Shown here: piece after piece, positions 1-64,000 of the stretch
Layout: each line of letters starts with the position of its first letter
How positions within the stretch are numbered: position 1 is the stretch's first letter
DNA from: Pseudomonas sp. St316
GTDB taxonomy: Bacteria; Pseudomonadota; Gammaproteobacteria; Pseudomonadales; Pseudomonadaceae
DNA: 64,000 nucleotides
Assembly (NCBI RefSeq): GCF_018325905.1
Contig: NZ_AP021901.1
Location: 372,001 to 436,000, forward strand
Reading direction: 5' to 3'
Notes under the pieces: model-generated
What the model saw: only the letters and a program-made list of their open reading frames with translations
Told to the model about the DNA's origin: nothing
Database searches by the model: none
Position numbers and translations under genes: made by a program

Positions 1-738
1 CACCAGCATGTGCCCGGTGCGCGGGTCGACCGCCAGTGCCGAAAGGTTGCGCAGGTCCAGTTCATTGCTGGTGTGGATCTGCTTGTCGCCCTTGAGCGAC
101 TGGCTGCCATCGCTTTTCCAGGTGAACAGCGCCGGCGGGCGTTCCTCTCCGAGCACCAGTTGCTGGTTGCGCGGGTCCCAGACGATCCCTTCGAACCCTT
201 TGTTCTGGTTCTTGGAGGGGCCGAGATCATAGTGAGGGAAGTTGGCATTGTTCAGTTCGCGGGTATCGGCATCAACGTGGACGATGGTCAGCGTGTGACT
301 TCGTTCGTCGGTGATGGCCAGTAAGCCGTTTTCCATATAGGCCACGCCCTCGGGGTTGCTCCAACCCACCAAGGGCATCTTGCGCAGCACATCGCCTTGC
401 AGGCTCAGTTCCACCAGGAATGGGTTCTTGCCCATGACGGCGAACAGGGTCTTGGTCTGCGGGTTGTAGGTCACATCGGACGCTTCGTCCTTCTCCATGC
501 CGGGTAGTGGCTTGGCGTCGATCACGGCGCGGTAGTCCGGGAGCCAGATGCTTTCCTGGCGCTGGGCCGGGCTCTGGAAGTGTTCCGATAGCCAAAGCAG
601 GCCGCGGTCGTCCCAATGCATCGCGAACGCCAGGCCATAGGCCGCGGCCACCGCCAGCAGCGACCAGGCATACCAGGGCAGGGCGAAGCGGGAGCGGCGG
701 GCAGGTTTGGCGGCAGACAGTGCTTGGGTTTTGGCCAT
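1..738 (-). CDS. SdiA-regulated (YjiK-type) beta-propeller protein, C-terminus cut by window edge
   Basis: The reading frame starts at ATG 738 and is still open at base 1, so 246 residues are visible and the C-terminus is missing. A basic N-terminus (KPARRSRF) precedes one hydrophobic segment at about residues 20-40 (PWYACLLLAVAAAYGLAFAM), probably an uncleaved membrane anchor with the rest in the periplasm. The remainder has the repeating strand pattern of the SdiA-regulated family (PF06977), with typical phrases such as EASDVTYNP, NPEGVAYM, NKGFEGIVWD and LRNLSALAVDP, the look of a WD/NHL-like propeller. The biochemical function of the family is not established. It is separated from the FAH gene by a REPIN. 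I am fairly sure of the family and unsure of the role. Confidence 0.8.
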   Translation of the reverse strand, partial: MAKTQALSAAKPARRSRFALPWYAWSLLAVAAAYGLAFAMHWDDRGLLWLSEHFQSPAQRQESIWLPDYRAVIDAKPLPGMEKDEASDVTYNPQTKTLFAVMGKNPFLVELSLQGDVLRKMPLVGWSNPEGVAYMENGLLAITDERSHTLTIVHVDADTRELNNANFPHYDLGPSKNQNKGFEGIVWDPRNQQLVLGEERPPALFTWKSDGSQSLKGDKQIHTSNELDLRNLSALAVDPRTGHMLV

Positions 739-863
739 CGGGGAATGCGTTCCAGAAAATTCGGCTAGGGGAATGGCTGGCTCAGATGCCGCATTCCCCG
801 GAATTATCCGGATGGCATGTGAAAAAAATGGCAAAGGGTGGGAGAGGTCTCCACCCGTCCACC

Positions 864-955
864 CTGTGGGAGCGAGCTTGCTCGCGATAGCGGTGTGTCA
901 GCCAACATCTATGTTGGATGTGATGGCCTCATCGCGAGCAAGCTCGCTCCCACAG
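864..955. repeat. REPIN (inverted REP pair)
   Basis: Two near-identical arms in inverted orientation: CTGTGGGAGCGAGCTTGCTC begins at 864, and its reverse complement ends at 955. They flank about 42 bases of unrelated sequence. Each arm is itself a small hairpin (GAGCGAGCTTGCTC). This is the commonest repeat type in the window. It fills the gap between the SdiA-regulated gene and the FAH gene and may act as a transcription-ending structure. Confidence 0.9.
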
Positions 956-972
956 GGGAACAGGTTTAACCG

Positions 973-1638
973 TTAGCGAACGCTGCTGTCGAAGCGGCTC
1001 GCTCCCGGCAACTCCAGGATCAGTTCATCCCCTGCATTCAACGGCCCGACGCCCGCCGGGGTGCCGGTGAGGATCACGTCGCCGGCCTGCAGCGAGAAGC
1101 AGCCGGCCATGTATTGGATCATCGGCACGATGGGGTTGAGCATCAGGCTGCTGTTGCCGTCCTGGCGCACCTCACCGTTGATGGTCAGGCGAACGGGGAT
1201 GTCGGTCAGGTCGGCAAAGGTGCCGCTCGACACGAACGGGGCGAGCACCGCCGCGCCGTCGAAGGATTTGGCAACCTCCCAGGGCAGGCCCTTGGCCTTG
1301 AGCTCGGCCTGCTTGTCCCGCAGGGTCAGGTCCAGGGCCGGGGCGAAGCCGGAGATGGCGTCCAGCACTTCCTCGGCGCTTGGGCGTGGCGACAGCGGCT
1401 TGCCGATCAGCACGGCGATTTCCGCCTCGTAATGCACCGAGCCGCGGTCGGCAGGAATGCTGAAACCGCCTTCCAGTGGCACCACGCAACTGCCCGGCTT
1501 GATGAACAGCAAGGGTTCGGTGGGCACCGGGTTATCCAGTTCCTTTGCATGTTCGGCGTAGTTGCGGCCAATGCACACCACTTTCCCGACCGGGAAATGA
1601 ATACGTGTACCGTCGACATACTGGTGCTGATAGCTCAT
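973..1638 (-). CDS. Fumarylacetoacetate hydrolase family protein (acylpyruvase/FAHD1-like)
   Basis: A 221-residue single-domain FAH-fold enzyme. The short N-terminus ends in KVVCIGRNYAEHAKEL, the usual opening of the YcgM/FAHD1 branch. Metal-binding acidic residues appear in VHYEAEIAVLIG (about residues 70-82), and the conserved segment LTLRDKQAELKAKGLPWEVAKSFDG lies at about 103-127; this segment is typical of acylpyruvases and oxaloacetate decarboxylases rather than of true fumarylacetoacetase. It probably hydrolyses acylpyruvates or decarboxylates oxaloacetate in the cytoplasm. The gene lies 42 bases downstream of the D-2-hydroxyglutarate dehydrogenase gene on the same strand, so the two are probably cotranscribed and both handle 2-oxo or 2-hydroxy acids. 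The substrate is inferred from family only. Confidence 0.85.
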   Translation of the reverse strand: MSYQHQYVDGTRIHFPVGKVVCIGRNYAEHAKELDNPVPTEPLLFIKPGSCVVPLEGGFSIPADRGSVHYEAEIAVLIGKPLSPRPSAEEVLDAISGFAPALDLTLRDKQAELKAKGLPWEVAKSFDGAAVLAPFVSSGTFADLTDIPVRLTINGEVRQDGNSSLMLNPIVPMIQYMAGCFSLQAGDVILTGTPAGVGPLNAGDELILELPGASRFDSSVR

Positions 1639-1680
1639 TACCGACTCCTGCTTCTGGGATTCATCAGGTGTTTTTAGGCG

Positions 1681-3075
1681 TCAAATCGCGAAAATCTTGC
1701 CCGGGTTCATGATGCCGTTCGGGTCGAATACCGCCTTCACCGCTTTCATGTACTCGATTTCCACTGGCGAACGACTATAGGTCAGGTAGTCGCGCTTGGT
1801 CATGCCCACGCCGTGCTCGGCGGAAATCGAGCCGTTGTACTTCTCGACGGTTTCAAAGACCCATTTGTTCACGGTCGCGCATTTGGCGAAGAACTCATCC
1901 TTGCTCAGGTTTTCCGGCTTGAGGATGTTCAGGTGCAGGTTGCCGTCGCCGATGTGGCCGAACCAGACGATTTCGAAATCCGGGTAGTGTTCGCCGACGA
2001 TCGCGTCGATCTCCCGCAAGAAACCCGGAACCTTGGAGACGGTCACCGAGATGTCGTTTTTGTACGGCGTCCAGTGCGAGATGGTTTCGGAGATGTATTC
2101 GCGCAGCTTCCACAGGTTCTGCAGCTGGGTTTCGCTCTGGCTCATCACGCCGTCCAGCACCCAGCCTTGTTCCACGCAATGCTCGAAGGTTTCCAGGGCG
2201 TGATTGGCGACTTCTTCAGTGGTGGCTTCGAATTCCAGCAGGGCGTAGAACGGGCACTCGGTTTCGAACGGTGCCGGCACGTCGCCGCGACCGAGGACCT
2301 TGGCCAGGGCCTTGTCGGAGAAAAATTCGAAGGCGGTCAGGTCCAGCTTGCCCTGGAAGGCGTGCAGCACCGGCATGATCGAATCGAAATCCGCCGTGCC
2401 GAGCACCATGGCGGTAAGATTTTTCGGCGCACGGTCCAGGCGCATGGTGGCCTCGACCACGAAGCCCAGGGTGCCCTCGGCGCCGATGAACAGCTGCCGC
2501 AAGTCGTAGCCGGTGGCGTTCTTGATCAGGTCCTTGTTCAGCTCCAGCAGGTCACCCTTGCCGGTGACGACCTTCATGCCCGCCACCCAGTTGCGGGTCA
2601 TGCCGTAGCGAATGACCTTGATTCCGCCGGCATTGGTGCCGATATTGCCGCCAATCTGGCTTGAGCCTGCCGAAGCGAAGTCTACCGGGTAGTACAGGCC
2701 ATGTTCTTCGGCCTTGTTCTGCAGTTGTTCGGTGACCACGCCAGGCTGGCAGACCGCGGTGCGGTCGGTGAGGTTCACGTTGAGCACCTGGTTCATGTAG
2801 TCGAACGACACGACCACTTCGCCGTTGGCCGCCACGGCTGCGGCGGAAAGCCCGGTACGTCCGCCCGATGGCACCAGCGCGATTTTGTGCGCGTTGGCCC
2901 AGCGCACGATGGCCTGGACCTGTTCGGTGGTCTTGGGAAAGACGATGGCCGAAGGCGCAGGGGCAAAATGCTTGGTCCAGTCCTTGCCATAAGCGTTCAG
3001 GGAGTCGGCATCGGTCAGGACCTTGCCAGGCTCAACCAGGGTCTTCAGCTCATCTATTACGGCAGGATGGGTCAT
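1681..3075 (-). CDS. d2hgdh: FAD-linked D-2-hydroxyglutarate dehydrogenase (GlcD/VAO family)
   Basis: A 464-residue flavoprotein with an N-terminal PCMH-type FAD-binding domain (SGGRTGLS at about residue 70; AGSSQIGGNIGTNAGG at about 140) and a C-terminal FAD-oxidase domain carrying the metal-site motif HIGDGNLH (about 376-383) and AEHGVG. The family oxidises D-2-hydroxy acids and passes electrons to the electron-transfer flavoprotein or quinone pool. The gene is divergent from serA, the arrangement known in Pseudomonas where SerA makes D-2-hydroxyglutarate as it reduces 2-oxoglutarate and D2HGDH recycles it. I chose ATG 3075 (MTHPAVIDEL) over an upstream in-frame start at 3105, because the ten extra residues look unlike the family. 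A FAH-family gene follows. Confidence 0.88.
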   Translation of the reverse strand: MTHPAVIDELKTLVEPGKVLTDADSLNAYGKDWTKHFAPAPSAIVFPKTTEQVQAIVRWANAHKIALVPSGGRTGLSAAAVAANGEVVVSFDYMNQVLNVNLTDRTAVCQPGVVTEQLQNKAEEHGLYYPVDFASAGSSQIGGNIGTNAGGIKVIRYGMTRNWVAGMKVVTGKGDLLELNKDLIKNATGYDLRQLFIGAEGTLGFVVEATMRLDRAPKNLTAMVLGTADFDSIMPVLHAFQGKLDLTAFEFFSDKALAKVLGRGDVPAPFETECPFYALLEFEATTEEVANHALETFEHCVEQGWVLDGVMSQSETQLQNLWKLREYISETISHWTPYKNDISVTVSKVPGFLREIDAIVGEHYPDFEIVWFGHIGDGNLHLNILKPENLSKDEFFAKCATVNKWVFETVEKYNGSISAEHGVGMTKRDYLTYSRSPVEIEYMKAVKAVFDPNGIMNPGKIFAI

Positions 3076-3278
3076 CGATAGAACTCTCGAACATTTCATG
3101 GTCATCCTGAGGACGCTTCACGTCGCAGAATGAGTGTTTGGAGGTCGCATATGCTAGCATACCGGCCCCGCAGCGTAGTGCCCAACGGCTGTTCTGCGGC
3201 GACGGCTGTCACGCCGGTCGGGCCAGCATGCGCTGTCCGATTCCCTGCCATTTTTCTCCGGGACACAGGTTTACGCAG
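3076..3278. promoter_or_regulatory. Divergent promoter region between D2HGDH and serA
   Basis: About 200 bases separate the two divergent starts, so both promoters must lie here. A perfect 12-base palindrome, TATGCTAGCATA, occupies 3150-3161 and could be an operator or overlapping -10 elements. No clear -35/-10 pair stands out on either strand. An open frame running into serA from 3138 is not family-like and is judged to be leader sequence. Confidence 0.45.
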
Positions 3279-4508
3279 ATGAGCAAGACTTCTCTCGATA
3301 AGAGCAAGATCAAGTTCCTTCTTCTCGAAGGCGTCCACCAATCGGCTGTCGACGTCCTCAAGTCGGCGGGCTACACCAGCATCGAGTACATCACCAGTTC
3401 TCTGCCGGAAGCCCAGCTCAAGGAAAAGATCGCCGATGCTCACTTCATCGGTATTCGCTCCCGTACCCAATTGACCGAAGAAATCTTCGACCACGCCAAG
3501 AAACTGGTCGCGGTCGGCTGCTTCTGCATCGGTACCAACCAGGTTGACCTCAACGCGGCGCGCGAGCGCGGTATCGCGGTGTTCAACGCGCCGTACTCCA
3601 ATACCCGTTCCGTTGCCGAACTGGTGCTGGCCGAAGCGATCCTGCTGCTGCGCGGCATCCCTGAGAAGAACGCTTCCTGCCACCGTGGTGGCTGGATCAA
3701 AAGTGCGGCCAACTCCTTTGAAATCCGCGGCAAGAAGCTGGGTATCGTGGGCTACGGCTCGATCGGCACCCAGTTGTCGGTACTGGCTGAAGGCCTTGGC
3801 ATGCAGGTGTTCTTCTATGACACCGTGACCAAGCTGCCGCTGGGCAACGCTACCCAGGTCAACAACCTGCACGAGTTGCTGGGCATGTCCGACATCGTGA
3901 CCCTGCACGTGCCGGAAACCGCTGCCACCCAGTGGATGATCGGTGAGAAGGAAATCCGTGCCATCAAGAAGGGCGGGATCCTGATCAACGCCGCTCGCGG
4001 CACCGTGGTCAAGCTCGACGCCCTGGCCGACGCGATCAAGGACAAGCACCTGATCGGCGCCGCCATCGATGTGTTCCCGGTGGAGCCACGCTCCAACGAC
4101 GACATCTTCGAAAGCCCGCTGCGTGGCCTGGACAACGTGATCCTGACGCCGCACATCGGCGGTTCCACCGCTGAAGCCCAGGCCAACATCGGTCTGGAAG
4201 TGGCGGAAAAGCTGGTCAAGTACAGCGACAACGGTACTTCGGTATCGTCCGTGAACTTCCCGGAAGTGGCCCTGCCGGCACACCCTGGCAAGCACCGTTT
4301 GCTGCACATCCACGAAAACATCCCGGGTGTGATGAGCGAGATCAACAAGGTCTTCGCCGAAAACGGCATCAACATTTCCGGTCAGTTCCTGCAGACCAAC
4401 GAGAAAGTCGGCTACGTGGTGATCGACGTCGACGCCGAATACTCGGACCTGGCGCAAGAGAAGCTGCAGCACATCAACGGCACCATTCGTTGCCGCGTGT
4501 TGTTCTAA
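3279..4508 (+). CDS. serA: D-3-phosphoglycerate dehydrogenase
   Basis: A 409-residue protein of the usual length for the short ACT-containing SerA. It catalyses the first step of serine synthesis, oxidising 3-phosphoglycerate; in Pseudomonas it also reduces 2-oxoglutarate to D-2-hydroxyglutarate. The Rossmann motif GIVGYGSIG lies at about residues 154-162. The catalytic Arg sits in NAARGTVV, the Glu in FPVEP, and the His in TPHIGGST (about residue 290). A C-terminal ACT domain runs from about 338 to 409 (LLHIHENIPGVMSEINKVF), consistent with serine feedback. ATG 3279 (MSKTSLDK) is preferred over the longer frame opening at 3138. The divergent partner D2HGDH removes the 2-hydroxyglutarate by-product. 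A strong terminator follows. Confidence 0.97.
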   Translation: MSKTSLDKSKIKFLLLEGVHQSAVDVLKSAGYTSIEYITSSLPEAQLKEKIADAHFIGIRSRTQLTEEIFDHAKKLVAVGCFCIGTNQVDLNAARERGIAVFNAPYSNTRSVAELVLAEAILLLRGIPEKNASCHRGGWIKSAANSFEIRGKKLGIVGYGSIGTQLSVLAEGLGMQVFFYDTVTKLPLGNATQVNNLHELLGMSDIVTLHVPETAATQWMIGEKEIRAIKKGGILINAARGTVVKLDALADAIKDKHLIGAAIDVFPVEPRSNDDIFESPLRGLDNVILTPHIGGSTAEAQANIGLEVAEKLVKYSDNGTSVSSVNFPEVALPAHPGKHRLLHIHENIPGVMSEINKVFAENGINISGQFLQTNEKVGYVVIDVDAEYSDLAQEKLQHINGTIRCRVLF

Positions 4509-4524
4509 GCAGATCTGGCCGGCA

Positions 4525-4562
4525 AAAAAAACGGGAGCCTCGCAAGGGGCTCCCGTTTTTTT
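4525..4562 (+). terminator. Rho-independent terminator of serA
   Basis: An A-run is followed by the stem CGGGAGCC / GGCTCCCG around a short loop and then a run of eight T, 17 bases after the serA stop codon. The flanking A-run makes it potentially bidirectional, so it could also stop transcripts from the convergent DUF4399 gene. Confidence 0.95.
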
Positions 4563-4587
4563 ATGACACACACAACCTGGAAACTCC

Positions 4588-4675
4588 GTGGGAGCGAGCT
4601 TGCTCGCGATGGCGGCATGTCAGCCAATATTAACGTGTCGGACAGACTGCCATCGCGAGCAAGCTCGCTCCCACA
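4588..4675. repeat. REPIN (inverted REP pair)
   Basis: The left arm starts GTGGGAGCGAGCTTGCTCGC at 4588 and the right arm is its reverse complement ending at 4675, with about 38 bases between the arms. It sits between the convergent serA and DUF4399 genes. Confidence 0.9.
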
Positions 4676-4704
4676 GGGGCTGCGTTGGGCCAACCGATAG
4701 GCTG

Positions 4705-5130
4705 TTACTTCACGTCCACGGTGATTTTCTCGGACACGATCGACGGATCGAACGGCATGTGGCCGCTGTCACCCAGGATCAATTGCAAGGTGTGCTTGCC
4801 CGGGGCCAGTTTGATGGTGGCCTGGGTTTGTGCCTTGCCGAAGTGCATGTGGTTGGCGTCGTTTGGAATCGGAGCGCCGGCGGCGGGCAGTTTGTCGACA
4901 TCGATGAGCAAATGGTGATGGCCAGTATTTTTGGTCACATCGCCGGCCGGGGCCAGGGCGATATCCTTGACGCCGAACTTGACCGTGAATTCCTGGGCGA
5001 CGGTGGCGCCGTCTGCCGGGGAAACGATGAACACTTCTGCACCTTTGGGCGCCGGGGTCGCGGCGCTTGCCAGCATCGAAGCACCCAGCAACAGGCCGGC
5101 CAACGTGGCACGAGACATAAAGCTTTTCAT
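4705..5130 (-). CDS. DUF4399 domain secreted protein
   Basis: A 141-residue protein with a clear Sec signal peptide (MKSFMSRATLAGLLLGASMLASA, cleavage near AxA at about residue 23). The rest is the DUF4399 domain (PF14347), recognised by KNTGHHHLLID, NDANHMHFG and the C-terminal GDSGHMPFDPSIVSEKI. The His-rich loops suggest metal or ligand binding, but no activity is known for the family. ATG 5130 is chosen because GGAG lies a few bases upstream; an earlier in-frame start at 5151 would break the signal peptide. It is monocistronic, convergent with serA and divergent from the short solute-binding protein. Confidence 0.82.
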   Translation of the reverse strand: MKSFMSRATLAGLLLGASMLASAATPAPKGAEVFIVSPADGATVAQEFTVKFGVKDIALAPAGDVTKNTGHHHLLIDVDKLPAAGAPIPNDANHMHFGKAQTQATIKLAPGKHTLQLILGDSGHMPFDPSIVSEKITVDVK

Positions 5131-5263
5131 TTTTTTCTCCAGTTTTTCCATGAAATCCGCTCGGCCATGACAACTTCATGACCAATCGTTGTCGAAGCCT
5201 GCTACAACCATAGCAAAGCGAGCCTGAAACGAGCGCCGCTTGTATAAATACAAAGGAGTGACC

Positions 5264-5830
5264 ATGCGCTTTCTGCCTGGCCTGATTTGCCTGCTACCCC
5301 TTTTGAGTCCCCTGGCTCATGCCGAACTGATCGATGACATCAATGACCGTGGCGAACTGCGCATTGCCCTCGAGGCCAATACCGCGCCCTTCAACTTCAA
5401 GGAAGACGGCAAACTCACCGGTTTCGAAGTGGAACTGGGCGAAATGCTTGCCAGTGAGCTCGATGTACGCCCCGACTTCGTGGTCACCGATGCCGGTGAC
5501 CTGCTGAGCGGGGTGGAGAGCGGCAAGTACGACGTCGCCATCAACCACATAGCAATGACCCCGGAACTGGCGGAACGTTTCGACCTCAGCACTGCTTACA
5601 GCCATCCGGATGCGCAACTGCTGGCGAGCAAGGATCAGACGCAACGTCCGTTGGTCATGGCGCAGTCGTTCCAGCCGGAAGAAAAGAGCGTCCCGGCGCC
5701 GAGCCTGGTGATTCCGTTCCAGAAGGGTAATCCGGCGTTCAAGGCAAGCCTGGACAATGCCCTGACACGTATCAAGGAGGATGGAAGGCTGGAGCGGTTG
5801 TCGCAGAAGTGGTTGAAAAAACAGGAGTGA
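5264..5830 (+). CDS. Short periplasmic solute-binding protein (SBP family 3) lacking most of lobe 2
   Basis: A 188-residue protein with signal peptide MRFLPGLICLLPLLSPLAHA, then a normal family-3 first lobe (ELRIALEANTAPFNF, GFEVELGEMLASEL, GKYDVAINHIAMTPELAERFDLS). Where the second lobe should begin, the sequence passes through a short linker (about residues 125-155) straight to the C-terminal helix pair of the family (FKASLDNALTRIKEDGRLERLSQKWL). Normal members have about 240-270 residues, so roughly 60-80 are absent without a frame break. ATG 5264 has AAGGAG eight bases upstream. No transporter permease or ATPase lies beside it. It may be a binding-defective remnant or a small receptor-like protein. 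Confidence 0.8.
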   Translation: MRFLPGLICLLPLLSPLAHAELIDDINDRGELRIALEANTAPFNFKEDGKLTGFEVELGEMLASELDVRPDFVVTDAGDLLSGVESGKYDVAINHIAMTPELAERFDLSTAYSHPDAQLLASKDQTQRPLVMAQSFQPEEKSVPAPSLVIPFQKGNPAFKASLDNALTRIKEDGRLERLSQKWLKKQE

Positions 5831-5881
5831 AGCTTCCAGGCGATGAGGCCAAACCATCGAGCTTCATTGATTGTTGCACCG

Positions 5882-5978
5882 CTATCGCGAGCAAGCTCGC
5901 TCCCACACTTGATCAGTTGTGAACTCATAGTCTATGAGCACCGCCGTTCCAATGTGGGAGCGAGCTTGCTCGCGATGG
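5882..5978. repeat. REPIN, arms in the reverse order
   Basis: Here the arm reading CGCGAGCAAGCTCGCTCCCA comes first (from 5884) and its complement GTGGGAGCGAGCTTGCTCGC second (to about 5976), the reverse of most REPINs in this window. It lies between the convergent solute-binding protein and methyltransferase genes. Confidence 0.85.
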
Positions 5979-5990
5979 CGCCTTCAAATC

Positions 5991-6620
5991 CTAAGCAGGT
6001 CTTCGCCAGACACTCGCCAACCAAGGCTGTTGCTCCCGGGGCAGTCCAGCCGGTCGGTAGTAATGCTCCAGTTCCACGAAGCCTGCGTCGCCGAGCAGCG
6101 TGCGCCAGGCCGCAAGGTCGTGGTAGGCGCCGAAGCGTTGGCCGTTCCAGCCCTCCTGGTTTTCGCCTCGAGGGTTTGAGCTGAACAGCACACCGCCGGG
6201 CTTGAGCGTGGCGTGCAGTTGCTTGAGCACCCGAGGCAGTTCCTGGACGGGCACATGAAACAGCACCGCGTTGGCGAAAATCCCGTCAAAGCGCTCGGCC
6301 GGCAGGTCGAGCGCCAGGAAGTCCTGTTGCCACACTTCGCAACCGCTGTCCTGGCGCGCCATCCGGGCAAATTCCGCCGAGCCGTCGAGACCGACCGCGA
6401 CGTGGCCCAGGCGGGTGAACGTGCGCAAGTCGCGCCCCGGGCCGCAGCCAAAATCCAGGATGTGCAGCGGTGCCTGGCCCTGGATATGGCGCAGCAAGGC
6501 GTCGATGTTCTGGCTGACATCGTGATCGCGGGTGCCTTCGCGAAAGCTTTCTGCCACGGCGTTGTAATGGCCCAAGGTCGTGGCAGTGATGGCGTGCAGG
6601 TCTTCGGTGGTGTGCTTCAT
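5991..6620 (-). CDS. Class I SAM-dependent methyltransferase
   Basis: A 209-residue Rossmann-fold methyltransferase. Motif I, LDFGCGPGRDL, lies at about residues 55-65; the acidic end of strand 2 (GLDGS) follows, then FDGIFANAVLFHVP as motif IV and LKPGGVLFSSNPRGENQEGW as post-motif. The pattern fits the small-molecule methyltransferase_11/25 group. The substrate cannot be read from sequence, and the neighbours give no hint because REPINs isolate the gene on both sides. ATG 6620 starts MKHTTEDLHAIT. Confidence 0.85.
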   Translation of the reverse strand: MKHTTEDLHAITATTLGHYNAVAESFREGTRDHDVSQNIDALLRHIQGQAPLHILDFGCGPGRDLRTFTRLGHVAVGLDGSAEFARMARQDSGCEVWQQDFLALDLPAERFDGIFANAVLFHVPVQELPRVLKQLHATLKPGGVLFSSNPRGENQEGWNGQRFGAYHDLAAWRTLLGDAGFVELEHYYRPAGLPREQQPWLASVWRRPA

Positions 6621-6677
6621 GATCGGGGGCTTGAGTGGGGAGCGTCAGGTGACTATACCGCAAGCCCGTTGGTCTGC

Positions 6678-6771
6678 CTGTGGGAGCAAAGCTTGCTCGC
6701 GATTGCGGTCGTCCAGTTGGCATCCATGTTGGATGGAGTAATGCTATCGCGAGCAAGCTTTGCTCCCACAG
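6678..6771. repeat. REPIN, GCAAAGC variant
   Basis: Both arms carry the same extra bases relative to the common type (GGGAGCAAAGCTTGCTCGCG and its complement), so the two arms have changed together. It lies upstream of the methyltransferase and downstream of metI. Confidence 0.9.
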
Positions 6772-6788
6772 GTCAACTTTTCCCATGG

Positions 6789-7433
6789 TCAGCGTTTATT
6801 CAAGCCGCGCGCCAGGCGGTCGCCGCCCAACTGGATCACCGCCACCAACGCCACCAGCAATACGATCACCGTGAGCATGATCTGGCTGTCGAAGCGTTGG
6901 TAGCCATAGCGGTAGGCGATGTCGCCCAGGCCGCCGGCGCCTATCGCTCCGGCCATGGCCGAAGAGTTGATCATGGTCACCAAGGTGATGGTAAAGCCGC
7001 CGACGATGCCCGGTAACGCTTCGGGCAGCAACACATGCCAGACAATGTGCCAGCGCCGGCAACCCATGGCCTGGGCCGCTTCGATCAGGCCATGGTCGAC
7101 TTCCCGCAGGCTGACTTCGGCGATGCGGGCGAAGAACGGCGTGGCGGCGATGGTCAGCGGTACGACGGCGGCCCACACGCCATACGTAGTGCCGACGATC
7201 AGCCGGGTGAACGGAATCAGCGCCACCATCAGAATCAGGAACGGTATCGAGCGGAACAGGTTCACGAACGCGCCCAGGGCCCGGTTCAGGGCTGGCGCTT
7301 CATAGATCCCGCCCTTGCCGCTGGTGACCAGGATCACTGCCAGCGGTATGCCCGCCAACAACGCAATCAACGATGACACGCCGACCATCAGGAAGGTGTC
7401 GATGAACCCCTGCAACAACCGATCAAACCACAT
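6789..7433 (-). CDS. metI: MetI-type ABC transporter permease
   Basis: A 214-residue inner-membrane permease of the D-methionine uptake family with about five membrane segments. The cytoplasmic coupling-helix (EAA) motif is visible as [26 protein letters not shown]. The first 11 bases overlap the end of the ATPase gene, so translation is coupled. It forms an importer with the MetN-like ATPase and the MetQ-like binding protein. Because the operon also encodes a DszA-like monooxygenase and SfnB-type oxidoreductases, the substrate may be a methionine-related organosulfur compound rather than methionine itself; this is inferred from context. Confidence 0.88.
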
Positions 7434-8547
7434 AACCCAGCACCTCCACCCGTTGCGCCCAATTGCCCGCCCGTTGCCGCAGTTCCTCGGCGCCCCACGA
7501 CGAACCGCTCACGGCCAGCAGCAGTTGCCCCAGCCCGTGGCCCTGAATCCGTTCGATGCCACCGTGCAGCAATCGCACCCGCCCGCCGAGGGCACTGAAC
7601 AAGGCGGCAAGATCCGGTTCCTCACGATCGATGCCGGTGAATTGCAGACGCAGCACGGTCGCCGCGTCCGCCGACGCCGGTTGCACCTGCAAGCGGCTTT
7701 GCAGCTCCTGCGGTATGGCGTGTTGCAACGGCGCCAGCAGCGTCCGGCTGACCTCGTGTTGCGGGTTGCCGAAGACCTCCCAGACTGGCCCCTGCTCGAC
7801 GATTCGCCCTTGCTCGAGCACGACCACTCGGTCGCAGACTTCGCGAATCACCGCCATCTCGTGGGTGATCAGCACGATGGTCAGGCCCAGCCGCTGGTTG
7901 ATCTCGTGCAGCAGGCCGAGGATCGATTGAGTGGTCTCCGGGTCCAGGGCCGAGGTGGCCTCGTCGCACAGCAGGATCTGCGGGTCATGCACCAGCGCCC
8001 GGGCAATCCCCACCCGCTGTTTCTGCCCGCCGGAAAGCTGCGCGGGATAGGCCTTGTGCTTGCCTTGCAGGCCGACCAGTTCCAGCAACTCGCGGACTTT
8101 GCGCTGGCGCTGTTCCTTGGGCACGCCGGCGACTTTCAGCGGCAGCTCAACGTTCTGCCACACGGTCTTGGCCGACATCAGGTTGAAGTGCTGGAAGATC
8201 ATGCCGATGCGCCGACGCAGTTCCACCAGGCGGTCTTCATCGAACTCGCCGATATCTATCTGATCGATCAACACCCGGCCACTGCTGGGTTGTTCGAGGC
8301 GGTTGATGGTGCGGATCAGCGACGACTTGCCGGCGCCGCTGCGGCCGATGATGCCGAACACCTCGCCGCGCTGGATCGCCAGGTCGATGCCTTGCAGCGC
8401 GGCCACCGGACCTTGGGCACCGTTGTAGGTCTTGCCCAGGCCGATGAAGCGCACATGGGCACGGTTGAGCAGCGGATGCAGTTCGGTCTGCTCGGCGCTC
8501 TGGAGCGTGGGGGCTTGGTGTCGGAGTCGAGGGTTGACGGCGTTCAT
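7423..8547 (-). CDS. metN: MetN-type ABC transporter ATP-binding protein with NIL domain
   Basis: A 374-residue ATPase. Walker A is GRSGAGKSS (about residue 71), the signature is LSGGQKQR, and Walker B is [13 protein letters not shown], whose EATSALDP form is typical of MetN. Residues from about 295 on form the NIL regulatory domain ([21 protein letters not shown]), which in MetN binds methionine and inhibits transport. The N-terminus is about 25 residues longer than in E. coli MetN, so a start further in is possible. It ends 11 bases inside metI and begins one base after the binding-protein stop codon. Confidence 0.9.
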
Positions 8548-8548
8548 G

Positions 8549-9358
8549 TCAGCTTTCCCAGCCGGCTTGGTAGAGCTTGCCGTGGGCCTTGTCCAGGGCG
8601 GCGCGCACGGCTGGCGAATGCTGGTAGATGTCGACGAACTTGATCAGCCGCGGGTCGTTCTTGCTCTTGGGCTGGATCACGAACTGAATCACGTACTCCT
8701 TGTGATCGAGGCCGTCGAACAGCAAGGCAGAGCTGGCATCGAAGGTCTTGGCCAGGCGGATGTAGGCGGGATAACCCTGCACCAGGTCGGCGTCTTCATA
8801 AGCGCGCACCAACTGCACGGCTTCGACCTGCAGGATCTTGAGCTTCTTCGGGTTGGCGACGATGTCGTCTTCGGTGGCCTTGTAGCCGACACCCGGCTTG
8901 AGGCTGATCAGCCCGGCCTTGGCCAACAGTTGCAGGCCGCGCCCGCTGTTGATCGGGTCGTTGGCAATGGCGACGCTGGCACCTTCTGGCAGTTCGTCGA
9001 AGCTTTTGTATTTTTTCGAATAGAGGCCGACGTTATTGATGATTCCTGGCGCAAACGGCACCAGGTCGAATCCGGCGGCGGCCTTGGCATTTTCCAGGAA
9101 CGGGATGTGCTGGAAGTAATTCACATCGATATCACCGGAGGCCAGGCTGACGTTGGGCGCGATCCAGTCGCTGAACTCTACCAGCTCGACTTTCAGGCCT
9201 TGTTTGCCGGCTTCTTCGACGGCGGCCTCCAGGGGAATGGCGAACGCGGCGGTTGTGCCGATTTTCAACGGTGCATCAGCAGCGAACAGCGCCGAGCTGA
9301 AGAGGCCGAGGGTCAGGGCCAGTGCTTTGACTGGCAGGGTCAGGCGTTGCTTGGTCAT
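8549..9358 (-). CDS. MetQ/NlpA family substrate-binding protein without a lipobox
   Basis: A 269-residue NlpA-family binding protein. The signal peptide ([26 protein letters not shown]) ends in ALFA-ADAP with no Cys, so it should be a soluble periplasmic protein, unlike E. coli MetQ, which is a lipoprotein. Family phrases include [34 protein letters not shown] and [20 protein letters not shown] 9358 is preferred over in-frame codons upstream that lie in the REPIN-containing gap. It is the first gene of the metNI transporter and probably part of a longer operon with the monooxygenase genes. Confidence 0.88.
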
Positions 9359-9416
9359 GTCGGATATTCCAGTCATTTCAGGGGGGCGGTGCATATTTTT
9401 GTGGCGAACAGCGCTA

Positions 9417-9504
9417 TGTGGGAGCAAGGCTTGCCCGCGATGAAGTTGATGCGGTCTCTCAAAAACCGAGGTGTCTGCATCGCGAGCAAGCTTTGCTCCC
9501 ACAG
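9417..9504. repeat. REPIN with unlike arms
   Basis: The left arm reads TGTGGGAGCAAGGCTTGCCC and the right arm is the complement of the GCAAAGC type, so the two arms come from different subtypes. A partial extra copy (TTGCTCCCACAG) follows at 9509-9520. It lies inside the sulfur operon, between the binding-protein and monooxygenase genes. Confidence 0.85.
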
Positions 9505-9522
9505 TGCCTTGCTCCCACAGGG

Positions 9523-10881
9523 TCAGTGCCGGTAGGTCGAGCCAGTGTGTTGTCCGGGTAGATGGGCCCCCGCGTGAAACAGTTTCTCGCGCAGGGTGCC
9601 GTTGTCGTATTCGGTCTTGTACGAGCCGCGTCGCTGCAACTCGGGAATCACCAGGTCGATGAAGTCCACGTAGCTTTGCGGCGTGACGATGCGGGTCAGG
9701 TTGAAACCATCGAGGCCGGTTTCGGCGATCCACGACTCCAGCTCGTCGGCCACCTGTTCGGGCGAGCCGACCACCGTGATGTAACGACCGCCCAGGGCGT
9801 GTTGCTCGAGCAATTTGCGCCGGGTCCAGTCGTTGTTCTGCAAGGTCTTGGTGGCGGACTGGATGGCGTTGCTCTTGACGTACTGGATCGGTTCGTCCAG
9901 CTCGTACTGGGAAAAATCGATCCCTGTCGACGCGGAAAAATGCGCCACACCGGCCTCTGCGCTGGCGTAGCTCAGGTACTCGGCATGCTTGGCCCAGGCG
10001 GCCGCTTCGGTTTCGCCGACGATTACGTTCAGGCCCATGAACACCTTGATGTCCTCGGGATTACGCCCGGCCCGGGTGGCACTGGCACGCACCTTGTCCA
10101 CCTGGACCTTGGTCGCCGGTTTGTTCTGGCCGCTGATGAACACACACTCGGCATGCCGTCCGGCGAACAGCAGGCCGCGCTCGGAACTGCCGGCCTGGAA
10201 CAGCACCGGCGTGCGCTGGGGTGAGGGTTCGCACAGGTGATAGCCCTCGACCTGGTAGAACTCGCCCTGGTGCCGGACCTTGTGCACTTTCTCCGGGCGG
10301 GCATAAATCCGCTGCTCGCGGTCGTTGAGCACCGCGTCGTTTTCCCAGCTGCCTTCCCACAATTTGTAAAGCACTTGCAGGTACTCATCGGCCTGGTCAT
10401 AGCGGCGGTCATGCTCGACCTGCGCCGTCAGGCCCATGGCCTTGGCGGCGCTGTCCAGGTAGCCGGTGACGATGTTCCAGCCGACCCGACCACGACTCAG
10501 GTGGTCGAGGGTGCTCATGCGTCGGGCGAACAGGTAGGGCGGTTCGTAGGTCAGGTTGGCGGTGAGGCCGAAGCCGAGGTTTTTCGTCACGGCGGCCATC
10601 GCAGAAACCAGCAACAACGGGTCGTTGACCGGCAGCTGGATCGACTCTTTGAGCGTGACGTCCACCGACTGCTGGTACACGTCATAGACACCGACGATGT
10701 CGGCGATGAACAGCCCGTCGAACAGCCCGCGTTCGAGCAATTGCGCCAGGGCAGTCCAGTATTCGATCGTGTTGAACTGGGTCGATGTGTCCTGGGGGTG
10801 GGTCCACAAGCCGTGATTGATGTGCCCGATGCAGTTCATGTTGAACGCGTTGAGCAGGATTTTTTTCTTGCCGTCCGCCAT
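9523..10881 (-). CDS. DszA/NtaA-type flavin-dependent monooxygenase (LLM class)
   Basis: A 452-residue TIM-barrel flavin monooxygenase of the bacterial-luciferase group, branch NtaA/SnaA/DszA/SoxA. Features include an N-terminal NAFNMNCIGHINHGLWTHP, the conserved DHLSRGRVGWNIVTGYLDSAAKAMG (about residues 125-149), and VLFQAGSSERGLLFAGRHAECVF at about 230-250. Such enzymes use FMNH2 supplied by a separate reductase to oxygenate sulfones, sulfonates or nitrilotriacetate-like compounds. The start overlaps the stop of the first SfnB-type gene by one base. No flavin reductase gene is seen nearby, so reduced flavin must come from elsewhere. The substrate is unknown. Confidence 0.88.
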   Translation of the reverse strand: MADGKKKILLNAFNMNCIGHINHGLWTHPQDTSTQFNTIEYWTALAQLLERGLFDGLFIADIVGVYDVYQQSVDVTLKESIQLPVNDPLLLVSAMAAVTKNLGFGLTANLTYEPPYLFARRMSTLDHLSRGRVGWNIVTGYLDSAAKAMGLTAQVEHDRRYDQADEYLQVLYKLWEGSWENDAVLNDREQRIYARPEKVHKVRHQGEFYQVEGYHLCEPSPQRTPVLFQAGSSERGLLFAGRHAECVFISGQNKPATKVQVDKVRASATRAGRNPEDIKVFMGLNVIVGETEAAAWAKHAEYLSYASAEAGVAHFSASTGIDFSQYELDEPIQYVKSNAIQSATKTLQNNDWTRRKLLEQHALGGRYITVVGSPEQVADELESWIAETGLDGFNLTRIVTPQSYVDFIDLVIPELQRRGSYKTEYDNGTLREKLFHAGAHLPGQHTGSTYRH

Positions 10882-12074
10882 CAGATAGTCCCCCGCAGCG
10901 GCGGTTTTTCATCGTTGAGGTAGAAGTTGCCCACCGCGTGGTATTTCCAGCGCACCGGGTCATGCAGGGTGTGCACCCGAGCGTTGCGCCAGTGGCGGTC
11001 GAGGCCATGTTCGGCCAGGGTCGCCTGGCTGCCGGCCAATTCGAACAGCGTGCTGCTGGCGGCCAGGGAAATTTCGGTGCTGATGGCACGGGCTTCGGCC
11101 ACGGCAATCGAGGCAGCGGCGACCGTGTCGGCCCGGGTGTCGGCCTGGGCTCGGTCGAGAAACTCACCGGCGCGCTCCAACAGGGCTTCGGCGGCATGCA
11201 GGCGGATGCTCAGTTGGCCGAAACTCTTGAGGGTGTGCGGGTCTTCGGTGGCGACGTCGCTGGTGGCGTCGATCCAGGGGCGGGTTTTATTGCGGACAAA
11301 ATGCAGGGCGTCCTCATAGGCGGCGCGGGCGATGCCGGTGTCGATGGCGGCGTGAAGAATCTGCGCCAGCGGCCCTACCGGTGTGGGGCGTTCGAAGGCG
11401 CTCTGGAAGGGCACGATGTCTGCGGCGGCGACATACACGTCTTCGAACACCACCGAACCACTGCCAGTGGTGCGCTGGCCAAAACCGCTCCAATCGTCGA
11501 TCACCGTCAGGCCCTGGCTGTTGCGAGGAACGAACGCCAGTTGTTGCACGCCGTTTTCGTCCACCACCGATGTGGGGATGCGTTGGGCGTAGATCGCGCC
11601 CGTGGCGTAGAACTTGCGACCGTTGATGCGATAGCCCTCGCCGTCGCGGCGCAGTTGGGTGATGCGGTCATGGGCCGTCTTGGTGCCAAGTTCGGCCAGG
11701 GCGTTACCAAAGCGTTGGCCGGCGAGCACTTCGGCGTACAGGCGTTGTTGTTGCGCTTTAGTGCCGTTTACCCGCAGCACTTCCAAGGCGTAGAAATGAT
11801 TTTGCGGAATCTGCCCCAGCGAGCCGTCGGCCTGAGAAATCAGCGCGATGACTTTGGCCAGGGTGACGTTGGAAACACCGGCACCGCCATAGGCCTTGGG
11901 CACGCTGATACCCCACAGGCCCGAGCGGGAGAAGGCCTCCAGTTCCGGGTACGGCAAGCGGCGCTCGCGGTCGCGCAGGGCGCTGTCACGCTTGAAGTCA
12001 TCGGCCAGGTCGCTGGCCACGATCAGGGCTTGTTCATCGCTGGTGATCACCGCGACGTGTTGAGAAAACGTCAT
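10881..12074 (-). CDS. SfnB-family sulfur acquisition oxidoreductase (DszC-like), copy 1
   Basis: A 397-residue protein with the acyl-CoA-dehydrogenase fold in the DszC/SfnB branch. The N-terminal helical domain begins QALIVASDLADDF; the middle strand domain carries NGRKFYATGAIYAQRI and DDWSGFGQRTTGSGSVVFEDV; the C-terminal domain ends in HTLHDPVRWKYHAVGNFYLN, the standard ending of this branch. Members use reduced flavin to oxygenate sulfur compounds rather than dehydrogenate acyl-CoA. It is tandem with a paralogue 23 bases upstream and coupled to the DszA-like gene downstream. Confidence 0.88.
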   Translation of the reverse strand: MTFSQHVAVITSDEQALIVASDLADDFKRDSALRDRERRLPYPELEAFSRSGLWGISVPKAYGGAGVSNVTLAKVIALISQADGSLGQIPQNHFYALEVLRVNGTKAQQQRLYAEVLAGQRFGNALAELGTKTAHDRITQLRRDGEGYRINGRKFYATGAIYAQRIPTSVVDENGVQQLAFVPRNSQGLTVIDDWSGFGQRTTGSGSVVFEDVYVAAADIVPFQSAFERPTPVGPLAQILHAAIDTGIARAAYEDALHFVRNKTRPWIDATSDVATEDPHTLKSFGQLSIRLHAAEALLERAGEFLDRAQADTRADTVAAASIAVAEARAISTEISLAASSTLFELAGSQATLAEHGLDRHWRNARVHTLHDPVRWKYHAVGNFYLNDEKPPLRGTI

Positions 12075-12097
12075 GTGCTGCTCCAGAGGTCGGGTCG

Positions 12098-13339
12098 TCA
12101 GATCCAGGAATGGCGGGCCGGCAAGGTGCCGTTCAGGTGGTAGGCGCCTACCGCGTGATACTTCCAGCGCACCGGGTCGTGCAGGGTGTGGACCCGTGCG
12201 TTGCGCCAGTGGCGATCGAGGTTGAATTCGGCGAGGGTGGCGCGGCTGCCGGCCAGTTCGAAGAGTTTTTCGCTGGCTTGCAGGGCGATTTCGGTGGTGA
12301 GCACTTTGGCCTCGGCCACGGCAATCGAGGCGCGGGCAGCCGATTGCGCCGTGATGGGGGCGGCACTGACCTGGTCCAACACTTGTCCGGCCTTGCGCAG
12401 CAAGGCTTCGGCGGCGTGCAGTTCGATTTTCAGTTTGCCAATGTCGGCGATCACGTAGAGGTCATCACTGGCCCGCTCGACCTTGGCGTCGATCCAGGGC
12501 CGGGCCCGTTCACGGACGAAGGCGATGGCGTCGTCAATGGCGCCACGGGCGATGCCCGCATCGATGGCGGCCTGGATCAGTTGGGAAATCGCGCCTTGCA
12601 CGCCGGGTGTTTCGTTGATGCGCCAGTTATCCAGAACCAACTCGGCATCCACGCGTACATTGTTCAGCAGCACCGTGCCGCTGGCCGTGGTGCGCTGGCC
12701 GAACCCCGACCAGTCGTCGACGATCCGCAGGCCCGGTGTGCCGCGCCGCACGAACGCCAGCACCTGGCGGCCTTCCTCATTCAACGCCTTGACCGCTACC
12801 CAATGGGCAAACAGTGCGCCGGTGGAATAGAACTTCTGGCCATTGATGACGAAGCCGTCACCGTCGGCGGTGATCCGTGCCTTCAGCTCAAGGGTATTGC
12901 GAACACCCCGTTCCGGCCCGGCGTTACCGATGCGCCAACCTTCGAGGACGCTCTGCAGAAGAATTTTCTTCTGCCGTTCGGTGCCCGTGCCGAGTATCAG
13001 CTGGAGAATGCCAAACTGGTTTTGCGGGATCTGCCCTAGGGCCGGGTCAGCGGCGCTAATGATTGCGAACACGTCGGCCAGGGTGACGAACGAAACCTGT
13101 GGGCCGCCGTATGCCCGGGGAATGGCGATGCTGCCCAGTCCGCTGCGGGTAAATTGCTCAATTTCTGCCCAGGGCAGCTTGCGTTGCTGGTCACGACGCG
13201 CGGCCTGCTGACGAGCGACCTGCGCCAGTTCATGGGCAGCTTTGATGGCCTCGGCATCGTTGCGCAACACCTGTGCGGGCAACAACAGCGGTGCGATGTC
13301 CTGGTCGCTCTGGACCTTTGCTTGCGCCAAATCCGACAT
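12098..13339 (-). CDS. SfnB-family sulfur acquisition oxidoreductase (DszC-like), copy 2
   Basis: A 413-residue paralogue of the downstream gene with the same three-domain layout (NGQKFYSTGALFAHWV, DDWSGFGQRTTASGTVLLNNV, and ending HTLHDPVRWKYHAVGAYHLNG). It is the first gene of the leftward sulfur operon. ATG 13339 (MSDLAQAK) is preferred to a GTG nine bases upstream because GGAG sits eight bases before the ATG. The two paralogues differ widely in their first 60 residues, so they may act on different sulfur substrates or form a heteromer. Upstream lies an AT-rich, promoter-like region. Confidence 0.88.
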   Translation of the reverse strand: MSDLAQAKVQSDQDIAPLLLPAQVLRNDAEAIKAAHELAQVARQQAARRDQQRKLPWAEIEQFTRSGLGSIAIPRAYGGPQVSFVTLADVFAIISAADPALGQIPQNQFGILQLILGTGTERQKKILLQSVLEGWRIGNAGPERGVRNTLELKARITADGDGFVINGQKFYSTGALFAHWVAVKALNEEGRQVLAFVRRGTPGLRIVDDWSGFGQRTTASGTVLLNNVRVDAELVLDNWRINETPGVQGAISQLIQAAIDAGIARGAIDDAIAFVRERARPWIDAKVERASDDLYVIADIGKLKIELHAAEALLRKAGQVLDQVSAAPITAQSAARASIAVAEAKVLTTEIALQASEKLFELAGSRATLAEFNLDRHWRNARVHTLHDPVRWKYHAVGAYHLNGTLPARHSWI

Positions 13340-13429
13340 TACAGCCACTCCGTGGCTGCGGGCAGTGCCGGGGCATACTGCACTGGGGTGATTGTGTTGC
13401 GTTCCATACCCACCTCACATCTCAAGAAA

Positions 13430-13559
13430 CGCCGCGATGAATGCGGCGAGCGAAAATCAAGAATGTCCGGTGGTCCGGTTCATATACCCTAAGCGTGTAT
13501 AAATTTTTTTTAAACTAACTTTTAGGAATATTAATAGAGAGCTTTTGTCGAGTGATGTT
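13430..13559 (-). promoter_or_regulatory. AT-rich upstream region of the SfnB/DszA/met-type operon
   Basis: Bases 13497-13545 are strikingly AT-rich (a run of eight or more T followed by TAAACTAACTTTTAGGAATATTAATAG) in a GC-rich genome. A perfect small hairpin, CGCCGC-N7-GCGGCG, lies at 13430-13448 between this stretch and the first gene. AT-rich upstream regions are usual at CysB-controlled sulfur promoters, but no defined operator is claimed. Confidence 0.45.
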
Positions 13560-13587
13560 GTGGCGAGGGGATAAATCCCCTCGCCAC
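13560..13587. repeat. Solo REP hairpin of the GTGGCGAGGGGA type
   Basis: A perfect 12-bp stem, GTGGCGAGGGGA / TCCCCTCGCCAC, around the loop TAAA. The same unit forms the outer arm of the larger inverted repeat at 37067-37194, so this is a single copy of that REP class. It lies 17 bases past the stop of the orphan repeat protein and could end its transcript. Confidence 0.85.
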
Positions 13588-13604
13588 GCTGCTTGCTCAG
13601 GGAT

Positions 13605-14372
13605 TCACGTTCGGCGGTGCGGCTCGGCGACCATAGCGGCGTTTTTCGTCGGGTTTTTCAGATAGGGATTGGCGCAACCGATCTTCAACGTCAGTGGCGG
13701 TGCCCAGTGGGAGTTGTTGCCCACACGGTCGAGGATGCAGTAGGTCACTTCCAGGCGCAGGTCTTCTCCTGCCTCCAGGATGATCTGCGGCGCAACCCAG
13801 ATATTGATCGGTTGGCCGACCTCACTGGCGGTGACGGCAGGCAGGTCCATGCGTACATCGCCCCAGCGCAGGGTCACGGCATCGCCGGCGGCCATGTTCA
13901 GGTAGGGTTCGATGGTCAGCGGTACGCCGCGCTTGATCTGGTTGGGGTTCACCCCTTGGCGTCGGATAGTGCCGGGAATGCGCACTGGCGCCAGGCCTTG
14001 GTTTTCATCGCCGCTCAGGGCCACCGGTTGGCCGCCGGGACAATCGAGCTTCACCTGCATCCGTTGCTTGGCTGACAGCGCCGGCCCGCGTCCAACCTGC
14101 ATCACCCGGTAATGGATACGCGAGGTGCCGTTGACGATAAAGCTCTCCGGGACCCGCATCGTGATGTTGCCCGGTACATCTGCCGGCGACAGCACGCGCG
14201 AGCCGACATAGCAGTTGTCCCAGAACAGTTCGATCAGGTCACCTGCGTCCATACCAGGGTAGGGCGCGATGGCAACCTCCAGGTGAGCGGCGTTGGCGAT
14301 ATTGATGCCAGTAGGGTGGGCATTGACCAGGGTGGGGGCGGCCAACTCGGGACTCTTCGACTTACATGTCAT
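13605..14372 (-). CDS. Hypothetical protein with two internal beta-rich repeats
   Basis: A 255-residue protein without a signal peptide or membrane segment. It appears to be an internal duplication: LEVAIAPYPGMDAGDLIELFW in the first half matches LTIEPYLNMAAGDAVTLRWG in the second, and both halves end in a strand-rich segment with a Cys (VKLDCPGG and LEVTYCILD). The look is of two Ig-like or jelly-roll strand modules. AAGGAG lies seven bases before ATG 14372. I do not recognise a named family. It sits alone in a lower-GC pocket between two sulfur operons, which suggests later insertion. The function is unknown. Confidence 0.75.
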   Translation of the reverse strand: MTCKSKSPELAAPTLVNAHPTGINIANAAHLEVAIAPYPGMDAGDLIELFWDNCYVGSRVLSPADVPGNITMRVPESFIVNGTSRIHYRVMQVGRGPALSAKQRMQVKLDCPGGQPVALSGDENQGLAPVRIPGTIRRQGVNPNQIKRGVPLTIEPYLNMAAGDAVTLRWGDVRMDLPAVTASEVGQPINIWVAPQIILEAGEDLRLEVTYCILDRVGNNSHWAPPLTLKIGCANPYLKNPTKNAAMVAEPHRRT

Positions 14373-14866
14373 GGTGTTCTCCTTGATGCTTGAAAACTAA
14401 GTCCGTTTCGGAAAGTTCAACGGCAATGGTGGATCGCGACATGGTTTATTTGCGCAGCCCTATAGGCTGTCTGCGCTTAGTCGATGCGCAAACTAATCAA
14501 TGTGCGTTGCCTGTTGGGCACTAGATAAGGGCTCTCTAGTTTCGGTGTCAATAGAGCCGTTTGCCTAATAACTCATTATGAAAGGCTTCAGAAACATCCT
14601 ACATGCGCCTGTTAAGAATGCTTGGCTTCAAAGGCCATTTTCCCAGGCTTGCCGGTTTTCGAAATAGGTCTTGAACGAGGTCTGGAAACTAGGTGGCGGG
14701 AGGCTTGGGCGCAAGGGAAGTGTTACGAGAGGTATGTATATGCTGTTGCATGTATAAGATGAGTGGGACGGAAGTTGCAAGTTGTGACGTCTTTGTAGCG
14801 CCTGTGATAACGCCGTATTAATTATGTAGCAGCCTCACTTCCATCCCTGGAAGTGATGATGCTGAT
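14373..14866. other. 494-base lower-GC gap without a gene
   Basis: No coding frame with family-like content is seen on either strand. Two weak structures are present: an imperfect hairpin at about 14451-14476 (GCGCAGCC...GGCTGTCTGCGC) and a perfect 8-bp hairpin CACTTCCA-TCCC-TGGAAGTG at 14836-14855, just past the tcyN stop, with no T-run on the minus side. The promoter of the orphan repeat protein must lie here. Base composition is visibly richer in A/T than the surroundings. Confidence 0.6.
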
Positions 14867-15628
14867 TTACTGGTTGCCGTGTCCGGCGGACAGGAACTTG
14901 CTGAGGAACTGTCGAGTGCGTTCTTCCTTGGGCGCTGCAAACAAGGCCTTGGCTTCGCCTTGTTCGACGATCACGCCTTTGTCGAAAAACACCACGCGGT
15001 TGGCCACGTCCCGGGCGAAGCCCATTTCGTGGGTCACGATGACCATGGTGCGTTTTTCTTCAGCCAGGCCGCGAATGGTTGCCAGTACTTCACCCACCAG
15101 TTCCGGATCGAGGGCCGAGGTCGGCTCGTCGAACAGGATCACCGCCGGTTCCATCGCCAACGCCCGGGCAATCGCCACGCGCTGTTGCTGGCCGCCAGAA
15201 AGACGCCGTGGGTAGGCGTCCTCCTTGCCCGCCAGCCCGACCTTGGCCAAGAGCTTGCGTCCCAGGGCTTCGGCTTCGGCGCGGGGAATTTTCTTCACCA
15301 CCTGCGGGCCTTCAGTGACATTTTCCAATGCTGTGCGATGGGGAAACAGGTTGAAGTTCTGGAACACGAAGCCCACCTGCTGGCGCAAACGGCGCACCAG
15401 GCCCTGTTGTTGGTTCAGCGGGCGACTGCCATCGATCTCGATGTCGCCGACCTTGATCCGACCGCTGGTAGGCTCTTCGAGGAAATTCAAGCAGCGCAGG
15501 AAAGTGGTCTTGCCCGAGCCGCTGGGGCCGATGATCGCAACCACTTCGCCTTCTTCGATCTTCAGGTCGATGCCGTTGAGCACCACCTGCCCCTTGAACT
15601 GCTTTGTCAGTTTTTCCACGACAATCAT
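14867..15628 (-). CDS. tcyN: L-cystine ABC transporter ATP-binding protein
   Basis: A 253-residue ATPase of the polar amino-acid uptake family. Walker A is GPSGSGKTT (about residues 35-43), the signature LSGGQQQR, Walker B VILFDEPTSALDP, and the H-loop VTHEMGF. It follows the permease after a three-base gap. With TcyL and TcyJ it imports L-cystine, and in E. coli also diaminopimelate and related compounds. Assignment to cystine rests on adjacency to dcyD and to the TcyJ-like binding protein. Confidence 0.92.
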   Translation of the reverse strand: MIVVEKLTKQFKGQVVLNGIDLKIEEGEVVAIIGPSGSGKTTFLRCLNFLEEPTSGRIKVGDIEIDGSRPLNQQQGLVRRLRQQVGFVFQNFNLFPHRTALENVTEGPQVVKKIPRAEAEALGRKLLAKVGLAGKEDAYPRRLSGGQQQRVAIARALAMEPAVILFDEPTSALDPELVGEVLATIRGLAEEKRTMVIVTHEMGFARDVANRVVFFDKGVIVEQGEAKALFAAPKEERTRQFLSKFLSAGHGNQ

Positions 15629-15631
15629 GGG

Positions 15632-16297
15632 TCAGGACTCCTGGTCATGGCGATTGACCCGGGCTTCCAGGACGTTCTGCAGGTGCGAGAGCACGCTGGC
15701 CAGAATCCAATAGATCAGCGCGGCGGCCAGGTACATGGTGAAGATTTCGAAGGTTCGCGCGGTGATCAACTGCGCCTGGCGGAACAGCTCCGGCACCTGG
15801 ATGGTCGCCGCCAGCGCGGTGTCCTTGACCAGGGAAATGAAGCTGTTGCCCAACGGTGGCAGGGCCGTGCGTGCGGCTTGCGGCAGGATGGCCCGGCGCA
15901 GTGTCTGGGCGCGGGTCATGCCGATGCTTGCCGCCGCTTCCCACTGGCCGCGCTCGATGGAGCTGATGGCGGCCCGCAGGATTTCACACGCGTAGGCGGC
16001 CATGTTCAGTGAGAAACCGATCAGGGCCGCCGGTAGCGGATCCAGCTCTATGCCCAGTTGCGGCAACCCGTAATAGATCACGAACAACTGCACCAGCAAC
16101 GGCGTGCCGCGAAAGAACGACACGTAGATGCGGGCGATCCAGTTCACCAGTTTGAAGCGCGACAGGCGCATCAGCGCCAGGCCGAACCCCAGCAGCAAGC
16201 CGAAAAACATGCCGCCCAGGCTGAGGAAGACCGTGTAGTACGCGCCCTTGAGCAAGAAGGGCGCGGAGTCCAGCGCGAGTTGAAAAGCCGCTTCCAT
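15632..16297 (-). CDS. tcyL: L-cystine ABC transporter permease
   Basis: A 221-residue His/Glu/Gln/Arg-type permease with about five membrane segments. The family phrases ARIYVSFFRGTPLLVQLFVIYYGLPQLGI and the coupling loop EAAASIGMTRAQTLRRAILPQAAR are both clear. It overlaps the binding-protein gene by one base and lies three bases before the ATPase gene, so the three genes are one operon. Confidence 0.92.
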   Translation of the reverse strand: MEAAFQLALDSAPFLLKGAYYTVFLSLGGMFFGLLLGFGLALMRLSRFKLVNWIARIYVSFFRGTPLLVQLFVIYYGLPQLGIELDPLPAALIGFSLNMAAYACEILRAAISSIERGQWEAAASIGMTRAQTLRRAILPQAARTALPPLGNSFISLVKDTALAATIQVPELFRQAQLITARTFEIFTMYLAAALIYWILASVLSHLQNVLEARVNRHDQES

Positions 16298-17091
16298 TAT
16301 TTCGTGACGTCAGCGTTGAAGTACTTCTGCGAGATCTTGGCGAGGGTGCCGTCGGCGCGCAATTTGTCGATGGCCTTGTTGATCGCGTCCAGCAACTCTG
16401 GCTCGCCTTTGCGTAGGGCGATGCCGGCTTCCTGGCGAGAAAACGCTTCGCCGGCGGCCGTGGTGTCCTTGGCTTTCTTGGCATATTCCAGCGCCGCGAG
16501 GCGGTCGATCAGGATGGCATCGATGCGGCCAACGCGCAGGTCCTGGAACTTGGTCGGATCATCTTCATAGGTACGCACGTCAGCGCCAGGCACGTTGGCT
16601 TTGACCCACTGTTCATAGTTAGTGCCCAGGCCTACACCGACCTTCTTGCCAGCCAGGTCGGCGGCAGTCTTGATGGTGTCCTGATTCTTGGTCAGCACCA
16701 GCGCCTGGATCCCGGAAACGGTGTAGGGCTGGGAGAAGTCGTATTTCTTCTTGCGCTCTTCGGAGATGGTTACCTGGTTGACCACCGCGTCCAGACGCTT
16801 GGATTCCAGTGCCGCGAGGATCCCGTCCCATTTGGTCGGCTGCAGCTTGACCTTCACCCCCAGTTCCTTGGCCAGGGCTTCGGAAAACTCCACTTCAAAA
16901 CCGGCCAGCTTGCCGTCGGCGTCGACGAAACTGAACGGTGGGTAAGTGCCTTCCAGGCCGACGTTGATCACGCCTGCGTCCTTGATTTTTTGCAGCTGCT
17001 CACCGGCAACTGCTTGCCCCAACAGCCCGGCGCTCAATGCCAGGCCCAGCGAACCTACCAACAGGTTGCGACGTAATGCGGAGAAATTCAT
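16297..17091 (-). CDS. tcyJ: L-cystine-binding periplasmic protein
   Basis: A 264-residue family-3 solute-binding protein (FliY/TcyJ type). The signal peptide runs to about residue 29 (LALSAGLLGQAVAGEQ). The mature protein shows VINVGLEGTYPPFSFVD, GFEVEFSEALAKELGVK, RLDAVVNQVTISEERKKKYDFS and GKKVGVGLGTNYEQWV, the full two-lobe pattern. It is the first gene of tcyJLN, and the D-cysteine desulfhydrase gene lies upstream on the same strand beyond a REPIN. Confidence 0.92.
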   Translation of the reverse strand: MNFSALRRNLLVGSLGLALSAGLLGQAVAGEQLQKIKDAGVINVGLEGTYPPFSFVDADGKLAGFEVEFSEALAKELGVKVKLQPTKWDGILAALESKRLDAVVNQVTISEERKKKYDFSQPYTVSGIQALVLTKNQDTIKTAADLAGKKVGVGLGTNYEQWVKANVPGADVRTYEDDPTKFQDLRVGRIDAILIDRLAALEYAKKAKDTTAAGEAFSRQEAGIALRKGEPELLDAINKAIDKLRADGTLAKISQKYFNADVTK

Positions 17092-17293
17092 GACAAGCCC
17101 CTGTGCTTTCTTATGAAGAGGTTATTTTGGCTGAGATAAGGCGTAGCCGCGATCCGAAAAGATTGCCACATCCTGCCTTAAAGCAGCTCGGGCGTCTCGC
17201 GGCAAATGCGCCTGCGGCGAGACTATAAGATGGCTTTTATAGATTGGAAAATAATATTAAATCAATCGCATATGTCTATTTGGAATGAGTATT
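17092..17293 (-). promoter_or_regulatory. AT-rich upstream region of tcyJLN
   Basis: Bases 17221-17290 are AT-rich (TATAAGATGGCTTTTATAG, then AAATAATATTAAATCAATCG), matching the composition seen upstream of the SfnB and tau operons. TATAA and TTATA form a small inverted repeat. A CysB-type site is plausible but not demonstrated. Confidence 0.4.
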
Positions 17294-17380
17294 TGTGGGA
17301 GCGAGCTTGCTCGCGATCGCGGTGGATCAGCCGAAATGTATGGAGCTGACATACCGCTATCGCGAGCAAGCTCGCCCCAC
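17294..17380. repeat. REPIN (inverted REP pair)
   Basis: The left arm starts TGTGGGAGCGAGCTTGCTCG at 17294; the right arm ends CTCGCCCCAC at 17380, with one base lost from the usual GCTCCCAC. It separates dcyD from tcyJ. Confidence 0.88.
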
Positions 17381-17391
17381 CGAAGTCTCCA

Positions 17392-18390
17392 CTACGCCGG
17401 GAATGCCGTGCTATAGGCAAACAATGCCGGTGCACCGCCGGTATGCAGGAAGATGATCGGGCCGTCGTCGAAGCGGTCGCGGCCAAGGCCGTCGAGCAGG
17501 CCGGCCATGGCCTTGCCGGTGTAGACCGGATCGAGCAACAGGCCTTCCTGGCTGGCCAGCAGCTTGACCGCCGCCAGGGTTCCGGCGTTTGGCTCACCGT
17601 AGCGGGGCGCGAAGTACTCGTCCCACAGATTGACCTTGAAAGCCCCGGGAAGGGCCACGTCCAGCAACTGGGCGGTGCGTTCGGCCAGGCCCTGGACCTT
17701 CGGAAACTGGTCTTCCTCGCTGCGCGAAACCGTGACGCCGATGACAGGCAGCGCCGGCAGGGCTTCGCTCAGCGCCAGCGCCAGGCCGCTGTGGGTGCCG
17801 GCACTGCCCGAGGCCAGTACCACGGCGGCGAATTCAATCCCGGTGTCCTTGATCTGCTCGGCCAGTTCCAGGCCGGCGCGCACATAACCCAGCGCGCCTA
17901 AGGCGTTTGAACCACCAATCGGCACCAGGTAGGGATTTTTCCCGTTGGCGCGCAGGCGACCGGCCAGGGCCTGTAGCTGCTCATCGGCGTTGTCCAGGTT
18001 GTCCACCAACTCGACCTTGGCGTCGAACAATTCCAACAGCAGGCGGTTGCCGTTGCCCAGGTAATTGCTGTCTTCAGTGCCGATGGGGTTTTCCAGCAAG
18101 GCCACGCAACCCAGGCCCAGCTTCGCGGCCAGCGCGGCAGTCTGGCGTACATGGTTGGACTGGATCGCCCCGGCGGTGATGAGGGTATCGGCGCCTTGGG
18201 CGATGGCATCAAAGGCCAGGTATTCGAGCTTGCGCAGTTTGTTGCCGCCCAAGGCCAGGGGTGTCAGGTCGTCGCGCTTGATATAGATGTCCCGGTCGAG
18301 CCAGGTGGAGAGGCGCTCGAGTTTTTCCAGCGGTGTCGGATGGCCGAGCAGGTCGAGACGGTTAAAGCGAGACAGCTGTTGTTTGATCAT
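17392..18390 (-). CDS. dcyD: D-cysteine desulfhydrase
   Basis: A 332-residue PLP enzyme of the ACC deaminase/DcyD family. It converts D-cysteine to pyruvate, ammonia and H2S. The PLP lysine lies in [12 protein letters not shown] at about residue 51, the substrate-binding segment is [19 protein letters not shown], and the C-terminus has [14 protein letters not shown] and FLHTGG. ATG 18390 ([22 protein letters not shown]) is chosen over an upstream frame start at 18456, whose extra 22 residues lie in a REPIN-bordered gap; the resulting length matches E. coli DcyD. It accompanies tcyJLN, as in enteric bacteria, which ties the importer to cystine and D-cysteine. Confidence 0.92.
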
Positions 18391-18455
18391 GAGTCCGTAC
18401 TGGTTGTAGGCGATGTCTGGACTATAGGCATGCGGATATACACCGGCAACCGGCA

Positions 18456-18544
18456 TGTGGGAGCGAGCTTGCTCGCGATAGCGGCGTGACAGTCGATGAA
18501 GATGTTGGATGGCGGATAGCTATCGCGAGCAAGCTCGTTCCCAC
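18456..18544. repeat. REPIN (inverted REP pair)
   Basis: The arms start TGTGGGAGCGAGCTTGCTCG at 18456 and end AAGCTCGTTCCCAC at 18544, with a single mismatch in the right arm. It lies between the divergent dcyD and betT genes. Confidence 0.9.
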
Positions 18545-18657
18545 GGGGGCTTGGCGCCAGTGAACGAATGCTCTACTGGCAACGTCATACCCTCTCGTAG
18601 GCTAGTGTAGGAAGCGTGCCGTCGAGCCCTGCGATTAGTCCTTAGCTACCTATTTAT

Positions 18658-18687
18658 GTTTAACTTGAACGTTCATTCAAGTTAAAC
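18658..18687 (+). promoter_or_regulatory. BetI-like operator upstream of betT
   Basis: A perfect inverted repeat with 12-base arms, GTTTAACTTGAA and TTCAAGTTAAAC, around a 6-base centre; nested inside is the perfect palindrome TGAACGTTCA (18666-18675). The TTGAACGTTCATTCAA core resembles BetI (TetR-family) operators of choline/betaine genes as I recall them. It lies 92 bases before the chosen betT start. No betI gene is in the window, so the regulator would act from elsewhere. Confidence 0.7.
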
Positions 18688-18778
18688 CGTCGGTTTGCTG
18701 CCCGCTCACAACAGGAGGCTTGCCTTTGCCGAGTCCGTTTTCGATCACCATCCTTTCGCTTTCCGGAGTGCACCGCCC

Positions 18779-20779
18779 ATGAGTGCCTCGTCCCTTCCAC
18801 CCAGCGGCCTGGTCCGCATGAACCCGCCGGTCTTTTACTTCGCCGCGACCTTTATCCTGCTGTTCGGCCTGGTGGTGATTGCCATGCCCGCGCAGGCCGG
18901 CGCCTGGTTGCTGGCCGCGCAGAACTGGGCGGCCAATACGGTTGGCTGGTACTACATGCTGGCGATGACGTTGTATCTGGTCTTCGTGGTGGTCACCGCC
19001 TTGTCCGGCTACGGCAAGATCAAGCTCGGTGCCGACCACGACGAGCCCGAATTCAGTTATCTGTCCTGGGCCGGCATGCTGTTCGCCGCCGGCATCAGCA
19101 TCACGCTGTTTTTCTTCTGCGTGTCCGAGCCGCTGACCCACATGGTCCAGCCGCCCCAGGGCGAGGCCGGTACCGCCGAGGCCGCGCGCCAGGCCATGCA
19201 GATCCTGTTCTTGCACTGGGGTCTGCACGGCTGGGGCGTTTTCGCGTTCGTCGGCATGGCCCTGGCGTACTTTGCCTACCGGCACAATTTGCCGCTGGCC
19301 CTGCGTTCGGCGTTGTATCCGCTGATTGGCAAGCGCATCAACGGCCCCATCGGCTACGCCGTGGACGGCTTCGGCATTATCGCCACGGTGTTCGGCCTGG
19401 GTGCGGACATGGGCTTTGGTGTGCTGCACCTCAATTCCGGGCTCGACTACTTGTTCGGCATCGCCCACACCCAGTGGATTCAGGTTGGCCTGATCGTGCT
19501 GATGATGGGGGCGGCGATCATTGTGGCGGTGGCCGGTGTCGACAAAGGTGTGCGGGTCATGTCCGACATCAACATGCTGCTGGCCTGCGCGTTGTTGCTG
19601 TTCGTGCTGTTCGCCGGGCCCACCCAGCATTTGCTCAACACCTTGATCCAGAACATCGGCGATTACCTCGGCGCCCTGCCGATGAAGAGCTTTGACCTGT
19701 ACGCCTACAACGAACCTAGCGACTGGCTGGGCGGCTGGACGGTGTTTTACTGGGCCTGGTGGATCGCGTGGTCGCCGTTCGTGGGGCTGTTCATCGCACG
19801 GATTTCCCGTGGGCGCACCATCCGTGAATTCGTCTTTGGCGTGCTGCTAATTCCCCTGGGTTTCACCCTGGCGTGGATGTCGATCTTCGGCAACAGCGCC
19901 ATCGACCAGGTGTTGAACCACGGCATGACTGCCCTGGGCATGTCGGCCCTGGAAAACCCGTCGATGAGCCTTTACCTGCTGCTGGAAACCTACCCCTGGA
20001 GCAAGACCGTCATCGCGGTCACCGTGTTTATCAGTTTCGTGTTCTTCGTCACGTCCGCCGACTCAGGCACCGTGGTGCTGTCGACGTTGTCGGCCAAGGG
20101 CGGCAACCCCGATGAGGACGGGCCGAAATGGCTGCGGGTGTTCTGGGGCGCAATGACGGCCTTGGTGACCAGTGCGTTGCTGTTCTCCGGCAGCATCGAT
20201 GCCTTGAAGTCGGCGGTGGTGCTGACGTCCTTGCCGTTTTCATTGATTCTGCTGCTGATGATGTGGGGCCTGCACAAAGCGTTCTACCTGGAGTCCCAGA
20301 AGCAGATCGCGCAATTGCACTCCCTGGCGCCGGTGTCGGGCTCACGTCGGGGCACGGGCGGCTGGCGCCAACGCTTGAGCCAGGCGGTGCATTTTCCATC
20401 CCGTGATGAGGTGTACCGTTTCCTCGACACCACGGTGCGCCCGGCCATTGAAGAAGTGACGGCAGTGTTCGTCGAAAAGGGCCTGACGGTGGTGACCCAA
20501 CCCGATCCGGCCAACGACAGCGTCAGCCTGGAGATCGGCCACGGCGAGCAGCATCCGTTCATCTACCAGGTGCAGATGCGCGGTTACTTCACACCGTCCT
20601 TCGCCCGCGGCGGCATGGGCTCCAAGGAGCTCAACAACCGTCGTTACTACCGTGCCGAGGTGCACTTGAGCGAAGGCAGCCAGGATTACGACCTGGTGGG
20701 CTACACCAAGGAGCAAGTCATCAACGACATCCTCGACCAGTACGAGCGACACCTGCAGTTCCTGCATTTGGTGCGCTGA
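18779..20779 (+). CDS. betT: BCCT-family choline/betaine transporter, BetT type
   Basis: A 666-residue inner-membrane transporter. About twelve membrane segments fill residues 15-500, with the BCCT signature in FYWAWWIAWSPFVGLFIARISRGRTIREF (about residues 325-353). A long C-terminal cytoplasmic tail of about 150 residues (from LESQKQIAQLHSL on) matches BetT-type proteins, where the tail senses osmotic stress. ATG 18779 follows GGAG; an alternative start at 18818 (MNPPVFYF) would remove 13 polar residues. An upstream BetI-like operator supports choline control, giving a transport gene for osmoprotection or choline catabolism embedded among sulfur genes. Confidence 0.92.
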   Translation: MSASSLPPSGLVRMNPPVFYFAATFILLFGLVVIAMPAQAGAWLLAAQNWAANTVGWYYMLAMTLYLVFVVVTALSGYGKIKLGADHDEPEFSYLSWAGMLFAAGISITLFFFCVSEPLTHMVQPPQGEAGTAEAARQAMQILFLHWGLHGWGVFAFVGMALAYFAYRHNLPLALRSALYPLIGKRINGPIGYAVDGFGIIATVFGLGADMGFGVLHLNSGLDYLFGIAHTQWIQVGLIVLMMGAAIIVAVAGVDKGVRVMSDINMLLACALLLFVLFAGPTQHLLNTLIQNIGDYLGALPMKSFDLYAYNEPSDWLGGWTVFYWAWWIAWSPFVGLFIARISRGRTIREFVFGVLLIPLGFTLAWMSIFGNSAIDQVLNHGMTALGMSALENPSMSLYLLLETYPWSKTVIAVTVFISFVFFVTSADSGTVVLSTLSAKGGNPDEDGPKWLRVFWGAMTALVTSALLFSGSIDALKSAVVLTSLPFSLILLLMMWGLHKAFYLESQKQIAQLHSLAPVSGSRRGTGGWRQRLSQAVHFPSRDEVYRFLDTTVRPAIEEVTAVFVEKGLTVVTQPDPANDSVSLEIGHGEQHPFIYQVQMRGYFTPSFARGGMGSKELNNRRYYRAEVHLSEGSQDYDLVGYTKEQVINDILDQYERHLQFLHLVR

Positions 20780-20808
20780 CCGAGGCCTGATTTCATCTGC
20801 GTCGGCCC

Positions 20809-20875
20809 CATCGCGAGCAAGCTCGCTCCCACAAGGGAATCACTTAACCCTGTGGGAGCGAGCTTGCTCGCGATG
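20809..20875. repeat. REPIN, reverse arm order, very short spacer
   Basis: CATCGCGAGCAAGCTCGCTC starts at 20809 and its complement ends at 20875, with only about 17 bases between the 24-base arms. The transcript could fold into one long hairpin. It separates the convergent betT and SDR genes and may end both transcripts. Confidence 0.9.
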
Positions 20876-20905
20876 GCGGCGTGGCTGGCGATAGAGAGCA
20901 CAGTC

Positions 20906-21646
20906 TCAGACAAGACCGCCGTTGGCCCGCAGGATCTGCCCGTTCACCCAGCCAGCGGCGGGGCTCACCAGGAACGCGATGATGCTGGCAATGTCTTGCG
21001 GCTGGCCGAGGCGTTCCAGGGGCGGCATCTTGGCGTAGTGCTGCACCTGTTCCTCACTCTTGCCGTGCATGAAGAGCTCGGTGGCGACGGGGCCGGGGGC
21101 CACGGCATTGACCGTGATCTGGCGACCGCGCAGTTCCTTGGCGAACACCTGGGTCAGGGATTCCACCGCGGCCTTGCTGGCGATGTACACCGAGTAGCCG
21201 GGCAGGTTGAGGCCCACGGTGCTGCTGGAAAAATTCACGATCCGGCCACCGTCGTTCAGGCGGGTCGCGGCTTCGCGCAGGGTATTGAAGGTGCCGCGGG
21301 TGTTGACGGCGAACGTCTGGTCGAACAGCTCGTCGCTGTGCTGCGCCAGAGGCATCACCTGGAGGATGCCGGCGTTGTTGATCAACACATCGACCTTGCC
21401 CAGCTGCGCTTCGGTTTCATCGAACATCCGACGAACATCGGTGGCAGAGGACACGTCCGCCTTCACCGCTATGGCTTGGTGGCCGGCCTGGCGCAATTGC
21501 ACCACCAACTTGGACGCCTCACTGGCGCTGTTGGCGTAGTTGATGACGACGGCGAAACCTTCGCTGGCCAGTTGCTTGGCGATTTCGGCGCCGATGCCGC
21601 GGGAAGCACCTGTGATGATGGCAACTTTGGACGTTTGAGTCGGCAT
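20906..21646 (-). CDS. SDR-family NAD(P)-dependent oxidoreductase
   Basis: A 246-residue classical short-chain dehydrogenase. The cofactor motif TGASRGIG lies at about residues 12-19, NNAG at about 88-91, the catalytic Ser in NFSSSTVG, and the YxxxK motif as YIASK at about 153-157. A C-terminal GQILRANGGLV ends the protein. The fold is that of FabG-like 3-oxoacyl reductases, but many substrates are possible. It is divergent from a LysR regulator 116 bases away, the usual layout for a regulator and its target. Confidence 0.88.
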   Translation of the reverse strand: MPTQTSKVAIITGASRGIGAEIAKQLASEGFAVVINYANSASEASKLVVQLRQAGHQAIAVKADVSSATDVRRMFDETEAQLGKVDVLINNAGILQVMPLAQHSDELFDQTFAVNTRGTFNTLREAATRLNDGGRIVNFSSSTVGLNLPGYSVYIASKAAVESLTQVFAKELRGRQITVNAVAPGPVATELFMHGKSEEQVQHYAKMPPLERLGQPQDIASIIAFLVSPAAGWVNGQILRANGGLV

Positions 21647-21762
21647 GCTTGAGTCCTCTTGAATGGGGTAGGGCCAGGTTCACATGTTTACTCTTGGCGA
21701 TAAATGCCGGAAAGTTGCCTTGACTGTTCAGTATTTCCCAACAATGAGAACGCAGGATTCAG

Positions 21763-22653
21763 ATGGACCAAGTCAAGGCAATGAGGGTGTTTGTCCGCAT
21801 CTACGAGCGCAGCAGCTTCACCCTGGCCGCTGAAGACTTGAACATGCCCCGGGCCACGCTGACCCATACGCTCAACCAATTCGAAGCCTGGCTGGGCGTG
21901 CGTTTGCTGGAGCGCAGCACCCGCAAGGTGCGCCCGACGCTCGACGGCGAAGCCTATTACCCGCGTTGCGTGCAATTGCTCGCGGAGCTGGAGGAAGCCG
22001 AGCTGGCGTTTCGCGGCGTGGCGCCCAAAGGCAAGTTAAGGGTGGACTTGCACGGAACCCAGGCACGGTATTTCGTGATTCCGGCGTTGCCGCAATTCAT
22101 GGCCCGCTATCCCGAAATAGAACTGTTCATCAGCGAGGCCGATCGTTTCGTCGATCTGATTGCCGAAGGCGTCGATTGCGTGCTGCGCTCCGGTGAGCTG
22201 GCGGATTCGTCATTGATCGGTCGGCGTGTCGCCAATCTTCGGCAGATTACCTGTGCCAGTCCCGGTTATTTGCGCCAGTACGGTGAGCCGAAATGCCTCG
22301 ATGACTTGAAGCATCACAAGGCGGTGAATTACGTCTCGCGGACCACCGCCAAACTGTACCCGTTTCAGTTCATGGTCGATGGCGAGCTCACGGAGGTACC
22401 GATCGGAGGCTCGCTGTCGGTGTCCGGCGCCGAAATCTATGCCGCCTCGGCCATCGCCGGCCTGGGCCTGATCCAATGCCCGCATTACCGGATGCAAGAG
22501 CCGATCCGGCAGGGCCTCATGCAGGAAATCCTCACCACCACCCCACCACCGTCCATGCCGGTGTCGGTGCTCTATCCGCACAACCGACTCATGTCGCCGC
22601 GGGTGCGCGTGTTCGTGGATTGGGTGGCGCAGGTATTTGCGCAGGCGCGTTGA
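21763..22653 (+). CDS. LysR-family transcriptional regulator
   Basis: A 296-residue regulator. The N-terminal winged helix-turn-helix covers residues 1-60 (SSFTLAAEDLNMPRATLTHTLNQFEAWLG), followed by the linker and a substrate-binding domain from about residue 90. It belongs to the CrgA/DmlR-like subgroup (short TFVRIYERSSF opening and LRVDLHGTQARYFVIPALPQF). AGGA lies six bases before ATG 21763. It is divergent from the SDR gene and probably controls it. The inducer is unknown. Confidence 0.88.
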   Translation: MDQVKAMRVFVRIYERSSFTLAAEDLNMPRATLTHTLNQFEAWLGVRLLERSTRKVRPTLDGEAYYPRCVQLLAELEEAELAFRGVAPKGKLRVDLHGTQARYFVIPALPQFMARYPEIELFISEADRFVDLIAEGVDCVLRSGELADSSLIGRRVANLRQITCASPGYLRQYGEPKCLDDLKHHKAVNYVSRTTAKLYPFQFMVDGELTEVPIGGSLSVSGAEIYAASAIAGLGLIQCPHYRMQEPIRQGLMQEILTTTPPPSMPVSVLYPHNRLMSPRVRVFVDWVAQVFAQAR

Positions 22654-22673
22654 CTGGCCACGCTGGAACCCCT

Positions 22674-22762
22674 TGTGGGAGCGAGCCTGCTCGCGAAAGC
22701 GCGATGCCAGTCACTGAAAGTCTGCAGTCCCCCCGCATTCGCGAGCAGGCTCGCTCCCACAG
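22674..22762. repeat. REPIN, GCCTGC variant
   Basis: The arms carry the change GAGCGAGCCTGCTCGCGAA and its exact complement, so both arms share two substitutions absent from the common type. It lies between the LysR gene and the aldo-keto reductase gene. Confidence 0.9.
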
Positions 22763-22843
22763 GGATTGGCGAACTTTCAGCCTGACCGAGGCGTCTGTGA
22801 AATGTTAGCTTCTGCCACCTGCGTCTGAACAGAGAGCCTTTCG

Positions 22844-23881
22844 ATGACCTACACCGCTGCCGAAAATCGCTACGAGTCCATGCCTTACCGCCGCGTCGGT
22901 CGCAGCGGGTTGGTGCTGCCAGCGCTGTCGCTGGGGTTGTGGCACAACTTTGGCGACAGCACGCCCATCGACACCCAGCGCGCCTTGCTGCGCACGGCGT
23001 TCGACCTGGGCATCAACCACTTCGACCTGGCGAACAACTACGGCCCGCCCTACGGCAGCGCCGAGATCAATTTTGGCCGGTTGCTGCGCGAAGATTTCAA
23101 GCAGTACCGCGATGAGTTGATCATCTCCAGCAAGGCCGGTTGGGACATGTGGCCGGGTCCTTACGGCCAGGGCGGTGGCTCGCGCAAATACGTGCTCGCC
23201 AGCCTCGACCAAAGCCTGCAACGCCTGGGGCTGGACTATGTGGATATCTTCTATTCCCACCGCTTTGACCCCGACACCCCATTGGAAGAAACCGCCAGCG
23301 CACTGGCCACTGCCGTACAGCAGGGCAAGGCGCTGTACATCGGCATTTCCTCGTATTCCGGGGTGAAGACCCGGGAAATGGCGGCGCTGCTCAAAGAGTG
23401 GAAAATCCCGCTGCTGATTCACCAGCCGGCCTACAACTTGCTCAACCGCTGGGTGGAAAAGGACCTGCTGGACGCCACCGACGAACTGGGTACCGGTGTA
23501 ATCGCTTTCACGCCACTGGCCCAGGGCCTGTTGACCGACAAGTACCTCAAGGGTATTCCGGCCGATGCGCGGGTCAACCGTCCGGGCGGTGGTTCCTTGC
23601 AGGCTTCGCACCTGTCGGAGGAAAACATCGCCCATGTACGTGCCCTCAATGAGATCGCCCAGCGGCGCGGCCAAAGCCTGGCGCAAATGGCCTTGGCCTG
23701 GACCCTGCGCGATCCCCGCGTGACCAGCGCACTGATCGGCGCCAGCCGGCCGGAGCAAATCATCGAGAACGTCGGGGCACTGAAGAACCTGAGCTTCACT
23801 GCGGAAGAACTGGCGCAGATCGATCGGTTTGCCCAGGAAGGCGGGATCAATCTGTGGGAGAAACCGTCATCAGCCGAGTAA
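22844..23881 (+). CDS. gpr: Aldo-keto reductase, L-glyceraldehyde 3-phosphate reductase (YghZ/Gpr type)
   Basis: A 345-residue TIM-barrel reductase of the AKR14 group. The catalytic tetrad can be read as Asp in HFDLANNYGPPYG (with Tyr), Lys in ISSKAGWDMWPGPYG, and His in FYSHRFDPDTPLEET. NADPH-binding residues lie in GASRPEQIIEN near the C-terminus. The combination of GWDMWPGPYG and NLWEKPSSAE is typical of YghZ, which reduces L-glyceraldehyde 3-phosphate and methylglyoxal. The gene stands alone between two repeats. Symbol by homology. Confidence 0.9.
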   Translation: MTYTAAENRYESMPYRRVGRSGLVLPALSLGLWHNFGDSTPIDTQRALLRTAFDLGINHFDLANNYGPPYGSAEINFGRLLREDFKQYRDELIISSKAGWDMWPGPYGQGGGSRKYVLASLDQSLQRLGLDYVDIFYSHRFDPDTPLEETASALATAVQQGKALYIGISSYSGVKTREMAALLKEWKIPLLIHQPAYNLLNRWVEKDLLDATDELGTGVIAFTPLAQGLLTDKYLKGIPADARVNRPGGGSLQASHLSEENIAHVRALNEIAQRRGQSLAQMALAWTLRDPRVTSALIGASRPEQIIENVGALKNLSFTAEELAQIDRFAQEGGINLWEKPSSAE

Positions 23882-23889
23882 ACAGACCC

Positions 23890-23982
23890 CGTGGCGAGGG
23901 AGCTTGCTCCCGCTTGGCTGCGCAGCAGCCATAAGCAATAGGCCTGCTGCGCAGTCCAGCGGGAGCAAGCTCCCTCGCCACG
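23890..23982. repeat. Inverted repeat, second REP class (GTGGCGAGGGAGC arms)
   Basis: The outer arms CGTGGCGAGGGAGCTTGCTC and its complement flank inner GCTGCGCAGCAGCC / GGCCTGCTGCGCAGTCC segments, giving a long two-step hairpin. The sequence class differs from the GTGGGAGCGAGC repeats but shares the inner core with those at 27650 and 37067. It separates the convergent aldo-keto reductase and tauD genes. Confidence 0.9.
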
Positions 23983-23995
23983 GGTGATGGGTTTG

Positions 23996-24838
23996 TTACC
24001 GAAAGAACGGCACATCCCCCAACACCGTCGCCCGGTGCATTACGCGCCGGGCCGGGCGGTAGTCATCCACGGCAAAATGCTGGGTGACGCGGTTGTCCCA
24101 GAACGCCACGTCGTTGACCTGCCAGCGCCAGCGCAGGGTGAACTCGGGGCGGGTGGCGTGGGCAAAGAGCAGTTTCAGGATGACCTCGCTTTCACTTTCC
24201 GACAGCTCGTTGATCCGTGTCGTGAAGCCTTCATTGACGAACAGCGAGCGTCGCCCGCTCACCGGATGAGTGCGGATTACCGGATGGGACAGCGGCGGGT
24301 TTTTCCGCCGAGCCTCTTCCCAGCGCGCCAGGTCTTCGGCGCTGTTGCCAAACCGTTCCAAGGGAAAGGATCGGGTGAAATCGTGGGTCGCTGTCAGGCC
24401 CTCCAGCAAGCGCTTCAACGGTGCCGACAAGGCTTCGTAAGCCGCGATGCCACTGGCCCACAACGTATCGCCGCCAAATGCCGGCAGCAGTTTGGCGCTG
24501 AGCACCGCGCCCATGGCGGGCGTTGGGAGAAAGGTCACGTCGGTGTGCCACACGGCGTTGTCACGGACGTCGGTGACGGCGGTGTCGAGCACCAATACTT
24601 CGGGCTGCTCCGGCACGTTGGGGTAGATGGGGTGAATGTGCAGGTCGCCAAAATACCCGGCGAAGCGTGCCTGCTGTGGCGGTTCGATCGGCTGGTCCCG
24701 GAAGAACAGCACCTGATAGTCGAGCAGCGCCTGCTCAAGGGTGTCGCGATCTGCCTGGCTCAGGGGCTGGCTGATAGCGATCCCATCGATCTGCGCGCCA
24801 AGGGCTGTGCTCAAAGGCGTAATGGTCGGGCGATTCAT
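23996..24838 (-). CDS. tauD: Taurine/2-oxoglutarate dioxygenase
   Basis: A 280-residue Fe(II)/2-oxoglutarate dioxygenase. It hydroxylates taurine, or another alkanesulfonate, so that sulfite is released. The iron ligands are visible as WHTDVTF (about residues 98-104) and the distal His in [19 protein letters not shown] near the C-terminus, whose Arg binds 2-oxoglutarate. ATG 24838 ([19 protein letters not shown]) is correct by family; a longer frame from upstream runs through tauC in another phase. It is the last gene of tauABCD, with a 50-base gap from tauC. Confidence 0.92.
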
Positions 24839-24888
24839 CGCAATGCTCTCGGTCTGGGGCGCCGAATGGTCGGCGTGGTCATTGGCTA

Positions 24889-25728
24889 TCAATGGGCCTG
24901 GCCGTGCCACGGCACCAGCTTGCGTTGCAGGGCGCGCAGGCCCATTTCCATGGCGAAGGCGATCAGTGCGATCACCAGGATCCCCAGCACCACCACATCG
25001 GTCACCAGAAACTGTGCCGCTGACTGGACCATGAACCCAAGGCCGCTGGTGGCGGCGATCAGCTCGGCGGCCACCAGCGTCGACCAACCCACGCCCAGGC
25101 CAATGCGAATGCCGGTGAGGATGTCCGGCAAGGCACTGGGCACGATCACGTGGCGAATCAACTGGGCCCGCGTGGCGCCCAACGATTGCGCAGCGCGTAG
25201 CTTGGCCCGGTCGACAGTGCGCACACCGGTGGCGGTGGCAATGGCAATCGGGGCGAAGATCGCCAGGTAAATCAGCAGCACCTTCGACAACTCGCCGATG
25301 CCGCACCAGATCACGATCAACGGCAGGTACGCCAGCGGTGGAATTGGTCGGTAGAACTCGATCAACGGATCGAGCACGCCGCGAGCGATACGGTTGGCGC
25401 CAATGGCGATGCCCACCGGCACCGCCGTCAGCACCGCGAACAACAGGCCCAGGCCGATGCGTTCAAGGCTGGCGGCCAAATGTTGCCAGAGGGTCGAATC
25501 CATGTAGCCGCTGGTCGCCAGCAACCAACCTTTTTGCAGCACGGCGGCGGGCGAGGGCAGGAACAGCGGTTCGATCAGGTCACTGGCGGTGACGGCCCAC
25601 CAAACCGCCAGCAGCGCGATCAGGGTCAAGCCGCTGATCCAGCGCGTACTCAGGCTTGGCCTTAAGCCGCCGGCCGGGTGCTTGCGCGTCGTTTCACTGA
25701 TCACGGCTGGAATTTCGTAACTGCTCAT
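24889..25728 (-). CDS. tauC: Taurine ABC transporter permease
   Basis: A 279-residue permease with six predicted membrane segments and the coupling motif [25 protein letters not shown]. The N-terminal cytoplasmic tail is about 30 residues. Family phrases such as [30 protein letters not shown] identify the SsuC/TauC group. The start overlaps the tauB stop by four bases, giving translational coupling. Confidence 0.92.
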
Positions 25729-26519
25729 GCGCGCTCCTGTGGCCGAGTGGCGCTGCGTTGGGAGAACACCTTGGCGAGCACATGCTCGCGGGTTTCGATA
25801 AAGCGCGGGTCGGATTTGATCGAGCGCGCCGATTCCCCGGCCCCGTAGCGCTGGCCGAAATCCAGGCTCAGGCGTTCGACGATCTGCCCTGGGTTCGGTG
25901 CCAACAGAATCAAGTCAGTGGCAAGGAATACGGCTTCTTCAATGTCATGGGTGATCAGAAACACCGGCTTGGCGGTGCGCTGCCAGACCTGCAGCAACAG
26001 TTCCTGCATCTGCTCGCGGGTAAAGGCGTCCAGGGCACCGAAAGGCTCGTCCATCAACAATACGCGCGGGTCGGCTGCCAGCGCTCGGGCCAGGCCGACG
26101 CGTTGTTTCTGGCCGCCGGAGAGCTGCCAGACACGGCGTTGCTCGAAACCGGCCAGGTCCACCAGGGTGAGCATTTCCCGGGCCCGGGCTTCGCGCTTTT
26201 GCTTGCCGACCCCAGCCAGTTCCAGGCCGAACCCAACGTTTGCCAGCACGTCCTGCCAAGGCAGCAGCGCATCGTCCTGGAACACCACGCCGCGTTCGGC
26301 GCTCGGTCCCTTGACCGGTACGCCGTCGAGGGTGATCTGCCCGGCGCTGGGTTCGACGAACCCGGCGATCAGGTTCAACAGCGATGTCTTGCCACTGCCG
26401 GATGGGCCGAGGGCAACCAGCAGTTGCTGGGGCCCCAGGGTCAGGGAAATGTCCGCCAGCACGGGGTCCGCCGCGCCGGGGTACTGTGCGCTGATGCGCT
26501 CCAGCTGTAGCAAGGCCAT
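25725..26519 (-). CDS. tauB: Taurine ABC transporter ATP-binding protein
   Basis: A 264-residue ATPase. Walker A is GPSGSGKTS at about residue 38, the signature LSGGQKQR, Walker [13 protein letters not shown] (the FGALD form typical of nitrate/sulfonate/taurine importers), and the H-loop ITHDIEEA. It lies 21 bases after tauA and overlaps tauC by four bases. Confidence 0.92.
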
Positions 26520-26540
26520 CGCGTGTCTCCCTTTTTCCGC

Positions 26541-27518
26541 TTAACGAGTGATGTACTTGGCGCTGACGTACGGCGCGTAGTCCGGCAGCACGGCTTCGAC
26601 CTTGCCTTGCTCTTTCAAGAAGGCCGCCGTGTCGGTGATGGCTTGGGTGGTCGGTGCGCCGAGGCTCACGACCTGATCGGCCGCCAGGGGAAAGACGTTG
26701 CCTTGCAGCAATAGCGGGATGTCGCTGGCCTTGGCGCCGGAAAGCTTCACCAGTTTGTCGACGTTGGACGCATCGGCCAGCCAGGCTTGTGGGTCCTTGC
26801 GGTACTGGGCGTAGGCCTCCAGGGTCACTTTGGCGAAGGCTGTGACAATTTCAGGGTGCTTCTGGGCGAAGTCCTTGCGCACGATCCAGGCGTCGAAGGT
26901 CGGGGCGCCGAACTTGGCCAGCTCTGCGGAGGTGATCAGCACCTTGCCGTTTTCCTTGGCCACGCCCAGGGCCGGGTCCCAGACGTAGGTGGCGTCGATG
27001 TCGCCGCGCTTCCAAGCGGCGATGATGGCCGGTGGCGCCAGGTTGAGGATGGTGACTTTCGACGGGTCGATGTTCCAGTGCTTCAACGCGGCGAGCAGGC
27101 TGTAATGGCCGGTGGAGACGAACGGCACGGCGATCTTCTTGCCGATCAGGTCCTGCGGGGAGTTGATACCCGAACCGTCACGAACCACCAAGGCTTCGGC
27201 GGCGCCGATCTGGGTGGCGATGAGGAAGGTTTCCACCGGGACCTTGCGGGTGATGGCTGCGGTCAGCGGGCTGGAACCGAGGTAGCCGATCTGCACGTCG
27301 CCCGAGGCGATGGCGGTGATGACATCGGCGCCGTTGTCGAACTTGCGCCAATCGATCTTGGCTTGGGTGGCTTTTTCATAGGCGCCATCGGCCTGGGCGA
27401 CTTTTGCCGGGTCGACGGTGGTCTGGTAGGCGACGGTCAGCTCGGCCGCCTGGGCAAAAAAGCTCGTTGCAGCCAGGGAGGCGGCCGCGAGAAAGCGAAG
27501 GGGGAAACTCAAAGACAT
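26541..27518 (-). CDS. tauA: Taurine-binding periplasmic protein
   Basis: A 325-residue binding protein with signal peptide MSLSFPLRFLAAASLAATSFFAQA. The mature part starts ELTVAYQTTVDPAKVAQADG and shows GADVITAIASGDVQIGYLGSSPLTAAI and VPFVSTGHYSLLAALKHW, as in TauA. ATG 27518 is chosen because GAGGAG lies eight bases upstream; another in-frame ATG at 27533 would add five residues. It is the first gene of tauABCD. Confidence 0.92.
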   Translation of the reverse strand: MSLSFPLRFLAAASLAATSFFAQAAELTVAYQTTVDPAKVAQADGAYEKATQAKIDWRKFDNGADVITAIASGDVQIGYLGSSPLTAAITRKVPVETFLIATQIGAAEALVVRDGSGINSPQDLIGKKIAVPFVSTGHYSLLAALKHWNIDPSKVTILNLAPPAIIAAWKRGDIDATYVWDPALGVAKENGKVLITSAELAKFGAPTFDAWIVRKDFAQKHPEIVTAFAKVTLEAYAQYRKDPQAWLADASNVDKLVKLSGAKASDIPLLLQGNVFPLAADQVVSLGAPTTQAITDTAAFLKEQGKVEAVLPDYAPYVSAKYITR

Positions 27519-27596
27519 GGGAAAGCTCCTCAACAGGCCGCCGGATGTTCGGCGTTGGAGGAGACTAAATGATCTAAGAACTCAGAAATAAATAAC

Positions 27597-27624
27597 TTTT
27601 TCGCATGAGCTTATTTGCGAAAAA
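27597..27624 (-). promoter_or_regulatory. Inverted repeat upstream of tauA, candidate operator
   Basis: A perfect inverted repeat, TTTTTCGCA - 10 bases - TGCGAAAAA, lies about 80-105 bases before the tauA start in an AT-rich stretch (27566-27625). It could be an operator for a sulfur-responsive regulator such as CysB or a TauR-type protein. It could also fold into a hairpin. The assignment is inferred from position. Confidence 0.45.
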
Positions 27625-27649
27625 ATCTATCGAAAGCGGCTCGGACCCC

Positions 27650-27743
27650 TTGTGGCGAGTGCGCTTGCTCCCGCTGGACTGCGCAGCAGGTCCCCTTTTA
27701 CGGTGGCTGCGCAGCGGAGCGGGAGCAAGCGCACTCGCCACAA
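27650..27743. repeat. Inverted repeat, second REP class (GTGGCGAGTGCGC arms)
   Basis: The outer arms TTGTGGCGAGTGCGCTTGCT and its complement differ from the 23890 repeat by matched changes (AGTGCGC for AGGGAGC) in both arms. The inner GACTGCGCAGCAGG and GGCTGCGCAGC segments are the same class. It lies between tauA and gshA. Confidence 0.9.
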
Positions 27744-27765
27744 ACGTGTCCTCGTCAAAAAGAGG

Positions 27766-29349
27766 TCAGTTGCTGATCGCCAGGATGCTCGCCTGATACG
27801 AACCCACGAACACGTCGAAATCTCCCACCTCGTTCTGCTCCAGTTCAGTTTGCTGAACCAGGGATTCACGGGCGGTTTCCTCGAAGGCCGTCTGCTCCTG
27901 GGCAGGCAAAGGTTCGGCGCGGAAGAACTCAGCGTGGACCTTGCTTTGGCGCAAGGAGAACTGGGCAAAGCTTTCCTGATGTTCGGCCATGGCGGCCAGC
28001 ACCTGGGCGGAAGGCGTCAGGGAAGGGTCGCGGACTTTCGCCAATTGCGCATCCAACGCCTGGCGGTGGGCATCGCCACCATGGCTCTGGTCGAGCAGCG
28101 AGGCCAAGGGTGCGATTTTTTCCAGCAATTCGACGGCCCAGGCCTGCATGTCCACCGATTGACCCTGGCGCTGCAATTGCAGGCCCGGCTTGCGGCCTTC
28201 CTTGACCACGGTCAGGAAGTTGCTCGTGGCGTTGCCGCATTCGTTGTTTTCCAGCTGCGGGCTTTCGTTGAGGCCGCAATACAGCAGGAACGCATCGAGG
28301 AATCGCGACTCGGTGAGGTCGATGCCCATTGGCAGGAACGGGTTGATGTCCAGGCAACGCACTTCGACGTACTGGATACCCCGGGCCATCAAGGCCTGGA
28401 TCGGCCGCTCGCCGGTGTAGGTCACGCGTTTGGGGCGGATGTTGGAGTAGTACTCGTTTTCGATCTGCAGGATGTTGGTGTTGAGCTGCACCCACTCGCC
28501 GTTCTGGTGGGTGCCGACTTCGACGTAGGGCGCATAGGGCGTCGCCACCGCTTTGCGCAGGCTGTCGGTGTAGCTCGCCAGGTCGTTGTAGCACGGCGTC
28601 AGGCCAGCCTGGGCGTTGCTCTGGTAACCCAGGTCGCTCATGCGCAGGCTGGTGGCGTAGGGCAGGTACAGGGTGTCCGGATCCAATTGTTCCAACTGGT
28701 GCGGACGACCTCGCAGGAAACCGGCGTCCAGGGCCGGCGAAGCACCGAACAGGTACATCAGCAACCAGCTGTAGCGGCGGAAGTTACGGATCAGCGCGAT
28801 GTAGGCCGAAGACTGGAAGTCACGGTCGCTCACATCGACGGCTTCGTTCTGGCGCAGCAGCGGCCAGAGTTTTTCCGGCAGGGAAAAGTTGTAGTGGATC
28901 CCGGCAATGCATTGCATGGTCTTGCCGTAGCGCAGGGCCAGGCCTTTGCGGTAGACGTACTTGAGCCGACCGATATTAGACGTGCCGTAATACGCAATCG
29001 GGATGTCCTCTTCCGCCGGCAACGGGCACGGCATCGAGGGGCTCCACAAGTATTCGTCGCCGAGTTTGCTGTAGGCGAACCGGTGGATCTTGTCGAGGCT
29101 GCGCAGGGTATCGGCCGGGTCGGCCAGGGCCGGGGTGATGAACTCCAGCAGCGACTCGGAATAGTCGGTGGTGATCTGCTCGTTGGTCAGCGCCGAACCC
29201 AGGGCCTCGGGATGCGGGGTCTGCGCCAGGAGGCCGTCGCCGGTGACGCGCAGGCATTCACGCTCGATGCCGTGCAGGCATTGTTCGAGCAGGGAGAGGT
29301 TGGCGCGCTCGCCGAGCAGGGCCAGGCGGCGGTTTAAAAGGTCGCTCAA
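27766..29349 (-). CDS. gshA: Glutamate-cysteine ligase (proteobacterial type)
   Basis: A 527-residue ligase that makes gamma-glutamylcysteine, the first step of glutathione synthesis (PF04262). Conserved features are GIERECLRV near residue 25, [25 protein letters not shown], and [17 protein letters not shown] chose the TTG codon at 29349 ([14 protein letters not shown]): AAGGA lies seven bases before it, and family members start with this segment. The alternative GTG at 29364 adds five residues and has no clear ribosome site. The gene ends the sulfur block as the sink for cysteine. Transcription probably starts beyond the REPIN at 29475. Confidence 0.93.
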
Positions 29350-29474
29350 GTTGAATTCCTTCACGCGTCAGTCGCCCCAATATGGGGGTGGGCAAGACGG
29401 TCTACAAGGGTGAAGTTAAAACTGGCGTTTTCGCCTGGTTTTTGTGCGGCCAAAGGCCAGTCGCCGCCATTCTC

Positions 29475-29562
29475 TGTGGGAGCGAGCTTGCTCGCGATAG
29501 CGGTGGATCAGTAACGTTGATCTCGACTGATCTTCCGCTATCGCGAGCAAGCTCGCTCCCAC
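29475..29562. repeat. REPIN (inverted REP pair)
   Basis: The left arm CTGTGGGAGCGAGCTTGCTC starts at 29474-29475 and the right arm ends GCTCGCTCCCACC at 29562. It lies between gshA and the thioesterase gene. Confidence 0.9.
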
Positions 29563-29619
29563 CGGAAAGCCCGACACTGCATTCGTGCGTCGAAATTAAC
29601 CCAAATCGATGACAGGGAG

Positions 29620-30003
29620 CTATAGGACAGCGAACGTGCCTTGCGCTTTTGCGACCAGTTTGTCGCCTTGCATCACCTCGGCCTCGACCACCAGGGTGCG
29701 CCGGCCCGGGTGGATGACCCGGGCGGTGCACAACACGTCGCCGTCGGACACGGCGCGAATGTAGTTGATCTTGCATTCGATGGTCGCGCTCTGCTGGTCA
29801 AAGCCATGGACACTGGAGCAGGCCAGTCCCATGGCGATGTCCACCAGGCTGAACAGCGCGCCGCCATGCAGCTTGCCGCCGCGATTGCGCAGCGGCGGCT
29901 CAAGGCCCAGGGCGACTTGCGCCACCCCGTCCCCAAGGCTGTGCAGACGGCAGCCGAGCAGCTTGAAAAACGCGCTCTCCACCAACCCGGCTGGCATGTC
30001 CAT
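29620..30003 (-). CDS. PaaI-type hotdog-fold thioesterase
   Basis: A 127-residue single hotdog domain. The conserved core RNRGGKLHGGALFSLVDIAMGLA (about residues 39-61) contains the HGG...D active-site pattern of the PaaI/YdiI group. CKINYIRAVSDGDVLCTARVIHPGRRT follows, as in acyl-CoA thioesterases. It probably hydrolyses short-chain or aromatic acyl-CoAs; the exact substrate is unknown. The start codon shares one base with the tex stop, so the two genes are cotranscribed. Confidence 0.88.
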   Translation of the reverse strand: MDMPAGLVESAFFKLLGCRLHSLGDGVAQVALGLEPPLRNRGGKLHGGALFSLVDIAMGLACSSVHGFDQQSATIECKINYIRAVSDGDVLCTARVIHPGRRTLVVEAEVMQGDKLVAKAQGTFAVL

Positions 30004-32327
30004 CAGCGTTTCTTCAACTGCTTGGCGTTGGCGAACAACGAGGCCATGGCGTTGTTCGTCGGGGCCGCGGTGGCGGTTTCCTTGCGCGGCGCGGTGTTTT
30101 GCGACTGGCGTGGCGTCGAGCCCGGACGCGCACCACGGGCGCCGTCGACTTTTTCGCCCGGCGTGTCGCTCATGCGCATCGACAGGCCGACGCGTTTGCG
30201 CGGGATGTCGACTTCCATGACCTTCACTTTCACCACATCACCGGCTTTCACCGCTTCGCGCGGGTCCTTGATGAACTTCTCGGACAAGGCGGAGATATGC
30301 ACCAGGCCGTCCTGGTGCACGCCGATGTCGACGAAGGCACCGAAGTTGGTGACGTTGGTCACCACGCCTTCGAGGATCATGCCCGGCTGCAGGTCCTTGA
30401 GGTCTTCGACGCCGTCCTGGAACTCCGCGGTCTTGAACTCAGGGCGCGGGTCACGGCCTGGTTTCTCCAGTTCCTGGAGGATGTCGGTCACGGTCGGCAG
30501 GCCGAAGGTTTCGTCGGTGAACTTCTTCGGATCCAGGCGCTTGAGGAACCCGGCGTCACCGATCAGCGAACGGATATCGCGGTCGGTCTGGGCGGCGATG
30601 CGTTGCACCAGCGGGTAGGCCTCGGGGTGGACGGCCGAGGAGTCCAGCGGGTTGTCGCCGTTCATGACCCGCAGGAAACCGGCGGCCTGCTCAAAGGTTT
30701 TTTCACCCAGGCGCGGGACTTTCTTCAACGCGGCGCGGGTCTTGAACGCGCCGTGTTCGTCACGGTGGGTGACGATGTTCTGCGCCAGGGTGGCGTTCAG
30801 ACCGGAGATACGCGCCAACAGCGCCACCGAAGCGGTGTTCACGTCCACGCCCACGGCGTTCACGCAATCTTCCACCACGGCATCCAGCCCACGGGCCAGC
30901 TTCAACTGGGAAACGTCGTGCTGGTACTGGCCGACACCGATGGATTTCGGGTCGATCTTCACCAGTTCCGCCAGTGGATCCTGCAGGCGACGGGCGATGG
31001 ACACGGCGCCACGGATCGACACGTCCAGGTCGGGGAATTCCTTGGAGGCCAGTTCCGATGCCGAATAAACGGAAGCGCCGGCCTCGGAGACCATGACCTT
31101 GGTCATCTTCATGGCTGGGTATTTCTTGATCAGCTCGGCGGCCAGCTTGTCGGTCTCGCGACTGGCGGTGCCGTTGCCGATGGCGATCAGGTCCACCGAA
31201 TGCTTGGCGCACAGGGCGGCGAGCACGGCGAGGGTCTGGTCCCACTTGTTGTGCGGCACGTGCGGGTAGACCGTGGCGTGGTCCAGCAGCTTGCCGGTGG
31301 AATCCACCACCGCCACCTTGCAACCGGTGCGCAGGCCCGGGTCCAGGCCCAGGGTGGCACGTGGGCCGGCCGGTGCGGCCAACAGCAGGTCGTGCAGGTT
31401 GTGGGCGAAGACGTTGATCGCCTCGGTTTCTGCGTTATCGCGCAACTCGCCCAGCAAGTCGGTTTCCAGGTGGGTGTAGAGCTTGACCTTCCAGGTCCAG
31501 CGCACCACCTCGGCCAACCATTTGTCGGCGGCGCGATTCTGGTTCTGGATGCCGAACTGCTGGCCGATCATCCCTTCGCACGGGTGCATGGTGCCGGGCA
31601 ATTCTTCACCGACCTTCAGGGCGGAACTGAGAATGCCTTCGTTGCGACCACGGAAAATCGCCAGTGCGCGGTGGGACGGCATGCTCTTGAGCGGTTCGTC
31701 GTGTTCGAAGTAGTCGCGGAACTTCGCGCCTTCCTCTTCCTTGCCGGCGATCACCCGGGCGCTGAGGGTGGCTTCCTGCTTGAGGTAGCTACGCAGTTTT
31801 TCCAGCAGGTTGGCGTCTTCGGCGAAGCGCTCCATGAGGATGTACTTGGCGCCTTCCAGCGCCGCTTTTACGTCCGCCACGCCTTTTTCGGCATCGACGA
31901 AGCGTGCGGCTTCGGCTTCCGGGGCCAGGGTCGGGTCGTTGAACAAGCCGTCGGCCAGCTCGCCGAGGCCGGCTTCCAGGGCGATCTGGCCCTTGGTGCG
32001 GCGTTTTTGCTTGTAGGGCAGGTACAAGTCTTCGAGGCGGGTCTTGGTGTCGGCCAGCTTGATGTCGCGCTCAAGTTGCGGGGTCAGCTTGCCCTGCTCC
32101 TGGATGCTGGCCAGGATGCTGATGCGCCGTTCGTCGAGTTCTCGCAGGTAGCGCAGGCGCTCTTCCAGATGACGCAGCTGAATGTCATCGAGGCTGCCGG
32201 TCACTTCCTTCCGGTAACGGGCGATGAAAGGCACCGTGGAGCCTTCATCGAGTAGCGCGACGGCCGCTTCGACCTGTTGCGGGCGTACGCCGAGTTCCTC
32301 GGCGATGCGGCTGTTGATGCTGTCCAT
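30003..32327 (-). CDS. tex: Tex RNA-binding transcription accessory protein
   Basis: A 774-residue protein with the complete Tex layout: an N-terminal helical domain ([40 protein letters not shown]), a YqgF-like RNase H fold at about residues 325-455 ([17 protein letters not shown]), helix-hairpin-helix repeats at about 490-560, and a C-terminal S1 domain at about 645-720 ([31 protein letters not shown]). The tail after 720 is basic and disordered. Tex is linked to transcription of virulence and stress genes. ATG 32327 has AGGTGG just upstream; an earlier start at 32342 is unlikely. It is cotranscribed with the thioesterase gene. Confidence 0.95.
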
Positions 32328-32699
32328 AAAACCACCTGACAAATTGTGAAATCAGGCTCGCCACCGCAGAAGCAGGGCTCGGCGAGACTGGTTGAGCGGC
32401 CTGGCACGCGCCGCTGCCTGGGTCAAAAGGCTGCCTGTTGACCCGCGAAATTCAAAAAGTGCTGCCTGGCCAAGGGGAAAAAAATGGCACGCCGCCTGGT
32501 CCATGAACTGAGTCACGATCCGGCATCCCTGGCACAAAGGGCGGCGCATTATAACCAGCGTTCCGTCCTGAGGGGGGGACATGGTCTGTAGGCTTGATAC
32601 CCGGATTTGTGGTCATAGAGGAAAAATCTGCTAACAATGCACACGGTGCGTATAACGGCAGCTAGGCCATAATGCGCGCCGAGATCAAAGGAGCTTCCT
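32328..32699. other. 372-base divergent gap between tex and ompR
   Basis: It contains both promoters, since the genes diverge. Near ompR the hexamers TATAAC (32651-32656) and CATAAT (32668-32673) resemble -10 elements, but no matching -35 at the right spacing is clear. AAAGGAG precedes the ompR start. No REP repeat and no convincing small frame is seen. Confidence 0.5.
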
Positions 32700-33440
32700 A
32701 TGAGCAGCACTGCACAAACTGCTGAAGGCGAAAAAATTCTTATTGTTGACGACGATCCGGGGCTGAGCAGCTTGCTGGAACGCTTTTTCGTCAGCAAGGG
32801 CTACCGCGCCCGCACCGTACCGAACACCGAGCAAATGGATCGACTGCTGGCCCGTGAAGTTTTCAACCTGGTGGTGCTCGACCTGATGCTGCCCGGTGAA
32901 GACGGCCTGACAGCCTGCCGCCGCCTGCGCGGCGCCAACAATCAGATCCCGATCATCATGCTCACCGCCAAGGGCGACGAGCTGAGCCGTATCAAGGGCC
33001 TGGAGCTGGGCGCCGACGATTACCTGGCCAAGCCGTTCAACCCCGACGAGCTGATGGCCCGCGTCAAGGCGGTGCTGCGTCGTCAGTCGGCGCCGGTACC
33101 TGGCGCGCCGGGCAGCGAAGATGAAAGCGTCACCTTCGGCGACTATGAGCTGTCCCTGGCCACTCGTGAGCTCAAGCGCGGCGATGAGGTCCACATGCTC
33201 ACCACGGGTGAGTTTGCCGTGCTCAAGGCCCTGGTGATGAACGCCCGCCAGCCGCTGACCCGCGACAAACTGATGAACCTGGCCCGTGGTCGTGAATGGG
33301 ATGCGCTGGAGCGCTCCATTGACGTGCAGATTTCCCGTCTGCGCCGGATGATCGAACCCGATCCTTCCAAGCCGCGGTATATCCAGACCGTCTGGGGCGT
33401 GGGTTATGTGTTCGTACCGGATGGCGCCGCCAGCAAGTGA
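32700..33440 (+). CDS. ompR: Two-component response regulator OmpR
   Basis: A 246-residue regulator. The receiver domain spans about residues 15-130, with acidic DDDP near residue 20, the phospho-acceptor Asp in VVLDLMLPGEDG (about residue 61) and Lys in AKPFNPDEL (about 111). The C-terminal winged-helix DNA-binding domain includes GEFAVLKALVMNARQPLTRDKLMNLARGREWDALERSIDVQISRLR. AAAGGAG lies just before ATG 32700. It is followed by the kinase envZ, and the pair responds to osmolarity or envelope conditions. Confidence 0.95.
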   Translation: MSSTAQTAEGEKILIVDDDPGLSSLLERFFVSKGYRARTVPNTEQMDRLLAREVFNLVVLDLMLPGEDGLTACRRLRGANNQIPIIMLTAKGDELSRIKGLELGADDYLAKPFNPDELMARVKAVLRRQSAPVPGAPGSEDESVTFGDYELSLATRELKRGDEVHMLTTGEFAVLKALVMNARQPLTRDKLMNLARGREWDALERSIDVQISRLRRMIEPDPSKPRYIQTVWGVGYVFVPDGAASK

Positions 33441-33449
33441 TCGGCGATT

Positions 33450-33538
33450 TGTAGGAGCGGGTGGCCTGGCCGGTTGAAATGTCTTCTTCCAGGCGACTCG
33501 CGGTCTGTCAGTGTGCGAGCATCGCTCGCTCCTGCAAG
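33450..33538. repeat. Degenerate REP-like inverted repeat between ompR and envZ
   Basis: TTGTAGGAGCGGG near 33450 and its imperfect complement CGCTCGCTCCTGCAAG ending at about 33538 flank unrelated sequence. The arms match only over about ten bases, resembling a decayed REPIN of a TGTAGGAGCG class. It lies inside the two-gene operon. Confidence 0.5.
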
Positions 33539-33554
33539 TGTGTAGCGGTTATTC

Positions 33555-34867
33555 ATGAAAACCCCCGTTTGGTTCCCCAGAGTTTCTTCTCCCGCACCCT
33601 CTGGCTGGTGCTGATCGTCGTGCTCTTCTCCAAGGCACTGACGCTGGTGTACCTGCTGATGAACGAAGACGTTCTGGTGGATCGGCAGTACAGTCACGGC
33701 GTTGCCTTGACCCTGCGGGCCTATTGGGCGGCGGACGAAACCAACCGCGCGAAAATTGCCGAGGCGGCGACGCTGATCCGCGTTGTCGGTGCCGGCGTGC
33801 CGGAGGGCGAGCAGCACTGGCCCTACAGCGAGATCTATCAACGCCAGATGCAGGCCGAACTGGGCGCCGATACCGAGGTGCGATTGCGCATGCACTCGCC
33901 GCCGGCGCTGTGGGTGCGGGCCCCGAGCCTGGGGGATGGCTGGCTGAAAGTGCCGTTGTACCCGCATCCGCTGCGTGGCCAGAAAATCTGGAACGTGCTC
34001 GGCTGGTTCCTGGCCATCGGCCTGCTGTCGACGGCGTCGGCGTGGATCTTCGTCAGCCAGCTCAACCAACCGTTGAAGCGCCTGGTCTACGCTGCCCGCC
34101 AACTGGGCCAGGGGCGCAGCGTGCGGCTGCCCATCAGCGATACGCCCAGCGAAATGACCGAGGTCTACCGTGCCTTCAACCAGATGGCCGAGGATGTCGA
34201 ACAGGCCGGGCGCGAGCGTGAGTTGATGCTCGCTGGCGTCTCCCATGACCTGCGCACGCCGCTGACCCGGCTACGGTTGTCGCTGGAATTGATGGGCGAG
34301 CACACCGACCTGACTGACGATATGGTCCGCGACATCGAGGACATGGACGCGATTCTCGACCAGTTCCTGGCGTTCATTCGCGACGGTCGTGACGAGTCTG
34401 TGGAAGAGGTGGACCTCAGTGAACTGGTGCGGGAGGTGGCCGCGCCCTATAACCAGAACGATGAGAAAGTGCACCTGCGCCTGGAGCCGATACAGCCGTT
34501 CCCGTTGCGTCGCGTGTCGATGAAGCGTTTGCTGAACAACCTGATCGGCAATGCGCTGAACCACGCTGGCACCGGCGTCGAAGTCGCGGCCTATGTCTCC
34601 GGTGATACCAGTGCGCCTTACGTGGTGCTGAGTGTCATGGACCGTGGCGCCGGCATCGATCCCTCTGAGCTGGAAGCCATTTTCAACCCGTTCACTCGCG
34701 GTGATCGCGCCCGGGGTGGGAAGGGCACGGGGCTGGGCCTGGCCATCGTCAAGCGCATCGCCTCGATGCACGGCGGCAACGTCGAGCTGCGTAACCGCGT
34801 CGGTGGTGGGCTGGAAGCTCGGGTGCGGTTGCCATTGGGCTTGATGCTGCCGCGGGATGCGGTGTAG
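33555..34867 (+). CDS. envZ: Sensor histidine kinase EnvZ, apparent one-base deletion near the 5' end
   Basis: From ATG 33555 the frame reads MKTPVWFP and then breaks at a CCCC run (33575-33578). Adding one C restores QSFFSRTLWLVLIVVLFSK, which is in the long downstream frame to 34867, for about 438 residues in all. That frame holds the first membrane segment (LWLVLIVVLFSKALTLVYLLMN), a periplasmic domain, a second membrane segment (VLGWFLAIGLLSTASAWIFV), HAMP, the H-box LAGVSHDLRTPLTRLRL with the phospho-His, N-box NNLIGNALNHAG, and G-boxes DRGAGI and GKGTGLGLAIV. A TTG at 33569 or an ATG at 33461 could start the intact frame, so the protein may still be made. It is the partner of OmpR. Confidence 0.85.
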
Positions 34868-34913
34868 CGGTCTCTCTCAAGATAAGACAGAGAACTTTGC
34901 TTTCTGGGAGCCG

Positions 34914-34992
34914 AGCTTGCTCGCGATGGCGGTGGATCAGTAAAGTTGATCTTGACTGACACACCGCCATCGCGAGCAAGCTCGGCTCCCAC
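34914..34992. repeat. REPIN with a matched extra C in both arms
   Basis: Both arms read GGGAGCCGAGCTTGCTCGCG (or its complement), with one more C than the common GGGAGCGAGC. The same insertion in both arms keeps the palindrome. It separates the convergent envZ and rimK genes. Confidence 0.9.
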
Positions 34993-35023
34993 AAAGGCTA
35001 GCTCCCATATGGGGTGGTCTGAG

Positions 35024-35929
35024 TTAGCCCTTGCCTTTGGTCCGGGTCATGTTCGGCCCGCCATTCTTTTCCAGGTGCTCGATGATGATCCCCGCCACGT
35101 TCTTGCTGGTGGTGGTCTCGATTCCTTCCAGGCCTGGCGAGGAATTCACCTCCATCACCAGTGGCCCGTGATTGGAGCGCAGGATGTCCACGCCCGCCAC
35201 GGCCAGGCCCATGACTTTTGCCGCGCGCAGGGCGGTCATGCGCTCTTCCGGGGTGATCTTGATCAGGCTGGCGCTCCCGCCGCGATGCAGGTTGGAGCGG
35301 AACTCCCCGGGCTTGGCCTGGCGCTTCATCGAGGCAATCACTTTGTCGCCGACCACGAAGCAGCGAATGTCCGCGCCACCGGCTTCCTTGATGTACTCCT
35401 GGACCATGATGTTCTGCTTCAGGCCCATGAACGCCTCGATCACCGATTCCGCTGCCGTTGCGGTTTCACACAAGACCACGCCGATGCCCTGGGTGCCTTC
35501 CAGCACCTTGATCACCAGCGGTGCGCCGTTGACCATCGCAATCAGGTCGGGAATGTCGTCGGGGGAGTGGGCAAAACCGGTGACCGGCAGGCCGATCCCG
35601 CGCCGTGACAGCAACTGCAGCGAGCGCAGCTTGTCCCGGGAGCGGGCAATGGCCACCGACTCGTTGAGGGGAAACACCCCCATCATTTCGAACTGGCGCA
35701 ACACGGCGCAGCCATAGAACGTCACCGATGCGCCGATGCGCGGGATCACCGCATCGAACCCTTCCAGCGGCTTGCCACGGTAATGGATCTGCGGCTTGTG
35801 GCTGGCAATGTTCATGTAGGCGCGCAGGGTATCGATCACCACCATTTCATGGCCTCGTTCGGTCCCGGCTTCAACCAGGCGACGAGTGGAATACAGACGC
35901 GGATTACGCGACAGCACAGCGATCTTCAT
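35024..35929 (-). CDS. rimK: Ribosomal protein S6 glutamate ligase
   Basis: A 301-residue ATP-grasp ligase that adds glutamates to the C-terminus of ribosomal protein S6. The N-terminal segment is [22 protein letters not shown]; the ATP-grasp core shows [20 protein letters not shown] (about residues 135-155), [23 protein letters not shown], and [23 protein letters not shown] with the metal-binding residues. The length matches E. coli RimK. It overlaps the rimB stop by four bases, forming the rim operon that tunes the ribosome and proteome in Pseudomonas. Confidence 0.94.
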
Positions 35930-36408
35930 GCAACACCTGTGGCAGAGGTAGTGGACACCGGGAATGCCGGCTTGTCTTGAACATATTTGGTACCTGGATT
36001 GACCACCAGTTGGCCGTCGATCAAGGCTTTGGAACCGAGTAAAAGGCGATATCGCATGGATTTGCGGCAGGCAAGGGTGAACTCGACCCGCCAGACCCGG
36101 TCACCCAGCGCCAGCGTGGTGCTGATCACGTAGCGGACCTGAGCGTGGCCGTTGGAACTCTTTATGGTCTTGCGGGCCACCAGTGGCGCTTCGCAGCGGC
36201 GATGGCGCAACTGCACCACCGTGCCGAGGTGCGCCGTGAAGCGCACCCACTTTTCGCCATCGCGCTCGAACGGCTCGATGTCGGTGGCATGCAGGCTGGA
36301 GGTGCTGGCGCCGGTGTCGATTTTTGCCCGCAGGCCCACGACTCCCAGATCCGGGAGCGCCACCCACTCGCGCAGACCGACAACGGTCAAATGGTCAAAA
36401 GTCTTCAA
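35926..36408 (-). CDS. rimB: RimB-type retropepsin-like protease
   Basis: A 160-residue protein of PF05618, once labelled ATP-dependent zinc protease and now regarded as a retropepsin-like aspartic protease. The key motif [12 protein letters not shown] (about residues 31-42) carries the catalytic Asp in [21 protein letters not shown] follows near the C-terminus. The start is a TTG codon at 36408 with CAGG about eight bases upstream; no in-frame ATG fits. In Pseudomonas RimB acts with RimK on S6 modification. I could not find a gene for RimA upstream; the next gene is divergent hslR. Confidence 0.85.
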
Positions 36409-36638
36409 TAAAAAAACCTGCGATCAGTACATCGGATCGTGGACTCCGCGAATCGCGGTATTCACGCAGAATAATCACAAAATGGCGACAGTTATCTACG
36501 CACTTGTTTGTGCTTGTAACCGATTCCGAGCCAAGCCATGGGTGTGGAGACGGTTTGGCGGGCATTCTATCTGTCGGGCCGGATTCGTGCGCTCGACAAA
36601 AACGGTAGTACAGTTCCGGCTATTGGCAGAAAAGAGGA

Positions 36639-37049
36639 ATGGCAGTGGCACAAAAAAAGGAAGAGGACGACAAGGTCCGTCTCGATAAATGGTTGTGGGC
36701 GGCGCGATTCTACAAGACGCGGGCCCTGGCCAAGACCGCCATCGAAAGCGGCAAGGTTCATCACCGGGGAGAACGTTGCAAGCCGGGCAAGGAACCACGC
36801 GTTGGCGATGAATTTGTCATCCGCACCGGCTTCGATGAAAAGACCGTGGTGGTCGAAGCCTTGTCGATCGTGCGTCGCGGTGCGCCTGAAGCGCAGGCGC
36901 TGTATCGCGAAACCGAAGCCAGCATCGCCAAGCGTGAAACCGCCGCCGCGCAACGCAAGGCCGGCGCCCTGGGGGTCAGCACCGACGGCAAGCCGAGCAA
37001 GAAACAGCGCCGGGACCTGTTCAAGTTTCGTGGTGGCAATAGCGAATAG
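36639..37049 (+). CDS. hslR: Hsp15 heat-shock RNA-binding protein
   Basis: A 136-residue protein with an N-terminal S4 RNA-binding domain (VRLDKWLWAARFYKTRALAKTAIESGKVHHRGERCKPG, about residues 13-50) and a basic C-terminal tail ending QRRDLFKFRGGNSE, as in Hsp15, which rescues stalled 50S subunits carrying nascent chains. The ATG at 36639 directly abuts AGAGGA, leaving no spacing, while the in-frame GTG at 36645 has a 6-base spacing, so the true start may be the GTG two codons later. It is followed by hslO after a long inverted repeat. Confidence 0.92.
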   Translation: MAVAQKKEEDDKVRLDKWLWAARFYKTRALAKTAIESGKVHHRGERCKPGKEPRVGDEFVIRTGFDEKTVVVEALSIVRRGAPEAQALYRETEASIAKRETAAAQRKAGALGVSTDGKPSKKQRRDLFKFRGGNSE

Positions 37050-37066
37050 ACATGCAGGCTGGCGAT

Positions 37067-37194
37067 TGTGGCGAGGGGATTTATCTCCGCTGGGCTGCGC
37101 AGCGGCCCCCAAATAAACACGCGACAGATCTGACGCGGCGTGCAAAGTTCAGGGCCTGCTGCGCAGTCCAGCGGGGATAAATCCCCTCGCCACA
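37067..37194. repeat. Large inverted repeat, second REP class (GTGGCGAGGGGAT arms)
   Basis: The outer arms GTGGCGAGGGGATTTATC-type (from 37068) and GGGGATAAATCCCCTCGCCAC (to 37193) are near-perfect complements, with inner GGCTGCGCAGCGGCC and GGCCTGCTGCGCAGTCC arms, around about 50 unmatched bases. It is the largest repeat in the window and lies between hslR and hslO. Confidence 0.9.
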
Positions 37195-37319
37195 GGTTCT
37201 CGGGAAGATAGGCGGTGCATCTCCTTCCCGTCAGGCCAGCCCAAGCCTTGCTTGGAACCCACCCTGAATGCCCATAAAATGCCTGCCATCATTTGTCATC
37301 ACCTCAGATACCAGACCCT

Positions 37320-38222
37320 ATGACTGATTTACCGGATACCGACTACACCCAACGTTTCATCTTCGATGACAGCGACGCCCGTGGCGAGCTGGTGGCGTTG
37401 GAGCGTAGCTACGCCGAAGTCCTCGCCAAACACGCCTATCCGGAGCCGGTCGCACAGCTGCTCGGCGAGCTGATGGCGGCTGCGGCGTTGTTGGTGGGCA
37501 CCTTGAAGTTCGATGGCTTGCTGATTCTCCAGGCGCGCTCCGAAGGTCCGGTGCCGCTGCTGATGATCGAGTGCTCCAGCGAACGTGAGATCCGTGGCCT
37601 GGCCCGTTATCACGCCGAGCAGATCGCGCCCGACGCGACCCTGGCCGACATGATGCCCAATGGCGTACTGGCCCTGACGGTCGATCCGACCCAGGGCAAG
37701 CGCTACCAGGGCATCGTCGATCTCGATGGCGCGACCCTGGCCGAATGCTTCACCAATTACTTCGTCATGTCCCAGCAGACCAATACCCGTTTCTGGCTCT
37801 ACGCCGACGGGCGGCGTGCGCGCGGTTTGCTGCTGCAACAACTGCCCGCCGATCGCCTGCGCGACCCGGAGGAGCGTGACGCCAGTTGGCAGCACATCAC
37901 CGCTCTGGCCAGCACCTTGAGCGCCGATGAGCTGCTGAGCCTGGACAACGAAACCGTGCTGCATCGCCTCTATCACGAGGAGCAGGTACGTTTGTTCGAC
38001 GGACAGCCGTTGCGCTTCCAATGCAGTTGCTCTCGTGAACGTTCCGGCAATGCGCTGGTCAGTCTGGGTCTGGAAGATGCGCAGCAACTGGTGATCGAGC
38101 ATGGCGGCGCCATCGAGGTCGATTGCCAGTTTTGCAACGAGCGCTACCTGTTCGATGCGGCGGACATCGCCCAATTGTTCGCCGGTGCGGGTGTCGACAC
38201 ACCGTCAGATACTCGTCACTAA
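37320..38222 (+). CDS. hslO: Redox-regulated chaperone Hsp33
   Basis: A 300-residue holdase. The C-terminal zinc switch shows the four cysteines as FQCSCSRE (about residues 237-242) and [10 protein letters not shown] (about 269-278), the CxC...CxxC arrangement whose disulfides activate the chaperone under oxidative stress. The N-terminal fold includes [31 protein letters not shown] 37320 ([15 protein letters not shown]) is preferred to a TTG at 37293. No strong ribosome site is visible before it. It pairs functionally with hslR. Confidence 0.94.
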
Positions 38223-38340
38223 AACGGTTCAGCGCAGGTAAATCTCCTGGCAAACGCCGGATTTACGCCGTACTGACGGGAGGGCCCTACTCTTTTTGGG
38301 GTTTTCTGGCATAATCCGGCCCACTTTTTTCGGGTAGTAG

Positions 38341-39945
<1,605 letters not shown>

Positions 39946-39962
39946 GATTCAGTTCGGCAATG

Positions 39963-39993
39963 AAAAAACCGCCCTGATCAGGGCGGTTTTTTT
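39963..39993 (+). terminator. Rho-independent terminator of pckA
   Basis: The perfect palindrome ACCGCCCT-GATC-AGGGCGGT with flanking A-run and T-run lies 18 bases after the pckA stop. The symmetric A/T runs allow termination in both directions. Confidence 0.96.
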
Positions 39994-40214
39994 GTGGGCG
40001 ACGGAATTTGGCCATCCATAGGTGCCTGGGCGCATCGGTGAAACGGGCGTTTGGCCGGGCTCCCCTGAGTGATCCACCGGGCAGCTGTATTGAGCCGAAT
40101 AAGTGAAATGGCTGCGATCTGCGATAGGCGTGATTACAAGGGGCGTTGAGCCGATAACTGCCAATATCTCATCTTAAATCGTCATAAACAGCCAGAATAA
40201 TGCCACTTGCTGCA

Positions 40215-40571
40215 TCAGCTGGCCCCTTCCGCTGCCTGAGTGTCCCATCGTTGTGCCTTGATGGCCTTGTAGAGCATGCCGATGGTCAGCGGCATCTTGT
40301 TGCCACGGCCCTTGGCCCTGCGTTTTTGGAACACATCAAAGCCTTCCGGCTGGAAGTATTGGTAAGCGTCGTAGTCGACGAGGTCGATGGCGAACCGCTC
40401 CTCCAAGGTTTCCATCAGATGCCGAGCGTCTGCGCCATCGCAGCCCAGGTCGAGATTGATCGCCGTTTCCAAGCGAATGGTCTTGCGCTCGGGTATGCCG
40501 ATTTCTTCGTGAAGCAGTTCCATGAGTTGACGCATGAGCTGGTCGTCGGGGAAGTCTGGTGCGAGGTGCAT
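40215..40571 (-). CDS. DUF1493 family protein, acyl-carrier-protein-like
   Basis: A 118-residue acidic protein. The segment TAINLDLGCDGADARHLMETLEERFAIDLVDYDAYQYFQPE is the signature of DUF1493 (PF07377), and LTIGMLYKAIKAQRW near the C-terminus is the second family block. The helical pattern resembles acyl carrier proteins, but the phosphopantetheine Ser (DSL) is replaced by GAD, so it should not carry acyl groups. No partner enzyme lies beside it. The role is unknown. Confidence 0.8.
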   Translation of the reverse strand: MHLAPDFPDDQLMRQLMELLHEEIGIPERKTIRLETAINLDLGCDGADARHLMETLEERFAIDLVDYDAYQYFQPEGFDVFQKRRAKGRGNKMPLTIGMLYKAIKAQRWDTQAAEGAS

Positions 40572-41019
40572 GGTGAAGTGTCCGGGCTGATCAGGTGAGT
40601 CCGTAGGGATGAAAGTTCAGGGCGAAATCGTTACTCATTGGAAAAAGAACAACGGTCTCTTGAAGCATAGGCAATGAAGGGTTCAAGCAGGTCGCTGGAA
40701 GCGCGGATTCGTTGGGCGTCGGCGTCACAAAGGTCGTGGCGGTTGGCCCCGGTATCGATCGATGGACGGATTTTCTGTGTGCATTTGAGCCCTCTCCAGT
40801 ACGATTTTCAATCGCGCCGCACACTATAGAGCGCGCACCTTAACCTGCAAGTGGGGTGGGACGAGGCGTCAACGTGCCTCGATTTGTATCTCCTCGTGGC
40901 GAAGCAAAAGGGCGCTGAGGCTGTATCATCCGGTATCGTTTTTACCCCGACCTTTTCTCGACGCGCTGCGCTGTCCCGCTAGGCTTTGGGCATCGCAGCA
41001 GTCAAAGGAGCGACCGCGC
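40572..41019. other. 448-base gap between the DUF1493 gene and the RecQ-like gene
   Basis: It holds the divergent promoters. A minus-strand 15-codon frame (MSNDFALNFHPYGLT, 40592-40639) ends shortly before the DUF1493 start and lacks a clear ribosome site; it sits at the end of a 77-codon frame that does not look protein-like. AAAGGAG precedes the RecQ-like start on the plus strand. No repeat element is seen. Confidence 0.5.
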
Positions 41020-42948
41020 ATGCACAGCACCCTGGAACAGGTTTTCGGTTATCCACAGTTTCGCCCCGGTCAGGAAACCGCCGTCAGCGCGGTACTTGCC
41101 GGCCGGTCGGCGGCGGCCATTTTTCCCACCGGTTCTGGCAAGTCCTTGTGTTATCAGTTGCCGGCCCTGTTGTTGCCGCACCTGACCCTGGTGGTCTCGC
41201 CACTGCTGGCGCTGATGCAGGACCAGTTGGCGTTCCTGCAGCGTCACGGCATCGCGTCGGCCAGTATCGATTCGGCTCAGAGCCGTGACGAAGCCAACGA
41301 CGCCATGGCACGGGCCCGGTCGGGTGAGTTGAAGATTCTGATGATTTCAGTGGAACGGTTGAAAAACGAGCGCTTTCGCAATTTCCTGCAGCAGGTGCCG
41401 ATCTCGTTGTTGGTGGTGGACGAGGCGCACTGCATTTCGGAATGGGGCCATAACTTCCGCCCTGACTATCTCAAGCTTCCCGACTATCAACATCAGTTCA
41501 ACATTCCCCAAGTGTTGTTGCTGACGGCCACAGCAACACCCAAGGTCATTGCCGACATGCAGGCAAAGTTCGCCATCGCCGCCGAGGATGTGGTGACGAC
41601 CGGTTTCTACCGGCCCAACCTCAATTTGCTGGTCGAACCCGTGCGCGGTGCGGATAAGCGAGCGCGGCTGGTGCAATGGTTGGGCGAACGTCCCGGGCAA
41701 CCGAGCATCGTCTACGTCACCTTGCAGCGAACCGCCGAGCAGATCGCCGAGCACCTGAGTCGCAACGGTATCGGGGCCGAGGCCTATCACGCCGGTTTGC
41801 CCCACGAACAACGCGAAGCCATCCAGCGGCGGTTCATGGGCGGGCAGTCCAATTGCATTGTCGCGACCATCGCTTTCGGCATGGGCATCGACAAGAGCGA
41901 CATCCGCAACGTGGTGCATTTCGACCTGCCCAAGTCCATCGAAAACTACAGCCAGGAGATCGGCCGGGCCGGCCGGGACGGGCAGCCGTCTGATTGCCTG
42001 GTGCTGGCCAACCGCGACAGCCTCAACGTGTTGGAAAACTTTGTGTACGGTGATACGCCCGAACTGGAGGGCATTCGTTGCGTGCTCGACGAACTGAAGG
42101 CCGCCGCCTCCGATGGACAATGGGAGTTCTTTCTGGGCCCGCTGGCGGACCAGAGCAACATCCGGCAACTGCCGCTCAAGACGTTGTTGGTCCAGTTGGA
42201 GCTGCGCCGGTTGATCGCACCGCGTTATGCCTATTTCGCGGAATATCGCTTCAAGTTCCTGACTGAACCCGATGAGCTGCTGGAGCGCTTCGAAGGCGAG
42301 CGAAGGGACTTCGTCTCGGCCATCATCCAGACTTCCAACCGAGCCCGGACCTGGGCCACGGTGAATTTCGACGGGATGTACCAGCAGTATCACGCTGAGC
42401 GCAATCGCGTGGTCAAGGCGCTGGATTATTTCCAGGAGAAGGGCTGGATCGAGCTGCAAAGCAAGCAGATGACCGAGGTTTACAGCGTGCTGGAGACGAA
42501 CCTGGATGTGCAGGTCTTGAGCGCTGAGCTACACGCCTATTTCACCCGGCACGAGCACGGTGAAATCGCGCGGATCCACGCCATGCTCGAATTGTTCGCC
42601 ACCGACCGTTGCCTGGGTTATCGCTTGGCGCAGTATTTTGGCGACGACAATGCGCCGCATCAGTGCGGTCATTGCTCGGTGTGCCATGGCCATGTCGCTC
42701 ACCTGCCACAACCCCCTTCGTTGCCGGCACTTGTGGATAAAAGCTTCGAGGCTCTGTGTGGTGATTTTATCCACAAGCACGAGCAGCACACCGGCAATGC
42801 GCCCTCTGCAGAGCGGTTGACCCGGTTTCTGTGTGGGATCAGCGTGCCGCTGTTCACTCGTTTGAAGGCGCGCAAGATCCTGGGGTATGCCGCACTGGAG
42901 GAATATCCGTACGCTGAAGTTCGCGATTGGACGCAAGCGCACCTGTGA
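41020..42948 (+). CDS. RecQ-family ATP-dependent DNA helicase
   Basis: A 642-residue superfamily-2 helicase. Motif 0 is FGYPQFRPGQ, Walker A PTGSGKSLCYQLP (about residues 36-48), motif II DEAH (VVDEAHCISEWGHNFRPDY), motif III LLTATATP, and motif VI QEIGRAGRDGQPSDCL. After the RecQ-C region there is a zinc-type cluster, C-G-H-C-S-V-C near residue 550, followed by a C-terminal tail rather than a clear HRDC domain. It is shorter and more divergent than E. coli RecQ, so I do not use the recQ symbol. It unwinds DNA with 3'-5' polarity by family. AAAGGAG lies before ATG 41020. Confidence 0.9.
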   Translation: MHSTLEQVFGYPQFRPGQETAVSAVLAGRSAAAIFPTGSGKSLCYQLPALLLPHLTLVVSPLLALMQDQLAFLQRHGIASASIDSAQSRDEANDAMARARSGELKILMISVERLKNERFRNFLQQVPISLLVVDEAHCISEWGHNFRPDYLKLPDYQHQFNIPQVLLLTATATPKVIADMQAKFAIAAEDVVTTGFYRPNLNLLVEPVRGADKRARLVQWLGERPGQPSIVYVTLQRTAEQIAEHLSRNGIGAEAYHAGLPHEQREAIQRRFMGGQSNCIVATIAFGMGIDKSDIRNVVHFDLPKSIENYSQEIGRAGRDGQPSDCLVLANRDSLNVLENFVYGDTPELEGIRCVLDELKAAASDGQWEFFLGPLADQSNIRQLPLKTLLVQLELRRLIAPRYAYFAEYRFKFLTEPDELLERFEGERRDFVSAIIQTSNRARTWATVNFDGMYQQYHAERNRVVKALDYFQEKGWIELQSKQMTEVYSVLETNLDVQVLSAELHAYFTRHEHGEIARIHAMLELFATDRCLGYRLAQYFGDDNAPHQCGHCSVCHGHVAHLPQPPSLPALVDKSFEALCGDFIHKHEQHTGNAPSAERLTRFLCGISVPLFTRLKARKILGYAALEEYPYAEVRDWTQAHL

Positions 42949-43055
42949 GCTGCATCCATCCGCTGAATGCCCTTCATCACACGAATAAATTTCAAAAATA
43001 TTCGGCGGCTGACTAAGGTGAAGGCTGTCCTCGGATCGCCAATAAGAGAGCCAAC

Positions 43056-44282
43056 ATGAGCCAGACACCTTTTGATATTCAGCGCGCCGCGGTGGTCGGT
43101 GCAGGCACCATGGGGCGGGGCATCGTGATGTGCCTGGCCAATGCCGGCGTGGCGGTGCAGTGGGTCGACAACAATCCGCAGATGCTCGAGCAGGCTCTGG
43201 TCGCTGTGGCCGAGACCTATGCCCACGGCGTGCGCCAGGGCCGTATCGACCAGGGTGAGGCCGATGCACGGATCGCCCGGGTGACAGGGGCGCAGGATTA
43301 TGCGGCGATCCGCAATGTGGACCTGGTGATCGAAGCGGTTTACGAAAACCTCGAGCTCAAACAGAAAATCTTTCGTGAACTGGACGGCTTGCTCAAGCCC
43401 GAGGCTATCCTGGCGAGCAACACCTCGGCGCTGGACATCGATGCCATCGCCGCTGTCACCCACCGGCCAACCCAGGTCCTGGGCCTGCATTTCTTCAGCC
43501 CGGCGCACATCATGAAGTTGCTGGAAATCGTTCGCGGCGCACACACCTCCACAGCGGTGCTGGACGCGGCGTTGGTGCTGGGCAAGCGCATGGGCAAGGT
43601 CAGCGTTGTATCAGGCAACTGCCATGGCTTCATCGGCAACCGGATGCTTCATCCTTATGTGCTGGAAGCGCGCAAGATGCTGCTGGAGGGGGCATTGCCC
43701 CATCAGGTGGATGCGGCGTTGCAAGGCTTCGGCTTCGCCATGGGGCCGTTTCGCATGTACGACGTCGTGGGCATCGACCTGGAGTGGCGCGCCCGTGAGC
43801 TGGCGGGCAAGGGCCAGGATGCACCCGAGGTGCAGGTGGACAATCGTCTGTGCGAGCTGGGACGGTTCGGCCAGAAAAGCGGCAATGGGTACTATCACTA
43901 CGAGCCGGGCAGTCGACAGGCCGAGCACGATGTCGAGGTCGATGCGCTGGTGCTACGGGTCAGTGAAGCGCTGGGTTTCCAGCGTCGCCTGATCGGCCCG
44001 GAGGAAATCCTTGAGCGTTGCTTGCTGGCGCTGGTCAACGAGGGGGCCAGGATCCTGCAGGAAGGCATTGCCGAGTCGGCCCACGATATCGATCTGGTCT
44101 ACCTCAACGGCTACGGCTTCCCTGCGGACAAGGGCGGACCGATGGCCTGGGCCGACAGCCAGGGGCTGGAGAATATTCACGCACGCCTGCTGGCGCTCGA
44201 AACGAAGCAGGGCGACCAGTGGAAGCCCGCGCGCCTGGTCGGCGAACTGGCAGCACAGGGCAAGGGCTTTGCGAACCGATAG
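43056..44282 (+). CDS. 3-hydroxyacyl-CoA dehydrogenase
   Basis: A 408-residue NAD-dependent dehydrogenase. The Rossmann motif VVGAGTMGRGIVMCLANAG lies at about residues 11-29. The catalytic His is in LGLHFFSPAHIMKLLEIVRG and the matching Asn/Glu region in GNCHGFIGNRML. A second C-terminal dehydrogenase domain follows from about residue 290 (YGFPADKGGPMAWADSQGL). There is no enoyl-CoA hydratase part, so this is a stand-alone enzyme rather than FadB. A small thioesterase gene lies 44 bases downstream, suggesting a role in a side branch of acyl-CoA catabolism. Confidence 0.9.
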   Translation: MSQTPFDIQRAAVVGAGTMGRGIVMCLANAGVAVQWVDNNPQMLEQALVAVAETYAHGVRQGRIDQGEADARIARVTGAQDYAAIRNVDLVIEAVYENLELKQKIFRELDGLLKPEAILASNTSALDIDAIAAVTHRPTQVLGLHFFSPAHIMKLLEIVRGAHTSTAVLDAALVLGKRMGKVSVVSGNCHGFIGNRMLHPYVLEARKMLLEGALPHQVDAALQGFGFAMGPFRMYDVVGIDLEWRARELAGKGQDAPEVQVDNRLCELGRFGQKSGNGYYHYEPGSRQAEHDVEVDALVLRVSEALGFQRRLIGPEEILERCLLALVNEGARILQEGIAESAHDIDLVYLNGYGFPADKGGPMAWADSQGLENIHARLLALETKQGDQWKPARLVGELAAQGKGFANR

Positions 44283-44326
44283 GCCGCCACCTTTGTAAAC
44301 CAATGAACAACCATGAAGAGCACTTG

Positions 44327-44746
44327 ATGCCGCAACGTAGCGAATACCCACACCTGCAGCCCATTACCACGCGCTGGCACGACAACGATGTGTACGGTCA
44401 CGTCAACAACGTCACCTACTACAGCTTTTTCGATAGCGCCGTGAATACCTACCTGATCGAAGTCGGCGGCCTGGATATCCATGATGGAGAAGTGGTGGGA
44501 TTCGTGGTGAGTTCGGCTTGCGACTACTTCGCCTCGATCGCCTTTCCAGACCGGATTGAAATCGGCCTGCGGGTCGGCAAGCTGGGCAGCAGTTCAGTGC
44601 AGTACGAGCTGGCGGTGTTCAAGGTGGGCGAGGAGGAGGCCTGCGCGGCGGGGCGTTTTGTTCACGTATTCGTGGACCGGGCGTCGAATCGGCCGGTGGC
44701 GATTGCGGATCGGCTACGTGGGGCTTTGGAACAGTTGGTGGTCTGA
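44327..44746 (+). CDS. YbgC/4-hydroxybenzoyl-CoA-type thioesterase
   Basis: A 139-residue hotdog protein. The active-site block TRWHDNDVYGHVNNVTYYSFFDSAVNTYL (about residues 13-41), with the catalytic Asp in WHDND, is diagnostic for the YbgC/4-hydroxybenzoyl-CoA branch. ATG 44327 has GAAGAG six bases upstream; an earlier ATG at 44303 has none. It is probably cotranscribed with the hydroxyacyl-CoA dehydrogenase and hydrolyses an acyl-CoA from that route. A terminator follows. Confidence 0.88.
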   Translation: MPQRSEYPHLQPITTRWHDNDVYGHVNNVTYYSFFDSAVNTYLIEVGGLDIHDGEVVGFVVSSACDYFASIAFPDRIEIGLRVGKLGSSSVQYELAVFKVGEEEACAAGRFVHVFVDRASNRPVAIADRLRGALEQLVV

Positions 44747-44754
44747 AACAAAAA

Positions 44755-44803
44755 ATCGCAGCCTCCTGTCAGCTCTTCGAGCTGCCGGAGGCTGCGATCT
44801 TTA
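44755..44803 (+). terminator. Hairpin terminator after the thioesterase gene
   Basis: A long stem, ATCGCAGCCTCC / GGAGGCTGCGAT, encloses a second perfect stem, CAGCTC-TTC-GAGCTG, and is followed by CTTTAA. The T-run is weak, but the stem is strong and A-rich on the left. It could also serve the convergent glycine-zipper gene. Confidence 0.8.
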
Positions 44804-44824
44804 ACGGTGGGTATCAGCCAACCG

Positions 44825-45304
44825 TTAGTCGCGGTAGTAGCGATGATGTTTTTTGCGATGCCCGTAGGCATGGCCACGACCTGGGTGGCCGTCACGGTAA
44901 TAGCGACGGTCACCACGGCGATCGTCATAACGACGGTCATCGTCGTCGTCCTTGCCCATGTAGTTACCCAGAGCGCCACCAGCGCCACCGCCCGCTGCCG
45001 CACCGATCAGGCTACCGGTGCTGCCGCCGACGCTACGGCCGACCACGTTACCGCCGGCTGCGCCCAGTGCGCCGCCGATGGCTGCTTCGCCGCGACTGTG
45101 TTTGTCTGCACCGACTGCACTGCCGCCCGCGCCGCCCAGCGCTGCGCCGATAGTGGAGCCGGTGTTGCCGCCCAGGGACTGGCCGACGACCGAACCCAAA
45201 ACCCCGCCCAATGCGCCGCCCACACCTGCTTCGGCAGTACCACCGGCGGAAGCGATGCCACTGGCCAGGCTAAGGGACAACAAGAGAATGGAGGAGAACT
45301 TCAT
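44825..45304 (-). CDS. Glycine-zipper secreted or membrane-associated protein
   Basis: A 159-residue protein with signal peptide MKFSSILLLSLSLASGIASA. The mature part to about residue 115 is dominated by glycine-zipper repeats (GGALGGVLGSVVGQSLGGNTGS, GAALGGAGGSAVG, GGALGAAGGNVVGRSVGGSTGS), capable of helix packing or membrane association. The C-terminus is very polar (DDDDDRRYDDRRGDRRYYRDG, then His-rich HRKKHHRYYRD). Similar proteins are envelope-associated with unclear functions. GAGG lies eight bases before ATG 45304. Confidence 0.82.
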   Translation of the reverse strand: MKFSSILLLSLSLASGIASAGGTAEAGVGGALGGVLGSVVGQSLGGNTGSTIGAALGGAGGSAVGADKHSRGEAAIGGALGAAGGNVVGRSVGGSTGSLIGAAAGGGAGGALGNYMGKDDDDDRRYDDRRGDRRYYRDGHPGRGHAYGHRKKHHRYYRD

Positions 45305-45461
45305 AGAGGAGCCTCAAAGGGATGACGGCGCGATCCTGAGGCTCGCCTCGCTTGGTTACAATAGAAATCCGACGAGTAACACGACTTGTGCACAATTCTC
45401 TAAGTTATTGTTTTTAGGTGGGAACTTAAGGCGAATTGGCCGGTCTTTAGCTACTTCGGAC

Positions 45462-45493
45462 AGGCCGTTTTCTATGGGAAACGGCCTTTTTTG
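45462..45493 (+). terminator. Orphan rho-independent terminator, possible small RNA 3' end
   Basis: The stem AGGCCGTTTTC / GAAACGGCCT around TATGG is followed by TTTTTTG on the plus strand. No plus-strand gene ends upstream: both neighbours (44825-45304 and 45643-47991) are on the minus strand. A -10-like TACAAT lies at 45357-45362. Transcription from there would give an RNA of about 120 bases ending here. Confidence 0.75.
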
Positions 45494-45529
45494 TGGGCGT
45501 TCGAAAAATACGATTGTGAGTGCAAAGCT

Positions 45530-45618
45530 GTGTGGGAGCAAAGCTTGCTCGCGATACAGGCGACTCCATTTCTGAAAGACCGCACCGCTTTCATCGCGGG
45601 CAAGCCTTGCTCCCACAC
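45530..45618. repeat. REPIN with unlike arms
   Basis: The left arm is of the GGGAGCAAAGCTTGCTCGCG type; the right arm (CATCGCGGGCAAGCCTTGCTCCCACA) is the complement of the GCAAGGCTTGCCCGCG type also seen at 9417. It separates the orphan terminator from the molybdoenzyme gene end. Confidence 0.88.
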
Positions 45619-45642
45619 AACCTGATCTCCTAGCACGTTGTA

Positions 45643-47991
45643 TCAGGCCGACTTGGCCAGGATCAGTCCGTTCTCGCTCGCGGCTTCCAGACGGATCGCG
45701 ACGAATTTCGACGTTGGGGTGTGGCTGCCATCGCCCGTGCTTTCCAATGGCACCAGCGGGTTCACTTCAGGGTAGTAGGCCGCAGCCTGCCCGGCTGGAA
45801 TGTCGAACGCCAGCAAGGTAAAGCCCTTGACCCGACGCTCGCGACCGTCATCCCAGAGCGAGACGATGTCGGCTTTCTGACCCGGCTTGAAGCCCAGGCG
45901 GATGATGTCCGCTTCGTTGGCGAACAACACGTCACGCTGGCCCTTGACGCCGCGATAGCGGTCATCCAGGCCATAGATGGTGGTGTTGTACTGATCGTGG
46001 GAGCGCATGGACTGCATGATCAGGTCGGGCAACTGGCCGGTGGCCCGGGTGCGTTCATGCACGAGGTCGGTCGGCAGCCTATTTGGCTTGAAGTTGGCGC
46101 GGCCCGACGGGGTGTTCCAGCGTCGCGAACCGGCGCTATTGCCCAGATAGAACCCACCGGGATTCTTCAGCTTCTCATTGAAGTTCTTGAAGCCGGGGAC
46201 GGTGTCGGCGATCAGGTCGCGAATACGACCGTAGTCGGCCACCAGCCAGTTCCAGTCCACCGGGCGGCTACCCAGCGTGGCGGCGGCGATGCCGGCGATG
46301 ATCCACGGTTCGGAGCGCATCAGGTTCGACAGCGGCTGCAACTGGCCCTTGGAGGCATGCACCATGCTGAAGGAGTCTTCCACGGTCACCGCTTGCGCGC
46401 CTTCGGTTTGCAGGTCGATGTCGGTGCGGCCCAGGCACGGCAAGATCAGCGCGTCCTTGCCGTGGGCCAGGTGGCTGCGATTGAGCTTGGTGCTGATCTG
46501 CACCGTCAGGTCGCAATTGGCCAAGGCCTGGAACGTGCGATGGCTGTCCGGCGTGGCTTGGGCAAAGTTGCCACCCAAGGCGATGAACACCTTCGCCTGG
46601 CCGTCGGCCATGGCGTGGATCGCCTCGACCACGTTGTGGCCGTTTTCCCGCGGGACCTTGAATTGGAAACGCCGCTCCAGCGCGTCGAGGAACGCCACCG
46701 GCGGACGCTCGTTGATGCCCATGGTCCGGTCACCCTGCACGTTGCTGTGGCCGCGAACCGGGCACAGGCCGGCGCCTGGACGACCGATGTTGCCACGCAG
46801 CATCATTACGTTGGCGATTTCCTGGATGGTCGCCACCGAATGACGGTGCTGGGTGATGCCCATCGCCCAGCACATGATCACGTTCTTGCTTTTGGCGTAC
46901 ATGCGCGCCGCTTGCTCGATTTCAACCAGGGTCAGGCCCGATTGCTCGACGATCTGTTCCCACGACGTATCGTCGACCGTCGCCAGGTAATCCAGCACGT
47001 TGGTGCTGTGCTCATTGAGGAAGGCGTGGTCGAACACCGCTGCCGCGCCGGTGTTCTGCGCGTCACGCTCCCATTGCAGCAGGAACTTCGCCATGCCGCG
47101 CAGTATCGCCATGTCGCCGCCCAGTGCGGGGCGGAAATAGGCGGTGTTGGTCGGCTTGTTGCCGTTGGTGAGCATTTCGATCGGGCTCTGCGGATGCTGG
47201 AAACGCTCCAGGCCGCGCTCCTTGAGCGGGTTGATGCAGATCACTTGGGCACCGCGTTTCACTGCCTCGCGCAGCGGCTCAAGCATCCGTGGGTGGTTGG
47301 TGCCAGGGTTCTGGCCCCAGACGAAAATCGCGTCGGCGTGCTCGAAGTCGTCGAAGGTCACGGTGCCTTTGCCCACGCCAACACTCTGGGCCAGCGCTAC
47401 GCCGCTGGCTTCGTGGCACATGTTCGAGCAGTCGGGGAAGTTGTTGGTGCCGTAGGCGCGCACGAACAATTGATACAGGTAGGCCGCTTCGTTACTGGCC
47501 CGGCCCGACGTGTAGAACTCGGCCTGGTTGGGGCTGGACAGCCCTTGCAGGTGCTTGCCGACCAGGGCGAACGCCGCTTCCCAACTGATGGGCTTGTAGC
47601 GGTCGGTTTCGGCGTCGTAACGCATTGGCTCGGTCAGGCGACCCTGATACTCGAGCCAGTAGTCGCTCTGCTCCAATAGCGAGGTCACGCTGTGCTTGGC
47701 GAAAAATGCAGCATCGACGCGGCGCTTGGTGGCTTCCCAGTTCACGGCCTTGGCGCCGTTCTCGCAGAACTTGACCATGCCGCTTTCGGGAGAGTCACCC
47801 CACGCGCAGCCAGGGCAGTCAAAACCACCATTCTGGTTGGTCTTGAGCATCATGCGGATGTTTTTCAGCGCATTGTCACTGGTCAACCAGGCCTGAGCGA
47901 CACTGATCAGCGCACCCCAACCACCGGCCGGGCCCTTGTAGGGCTTGTAGCGTGGTACGGGTTTCTGGTCGGCTTGTTGATGATTGCTCAC
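45643..47991 (-). CDS. FdhF/YdeP-family molybdopterin oxidoreductase (formate dehydrogenase-like)
   Basis: A 782-residue cytoplasmic molybdoenzyme of the DMSO reductase superfamily. The N-terminal region FDCPGCAWGDSPESGMVKFCENGAK (about residues 52-76) holds the cysteines of this branch. NMCHEASGVALAQSVGVGKGTVTFDD and WGQNPGTNHPRMLEPLREAVKRGAQVICINPLKERG line the cofactor, and the C-terminal GDGSHTPTSKF region caps it. No TGA codon interrupts the frame, so there is no selenocysteine. The start is GTG 47991 with GGAG eight bases upstream; a long frame upstream is the fdhD antiphase. It overlaps fdhD by four bases. The substrate is inferred, not known. Confidence 0.88.
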   Translation of the reverse strand: MSNHQQADQKPVPRYKPYKGPAGGWGALISVAQAWLTSDNALKNIRMMLKTNQNGGFDCPGCAWGDSPESGMVKFCENGAKAVNWEATKRRVDAAFFAKHSVTSLLEQSDYWLEYQGRLTEPMRYDAETDRYKPISWEAAFALVGKHLQGLSSPNQAEFYTSGRASNEAAYLYQLFVRAYGTNNFPDCSNMCHEASGVALAQSVGVGKGTVTFDDFEHADAIFVWGQNPGTNHPRMLEPLREAVKRGAQVICINPLKERGLERFQHPQSPIEMLTNGNKPTNTAYFRPALGGDMAILRGMAKFLLQWERDAQNTGAAAVFDHAFLNEHSTNVLDYLATVDDTSWEQIVEQSGLTLVEIEQAARMYAKSKNVIMCWAMGITQHRHSVATIQEIANVMMLRGNIGRPGAGLCPVRGHSNVQGDRTMGINERPPVAFLDALERRFQFKVPRENGHNVVEAIHAMADGQAKVFIALGGNFAQATPDSHRTFQALANCDLTVQISTKLNRSHLAHGKDALILPCLGRTDIDLQTEGAQAVTVEDSFSMVHASKGQLQPLSNLMRSEPWIIAGIAAATLGSRPVDWNWLVADYGRIRDLIADTVPGFKNFNEKLKNPGGFYLGNSAGSRRWNTPSGRANFKPNRLPTDLVHERTRATGQLPDLIMQSMRSHDQYNTTIYGLDDRYRGVKGQRDVLFANEADIIRLGFKPGQKADIVSLWDDGRERRVKGFTLLAFDIPAGQAAAYYPEVNPLVPLESTGDGSHTPTSKFVAIRLEAASENGLILAKSA

Positions 47992-48833
47992 GCTTGTTTC
48001 TCCATCGCAGGGCTGTAGACCCGCGGCGCATTTTTTTGCGGCAGGTGGATGAGGTTGAGGTTGTGTTGGCGGGCCCACTGCACCGCAAGGCCCGTGGGCG
48101 ACGACAGGCTGACGAGGGTCTGGATGCCAGCCCGCAGGACTTTCTGGATCAGTTCGAGGCTGCACCGGCTGGTGACGATCGCCACGCCGCCGGCCACCGG
48201 GATCTGCTGCCGGACCAACGCACCGATCAGCTTGTCGAGGGCGTTGTGCCGGCCAATGTCTTCGCGACCCAGCAGCAATTCGCCTTGGGCGTTCATGAAC
48301 AATGCGGCGTGGACTGCGCCGCAATACTGGCCCAGGGGCTGGAACTGGCTGATACGGTCACGCAGGCCATCAAGCCATTGCGCTGGTGGCAGCGCTGCGC
48401 CGGGCAGCACCTTGAGGTTTGGCAATGCCTGTTCCACTGCTTCCACGCCGCACAAGCCGCAGCCACTGGTGCCCGTCAATTGCCGGCGTTGCTGCTTGAG
48501 GTTCCAGAAGGCGCGGTTGGCGATAGTTACCTCGGCATGGTGCGCCGCACCCGTGCCGCTCAGTTGCAGGTCATAGATGTCCGATAGGTCTTCAATGATG
48601 CCGCTGCCGAGGCTGAAGCCGACGATGAAGTCTTCAAGGTCGGTGGGGGTGACCAGCATGACCGCCTGGCTGATGCCGTTATAGGCAATCGCCAGCGCCA
48701 CTTCCTCGGCCAGCGCAGTGCTGTCCGATTGGGAGTGGTCCAGATTGCAGTAGCGATAGCTCTGGCTGGCGGCCGGCGCAGATGTTTCCATCGCTGGCGC
48801 TGGACTGACCGGAGGCTTGTCGTTCATAGGCAT
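47988..48833 (-). CDS. fdhD: Formate dehydrogenase accessory sulfurtransferase FdhD
   Basis: A 281-residue protein that moves sulfur from IscS to the molybdenum cofactor of formate dehydrogenases. The essential Cys pair is visible in GTSGCGLCGVEAVE (about residues 103-116). Other family blocks are EVALAIAYNGISQAVMLVTPTDLEDFIVGFSLGSGII and EDIGRHNALDKLIGALV. ATG 48833 is chosen; ATG 48827 is also possible, since neither has a clear ribosome site. It is coupled to the molybdoenzyme gene by a GTGA overlap, which strongly implies that enzyme is its client. Confidence 0.92.
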   Translation of the reverse strand: MPMNDKPPVSPAPAMETSAPAASQSYRYCNLDHSQSDSTALAEEVALAIAYNGISQAVMLVTPTDLEDFIVGFSLGSGIIEDLSDIYDLQLSGTGAAHHAEVTIANRAFWNLKQQRRQLTGTSGCGLCGVEAVEQALPNLKVLPGAALPPAQWLDGLRDRISQFQPLGQYCGAVHAALFMNAQGELLLGREDIGRHNALDKLIGALVRQQIPVAGGVAIVTSRCSLELIQKVLRAGIQTLVSLSSPTGLAVQWARQHNLNLIHLPQKNAPRVYSPAMEKQA

Positions 48834-48920
48834 CACTGAAAGTAGGAACAGTGTTAAGACTAAATGCGGCAATCTGCCACGTCTAATCGCTATTACTGAT
48901 CTCTCAATAGATGACGTCGA

Positions 48921-49808
48921 TCAAGAAGTCGTCGATGATTTCTGATAAAGCGCAAAACAGGCCTCTGCCAAGGCCGAACGTGGGGCGCCGCGCCGCATGA
49001 TCAGGCCCAGCGGGACCAACGTCTGCGCGCTTTCGATGGGCTGGATGCGCAAGTCTTCGGTCAGCACATTCAGGCCGCTGTCCAAGGGCATTACTGCGCA
49101 ACACAGTCCGCCGTGCACAGCTTGTAACAATTGGTGCACCGCGTCGGTTTGCAACAGCGGTTGAGGTGTGAGGCCCCGGCTGTGGAAATTGTGGTCGATG
49201 GATTGGCGAAAATGCATGCCGCTGGTGAGCATGCCCAGGGGCAGCTCTATCAGGGCTTCCCAGCTCAGCGGTTGTTCGCCGAAAAAGAAAAAGCGTTGGT
49301 CGTAAAGCAGACCCATGCGGGTGTGGCTGAAGGGCAGGGCTTCGAAGCGCTCGTTGTCCAGGCGTTCGAGGTAGGAAATGCCCAGGTCGATACGGTTATT
49401 GGCCAACTGTTCAAGGATGCGTTCGGAGCTCAGGGACGATAATTCGAAACGCAGGTTGGGGTGCTCGGCGTGCAAGCGCTGCATCATCGACAGCGGGTCG
49501 AAATCCGACAAGGGCACCACGCCCAGGCGCAGCGTACCCACCAGGTTGCCACGACAAGCCGCCGCTTCGGCCTGGAGCCCGTCATAGGCCGCCAGCACCG
49601 TGCGTGCCCAGGCCAGCACCCGTTCCCCCGGCGCGGTAAAACCTTCGAAGCGCTGGCCGCGGTTGACCAGCGGCAGGTCGAGTTCTTCTTCAAGGCTGCG
49701 CAGGCGCATCGACAGGGTCGGCTGGGTGATGTGGCAGCGTGCGGCGGCCTGGCCGAAGTGGCGGGTTTCGTCCAGCGCGATGAGAAATTTCAGCTGCTTG
49801 ATGTCCAT
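48921..49808 (-). CDS. LysR-family transcriptional regulator (formate dehydrogenase-linked)
   Basis: A 295-residue LysR protein. The helix-turn-helix lies at residues 15-40 (DETRHFGQAAARCHITQPTLSMRLRSLEEELDLPL). The ligand domain begins near residue 90 (LGVVPLSDFDPLSMMQRL). GGAG lies five bases before ATG 49808. It is on the same strand and upstream of fdhD by 87 bases, so it may be in the same transcript or may regulate the fdhD pair. The inducer is unknown. It belongs to the group often found near formate dehydrogenase genes. Confidence 0.86.
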   Translation of the reverse strand: MDIKQLKFLIALDETRHFGQAAARCHITQPTLSMRLRSLEEELDLPLVNRGQRFEGFTAPGERVLAWARTVLAAYDGLQAEAAACRGNLVGTLRLGVVPLSDFDPLSMMQRLHAEHPNLRFELSSLSSERILEQLANNRIDLGISYLERLDNERFEALPFSHTRMGLLYDQRFFFFGEQPLSWEALIELPLGMLTSGMHFRQSIDHNFHSRGLTPQPLLQTDAVHQLLQAVHGGLCCAVMPLDSGLNVLTEDLRIQPIESAQTLVPLGLIMRRGAPRSALAEACFALYQKSSTTS

Positions 49809-49941
49809 CTTCGCTCCAGGGCGCGGGAAGAGTCGGATTCTAGCGCTTGCGCGTGGCGGGGTCATTGGTCGGCTGGGAACCGGGTTCGTCTCGCCTGGTC
49901 TAGTCTTTGCGTTCGGACACTTAAATCAAGGAGCATGTGCC

Positions 49942-50382
49942 ATGAGTATCTTTAGCTTTGTGAAGGAGGCCGGTGAAAAGCTGATCGACTTGCTGACCCC
50001 CGGCAATGCCAATGCCAGCGAACAACTGAAAGCGCATATTGAAAAGGTCGGCCTGGGTAGTCCGAATGTACAGGCGACCGTCGAGGGCGACAAAGTCATC
50101 GTCACCGGTGAAGTGGCAAGCCAGGAAGAGAAGGAAAAAATCCTGCTGGCGGTGGGCAACATCGCCGGTGTCGGCAGTGTTGACGACCAGATCACGGTAA
50201 CTGGCCCGGTGGCTAAGGAGGCCAAGTTCGTGACCGTCGAGAAAGGTGACACCTTGAGTGCCATTTCCAAGCGTGTCTATGGTGATGCGAATAAGTACCA
50301 GAAGATCTTTGAGGCCAACAAGCCGATGTTGTCGCACCCGGACAAGATCTATCCGGGGCAGGTTTTGCGTATCCCTGAGTAA
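49942..50382 (+). CDS. kbp: BON-LysM domain protein (YgaU/Kbp type)
   Basis: A 146-residue protein with a short helical start (SIFSFVKEAGEKLIDLL), a BON domain at about residues 25-90 (VQATVEGDKVIVTGEVASQEEKEKILLAVGNI) and a C-terminal LysM domain at about 96-145 (FVTVEKGDTLSAISKRVYGDANKYQKIFEANKPML). This two-domain layout matches E. coli YgaU, now called Kbp for potassium binding. It has no signal peptide. AAGGAG lies eight bases before ATG 49942. It stands alone between a divergent LysR gene and a REPIN. Symbol by homology. Confidence 0.9.
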   Translation: MSIFSFVKEAGEKLIDLLTPGNANASEQLKAHIEKVGLGSPNVQATVEGDKVIVTGEVASQEEKEKILLAVGNIAGVGSVDDQITVTGPVAKEAKFVTVEKGDTLSAISKRVYGDANKYQKIFEANKPMLSHPDKIYPGQVLRIPE

Positions 50383-50403
50383 ACTTCAGGACCGAGTCGT
50401 ATT

Positions 50404-50481
50404 CATCGCGAGCAAGCTCGCTCCCACACTGGATCGGTGGCGAACAGAGATCCCCTTGTGGGAGCGAGCTTGCTCGCGATG
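50404..50481. repeat. REPIN, reverse arm order
   Basis: CATCGCGAGCAAGCTCGCTC comes first (50404) and its complement ends at 50481, with about 28 bases between the arms. It separates the convergent Kbp and nucleotidase genes. Confidence 0.9.
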
Positions 50482-50508
50482 AAGGCGACACGGTTCAAAG
50501 CCCGATAA

Positions 50509-51156
50509 TCAAGTCCCGATAATCCCCAGCGCCTCGAACTCCCCCGTATCCTTGGGCCCCTTGCGGCTGTCCGGCTCGCTCACGGCCAGCAAATGCGCCA
50601 CGCCGAAGTCCCGGGCGCTGCGCAGCACCGGCAAGGTGTCATCGATGAACAGGCTGCGGGCCGGGTCGAAATTCAAGTCGGCTTGCAGCGCGTCCCAAAA
50701 TTGCGGGTTTTCCTTGGGAAAGCCGTAGTCGTGGGAACTGATCAAGCGGTCGAAATAGGGAGCCAGTTCGATGCGTTCCAGCTTCAGGGACAACGAATCG
50801 CGGTGGGCGTTGGTGATCATCACCACGCGTTTGCCGGCCCGTTGGATCGCCGCCAGGAAGGTATCGGCGTCCGGGCGCAAGGCGATCAGGTGCGCGGTTT
50901 CCAACTTCAGTTCGCGTACCGGCAGTTTCAGCTCTGCGCTCCAGAAATCCAGGCAATACCATTGCAACTGACCGGCGTTGCGCTCGAACAGCGGCTGCAG
51001 CTCCATCTCGGCCATCGCCCGGCTCACGCCATGCAGTTCGGCGTAGCGCTGGGGCAGGTGTTCGAGCCAGAAATGGTTGTCGTAATGCAGGTCCAGCAGG
51101 GTGCCGTCCATGTCCAGCAGAACCGTATCGATCTCATGCCAGGGCAGCAAGGCCAT
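50509..51156 (-). CDS. yrfG: HAD-family GMP/IMP nucleotidase
   Basis: A 215-residue HAD phosphatase. Motif I is DMDGTLLDL (about residues 15-23), motif II ITNAHRDS, motif III Lys in KENPQF, and motif IV FIDDTLPVLRSA. The cap region fits YrfG of E. coli, which dephosphorylates GMP and IMP. ATG 51156 has GGAG upstream; a longer frame to 51348 runs across the nudE start. It is divergent from nudE, as in other pseudomonads by recollection. Confidence 0.9.
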   Translation of the reverse strand: MALLPWHEIDTVLLDMDGTLLDLHYDNHFWLEHLPQRYAELHGVSRAMAEMELQPLFERNAGQLQWYCLDFWSAELKLPVRELKLETAHLIALRPDADTFLAAIQRAGKRVVMITNAHRDSLSLKLERIELAPYFDRLISSHDYGFPKENPQFWDALQADLNFDPARSLFIDDTLPVLRSARDFGVAHLLAVSEPDSRKGPKDTGEFEALGIIGT

Positions 51157-51244
51157 AAAACTTCTCCAGCGGTAATCGGATATCCGACACAAACAATCAG
51201 AATAGGCCGGGTATAGTATCCCGCTATCGCCCAGGGAGCCGTTT

Positions 51245-51810
51245 ATGCGCCAGAAACCCACCATACTCGATCGCCAGATCGTCGCTACCAGCCGCCTGTT
51301 TTGCGTGGAAGAACTGAAATTGCGGTTTTCCAACGGCGTTGAGCGCACCTATGAACGTCTGGCGAGCAAGGGGGCGGGCTACGGCGCGGTGATGATCGTG
51401 GCGATGCTCGATGCCGACCACGCCGTGTTGGTGGAAGAGTATTGCGGTGGCACCGACGCCTACGAACTGTCCCTGCCCAAGGGTTTGATCGAGCCAGGCG
51501 AAGACGTGCTGGCGGCGGCCGAACGGGAACTCAAGGAAGAAGCCGGTTTCGGTGCGCGTCAGTTGGAGCACCTGACCGAACTGTCGTTGTCCCCGGCTAC
51601 ATGAGCCAGAAGATCCAGGTGGTGCTGGCGACCGATCTGTATGAAGAGCGGCTGGAGGGTGACGAGCCCGAGCCGATGCGCGTGGACAAGGTCAACCTGC
51701 GTGAGCTGTCGGCCCTGGCACAGAACCCGCAGTTCACGGAGGGCCGGGCCTTGGCGGCGCTCTACCTGGCCCGTGACCTGCTGAGCCAGCGTGGAGCGTT
51801 CCTGTCATGA
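51245..51810 (+). pseudogene. nudE: NudE ADP-compound hydrolase, split by a one-base deletion
   Basis: The first frame from ATG 51245 gives residues 1-119, ending LTELSLSPAT-stop at 51604. The rest of NudE continues in the next frame as PGYMSQKIQVVLATDLYEERL... to 51810. Adding one C to the CCCC run at 51591-51594 restores SPGYMSQ and a 188-residue protein. The Nudix box is intact in the first part (GLIEPGEDVLAAAERELKEEAGFG). NudE hydrolyses NADH, ADP-ribose and related compounds. The end overlaps the cysQ start by four bases. Either the gene is broken or the base is a sequencing loss; the missing end would remove the family's C-terminal domain. Confidence 0.9.
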
Positions 51811-52634
51811 CTTTCCCTCATCCCTTGATGGCCCCTGTCGTCGAGCTGGCGCTCCAGGCCGGTGAAGCGATCCTGCCGTTCTGGCGCGCCAATGTGCAGG
51901 TCAACCACAAGGCCGACGAGTCGCCGGTGACCGCCGCAGACATGGCCGCTCATGATGTGATCGTGGCTGGGCTGATGGCGCTGGCTCCGGATATTGCGAT
52001 CCTCTCCGAAGAGGACGCCGATATTGCCCAAAGCGTTCGCGCCGGCTGGCATCGCTGGTGGCTGGTAGACCCGTTGGATGGCACCAAGGAATTCATTTCC
52101 GGCAGCGAGGAGTTCACCGTCAACATCGCGTTGGTGGAGCAGGGCCGCGTGGTGTTCGGCGTGGTGTCGATGCCGACCACGGGTCGCTTCTATGTGGGCG
52201 GCGCAGGGCTGGGTGCCTGGCGTGGCGACAAGGGCGGCGTGCCTTTGCCTATTGCGGTGCGTGACGTATTGGCGCCGGGCGAAGCGTTCACCGTGGTCGC
52301 CAGTCGCCGGCACACCAGCCCGGAGCAGGAGCGCCTGCTGGAGGGCTTGAGCGGGAGCCTGGGCGAGCTGCAGCTGACCAGTATCGGCAGTTCGTTGAAG
52401 TTTTGCCTGGTGGCCGAAGGCGCGGCGGATTGTTATCCACGGCTGGCGCCGACCTCCCAATGGGACACCGCCGCCGCCCAGGGTGTATTGGAAGGCGCGG
52501 GGGGCGCGGTACTGGACCTCAATGGTGAGCCGTTCTGCTATCCGCCGCGGGAGTCATTGCTCAACAGCTCGTTCCTGGCCTTGCCGGCGAAGGCGCCGTG
52601 GCGCGCAAAGTTGTTGGAACTCGCCCGCCCTTAA
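51807..52634 (+). CDS. cysQ: 3'(2'),5'-bisphosphate nucleotidase CysQ
   Basis: A 275-residue inositol-monophosphatase-fold enzyme that converts PAP to AMP, relieving inhibition by this product of sulfate assimilation. Metal-binding motifs are ILSEEDAD (about residues 66-73), WLVDPLDGTKEFISG (about 89-103) and the C-terminal WDTAAAQGVLEGAGG. The length matches E. coli CysQ. The ATG overlaps the nudE end (ATGA), so the genes are coupled. It supports the sulfur genes elsewhere in the window. Confidence 0.94.
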   Translation: MTFPHPLMAPVVELALQAGEAILPFWRANVQVNHKADESPVTAADMAAHDVIVAGLMALAPDIAILSEEDADIAQSVRAGWHRWWLVDPLDGTKEFISGSEEFTVNIALVEQGRVVFGVVSMPTTGRFYVGGAGLGAWRGDKGGVPLPIAVRDVLAPGEAFTVVASRRHTSPEQERLLEGLSGSLGELQLTSIGSSLKFCLVAEGAADCYPRLAPTSQWDTAAAQGVLEGAGGAVLDLNGEPFCYPPRESLLNSSFLALPAKAPWRAKLLELARP

Positions 52635-52666
52635 GCTTGGCTTGATCCTTTGTGGCGTTTTCAAGA

Positions 52667-53122
52667 TCAGCGGTGCAACACGTACTGCCCCTCGAACTGC
52701 ACCGCTACGTCCTCGCTGCCGGTATTCATCACCCGCGTCTGCAACGCCAGCCGTGCCCTTCCATAACGCCGGTAGGTGGCCAGGAAGCGTTTCCAGATTT
52801 TTTCCTCGGGCGCTTCGCAGACGACGGTTGCATCGCGGGTTACCGGCAGCGGATAACTGATTTGCCCTTCCTGAATCACGATATGCCCGTCTTCGATGCC
52901 TTCCTCGCGCAGGGCCAGGTGCAGCCAGCCCCAGCCGCCGAGCACCGCGCCGCAATACAGGCTGCCACCGAACATGGTGCTCTTGTGGTTGACGTTGGCT
53001 GCAAGCGGCAAGGACAGGCGCAGTTGCCGGGCCTGCCAATCGAGCACCTTGAGGCCCATGTCCCGGGTCAAGGGGATGTCGTGGTGCAGGATCGATTCCA
53101 GGTAACGACTGTCGCGGTTCAT
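52667..53122 (-). CDS. YiiD_C-type thioesterase domain protein
   Basis: A 151-residue single hotdog domain with the family core LAANVNHKSTMFGGSLYCGAVLGGWGWLHL (about residues 42-71), in which MFGGSLY is typical of YiiD C-terminal and related putative thioesterases. A second block, YRRYGRARLALQTRV, follows. It lies 37 bases after the dctD stop on the same strand, so it could be the third gene of the dctBD transcript. AAAGG precedes ATG 53122. The substrate is unknown. Confidence 0.82.
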   Translation of the reverse strand: MNRDSRYLESILHHDIPLTRDMGLKVLDWQARQLRLSLPLAANVNHKSTMFGGSLYCGAVLGGWGWLHLALREEGIEDGHIVIQEGQISYPLPVTRDATVVCEAPEEKIWKRFLATYRRYGRARLALQTRVMNTGSEDVAVQFEGQYVLHR

Positions 53123-53159
53123 TGCGGGGCCTTTTGCTTGAAAGGGAAATGACGCTGAC

Positions 53160-54551
53160 TCAATCGGACTCATCGGCTGAACCCTGGCTGCTGTCGCCGA
53201 AGGTCAGCCCGTGTTTGCGTAACTTGTCGTGCAAGGTCTTGCGTGGAATGCCCAAGGCTTCGGCCAGGCTGCGCACCGAGCTGTGGGGGCGGGCCAGTTC
53301 GGCGGCGATCAGGGTTTTCTCGAAGTTTTCCACCTGCTCGCTCAAGCCGCCACTGACCACTTCCACCGGTGCGCCGGGGCTGCCGTCGGGCGCGCTGTTG
53401 TCCAGGGCCAGCTCCAGGCCCAGGGCAAATCGTTCGGCGGCGTTCTGCAGTTCCCGCACATTGCCCGGCCAGCTATGGCGCAGCAGCTGCGCCCGTTGCG
53501 CCGGCTGCAATTCGTGGGGCGGCAGCCCGTGGCGAGCGCTGGCTTCGTCGGCGAAATGCTGGAACAGCATCAGCGCATCCTCACCCCGTTCGCGCAACGG
53601 CGGTATGCGCAGCGGCGCGACGTTCAGGCGGTAATACAAGTCGGCGCGAAAACGCCCCTGGTCGGCGGCCTGGCGCAGGTCTTCCTTGGTGGCGGCGATC
53701 ACGCGGATGTCCAGCGGGATCTGTTGATTGCCCCCCAGTCGCTCCACCACGCGCTCCTGCAGCAGGCGCAGCAGTTTGACCTGGACATCCAGGCTCATGC
53801 TTTCGATTTCATCCAGGAACAGCGTACCGCCGTTGGCGAATTCGAATTTGCCGATGCGGCGTTTCTGCGCGCCGGTAAAAGCGCCGGGTTCGTGGCCGAA
53901 CAGCTCGCTTTCCACCACCGACTCGGCCAGGGCCCCGGCGTTGATCGCCACGAAGGGGCCGTTGCGCCGGCCTGAAAGATCGTGCAATGCACGGGCCACC
54001 ACTTCCTTGCCGGCACCGGTTTCACCGAGGATCAGCACGTCGGCGCGGGTGGCAGCCAGTGCACCGATCTGCTCGCGCAGGCGCAACATGGGGGTCGATT
54101 GGCCGACCAGTCGGGCGCTGAGTTCATGGCGATCGCTCAGGGCCAGGCGCAGGCTGCGGTTGTCCAGCACCAGCCGGCGCAAGGCCAGGGCCCGGCGTAC
54201 GCTGTCGAGCAGATGATCGCTGGCGAAAGGCTTTTCCAGGAAGTCATAGGCTCCGGCGCGCATCGCCTGCACGGCCAACGGCACATCGCCGTGGCCGGTG
54301 ATCAGCAGCACCGGCAGCTCCGAGTCCTGGGCGTGGAGTTCACCCAGCAGTTCGAGGCCGTCCATGCCCGGCATGCGAATATCGCTGACCACCACACCCG
54401 GCCAGTCACGGGGCAGTTGCCCGGCCACACCCTTGGCTTCGGCCAGGGGCAGGATTTTCAGGCCGGCCAAGTCGAGGGTCTGGCTCAGGGCCTGACGCAA
54501 ATGGGGATCGTCGTCGATCAGCACCACCTCAATCCGGTTGTCGATGGTCAT
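53160..54551 (-). CDS. dctD: C4-dicarboxylate response regulator DctD (sigma-54 activator)
   Basis: A 463-residue NtrC-type regulator. The receiver domain (about residues 8-125) shows DDDPHLRQAL, the acceptor Asp in VVSDIRMPGMDG and Lys in LEKPFASD. The AAA+ domain (about 147-380) has Walker A GETGAGKE, the sigma-54 contact GAFTGA, and Walker B GGTLFLDEIE. A Fis-type helix-turn-helix ends the protein (VRSLAEALGIPRKTLHDKLRKHG). It activates sigma-54 promoters of dicarboxylate uptake genes by family. It overlaps dctB by four bases. No dctA or dctPQM gene is in the window. Confidence 0.9.
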   Translation of the reverse strand: MTIDNRIEVVLIDDDPHLRQALSQTLDLAGLKILPLAEAKGVAGQLPRDWPGVVVSDIRMPGMDGLELLGELHAQDSELPVLLITGHGDVPLAVQAMRAGAYDFLEKPFASDHLLDSVRRALALRRLVLDNRSLRLALSDRHELSARLVGQSTPMLRLREQIGALAATRADVLILGETGAGKEVVARALHDLSGRRNGPFVAINAGALAESVVESELFGHEPGAFTGAQKRRIGKFEFANGGTLFLDEIESMSLDVQVKLLRLLQERVVERLGGNQQIPLDIRVIAATKEDLRQAADQGRFRADLYYRLNVAPLRIPPLRERGEDALMLFQHFADEASARHGLPPHELQPAQRAQLLRHSWPGNVRELQNAAERFALGLELALDNSAPDGSPGAPVEVVSGGLSEQVENFEKTLIAAELARPHSSVRSLAEALGIPRKTLHDKLRKHGLTFGDSSQGSADESD

Positions 54552-56362
54552 ACACTTCGGTCCTCGGACGGTTGCAGGCTCACCCCGGGGGCGCCAGCGC
54601 GCAGTTTCAGGGTAATCAGGGCGCCGCCTTCCTTGTGGTTGGCGAACGACAGTTCGCCGCCAAAGGCGCGCATCAGGGTGTCGCAGATCGCCAGCCCTAG
54701 GCCAAGGCCCTGGGTGCGGGTCTTAGTGGTGTAGAAGGGCTCGCCGGCGCGGCCCAGGGCTTCCATGCAAAACCCCGGGCCGTTATCGCGGATGTACAGG
54801 TTGACGCCGGTTTCGGTGGCCTGGGCGCTGAGCCAGAGTTTGCGCGGTGGGCCTTTTTCGGTGAGCGCATCGAGGGCGTTGGCCAGCAGGTTGCCGAGTA
54901 CCTGGCGCAAGCGGGTTTCGCCGGCCTCGACCCACAGCGTGGCGGCCGGCAAGTCACGGATCAGTTCCACTTCCATGCTGCGCCGGCGTTTGGCGAGCAG
55001 TGCCAGGGCGTCGTCCAGCGCCGGTTGCAGGGCGACGCTTTCCGGGGCATGGCGGTCGCGACGGGCAAAGGCGCGCAGGTGGGCGATGATCGAGGCCATG
55101 CGCCCGGTCAGTTCACTGATCAGCTTGAGGTTGCCCCGGGCGTCTTCGGTGCGTTGGTGGTCGAGCAAGATCTCGGCGTTTTCCGCGTAGCTGCGAATCG
55201 CTGCCAGCGGCTGGTTGAGTTCGTGGCTGATGCTCGCGGACATGGTGCCCAGGGCTGATAACTTGCCGGCCTGCACCAGGTCATCCTGAGCGCGGACCAA
55301 TTCCTGCTGGGCCTGTTCGCGCTCCAGCACCTCCTGTTTCAATCGCCGGTTCAGCCCTTCCAGGTCACTGGTGCGCTCGGCCACCCGGCCCTCCAGCTGA
55401 TGACGGGCCTTGGCTTCGAAGGCGATCCGATCCAGGTAATGGCGCCTGCGCTGCATCATCAACCCGAGCAACAACATCAAGACCAGCAGCGCCGCACCTC
55501 CGATGGCGACCACGGTGCGCACCGGACGATCGATCAGCGTGCGCGGGGCAAGAATGCTTACGCTCCAGCCGGTTTCCTCGATGGACTGGGTCTGGGGCAG
55601 CCAGGCATTGGCGTCCAGGTTCAGCGGCTTGGGATCGCGGGTCGGATAAGGTTGTACCGCGCTGATGGCTTGGCGCTCGTCGTCATTGAGGGGCCGGGTC
55701 GCGCGAAATCGCCATTCCTGTCGCGACGTGAGGATGACCACGCCGTTGTGGTCGGTCACCAGCAACTGTTCGGGGGTCTTGCCCCACAGGCTTTCGGTGT
55801 GATCCAGGTCGACCTTGACCACCAGCACCCCGATGACTTTTTCGCGGTCGCGCACGGCGGCGGCAAAGAAGTAACCGCGCTTGGCCGATGTCGTGCCCAG
55901 GCCGAAGAAGCGGCCCAGGCGCCCGGCCATGGCTTCGATAAAGTACGGCCGGAAGGCGAAATTGCGTCCGACGAAACTGTCGTGCTTATCCCAGTTCGAT
56001 GCGGCCAGGGTCTTGCCGGAAGGGTCCATCAGGTACATGACTTCGGCGCCGGTCTGGGCGCTGATGTTTTTCAACAGCCGGTTGGCATTGCCTTGGGTCA
56101 CGCCATCGTCCGGGGCCGACAAGACGGCACGCAAGGCCGGCAGGTCGCCGAGAATCTGCGGCAGCACCTCATAACGGTGCAACGTGCCCAACAGGTTGGC
56201 GACGTAGAGGTCCAGGGTCTGGCGGTTCTGTCCGGCCAGTTCGCTGCGGTAATAACGTTCGGCCAGGTGTTCCAACGGCCACAGCAAGGGCGCCAGGCAC
56301 AGCGCCAGCAAGGCCAGGCTGCGCCAACGGGGTCTGCGGGGAAGGGTGGAATTCATGAGCAT
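54548..56362 (-). CDS. dctB: C4-dicarboxylate sensor histidine kinase DctB
   Basis: A 604-residue kinase. The first membrane segment is at about residues 13-30; then a periplasmic double-Cache domain spans about 35-280 (DKHDSFVGRNFAFRPYFIEAMAG, FAAAVRDREKVIGVLVVKVDL), and the second membrane segment at about 283-305 (TVVAIGGAALLVLMLLLGLMM). A coiled coil (EQAQQELVRAQDDLVQAGKL) leads to the H-box SISHELNQPLAAIRSYAENAEILL, the N-box LGNLLANALDAL, and G-boxes IRDNGPGF and GLGLGLAI. Two ATG codons (56362 and 56356) are possible. It senses succinate-type acids through the Cache domain and partners with DctD. Confidence 0.9.
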   Translation of the reverse strand: MLMNSTLPRRPRWRSLALLALCLAPLLWPLEHLAERYYRSELAGQNRQTLDLYVANLLGTLHRYEVLPQILGDLPALRAVLSAPDDGVTQGNANRLLKNISAQTGAEVMYLMDPSGKTLAASNWDKHDSFVGRNFAFRPYFIEAMAGRLGRFFGLGTTSAKRGYFFAAAVRDREKVIGVLVVKVDLDHTESLWGKTPEQLLVTDHNGVVILTSRQEWRFRATRPLNDDERQAISAVQPYPTRDPKPLNLDANAWLPQTQSIEETGWSVSILAPRTLIDRPVRTVVAIGGAALLVLMLLLGLMMQRRRHYLDRIAFEAKARHQLEGRVAERTSDLEGLNRRLKQEVLEREQAQQELVRAQDDLVQAGKLSALGTMSASISHELNQPLAAIRSYAENAEILLDHQRTEDARGNLKLISELTGRMASIIAHLRAFARRDRHAPESVALQPALDDALALLAKRRRSMEVELIRDLPAATLWVEAGETRLRQVLGNLLANALDALTEKGPPRKLWLSAQATETGVNLYIRDNGPGFCMEALGRAGEPFYTTKTRTQGLGLGLAICDTLMRAFGGELSFANHKEGGALITLKLRAGAPGVSLQPSEDRSV

Positions 56363-56427
56363 CGGGCGCCTGTGGTGACAGGCGTATTATGCCTAGTTGC
56401 CTCGCAAATACTATTTGTAAGGCAGTA

Positions 56428-57309
56428 CTAGGCTTGTCCGGCGAGGCACCACTGCAACGCGCTTCGCCAGTCAGGCTGGCTCACCCCCCACTCCTTGAGC
56501 AGGGGTGTGCAGTCCAGGCGCGAGTTCGGCGGCCGCGGGGCCGGAGTCGGATAGGCGCTCGACGCAATGGGCTCAAGCAGTGCGCACGGCTTGTGCCGTT
56601 CGAGCAGGTTTTCGCCGATGGCCTGGGCGAAACCGAACCAGGATGTCTCGCCCCGGGCTGTCAGGTGATAGGTGCCCCAGGCGCCGGGTTGGCCGGCTTG
56701 CCAGCGCTCGATCAGTTGCGCGGTGCTGTCGGCAATGGTGCCCGCCCAGGTCGGTGCACCGATTTGATCGGCAACCACCCGCAATTGCGGTTTTTCTTGC
56801 AACAGGCGTTGCATGGTCAACAGGAAATTGCGGCCCTCGGTGGAGTACACCCAACTGGTGCGCAGTATCAGGTGCTGGCCGCCAGCCTGGCGGATGGCGT
56901 TTTCGCCGGCCAGTTTGCTGCGTCCGTAGACACTGAGTGGGTTGGGCGTGTCGTCCTCGGTATAGGGGGCGGGCTTGAGGCCATCGAAGACGTAGTCGGT
57001 GGAGTAATGAATCAGCGGGACGCCCAGTGCAACCGCTGCCTGGGCCAGAATGCCCGGTGCCGTGGCATTGATGGCAAACGCCCGTTCCGGTTCACTTTCG
57101 GCCTGATCGACGGCCGTGTGGGCGGCGGCATTGATGATCAGGCCGGGCTTGAGGGCTTCGACGGACGCGCGCAGGGAGTCCGGTTGCGCCAGATCGAGTT
57201 GCTCGCTACCGCGTACGATCAACTCGCCCAGGTCGCTCAGGCGCGACTGGAGGGCCCGGGAAACCTGGCCATTCTGGCCGATGATCAGGATGCGCAAGGG
57301 AGCATTCAT
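56428..57309 (-). CDS. rmlD: dTDP-4-dehydrorhamnose reductase
   Basis: A 293-residue SDR-type enzyme that completes dTDP-L-rhamnose. The cofactor motif IIGQNGQVSRAL lies near residue 9, STDYVFDG near 100, and YGRSKLAGENAI holds the catalytic Tyr and Lys at about 127-138. ATG 57309 ([15 protein letters not shown]) overlaps the rmlC stop by four bases; the longer frame upstream is antisense to the family. It is the last gene of the rml operon. Confidence 0.93.
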   Translation of the reverse strand: MNAPLRILIIGQNGQVSRALQSRLSDLGELIVRGSEQLDLAQPDSLRASVEALKPGLIINAAAHTAVDQAESEPERAFAINATAPGILAQAAVALGVPLIHYSTDYVFDGLKPAPYTEDDTPNPLSVYGRSKLAGENAIRQAGGQHLILRTSWVYSTEGRNFLLTMQRLLQEKPQLRVVADQIGAPTWAGTIADSTAQLIERWQAGQPGAWGTYHLTARGETSWFGFAQAIGENLLERHKPCALLEPIASSAYPTPAPRPPNSRLDCTPLLKEWGVSQPDWRSALQWCLAGQA

Positions 57310-57851
57310 GGGAACAGGTCTGCCTCGTGCAAGGTCTTGCCGTTCTGGTCCTTGGCCGAGAGGATCGGCGCGCCTTCGAGCTCCCAATCGATGGCCAACT
57401 GCGGATCGTCCCAGCGAATGCACCGCTCGGCCGAGGGGGCGTAGTAATCAGTGGTCTTGTAGAGGAAGTCCGCTGATTCGCTCAGTACGACGAAACCGTG
57501 GGCGAAACCTGGCGGGACCCACATCTGCCGGTGGTTCTGCGCCGACAGTCGTACGCTGGCCCATTGGCCGAAGGTCGGCGAGCTGCGGCGGATGTCCACC
57601 GCGACATCGAGCACTTCCCCCGCCGTGACGCGCACGAGTTTTCCCTGGGCCTGTTCGATCTGATAATGCAGGCCCCGCAGCACGCCCCTGGTGGAGCGTG
57701 AATGGTTGTCCTGGACGAACTGCAGGGTGCAGCCAGTCGCCTCGGCAAACGCCCGGGCATTGAAGCTTTCGTAGAAAAAACCCCGGTCGTCGCCAAAGAC
57801 TTTCGGTTCGATGACCAGGACGTCTGGCAAGCGAGTGGCGATGACATTCAT
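57306..57851 (-). CDS. rmlC: dTDP-4-dehydrorhamnose 3,5-epimerase
   Basis: A 181-residue cupin-fold epimerase. Key segments are [34 protein letters not shown] with the catalytic His, and [27 protein letters not shown] with the active-site Tyr. The full length matches the family. It overlaps both neighbours by four bases. Confidence 0.94.
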
Positions 57852-58720
57852 CGTGTTTCTCCGGCGATATTGAACAAGTACTGGCCGTAGCCGGTCTTGC
57901 CAAAATACTGGGCGCGTTCAAGGACGTGCTCGCGGCTGACCCAGCCTTGCTGGTAGGCAATTTCTTCCAGGCAAGCCACTTTCAGGCCTTGGCGATGTTC
58001 GATGGTCTGCACGTATTGCGAGGCTTCCAGCAGGCTGTCGTGGGTGCCGGTGTCCAGCCAGGCAAAACCACGGCCGAAGCGCTCGACGTGCAGGTCGCCG
58101 CGTTGCAGGTAGGCATTGTTGACGTCGGTGATTTCCAGTTCGCCGCGCTTGGATGGCTTGATGGTCTTGGCGATCTTGATCACGTCGTTGTCGTAGAAAT
58201 ACAGGCCGGTCACCGCGTAGCTGGATTTGGGCGCTGTGGGTTTTTCTTCGATGGACATCGCCCGTCCTTCGGTATCGAAGTCGATCACGCCAAAACGCTC
58301 GGGGTCCTTGACCCAGTAGCCGAACACGGTCGCGCCACTCTGCCGGTTGACGGCGGTCTGCAGTTGTTCGCCAAAATGCTGGCCGTGGAAAATGTTGTCG
58401 CCCAGGATCAGGCATACCGAGTCGCTGCCAATGAACTGTTCGCCAATCAGGAACGCCTGGGCCAGGCCATCGGGGGTCGGCTGCTCGGCGTAGCTGAACT
58501 GCACGCCAAACTGATGGCCGTCGCCCAAGAGGGCGCGGTATTGCGGCAGATCCTGCGGGGTGGAAATCACCAATATGTCCTTGATGCCGGCGAGCATCAG
58601 TACCGATATCGGGTAATAAATCATCGGTTTGTCATAAACCGGCAAGAGCTGCTTGGAAACGCCAAGGGTGATCGGGTGTAGACGTGTGCCGGAACCGCCG
58701 GCCAGAACAATGCCTTTCAT
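57848..58720 (-). CDS. rmlA: Glucose-1-phosphate thymidylyltransferase
   Basis: A 290-residue nucleotidyltransferase that makes dTDP-glucose. The N-terminal signature [37 protein letters not shown] is complete, followed by [11 protein letters not shown] (about residue 107-) and [21 protein letters not shown]. Four-base overlaps with rmlB and rmlC show tight coupling. Confidence 0.95.
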
Positions 58721-59799
58721 GCAATTGCATCCTTGTTGTCGAGCGAGCCCAGGCGCTCGCCCTGATAGCTACCGTCCTGGACACGTTGGCACCACAGCAG
58801 GTTTTCGAGGTACCACTGCACGGTCTTGCGCAGACCGGTCTCGAAGGTTTCCCGAGGCGTCCAGCCCAGTTCCCGTTCGATCTTGCCCGCGTCGATGGCG
58901 TAGCGCAGGTCGTGGCCGGGGCGATCCTGGACGAAGCTGATCAGGTCGGCGTAGTGCTCGACGCCTTCGGGTTTGCGTGGCGCCAGTTCTTCGAGCAGCG
59001 CGCAGATGCTGCGCACCACGTCGATGTTTTTCTGCTCGTTGTGCCCGCCAATGTTGTACGTCTCACCGACCGCGCCTTCGGTGACGACCTTGAGCAATGC
59101 ACGGGCATGGTCTTCGACGAACAGCCAGTCACGCACTTGCTGGCCGTTGCCGTAGACCGGCAGCGGTTTACCGGCCAGGGCATTGAGAATCACCAACGGA
59201 ATCAACTTCTCGGGGAAGTGAAATGGCCCGTAGTTGTTCGAGCAGTTGGTCACCAGCACGGGCAAGCCGTAGGTGCGTTGCCAGGCGCGGACCAGGTGGT
59301 CGGACGCCGCCTTGCTCGCCGAATACGGTGAGCTTGGGGCATAGGGGGTGGTTTCGGTGAACAGGTCGTCCACGCCGTGCAAGTCGCCATACACTTCGTC
59401 GGTGGAAATATGGTGGAAGCGAAACGCGCGCTTCTGCGGCTCGGGCAAGGCCAGCCAATACGCGCGAGTGGCTTCCAGCAGGCTGTAGGTGCCCACGATG
59501 TTGGTCTGGATGAATTCCGCCGGGCCATCGATGGAGCGGTCCACATGGGACTCGGCCGCCAGGTGCATGATGGCCTCGGGCTTGAATCGCGCCAGCAGCG
59601 CACTGACGGTCGCTTGATCGACGATGTCGGCCTGGATGAACTCGTAACGGCTGTCGTGATCGATGCTGCTCAGCGATTCGAGATTGCCGGCATACGTCAG
59701 CTTGTCGAGGTTCAGGACCTGGTGCTCGGTGTCGAGGATCAAGTGCCGTATGAGTGCCGAGCCGATGAAGCCAGCACCGCCAGTGATGAGAATGCGCAT
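58717..59799 (-). CDS. rmlB: dTDP-glucose 4,6-dehydratase
   Basis: A 360-residue extended SDR. The cofactor motif [12 protein letters not shown] lies at residues 5-16, [12 protein letters not shown] at about 80, [11 protein letters not shown] with the active-site Asp/Glu at about 130, and [10 protein letters not shown] with Tyr and Lys at about 160. ATG 59799 (MRILITGG) fits the family; the 24 extra residues of a longer frame do not. It is the first gene of rmlBACD, which supplies dTDP-L-rhamnose for LPS or rhamnolipid. No glycosyltransferase is seen nearby. Confidence 0.95.
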
Positions 59800-59883
59800 C
59801 CAGTTAAGCCTTTTTCCGTGGGACGACAAAGCATAGGTGCATAGCTTGTCGGCATGGCGGGAGCGGTGCAAGCAAATATCCCA

Positions 59884-59925
59884 TGCACAGCCCCTCCCGA
59901 CACAGCTTCTCAGGAGGGCTGTGCA
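59884..59925. promoter_or_regulatory. Hairpin in the rmlB-kinase/PLP gene divergent gap
   Basis: GCACAGCCCCTCC and GGAGGGCTGTGC are near-perfect complements (one extra C) about 15 bases apart, followed by ATATTTTTG on the plus strand. It could be an attenuator or operator for either divergent gene. No terminator role is obvious because no gene ends here. Confidence 0.4.
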
Positions 59926-60009
59926 TATTTTTGAACAGGAGGGGGTTGCTTATCCCCCGACTCAGTGGCGAGATAGGGACCCGAACAAAACCATTTCAGG
60001 GGTCCTTGT

Positions 60010-62921
60010 ATGCCATTCGCTACGTTGGTTCACCGTGCCAGTTTGCCGAGCCCACAGATCAGCGCCGAACAAGCGCTGGTGCTGCTGCGCTCCAATTACG
60101 GACTCAGCGGTGACCTGCGACCCCTTGGCAGCCACCAGGACCTCAACTACCGCGTCGACAGCGAGCGCGGGCGCTTCGTGTTGAAAATTTGCCACGGCGA
60201 CTACGCTGTCCAGGAAATCCAGGCCCAACATGCTGCCTTGAAGCAGTTGGCCGGACATGACGCGGTGAAAGTACCGCGGGTCATTGCAGCCCTTGACGGG
60301 CAAGACCTGCTGACATTGGACGTCGACGGCCAAGCGGTTCATATGCGACTGCTGGAGTACATCGACGGCCAGTCCCTCACCCAGCTCAAGCACTTGACGC
60401 CCGAGCTGGTGACCGGCCTGGGCCGCCTGTGCGCGGAAATGGACCTGGCCCTGGCGACATTCGACCACCCGGGCCTTGCGCGCACCCTGCAATGGGACGC
60501 GCGCCACGCCCCCGCCCTGGTCGATCACCTGTTGCCGGTCATCGACGACGATCAGCGACGCCAACTGATCGCCGAGATCGCGCAACAGGCCGAGCGGCGC
60601 TTGCAGCCGCTCAAGGCCAGCCTGCCGATGCAGGCGATTCATATGGACATCACCGATGACAACGTGGTCTGGCAGCGCGATGCCCAGCGCCAATGGCAAT
60701 TGCAGGGCGTCATCGATTTCGGCGACCTGATCCGCACCTGGCGCATCACTGACTTGTCGGTGACCTGCGCGGCCCTGCTGCACCATGCCGACGGCGATCC
60801 GTTCTTTATCTTGCCGGCGATCAAGGCCTACCAGGCGGTCAACCCCTTGCAACGCGAAGAGCTGCTGGCGCTATGGCCACTGATCGTGGCACGCGCCGCG
60901 GTACTGGTGCTCAGCGGTGAGCAGCAGGTTTGCATCGACCCGGACAACCAATACAGCCGCGACAACCTGGCGCATGAGTGGGAGATTTTTCGGGTCGCCC
61001 ACTCGGTGCCCTTCGAACTGATGGAAGCGGCGATTCTCACCGCCGTCGGCCACGGCCTGTCGCCGATTGCCAGCGAAGGCTTTGCGCCGCTGCTGCCAAC
61101 TCTGGTGGGACGTGAGTTTGCGCTGATTGACCTGGGTGTACTGAGCCCGCATTTCGAGGCCGGCAATTGGGAGCAGCCGGGGATCGACCAGCGCCTGCTG
61201 AGTGAGGCCGCTGGCGTCCATGGCCTGGCCGCCAGCCGCTACGGGCAGTACCGGTTATCCCGCACTCGGCCGGACAGCGCCGGCGAACCCGATACTTATC
61301 CACTGCACGTGGAGTTGAGCGTTCCCGGGGGACGCCGCTCGAATCCCCGTTCGCAGGGGTCGTGCACAAGGCTGCCGACGGCCTGTTGCAGCTGGACAGC
61401 GCACAGTTGAGCGTGCGGCTGTGGGGCGTGACGTCGCCGCTGCATTCCGGCGCGGCACTGGTCAAGGGGCAGGTGCTGGGCGAAGTGACGGGGCCGTTGC
61501 GGGTCCAGTTGTGCCGTGGCGCCCAGGTGAATCCACCGCTGTTCTGCACGCCCTCCAGGGCACTGGCCTGGCAGGCGCTATGCCCTTCGCCGGCGGTGCT
61601 GCTGGGACTGGCTTGCGATGCCGAGCCGGAGATTGATCCCCAGGTGCTGCTGGCCCGTCGCGATGCGAGCTTTGCCCGTTCGCAGAAGCACTATTACGTC
61701 GATCCGCCGCGTATCGAGCGCGGCTGGCGCAATCACCTGATCGACATGCAGGGCCGCTCCTACCTGGACATGCTCAACAATGTCGCGGTGCTGGGCCATG
61801 GTCATCCACGCATGGCGGCAGTGGCTGCCCGGCAATGGTCGCTGCTCAATACCAACTCGCGTTTCCACTATGCGGCGATTGCCGAATTTTCCGAACGCCT
61901 GCTGGCGTTGGCGCCGTCCAACATGGACCGGGTGTTCCTGGTCAACAGCGGCACCGAGGCCAATGACCTGGCGATCCGCCTGGCCTGGGCCTACAGCGGC
62001 GGGCGGGACATGCTCAGCGTACTGGAGGCCTATCACGGCTGGTCGGTGGCGGCCGATGCGGTCTCGACGTCCATTGCCGACAACCCCCTGGCCCTGAGCA
62101 GCCGCCCGGACTGGGTGCATCCGGTGACGGCACCGAACACCTATCGCGGCGAATTCCGTGGCCTCGACACTGCGCCGGACTACGTGCGCAGCGTGGAACA
62201 CAACCTGGCGAAAATCGCCGAGAGCAAGCGCCAGCTTGCCGGTTTCATCTGCGAACCGGTGTACGGCAACGCCGGTGGGATCGCGCTGCCGCCTGGTTAC
62301 CTGAAGCAGGTCTACGCGAGGGTGCGCGAGCGTGGTGGGGTTTGCATCGCCGACGAAGTACAGGTCGGTTACGGGCGCATGGGCGAGTTTTTCTGGGGCT
62401 TCGAAGAGCAAGGCGTGGTGCCGGACATCATCACCATGGCCAAGGGCATGGGCAACGGCCAGCCGCTGGGCGCGGTCATTACCCGCCGGGAGATCGCCGA
62501 GGCGCTGGAAGCCGAGGGTTATTTCTTTTCGTCGGCCGGAGGCAGCCCGGTCAGTTGCCAGATCGGCATGGCGGTGCTGGATGTCATGGAAGAAGAAAAT
62601 CTCTGGGAAAACGCCCGAGTAGTGGGCGGGCACTTCAAGGCGCGGCTGGAGGCCTTGATCGACCGCTATCCATTGGTCGGCGCGGTCCATGGCTCCGGGT
62701 TCTACCTGGGCGTGGAACTGATCCGCGATCGCGACACGTTGGAGCCGGCCACTGAAGAAACCACGGCGCTGTGCAACCGCCTGCGAGCGTTGGGGATCTT
62801 CATGCAACCGACCGGCGATTACCTGAACATCCTCAAGATCAAACCGCCGATGGTCACCACGCGCCAGAGCGTGGATTTCTTCGTCGATATGCTGGTGAAG
62901 GTCTTGGACGAGGGGTTGTAA
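60010..62921 (+). pseudogene. Fused APH-type kinase / class III PLP enzyme, split by a one-base deletion
   Basis: From ATG 60010 the first frame encodes a kinase domain (about residues 30-330; catalytic HMDITDDN and metal-binding VIDFGD). Then comes a linker with a lysostaphin-like (M23) segment; in this segment the frame breaks at the GGGGG run 61327-61331. The second frame, to 62921, continues SPFAGVVHKAADGLLQLDSAQLSVRLWG and then a complete class III PLP domain (LNNVAVLGHGHPRM, VNSGTEANDLAIRLA, ADEVQVGYGRMG, and the PLP Lys in ITMAKGMGNGQPLG). Restoring one G gives a single protein of about 970 residues, the known length for this fusion. The fusion resembles hydroxylysine kinase joined to a phospholyase. 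It is probably an intact gene if the base is a sequencing loss. Confidence 0.88.
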
Positions 62922-62947
62922 TTCATCTGGAACGCCAAGCCGTTCCC

Positions 62948-63038
62948 GGTGGGAGTGGGCTTGCTCGCGATGACGGTGTCCAAGCCAATAGTGATTTGGC
63001 TGACTCGCCGCTTATCGCGAGCAAGCTCGCTCCCACAG
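62948..63038. repeat. REPIN with a degenerate left arm
   Basis: The left arm GGTGGGAGTGGGCTTGCTCG has two changes from the common type; the right arm, CGCGAGCAAGCTCGCTCCCA and onward to 63038, is typical. It separates the kinase-PLP gene from aguA. Confidence 0.85.
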
Positions 63039-63174
63039 GGTTAGGCGGTCTTTCTAAAATCGATTTTTGTCGATGTTTTCCGCTATTTCAAGATGCTGAT
63101 TAGTTATTTTGACTTTATTAGTCGATATTTATCGTTTATAAAGTTGCCACTTCCCATCGCCCAGGAGATGACCC

Positions 63175-64000
63175 ATGACAACGTTGCACAGCACTCCGCG
63201 CGCGGATGGTTTCCACATGCCTGCCGAGTGGGCGACCCAGACCCAGGTCTGGATGATCTGGCCCGAGCGCCCGGACAACTGGCGCCTGGGCGGCAAGCCC
63301 GCGCAGGCTGCCCACGTAGCGGTCGCCAAGGCTATCGCCCGTTTTGAACCGGTGACCGTGGCGGTGTCTGCGGCCCAGTACGAAAATGCCCGGGCGCGTC
63401 TCGACGTGCCGAATATCCGCCTGGTGGAAATGTCCAGCGACGACGCCTGGGTTCGCGACACAGGGCCGACGTTCGTCATCAATGACAACGGCGAAGTGCG
63501 CGGTGTCGATTGGGATTTCAACGCCTGGGGCGGTTTCGACGGTGGCCTGTATGCGCCGTGGAACCGTGATGCGCAAGTGGCCGGCAAGATCCTTGAGATC
63601 GAGCGCAGCCCGCGTTATCGCACCGAAGGTTTTGTGCTCGAGGGCGGCTCGATCCACGTGGATGGCGAAGGCACCCTGATCACCACCGAAGAGTGCCTGC
63701 TCAACCGCAATCGCAACCCGCACTTGAGCCGTGAAGAGATCGAGGCCGTGCTCAGCGCGCAGTTGGCGGTGGACAAGATCATCTGGCTGCCGGACGGTCT
63801 GTTCAATGACGAAACCGACGGCCACGTGGATAACTTTTGCTGCTACGTGCGGCCAGGCGAAGTCCTGCTTGCCTGGACCGACGACCCGCAAGACCCGAAC
63901 TACGCCCGCTGCCACGCGGCAATGAATGTGCTGCAAAACAGCACTGACGCCAAGGGACGCCCGTTCACAGTGCACAAAATGCCGATTCCGGGGCCGCTGT
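63175..64000 (+). CDS. aguA: Agmatine deiminase, cut by window edge
   Basis: The frame opens at ATG 63175 with AGGAG about seven bases upstream and runs off the end at 64000, giving about 275 of roughly 368 residues. It matches the peptidyl-arginine-deiminase-like family: [23 protein letters not shown] near the start, [15 protein letters not shown] (catalytic Asp region, about residue 85-99), [36 protein letters not shown], and [14 protein letters not shown] with the catalytic His. It converts agmatine to N-carbamoylputrescine. The catalytic Cys near the C-terminus lies beyond the window. Confidence 0.93.

Follow-up and report, generated by a model that had tools for sequence, protein, structure and literature searches.

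A putative kinase/phospho-lyase fusion with a decayed M23 linker in Pseudomonas, split by a frame shift in Pseudomonas sp. St316

Bacterial bi- and tri-functional proteins in which a kinase is fused to an AGXT2L-type enzyme reportedly provided the clue to the function of the animal enzymes (Veiga-da-Cunha et al. 2012, JBC 287:7246). That work stands beside gene-fusion papers among the references of a 2025 review (PMC12138971), and is also among those of a further article (PMC13406643). The animal proteins AGXT2L1 and AGXT2L2 are lyases acting on phosphoethanolamine and phosphohydroxylysine, according to the excerpted text of PMC9283133, and PbfA, in the excerpt of PMC8154272, is another class III 'aminotransferase' that proved to be a lyase. 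A 2019 study of microcompartment clusters, in its excerpted text, reads an aminotransferase–phosphotransferase pair without a phospho-lyase step (PMC6620236). The idea of a kinase plus a phospho-lyase for such fusions is taken to be already published, and literature searches, with most subscription journals outside their coverage, found among the matches listed no paper assigning a function to the Pseudomonas fusion. New here are a tree combined with a residue test, the finding of adjacent kinases set against a control, the recognition of the linker as decayed M23, arguments against ethanolamine as a substrate, and the broken state of the copy in the window, by which is meant the whole 64,000-nucleotide stretch of Pseudomonas sp. 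St316 DNA that was analysed. The relevant features, in window positions, are as follows.

53160..56362, minus strand: NtrC-type response regulator and sensor kinase, with homologues in 19/19 other fusion loci; no listed NCBIfam family reaches its cut-off here
60010..61410, plus strand: kinase-piece ORF, 466 aa, frame 1; PF01636 E 4.9e-31; NF004800 positions 3–443, 594.9 bits
about 60010–61053, plus strand: kinase domain, inside the kinase-piece ORF
60640–60663, plus strand: kinase motif HMDITDDN, intact
60712–60726, plus strand: kinase motif IDFGD, intact
61045..61643, plus strand: linker (approximate limits), the predicted remnant of a lysostaphin-like (M23) domain, metal ligands lost, straddling the frame break
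61206..62921, plus strand: PLP-piece open frame, frame 3; first possible start GTG at 61362, giving 519 aa
61300..61362, no strand assigned: frame-change stretch between the kinase and PLP pieces, with one small out-of-frame indel relative to three close relatives
61713–62906, plus strand: class III PLP domain; PF00202 E 6.3e-68, residues 118–515; NF004800 positions 454–971, 985.8 bits
61860, 62442 and 62835, plus strand: codons, in the PLP piece, of the clade-diagnostic Arg, the PLP Lys and the clade-diagnostic Lys, respectively
63175..64000, plus strand: aguA, agmatine deiminase; TIGR03380 452.6 bits (cut-off 381.8); runs off the window end

Pfam identifies an APH kinase fold (PF01636) followed by a class III PLP domain (PF00202) at 60010–62921, and the kinase carries the HxDxxxxN and DFGD motifs of APH-fold small-molecule kinases. 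Both pieces match NF004800, an NCBIfam model of 972 positions named 'aminotransferase', whose cut-off of 973 is passed by the PLP piece alone. The preferred reading, given a probability of about 0.82, is that the intact gene would encode a two-step kinase/phospho-lyase catabolic enzyme with a decayed M23 spacer, and that the St316 copy is broken in the linker. The reaction that we infer for the intact fusion draws on its domains, the PLP clade, the active-site residues and kinase adjacency.

A preliminary description of this DNA spoke of one enzyme in which a kinase is joined to a PLP domain. Both domains are present, as is the agmatine deiminase gene downstream, but the two ORFs occupy frames 1 and 3, and thus the 'fused enzyme' is not one reading frame; a single NF004800-type frame for kinase plus PLP domain was not found in the window. 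The St316 gene is split by a reading-frame shift, and its kinase and PLP enzymes are not one protein there. Relative to each of three close relatives, the window gene differs by one indel, one base in net length, within the linker, and the final ~28 residues of the kinase-piece ORF lie outside the ancestral frame. In comparison with P. kilonensis, which supplies the closest named match to the PLP piece (98% identity, among the best 80 of 429 loci), dN is 0.028 and dS 0.229 for the kinase piece (dN/dS about 0.12), and dN is 0.009 and dS 0.175 for the PLP piece (dN/dS about 0.05). Because both pieces still look constrained, the frame break would be either a small indel of recent date or an error in the sequence. 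It is somewhat probable that the St316 gene is dead or that the break is such an error, leaving the window silent on any working fusion in this strain. The single net base relative to each of three relatives and the constraint on both pieces, which marks the event as recent or false, agree with this, as does a second broken fusion copy in genome G034. Speaking against it, the window genome is a single contig with 100% completeness, a mild argument against poor assembly, and two working pieces are possible because translation of the PLP piece could begin at the GTG, which has a stretch of purines close by. Since the gene is broken in the linker, the St316 kinase and PLP enzyme would need to act independently of each other, provided that the latter is produced at all. 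A scan for promoters and terminators returned one promoter-like and six terminator-like sites.

The description of a single bacterial protein, which fails for St316, holds for its relatives. The fusion is intact as one frame of 967–1007 aa in 80/80 of the closest named Pseudomonas loci, these being the best 80 of 429, with three from one P. costantinii assembly and with records nearest the window's genome perhaps left out. Among 57 relatives, it is whole in 25 of the 36 Pseudomonas genomes and broken in two, the window genome (G000) and G034, where the break lies at a different place; no fusion over the family cut-off was found in 9 of the 36. Across 199 sampled genomes of the window's genus, 155 have a whole-fusion match with an E value of 1e-150 or better, and at least two copies (G000, G034) are broken. 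The intact gene is under purifying selection: seven comparisons with locus L058 gave dN/dS values of 0.08–0.17 for the kinase, 0.075–0.14 for the linker and 0.02–0.08 for the PLP domain. Since the fusion is so common in the genus and the NCBIfam model is called simply an aminotransferase, a widespread catabolic step probably carries the wrong name.

Taken at face value, that NCBIfam label describes an ordinary omega-aminotransferase fused to a kinase. The PF00202 fold and the curated NF004800 name agree with this, as do the PLP Lys and its Asp, which are the same as in any class III enzyme and are kept in all rows of the comparison, both within the phospho-lyase-like clade and outside it. Sequence searches of the PDB with the PLP piece recovered human ethanolamine-phosphate phospho-lyase (6TOR) at 320 bits and the phospholyase 5G4I at 244 bits, with dialkylglycine decarboxylase (DGD; 202 bits) and GabT (171 bits) among the further matches. 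A tree was built from 58 PLP domains picked by likeness to the fusion family: 14 fused domains including that of the window, 30 stand-alone domains, the two phospholyases, E. coli GabT, DGD and 10 class III enzymes encoded in the window's genome. Those 10 were taken from 14 other class III places found in that genome, and nine of them score over the cut-off of a named family (L053 falls below). The tree splits 46 phospho-lyase-like rows, of which 6TOR and 5G4I are the two with known activity, from the 12 transaminase and decarboxylase rows with 100/100 support. Within the 58-domain tree, the window PLP domain does not group with class III aminotransferases (GabT, AstC, BioA and others). The phylogenetic check suggested at the outset thus returned no grouping with GABA or ornithine transaminases.

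The active-site residues were compared using a signature derived here from the two known phospholyases, Lys in place of Arg together with loss of the gate Glu. At the position of GabT R398, the 2-oxo-acid contact, Lys is found in 46/46 clade rows and Arg in 9 of the 12 rows outside; the window PLP domain has Lys492 instead of the 2-oxo-acid Arg of class III aminotransferases. The gate Glu is present in 0/46 clade rows and in 7/12 outside, and the window has Asn. Five residues, Asn139, Asn140, Arg167, Arg206 and Phe389 as counted along the 519-aa ORF, do not vary within the 46-row clade; Arg206 occurs in one of the 12 outside rows, and the other four are absent outside. Given that the domain separates from E. 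coli GabT, from DGD and from the 10 class III enzymes of the same strain, and given the residue changes, the aminotransferase reading is very improbable. Aminotransferase identity of the PLP domain was rejected on the tree and active-site residues together, and the domain is most likely of the ammonia-phospho-lyase type (EC 4.2.3.2 type), in agreement with the preliminary description, which had favoured a kinase plus ammonia-phospho-lyase. Lys for Arg at the R398 position, the Asn-Asn pair and the extra Arg offer a simple rule for renaming such proteins.

Within the clade, all but one of the 14 fused rows group with 6TOR (13 rows, 96/96), and the remaining fusion, L014, lies with 5G4I on the stand-alone side, where 5G4I groups with L015 and L016 (99/94). 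Because the first fork of the clade has a known phospholyase on either side, elimination would be the most economical choice for the ancestral reaction. The Pseudomonas type has changes of its own (Ser at position T297, Trp at position R141) and sits on a stem 1.05 changes per column long; for these reasons it may act on a different substrate from its cousins.

Stand-alone members of the clade are accompanied by kinases. A same-strand APH kinase lies within 200 bases of the PLP gene in 42 of 47 such loci (35/39 plus 7/8), which are not all independent because some of the counted kinases belonged to the training set of the kinase model and L020 and L021 are near-copies. As a control, an APH kinase was found beside 0/11 loci for class III transaminases in the window's genome, within 1.5 kb flanks (Fisher 1.9e-8). 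The five exceptions are L187, L191, L192, L194 and L220; in L187, L192 and L220, a kinase is located on the opposite strand, 1.1–1.8 kb off. The count excludes L178, an M23–PLP protein with no kinase nearby, and the weaker second PLP matches of L177, L183, L188, L189, L190, L196 and L217, with scores (176–275) like those of transaminases.

By sequence, the best PDB match of the kinase-family profile is 6EF6 (165 bits; the next is 92), entitled a microcompartment-associated aminopropanol kinase in the Foldseek listing. The kinase tree, however, contains two 100/100 clades, one uniting 6EF6 with 13 stand-alone kinases and the other uniting the window kinase with those of 11 further fusions and with 13 further stand-alone kinases, and no grouping of the window kinase with the 6EF6-type amino-alcohol kinase was found in it. 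Structure searches with a window-type model likewise rank other APH kinases above 6EF6 by fold. Because of this split and this ranking, the aminopropanol-kinase label is not transferable and was rejected for the window kinase. The full-length model, made from 30 close sequences, has a mean pLDDT of 54, with kinase block means mostly 70–95 and a poor PLP part; Foldseek with this model placed 6TOR at rank 19 and 5G4I at rank 34, with TM-scores of 0.26 or less, too low to be of use. Since the PLP part is poorly modelled, the fold searches speak for the kinase alone.

The region between the two enzymes had been described as lysostaphin-like, which proves accurate for ancestry. Profile comparison with hhalign finds the Pseudomonas-type linker homologous to the M23-bearing linker of PRK06148-type fusions over 170 columns (97.5%, E 6.7e-12). 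M23 is significant in three scanned fusions of the latter type (E 5.9e-12, 2e-12 and 5.7e-11), and the HxxxD and HxH metal ligands are kept in five aligned rows. In contrast, Pfam detects no M23 domain in the window pieces or in four intact Pseudomonas-type proteins (L026, L042, L043, L147), and neither HxxxD nor HxH was found in the aligned Pseudomonas-type linkers, which have other residues there. The linker is constrained in all seven pairs (dN/dS 0.075–0.14). A structure model of the linker by itself has a mean pLDDT of 34, and in the full-length model linker strands at residues 440–500 reach about 64–80. No M23 entry is among the 50 matches listed for either of two fold searches, which counts neither for nor against an M23 origin. 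To judge from the alignments, the linker derives from an M23 domain that has decayed and lost its metal ligands, which fits a scaffold or docking role; a peptidase role was rejected on the lost metal-ligand positions.

The proposed reaction has two steps. In the first, the APH kinase would use ATP to phosphorylate the hydroxyl group of an amino alcohol of the vicinal R-CHOH-CH2-NH2 type. In the second, the PLP domain would form an external aldimine with the amine adjacent to the phosphorylated carbon and eliminate inorganic phosphate, and the resulting enamine would lose ammonia to yield an aldehyde. Between the enzymes, the decayed M23 domain would act as a structural spacer or docking piece and not as a peptidase. 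If the substrate is 5-hydroxylysine, the product would be 2-aminoadipate semialdehyde, which could enter the lysine/2-aminoadipate route.

Several substrates can be considered for this kinase/phospho-lyase. Work of the 1970s on Pseudomonas and Erwinia described an amino-alcohol kinase/phospho-lyase route, and to our knowledge the bacterial ethanolamine and aminopropanol phospho-lyase activities of that time were described without sequences. It is possible that the fusion serves ethanolamine (or 1-aminopropan-2-ol) and yields acetaldehyde or propionaldehyde, as might be expected from its nearest solved PLP relative, a phosphoethanolamine enzyme, and from the nearest solved kinase by sequence, the aminopropanol kinase 6EF6. 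Nevertheless, EutB is present in 35 of the 36 Pseudomonas genomes, that of the window included, and ethanolamine is therefore unlikely to be the main substrate. A fitness study of P. putida KT2440, in its excerpted text, groups ethanolamine catabolism with cobalamin biosynthesis (PMC10949508), which also weighs against this substrate. A different gene set suits the role better: the operon of L015 and L016 combines a permease, the lyase next to 5G4I (99/94) and, from the 6EF6 clade, a DFDD kinase. The L016 permease scores 334 bits, short of the cut-off of 382 set for the ethanolamine permease model, and G027, one of the two hosts of this operon, is the only EutB-less Pseudomonas of the 36 (Fisher 0.056). 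These are separate candidate genes for the bacterial ethanolamine and aminopropanol phospho-lyase activities.

The neighbouring aguA had been taken as a hint of amine or polyamine catabolism. It lies 3' of the fusion in 78/78 named loci with enough sequence, with aguB between them in 52 (from the best 80 of 429; two loci are too short, and L058 is counted although its aguA ORF is called too far upstream). A kinase/phospho-lyase for a hydroxylated diamine, for example 2-hydroxyputrescine, feeding a putrescine/GABA route beside aguBA, would account for this arrangement. Separate kinase–lyase pairs (L019–L022 and others) moreover adjoin a gene whose product presumably resembles a periplasmic polyamine-binding protein, and for which no NCBIfam family was found. 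However, aguA occurs in 36/36 Pseudomonas genomes, including the nine without the fusion, and its standing as a functional partner is thereby weakened. Furthermore, neither aguA nor aguB is among the retrieved neighbours of L168–L170, three same-type fusions from another bacterial class (the L169 flank is incomplete), and the gap from the fusion stop to aguB measures 129–742 bases, with the middle half at 255–308. The hint is thus weak, holding for gene order in the named loci and not for dependence on the fusion, and a hydroxylated diamine is a doubtful substrate.

For the kinase/phospho-lyase, a first guess at the substrate is 5-hydroxylysine, which is tentative, with the odds somewhat against it. 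Among PRK06148-type fusions, L172 and L171 lie beside an AsnC/Lrp regulator, the former also beside a family-3 solute-binding protein and the latter beside an amino acid permease, neighbourhoods that fit an amino acid substrate. A 2-aminoadipate transaminase (751 bits against a cut-off of 650) and an HglS homologue are encoded in the window's genome, so 2-aminoadipate semialdehyde could be consumed there. HglS matches above 290 bits occur in 25 of the 27 Pseudomonas genomes that carry the fusion and in 4 of the 9 that lack it, a suggestive co-occurrence in raw counts that include shared descent.

A more speculative proposal, and a quite doubtful one, is that the kinase–lyase module takes a hydroxylated amino compound arriving in peptides or amides, such as hydroxylysine peptides, the hydrolase having been reduced to a scaffold in Pseudomonas. 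Hydrolases of unrelated kinds do recur with the module: an M23 domain with ligands kept lies inside PRK06148 fusions, a peptidase S58 and a family-5 solute-binding transporter adjoin the fusion at L170 (the same locus as L147, from the other bacterial class and with its own M23 decayed), and an M20 gene adjoins a separate kinase–lyase pair at L197. If this proposal is true, the fusion would represent a bacterial hydroxylysine route, and the permease-lyase-kinase operon of L015 and L016 would be the missing gene set of the old Pseudomonas amino-alcohol activities.

Comparison with known systems places the Pseudomonas fusion near several described enzymes. Human ETNPPL/AGXT2L1 (6TOR; sister PHYKPL/AGXT2L2) belongs to the same PLP clade, with Lys at the 2-oxo-acid Arg and the gate Glu lost; unlike the fusion, it is a separate protein, and the Pseudomonas type is long-branched with active-site changes of its own. 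The Arthrobacter aurescens phospholyase A1RDF1 (5G4I) shares the clade and the diagnostic residues, but sits on the stand-alone branch, nearest the permease-lyase-kinase operons L015 and L016. The aminopropanol kinase 6EF6 is the best PDB sequence match of the kinase profile, yet falls in the other deep kinase clade. Among family models, NF004800 (PRK06149) is covered by the window pieces at 3–443 and 454–971, whereas NF004799 (PRK06148) is represented by seven proteins of 1003–1028 aa, in which M23 is significant (three scanned) and HxxxD/HxH are kept (five aligned). Finally, the kinase–AGXT2L fusions reported in 2012 share their architecture with the Pseudomonas fusion, which differs in that its subtype has a decayed M23 piece and the window copy is split.

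The lyase and kinase trees are discordant at loci L204-L207, where the lyases belong to a large stand-alone group and their partner kinases to the clade of the microcompartment aminopropanol kinase 6EF6. This discordance between sequence trees suggests that lyases and kinases have exchanged partners.

In the PRK06148-type fusions at L138, L139, L142, L143 and L144, an M23 domain that retains its HxxxD and HxH ligands lies between kinase and lyase. Because ATP and PLP are required, the fused kinase and lyase would be expected in the cytosol. An M23 domain is also joined to a PLP domain of the phospho-lyase clade in genome G064:

L178:8238-9461, M23-PLP protein

This protein has no kinase domain within it and no adjoining kinase gene; G064 additionally carries a complete fusion at a separate place (L177).

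Peptidase genes accompany a Pseudomonas-type fusion, in a host from a different class of bacteria, and a separate pair in which the M20 gene is immediately upstream:

L170:12339-18194, Pseudomonas-type fusion, then peptidase S58 gene and family-5 solute-binding transporter
L197:4711-8375, peptidase M20 gene and separate kinase-lyase pair

Another broken Pseudomonas fusion (L025, G034) is interrupted within the PLP domain, not the linker. One P. costantinii assembly holds a fusion copy on each of three separate contigs (L130, L131, L135), reflecting either duplicated genes or an odd assembly of the record. Just outside the window, close to its own fusion locus, lies a dioxygenase gene with homologues at only 2 of the 19 other fusion loci:

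L045:14473-15219, 2OG-Fe dioxygenase gene (PF10014), G000

Two loci carry a permease-lyase-kinase operon:

L015:5980-9613, ethanolamine-permease-like gene, phospho-lyase, DFDD kinase
L016:5308-8913, ethanolamine-permease-like gene, phospho-lyase, DFDD kinase

EutB is missing from just one of 36 Pseudomonas genomes, G027, which is also one of the two genomes that carry this operon. The operon provides candidate genes for the kinase and phospho-lyase activities on amino alcohols described decades ago, and its phospho-lyase lies nearest to 5G4I, the Arthrobacter aurescens phospholyase.
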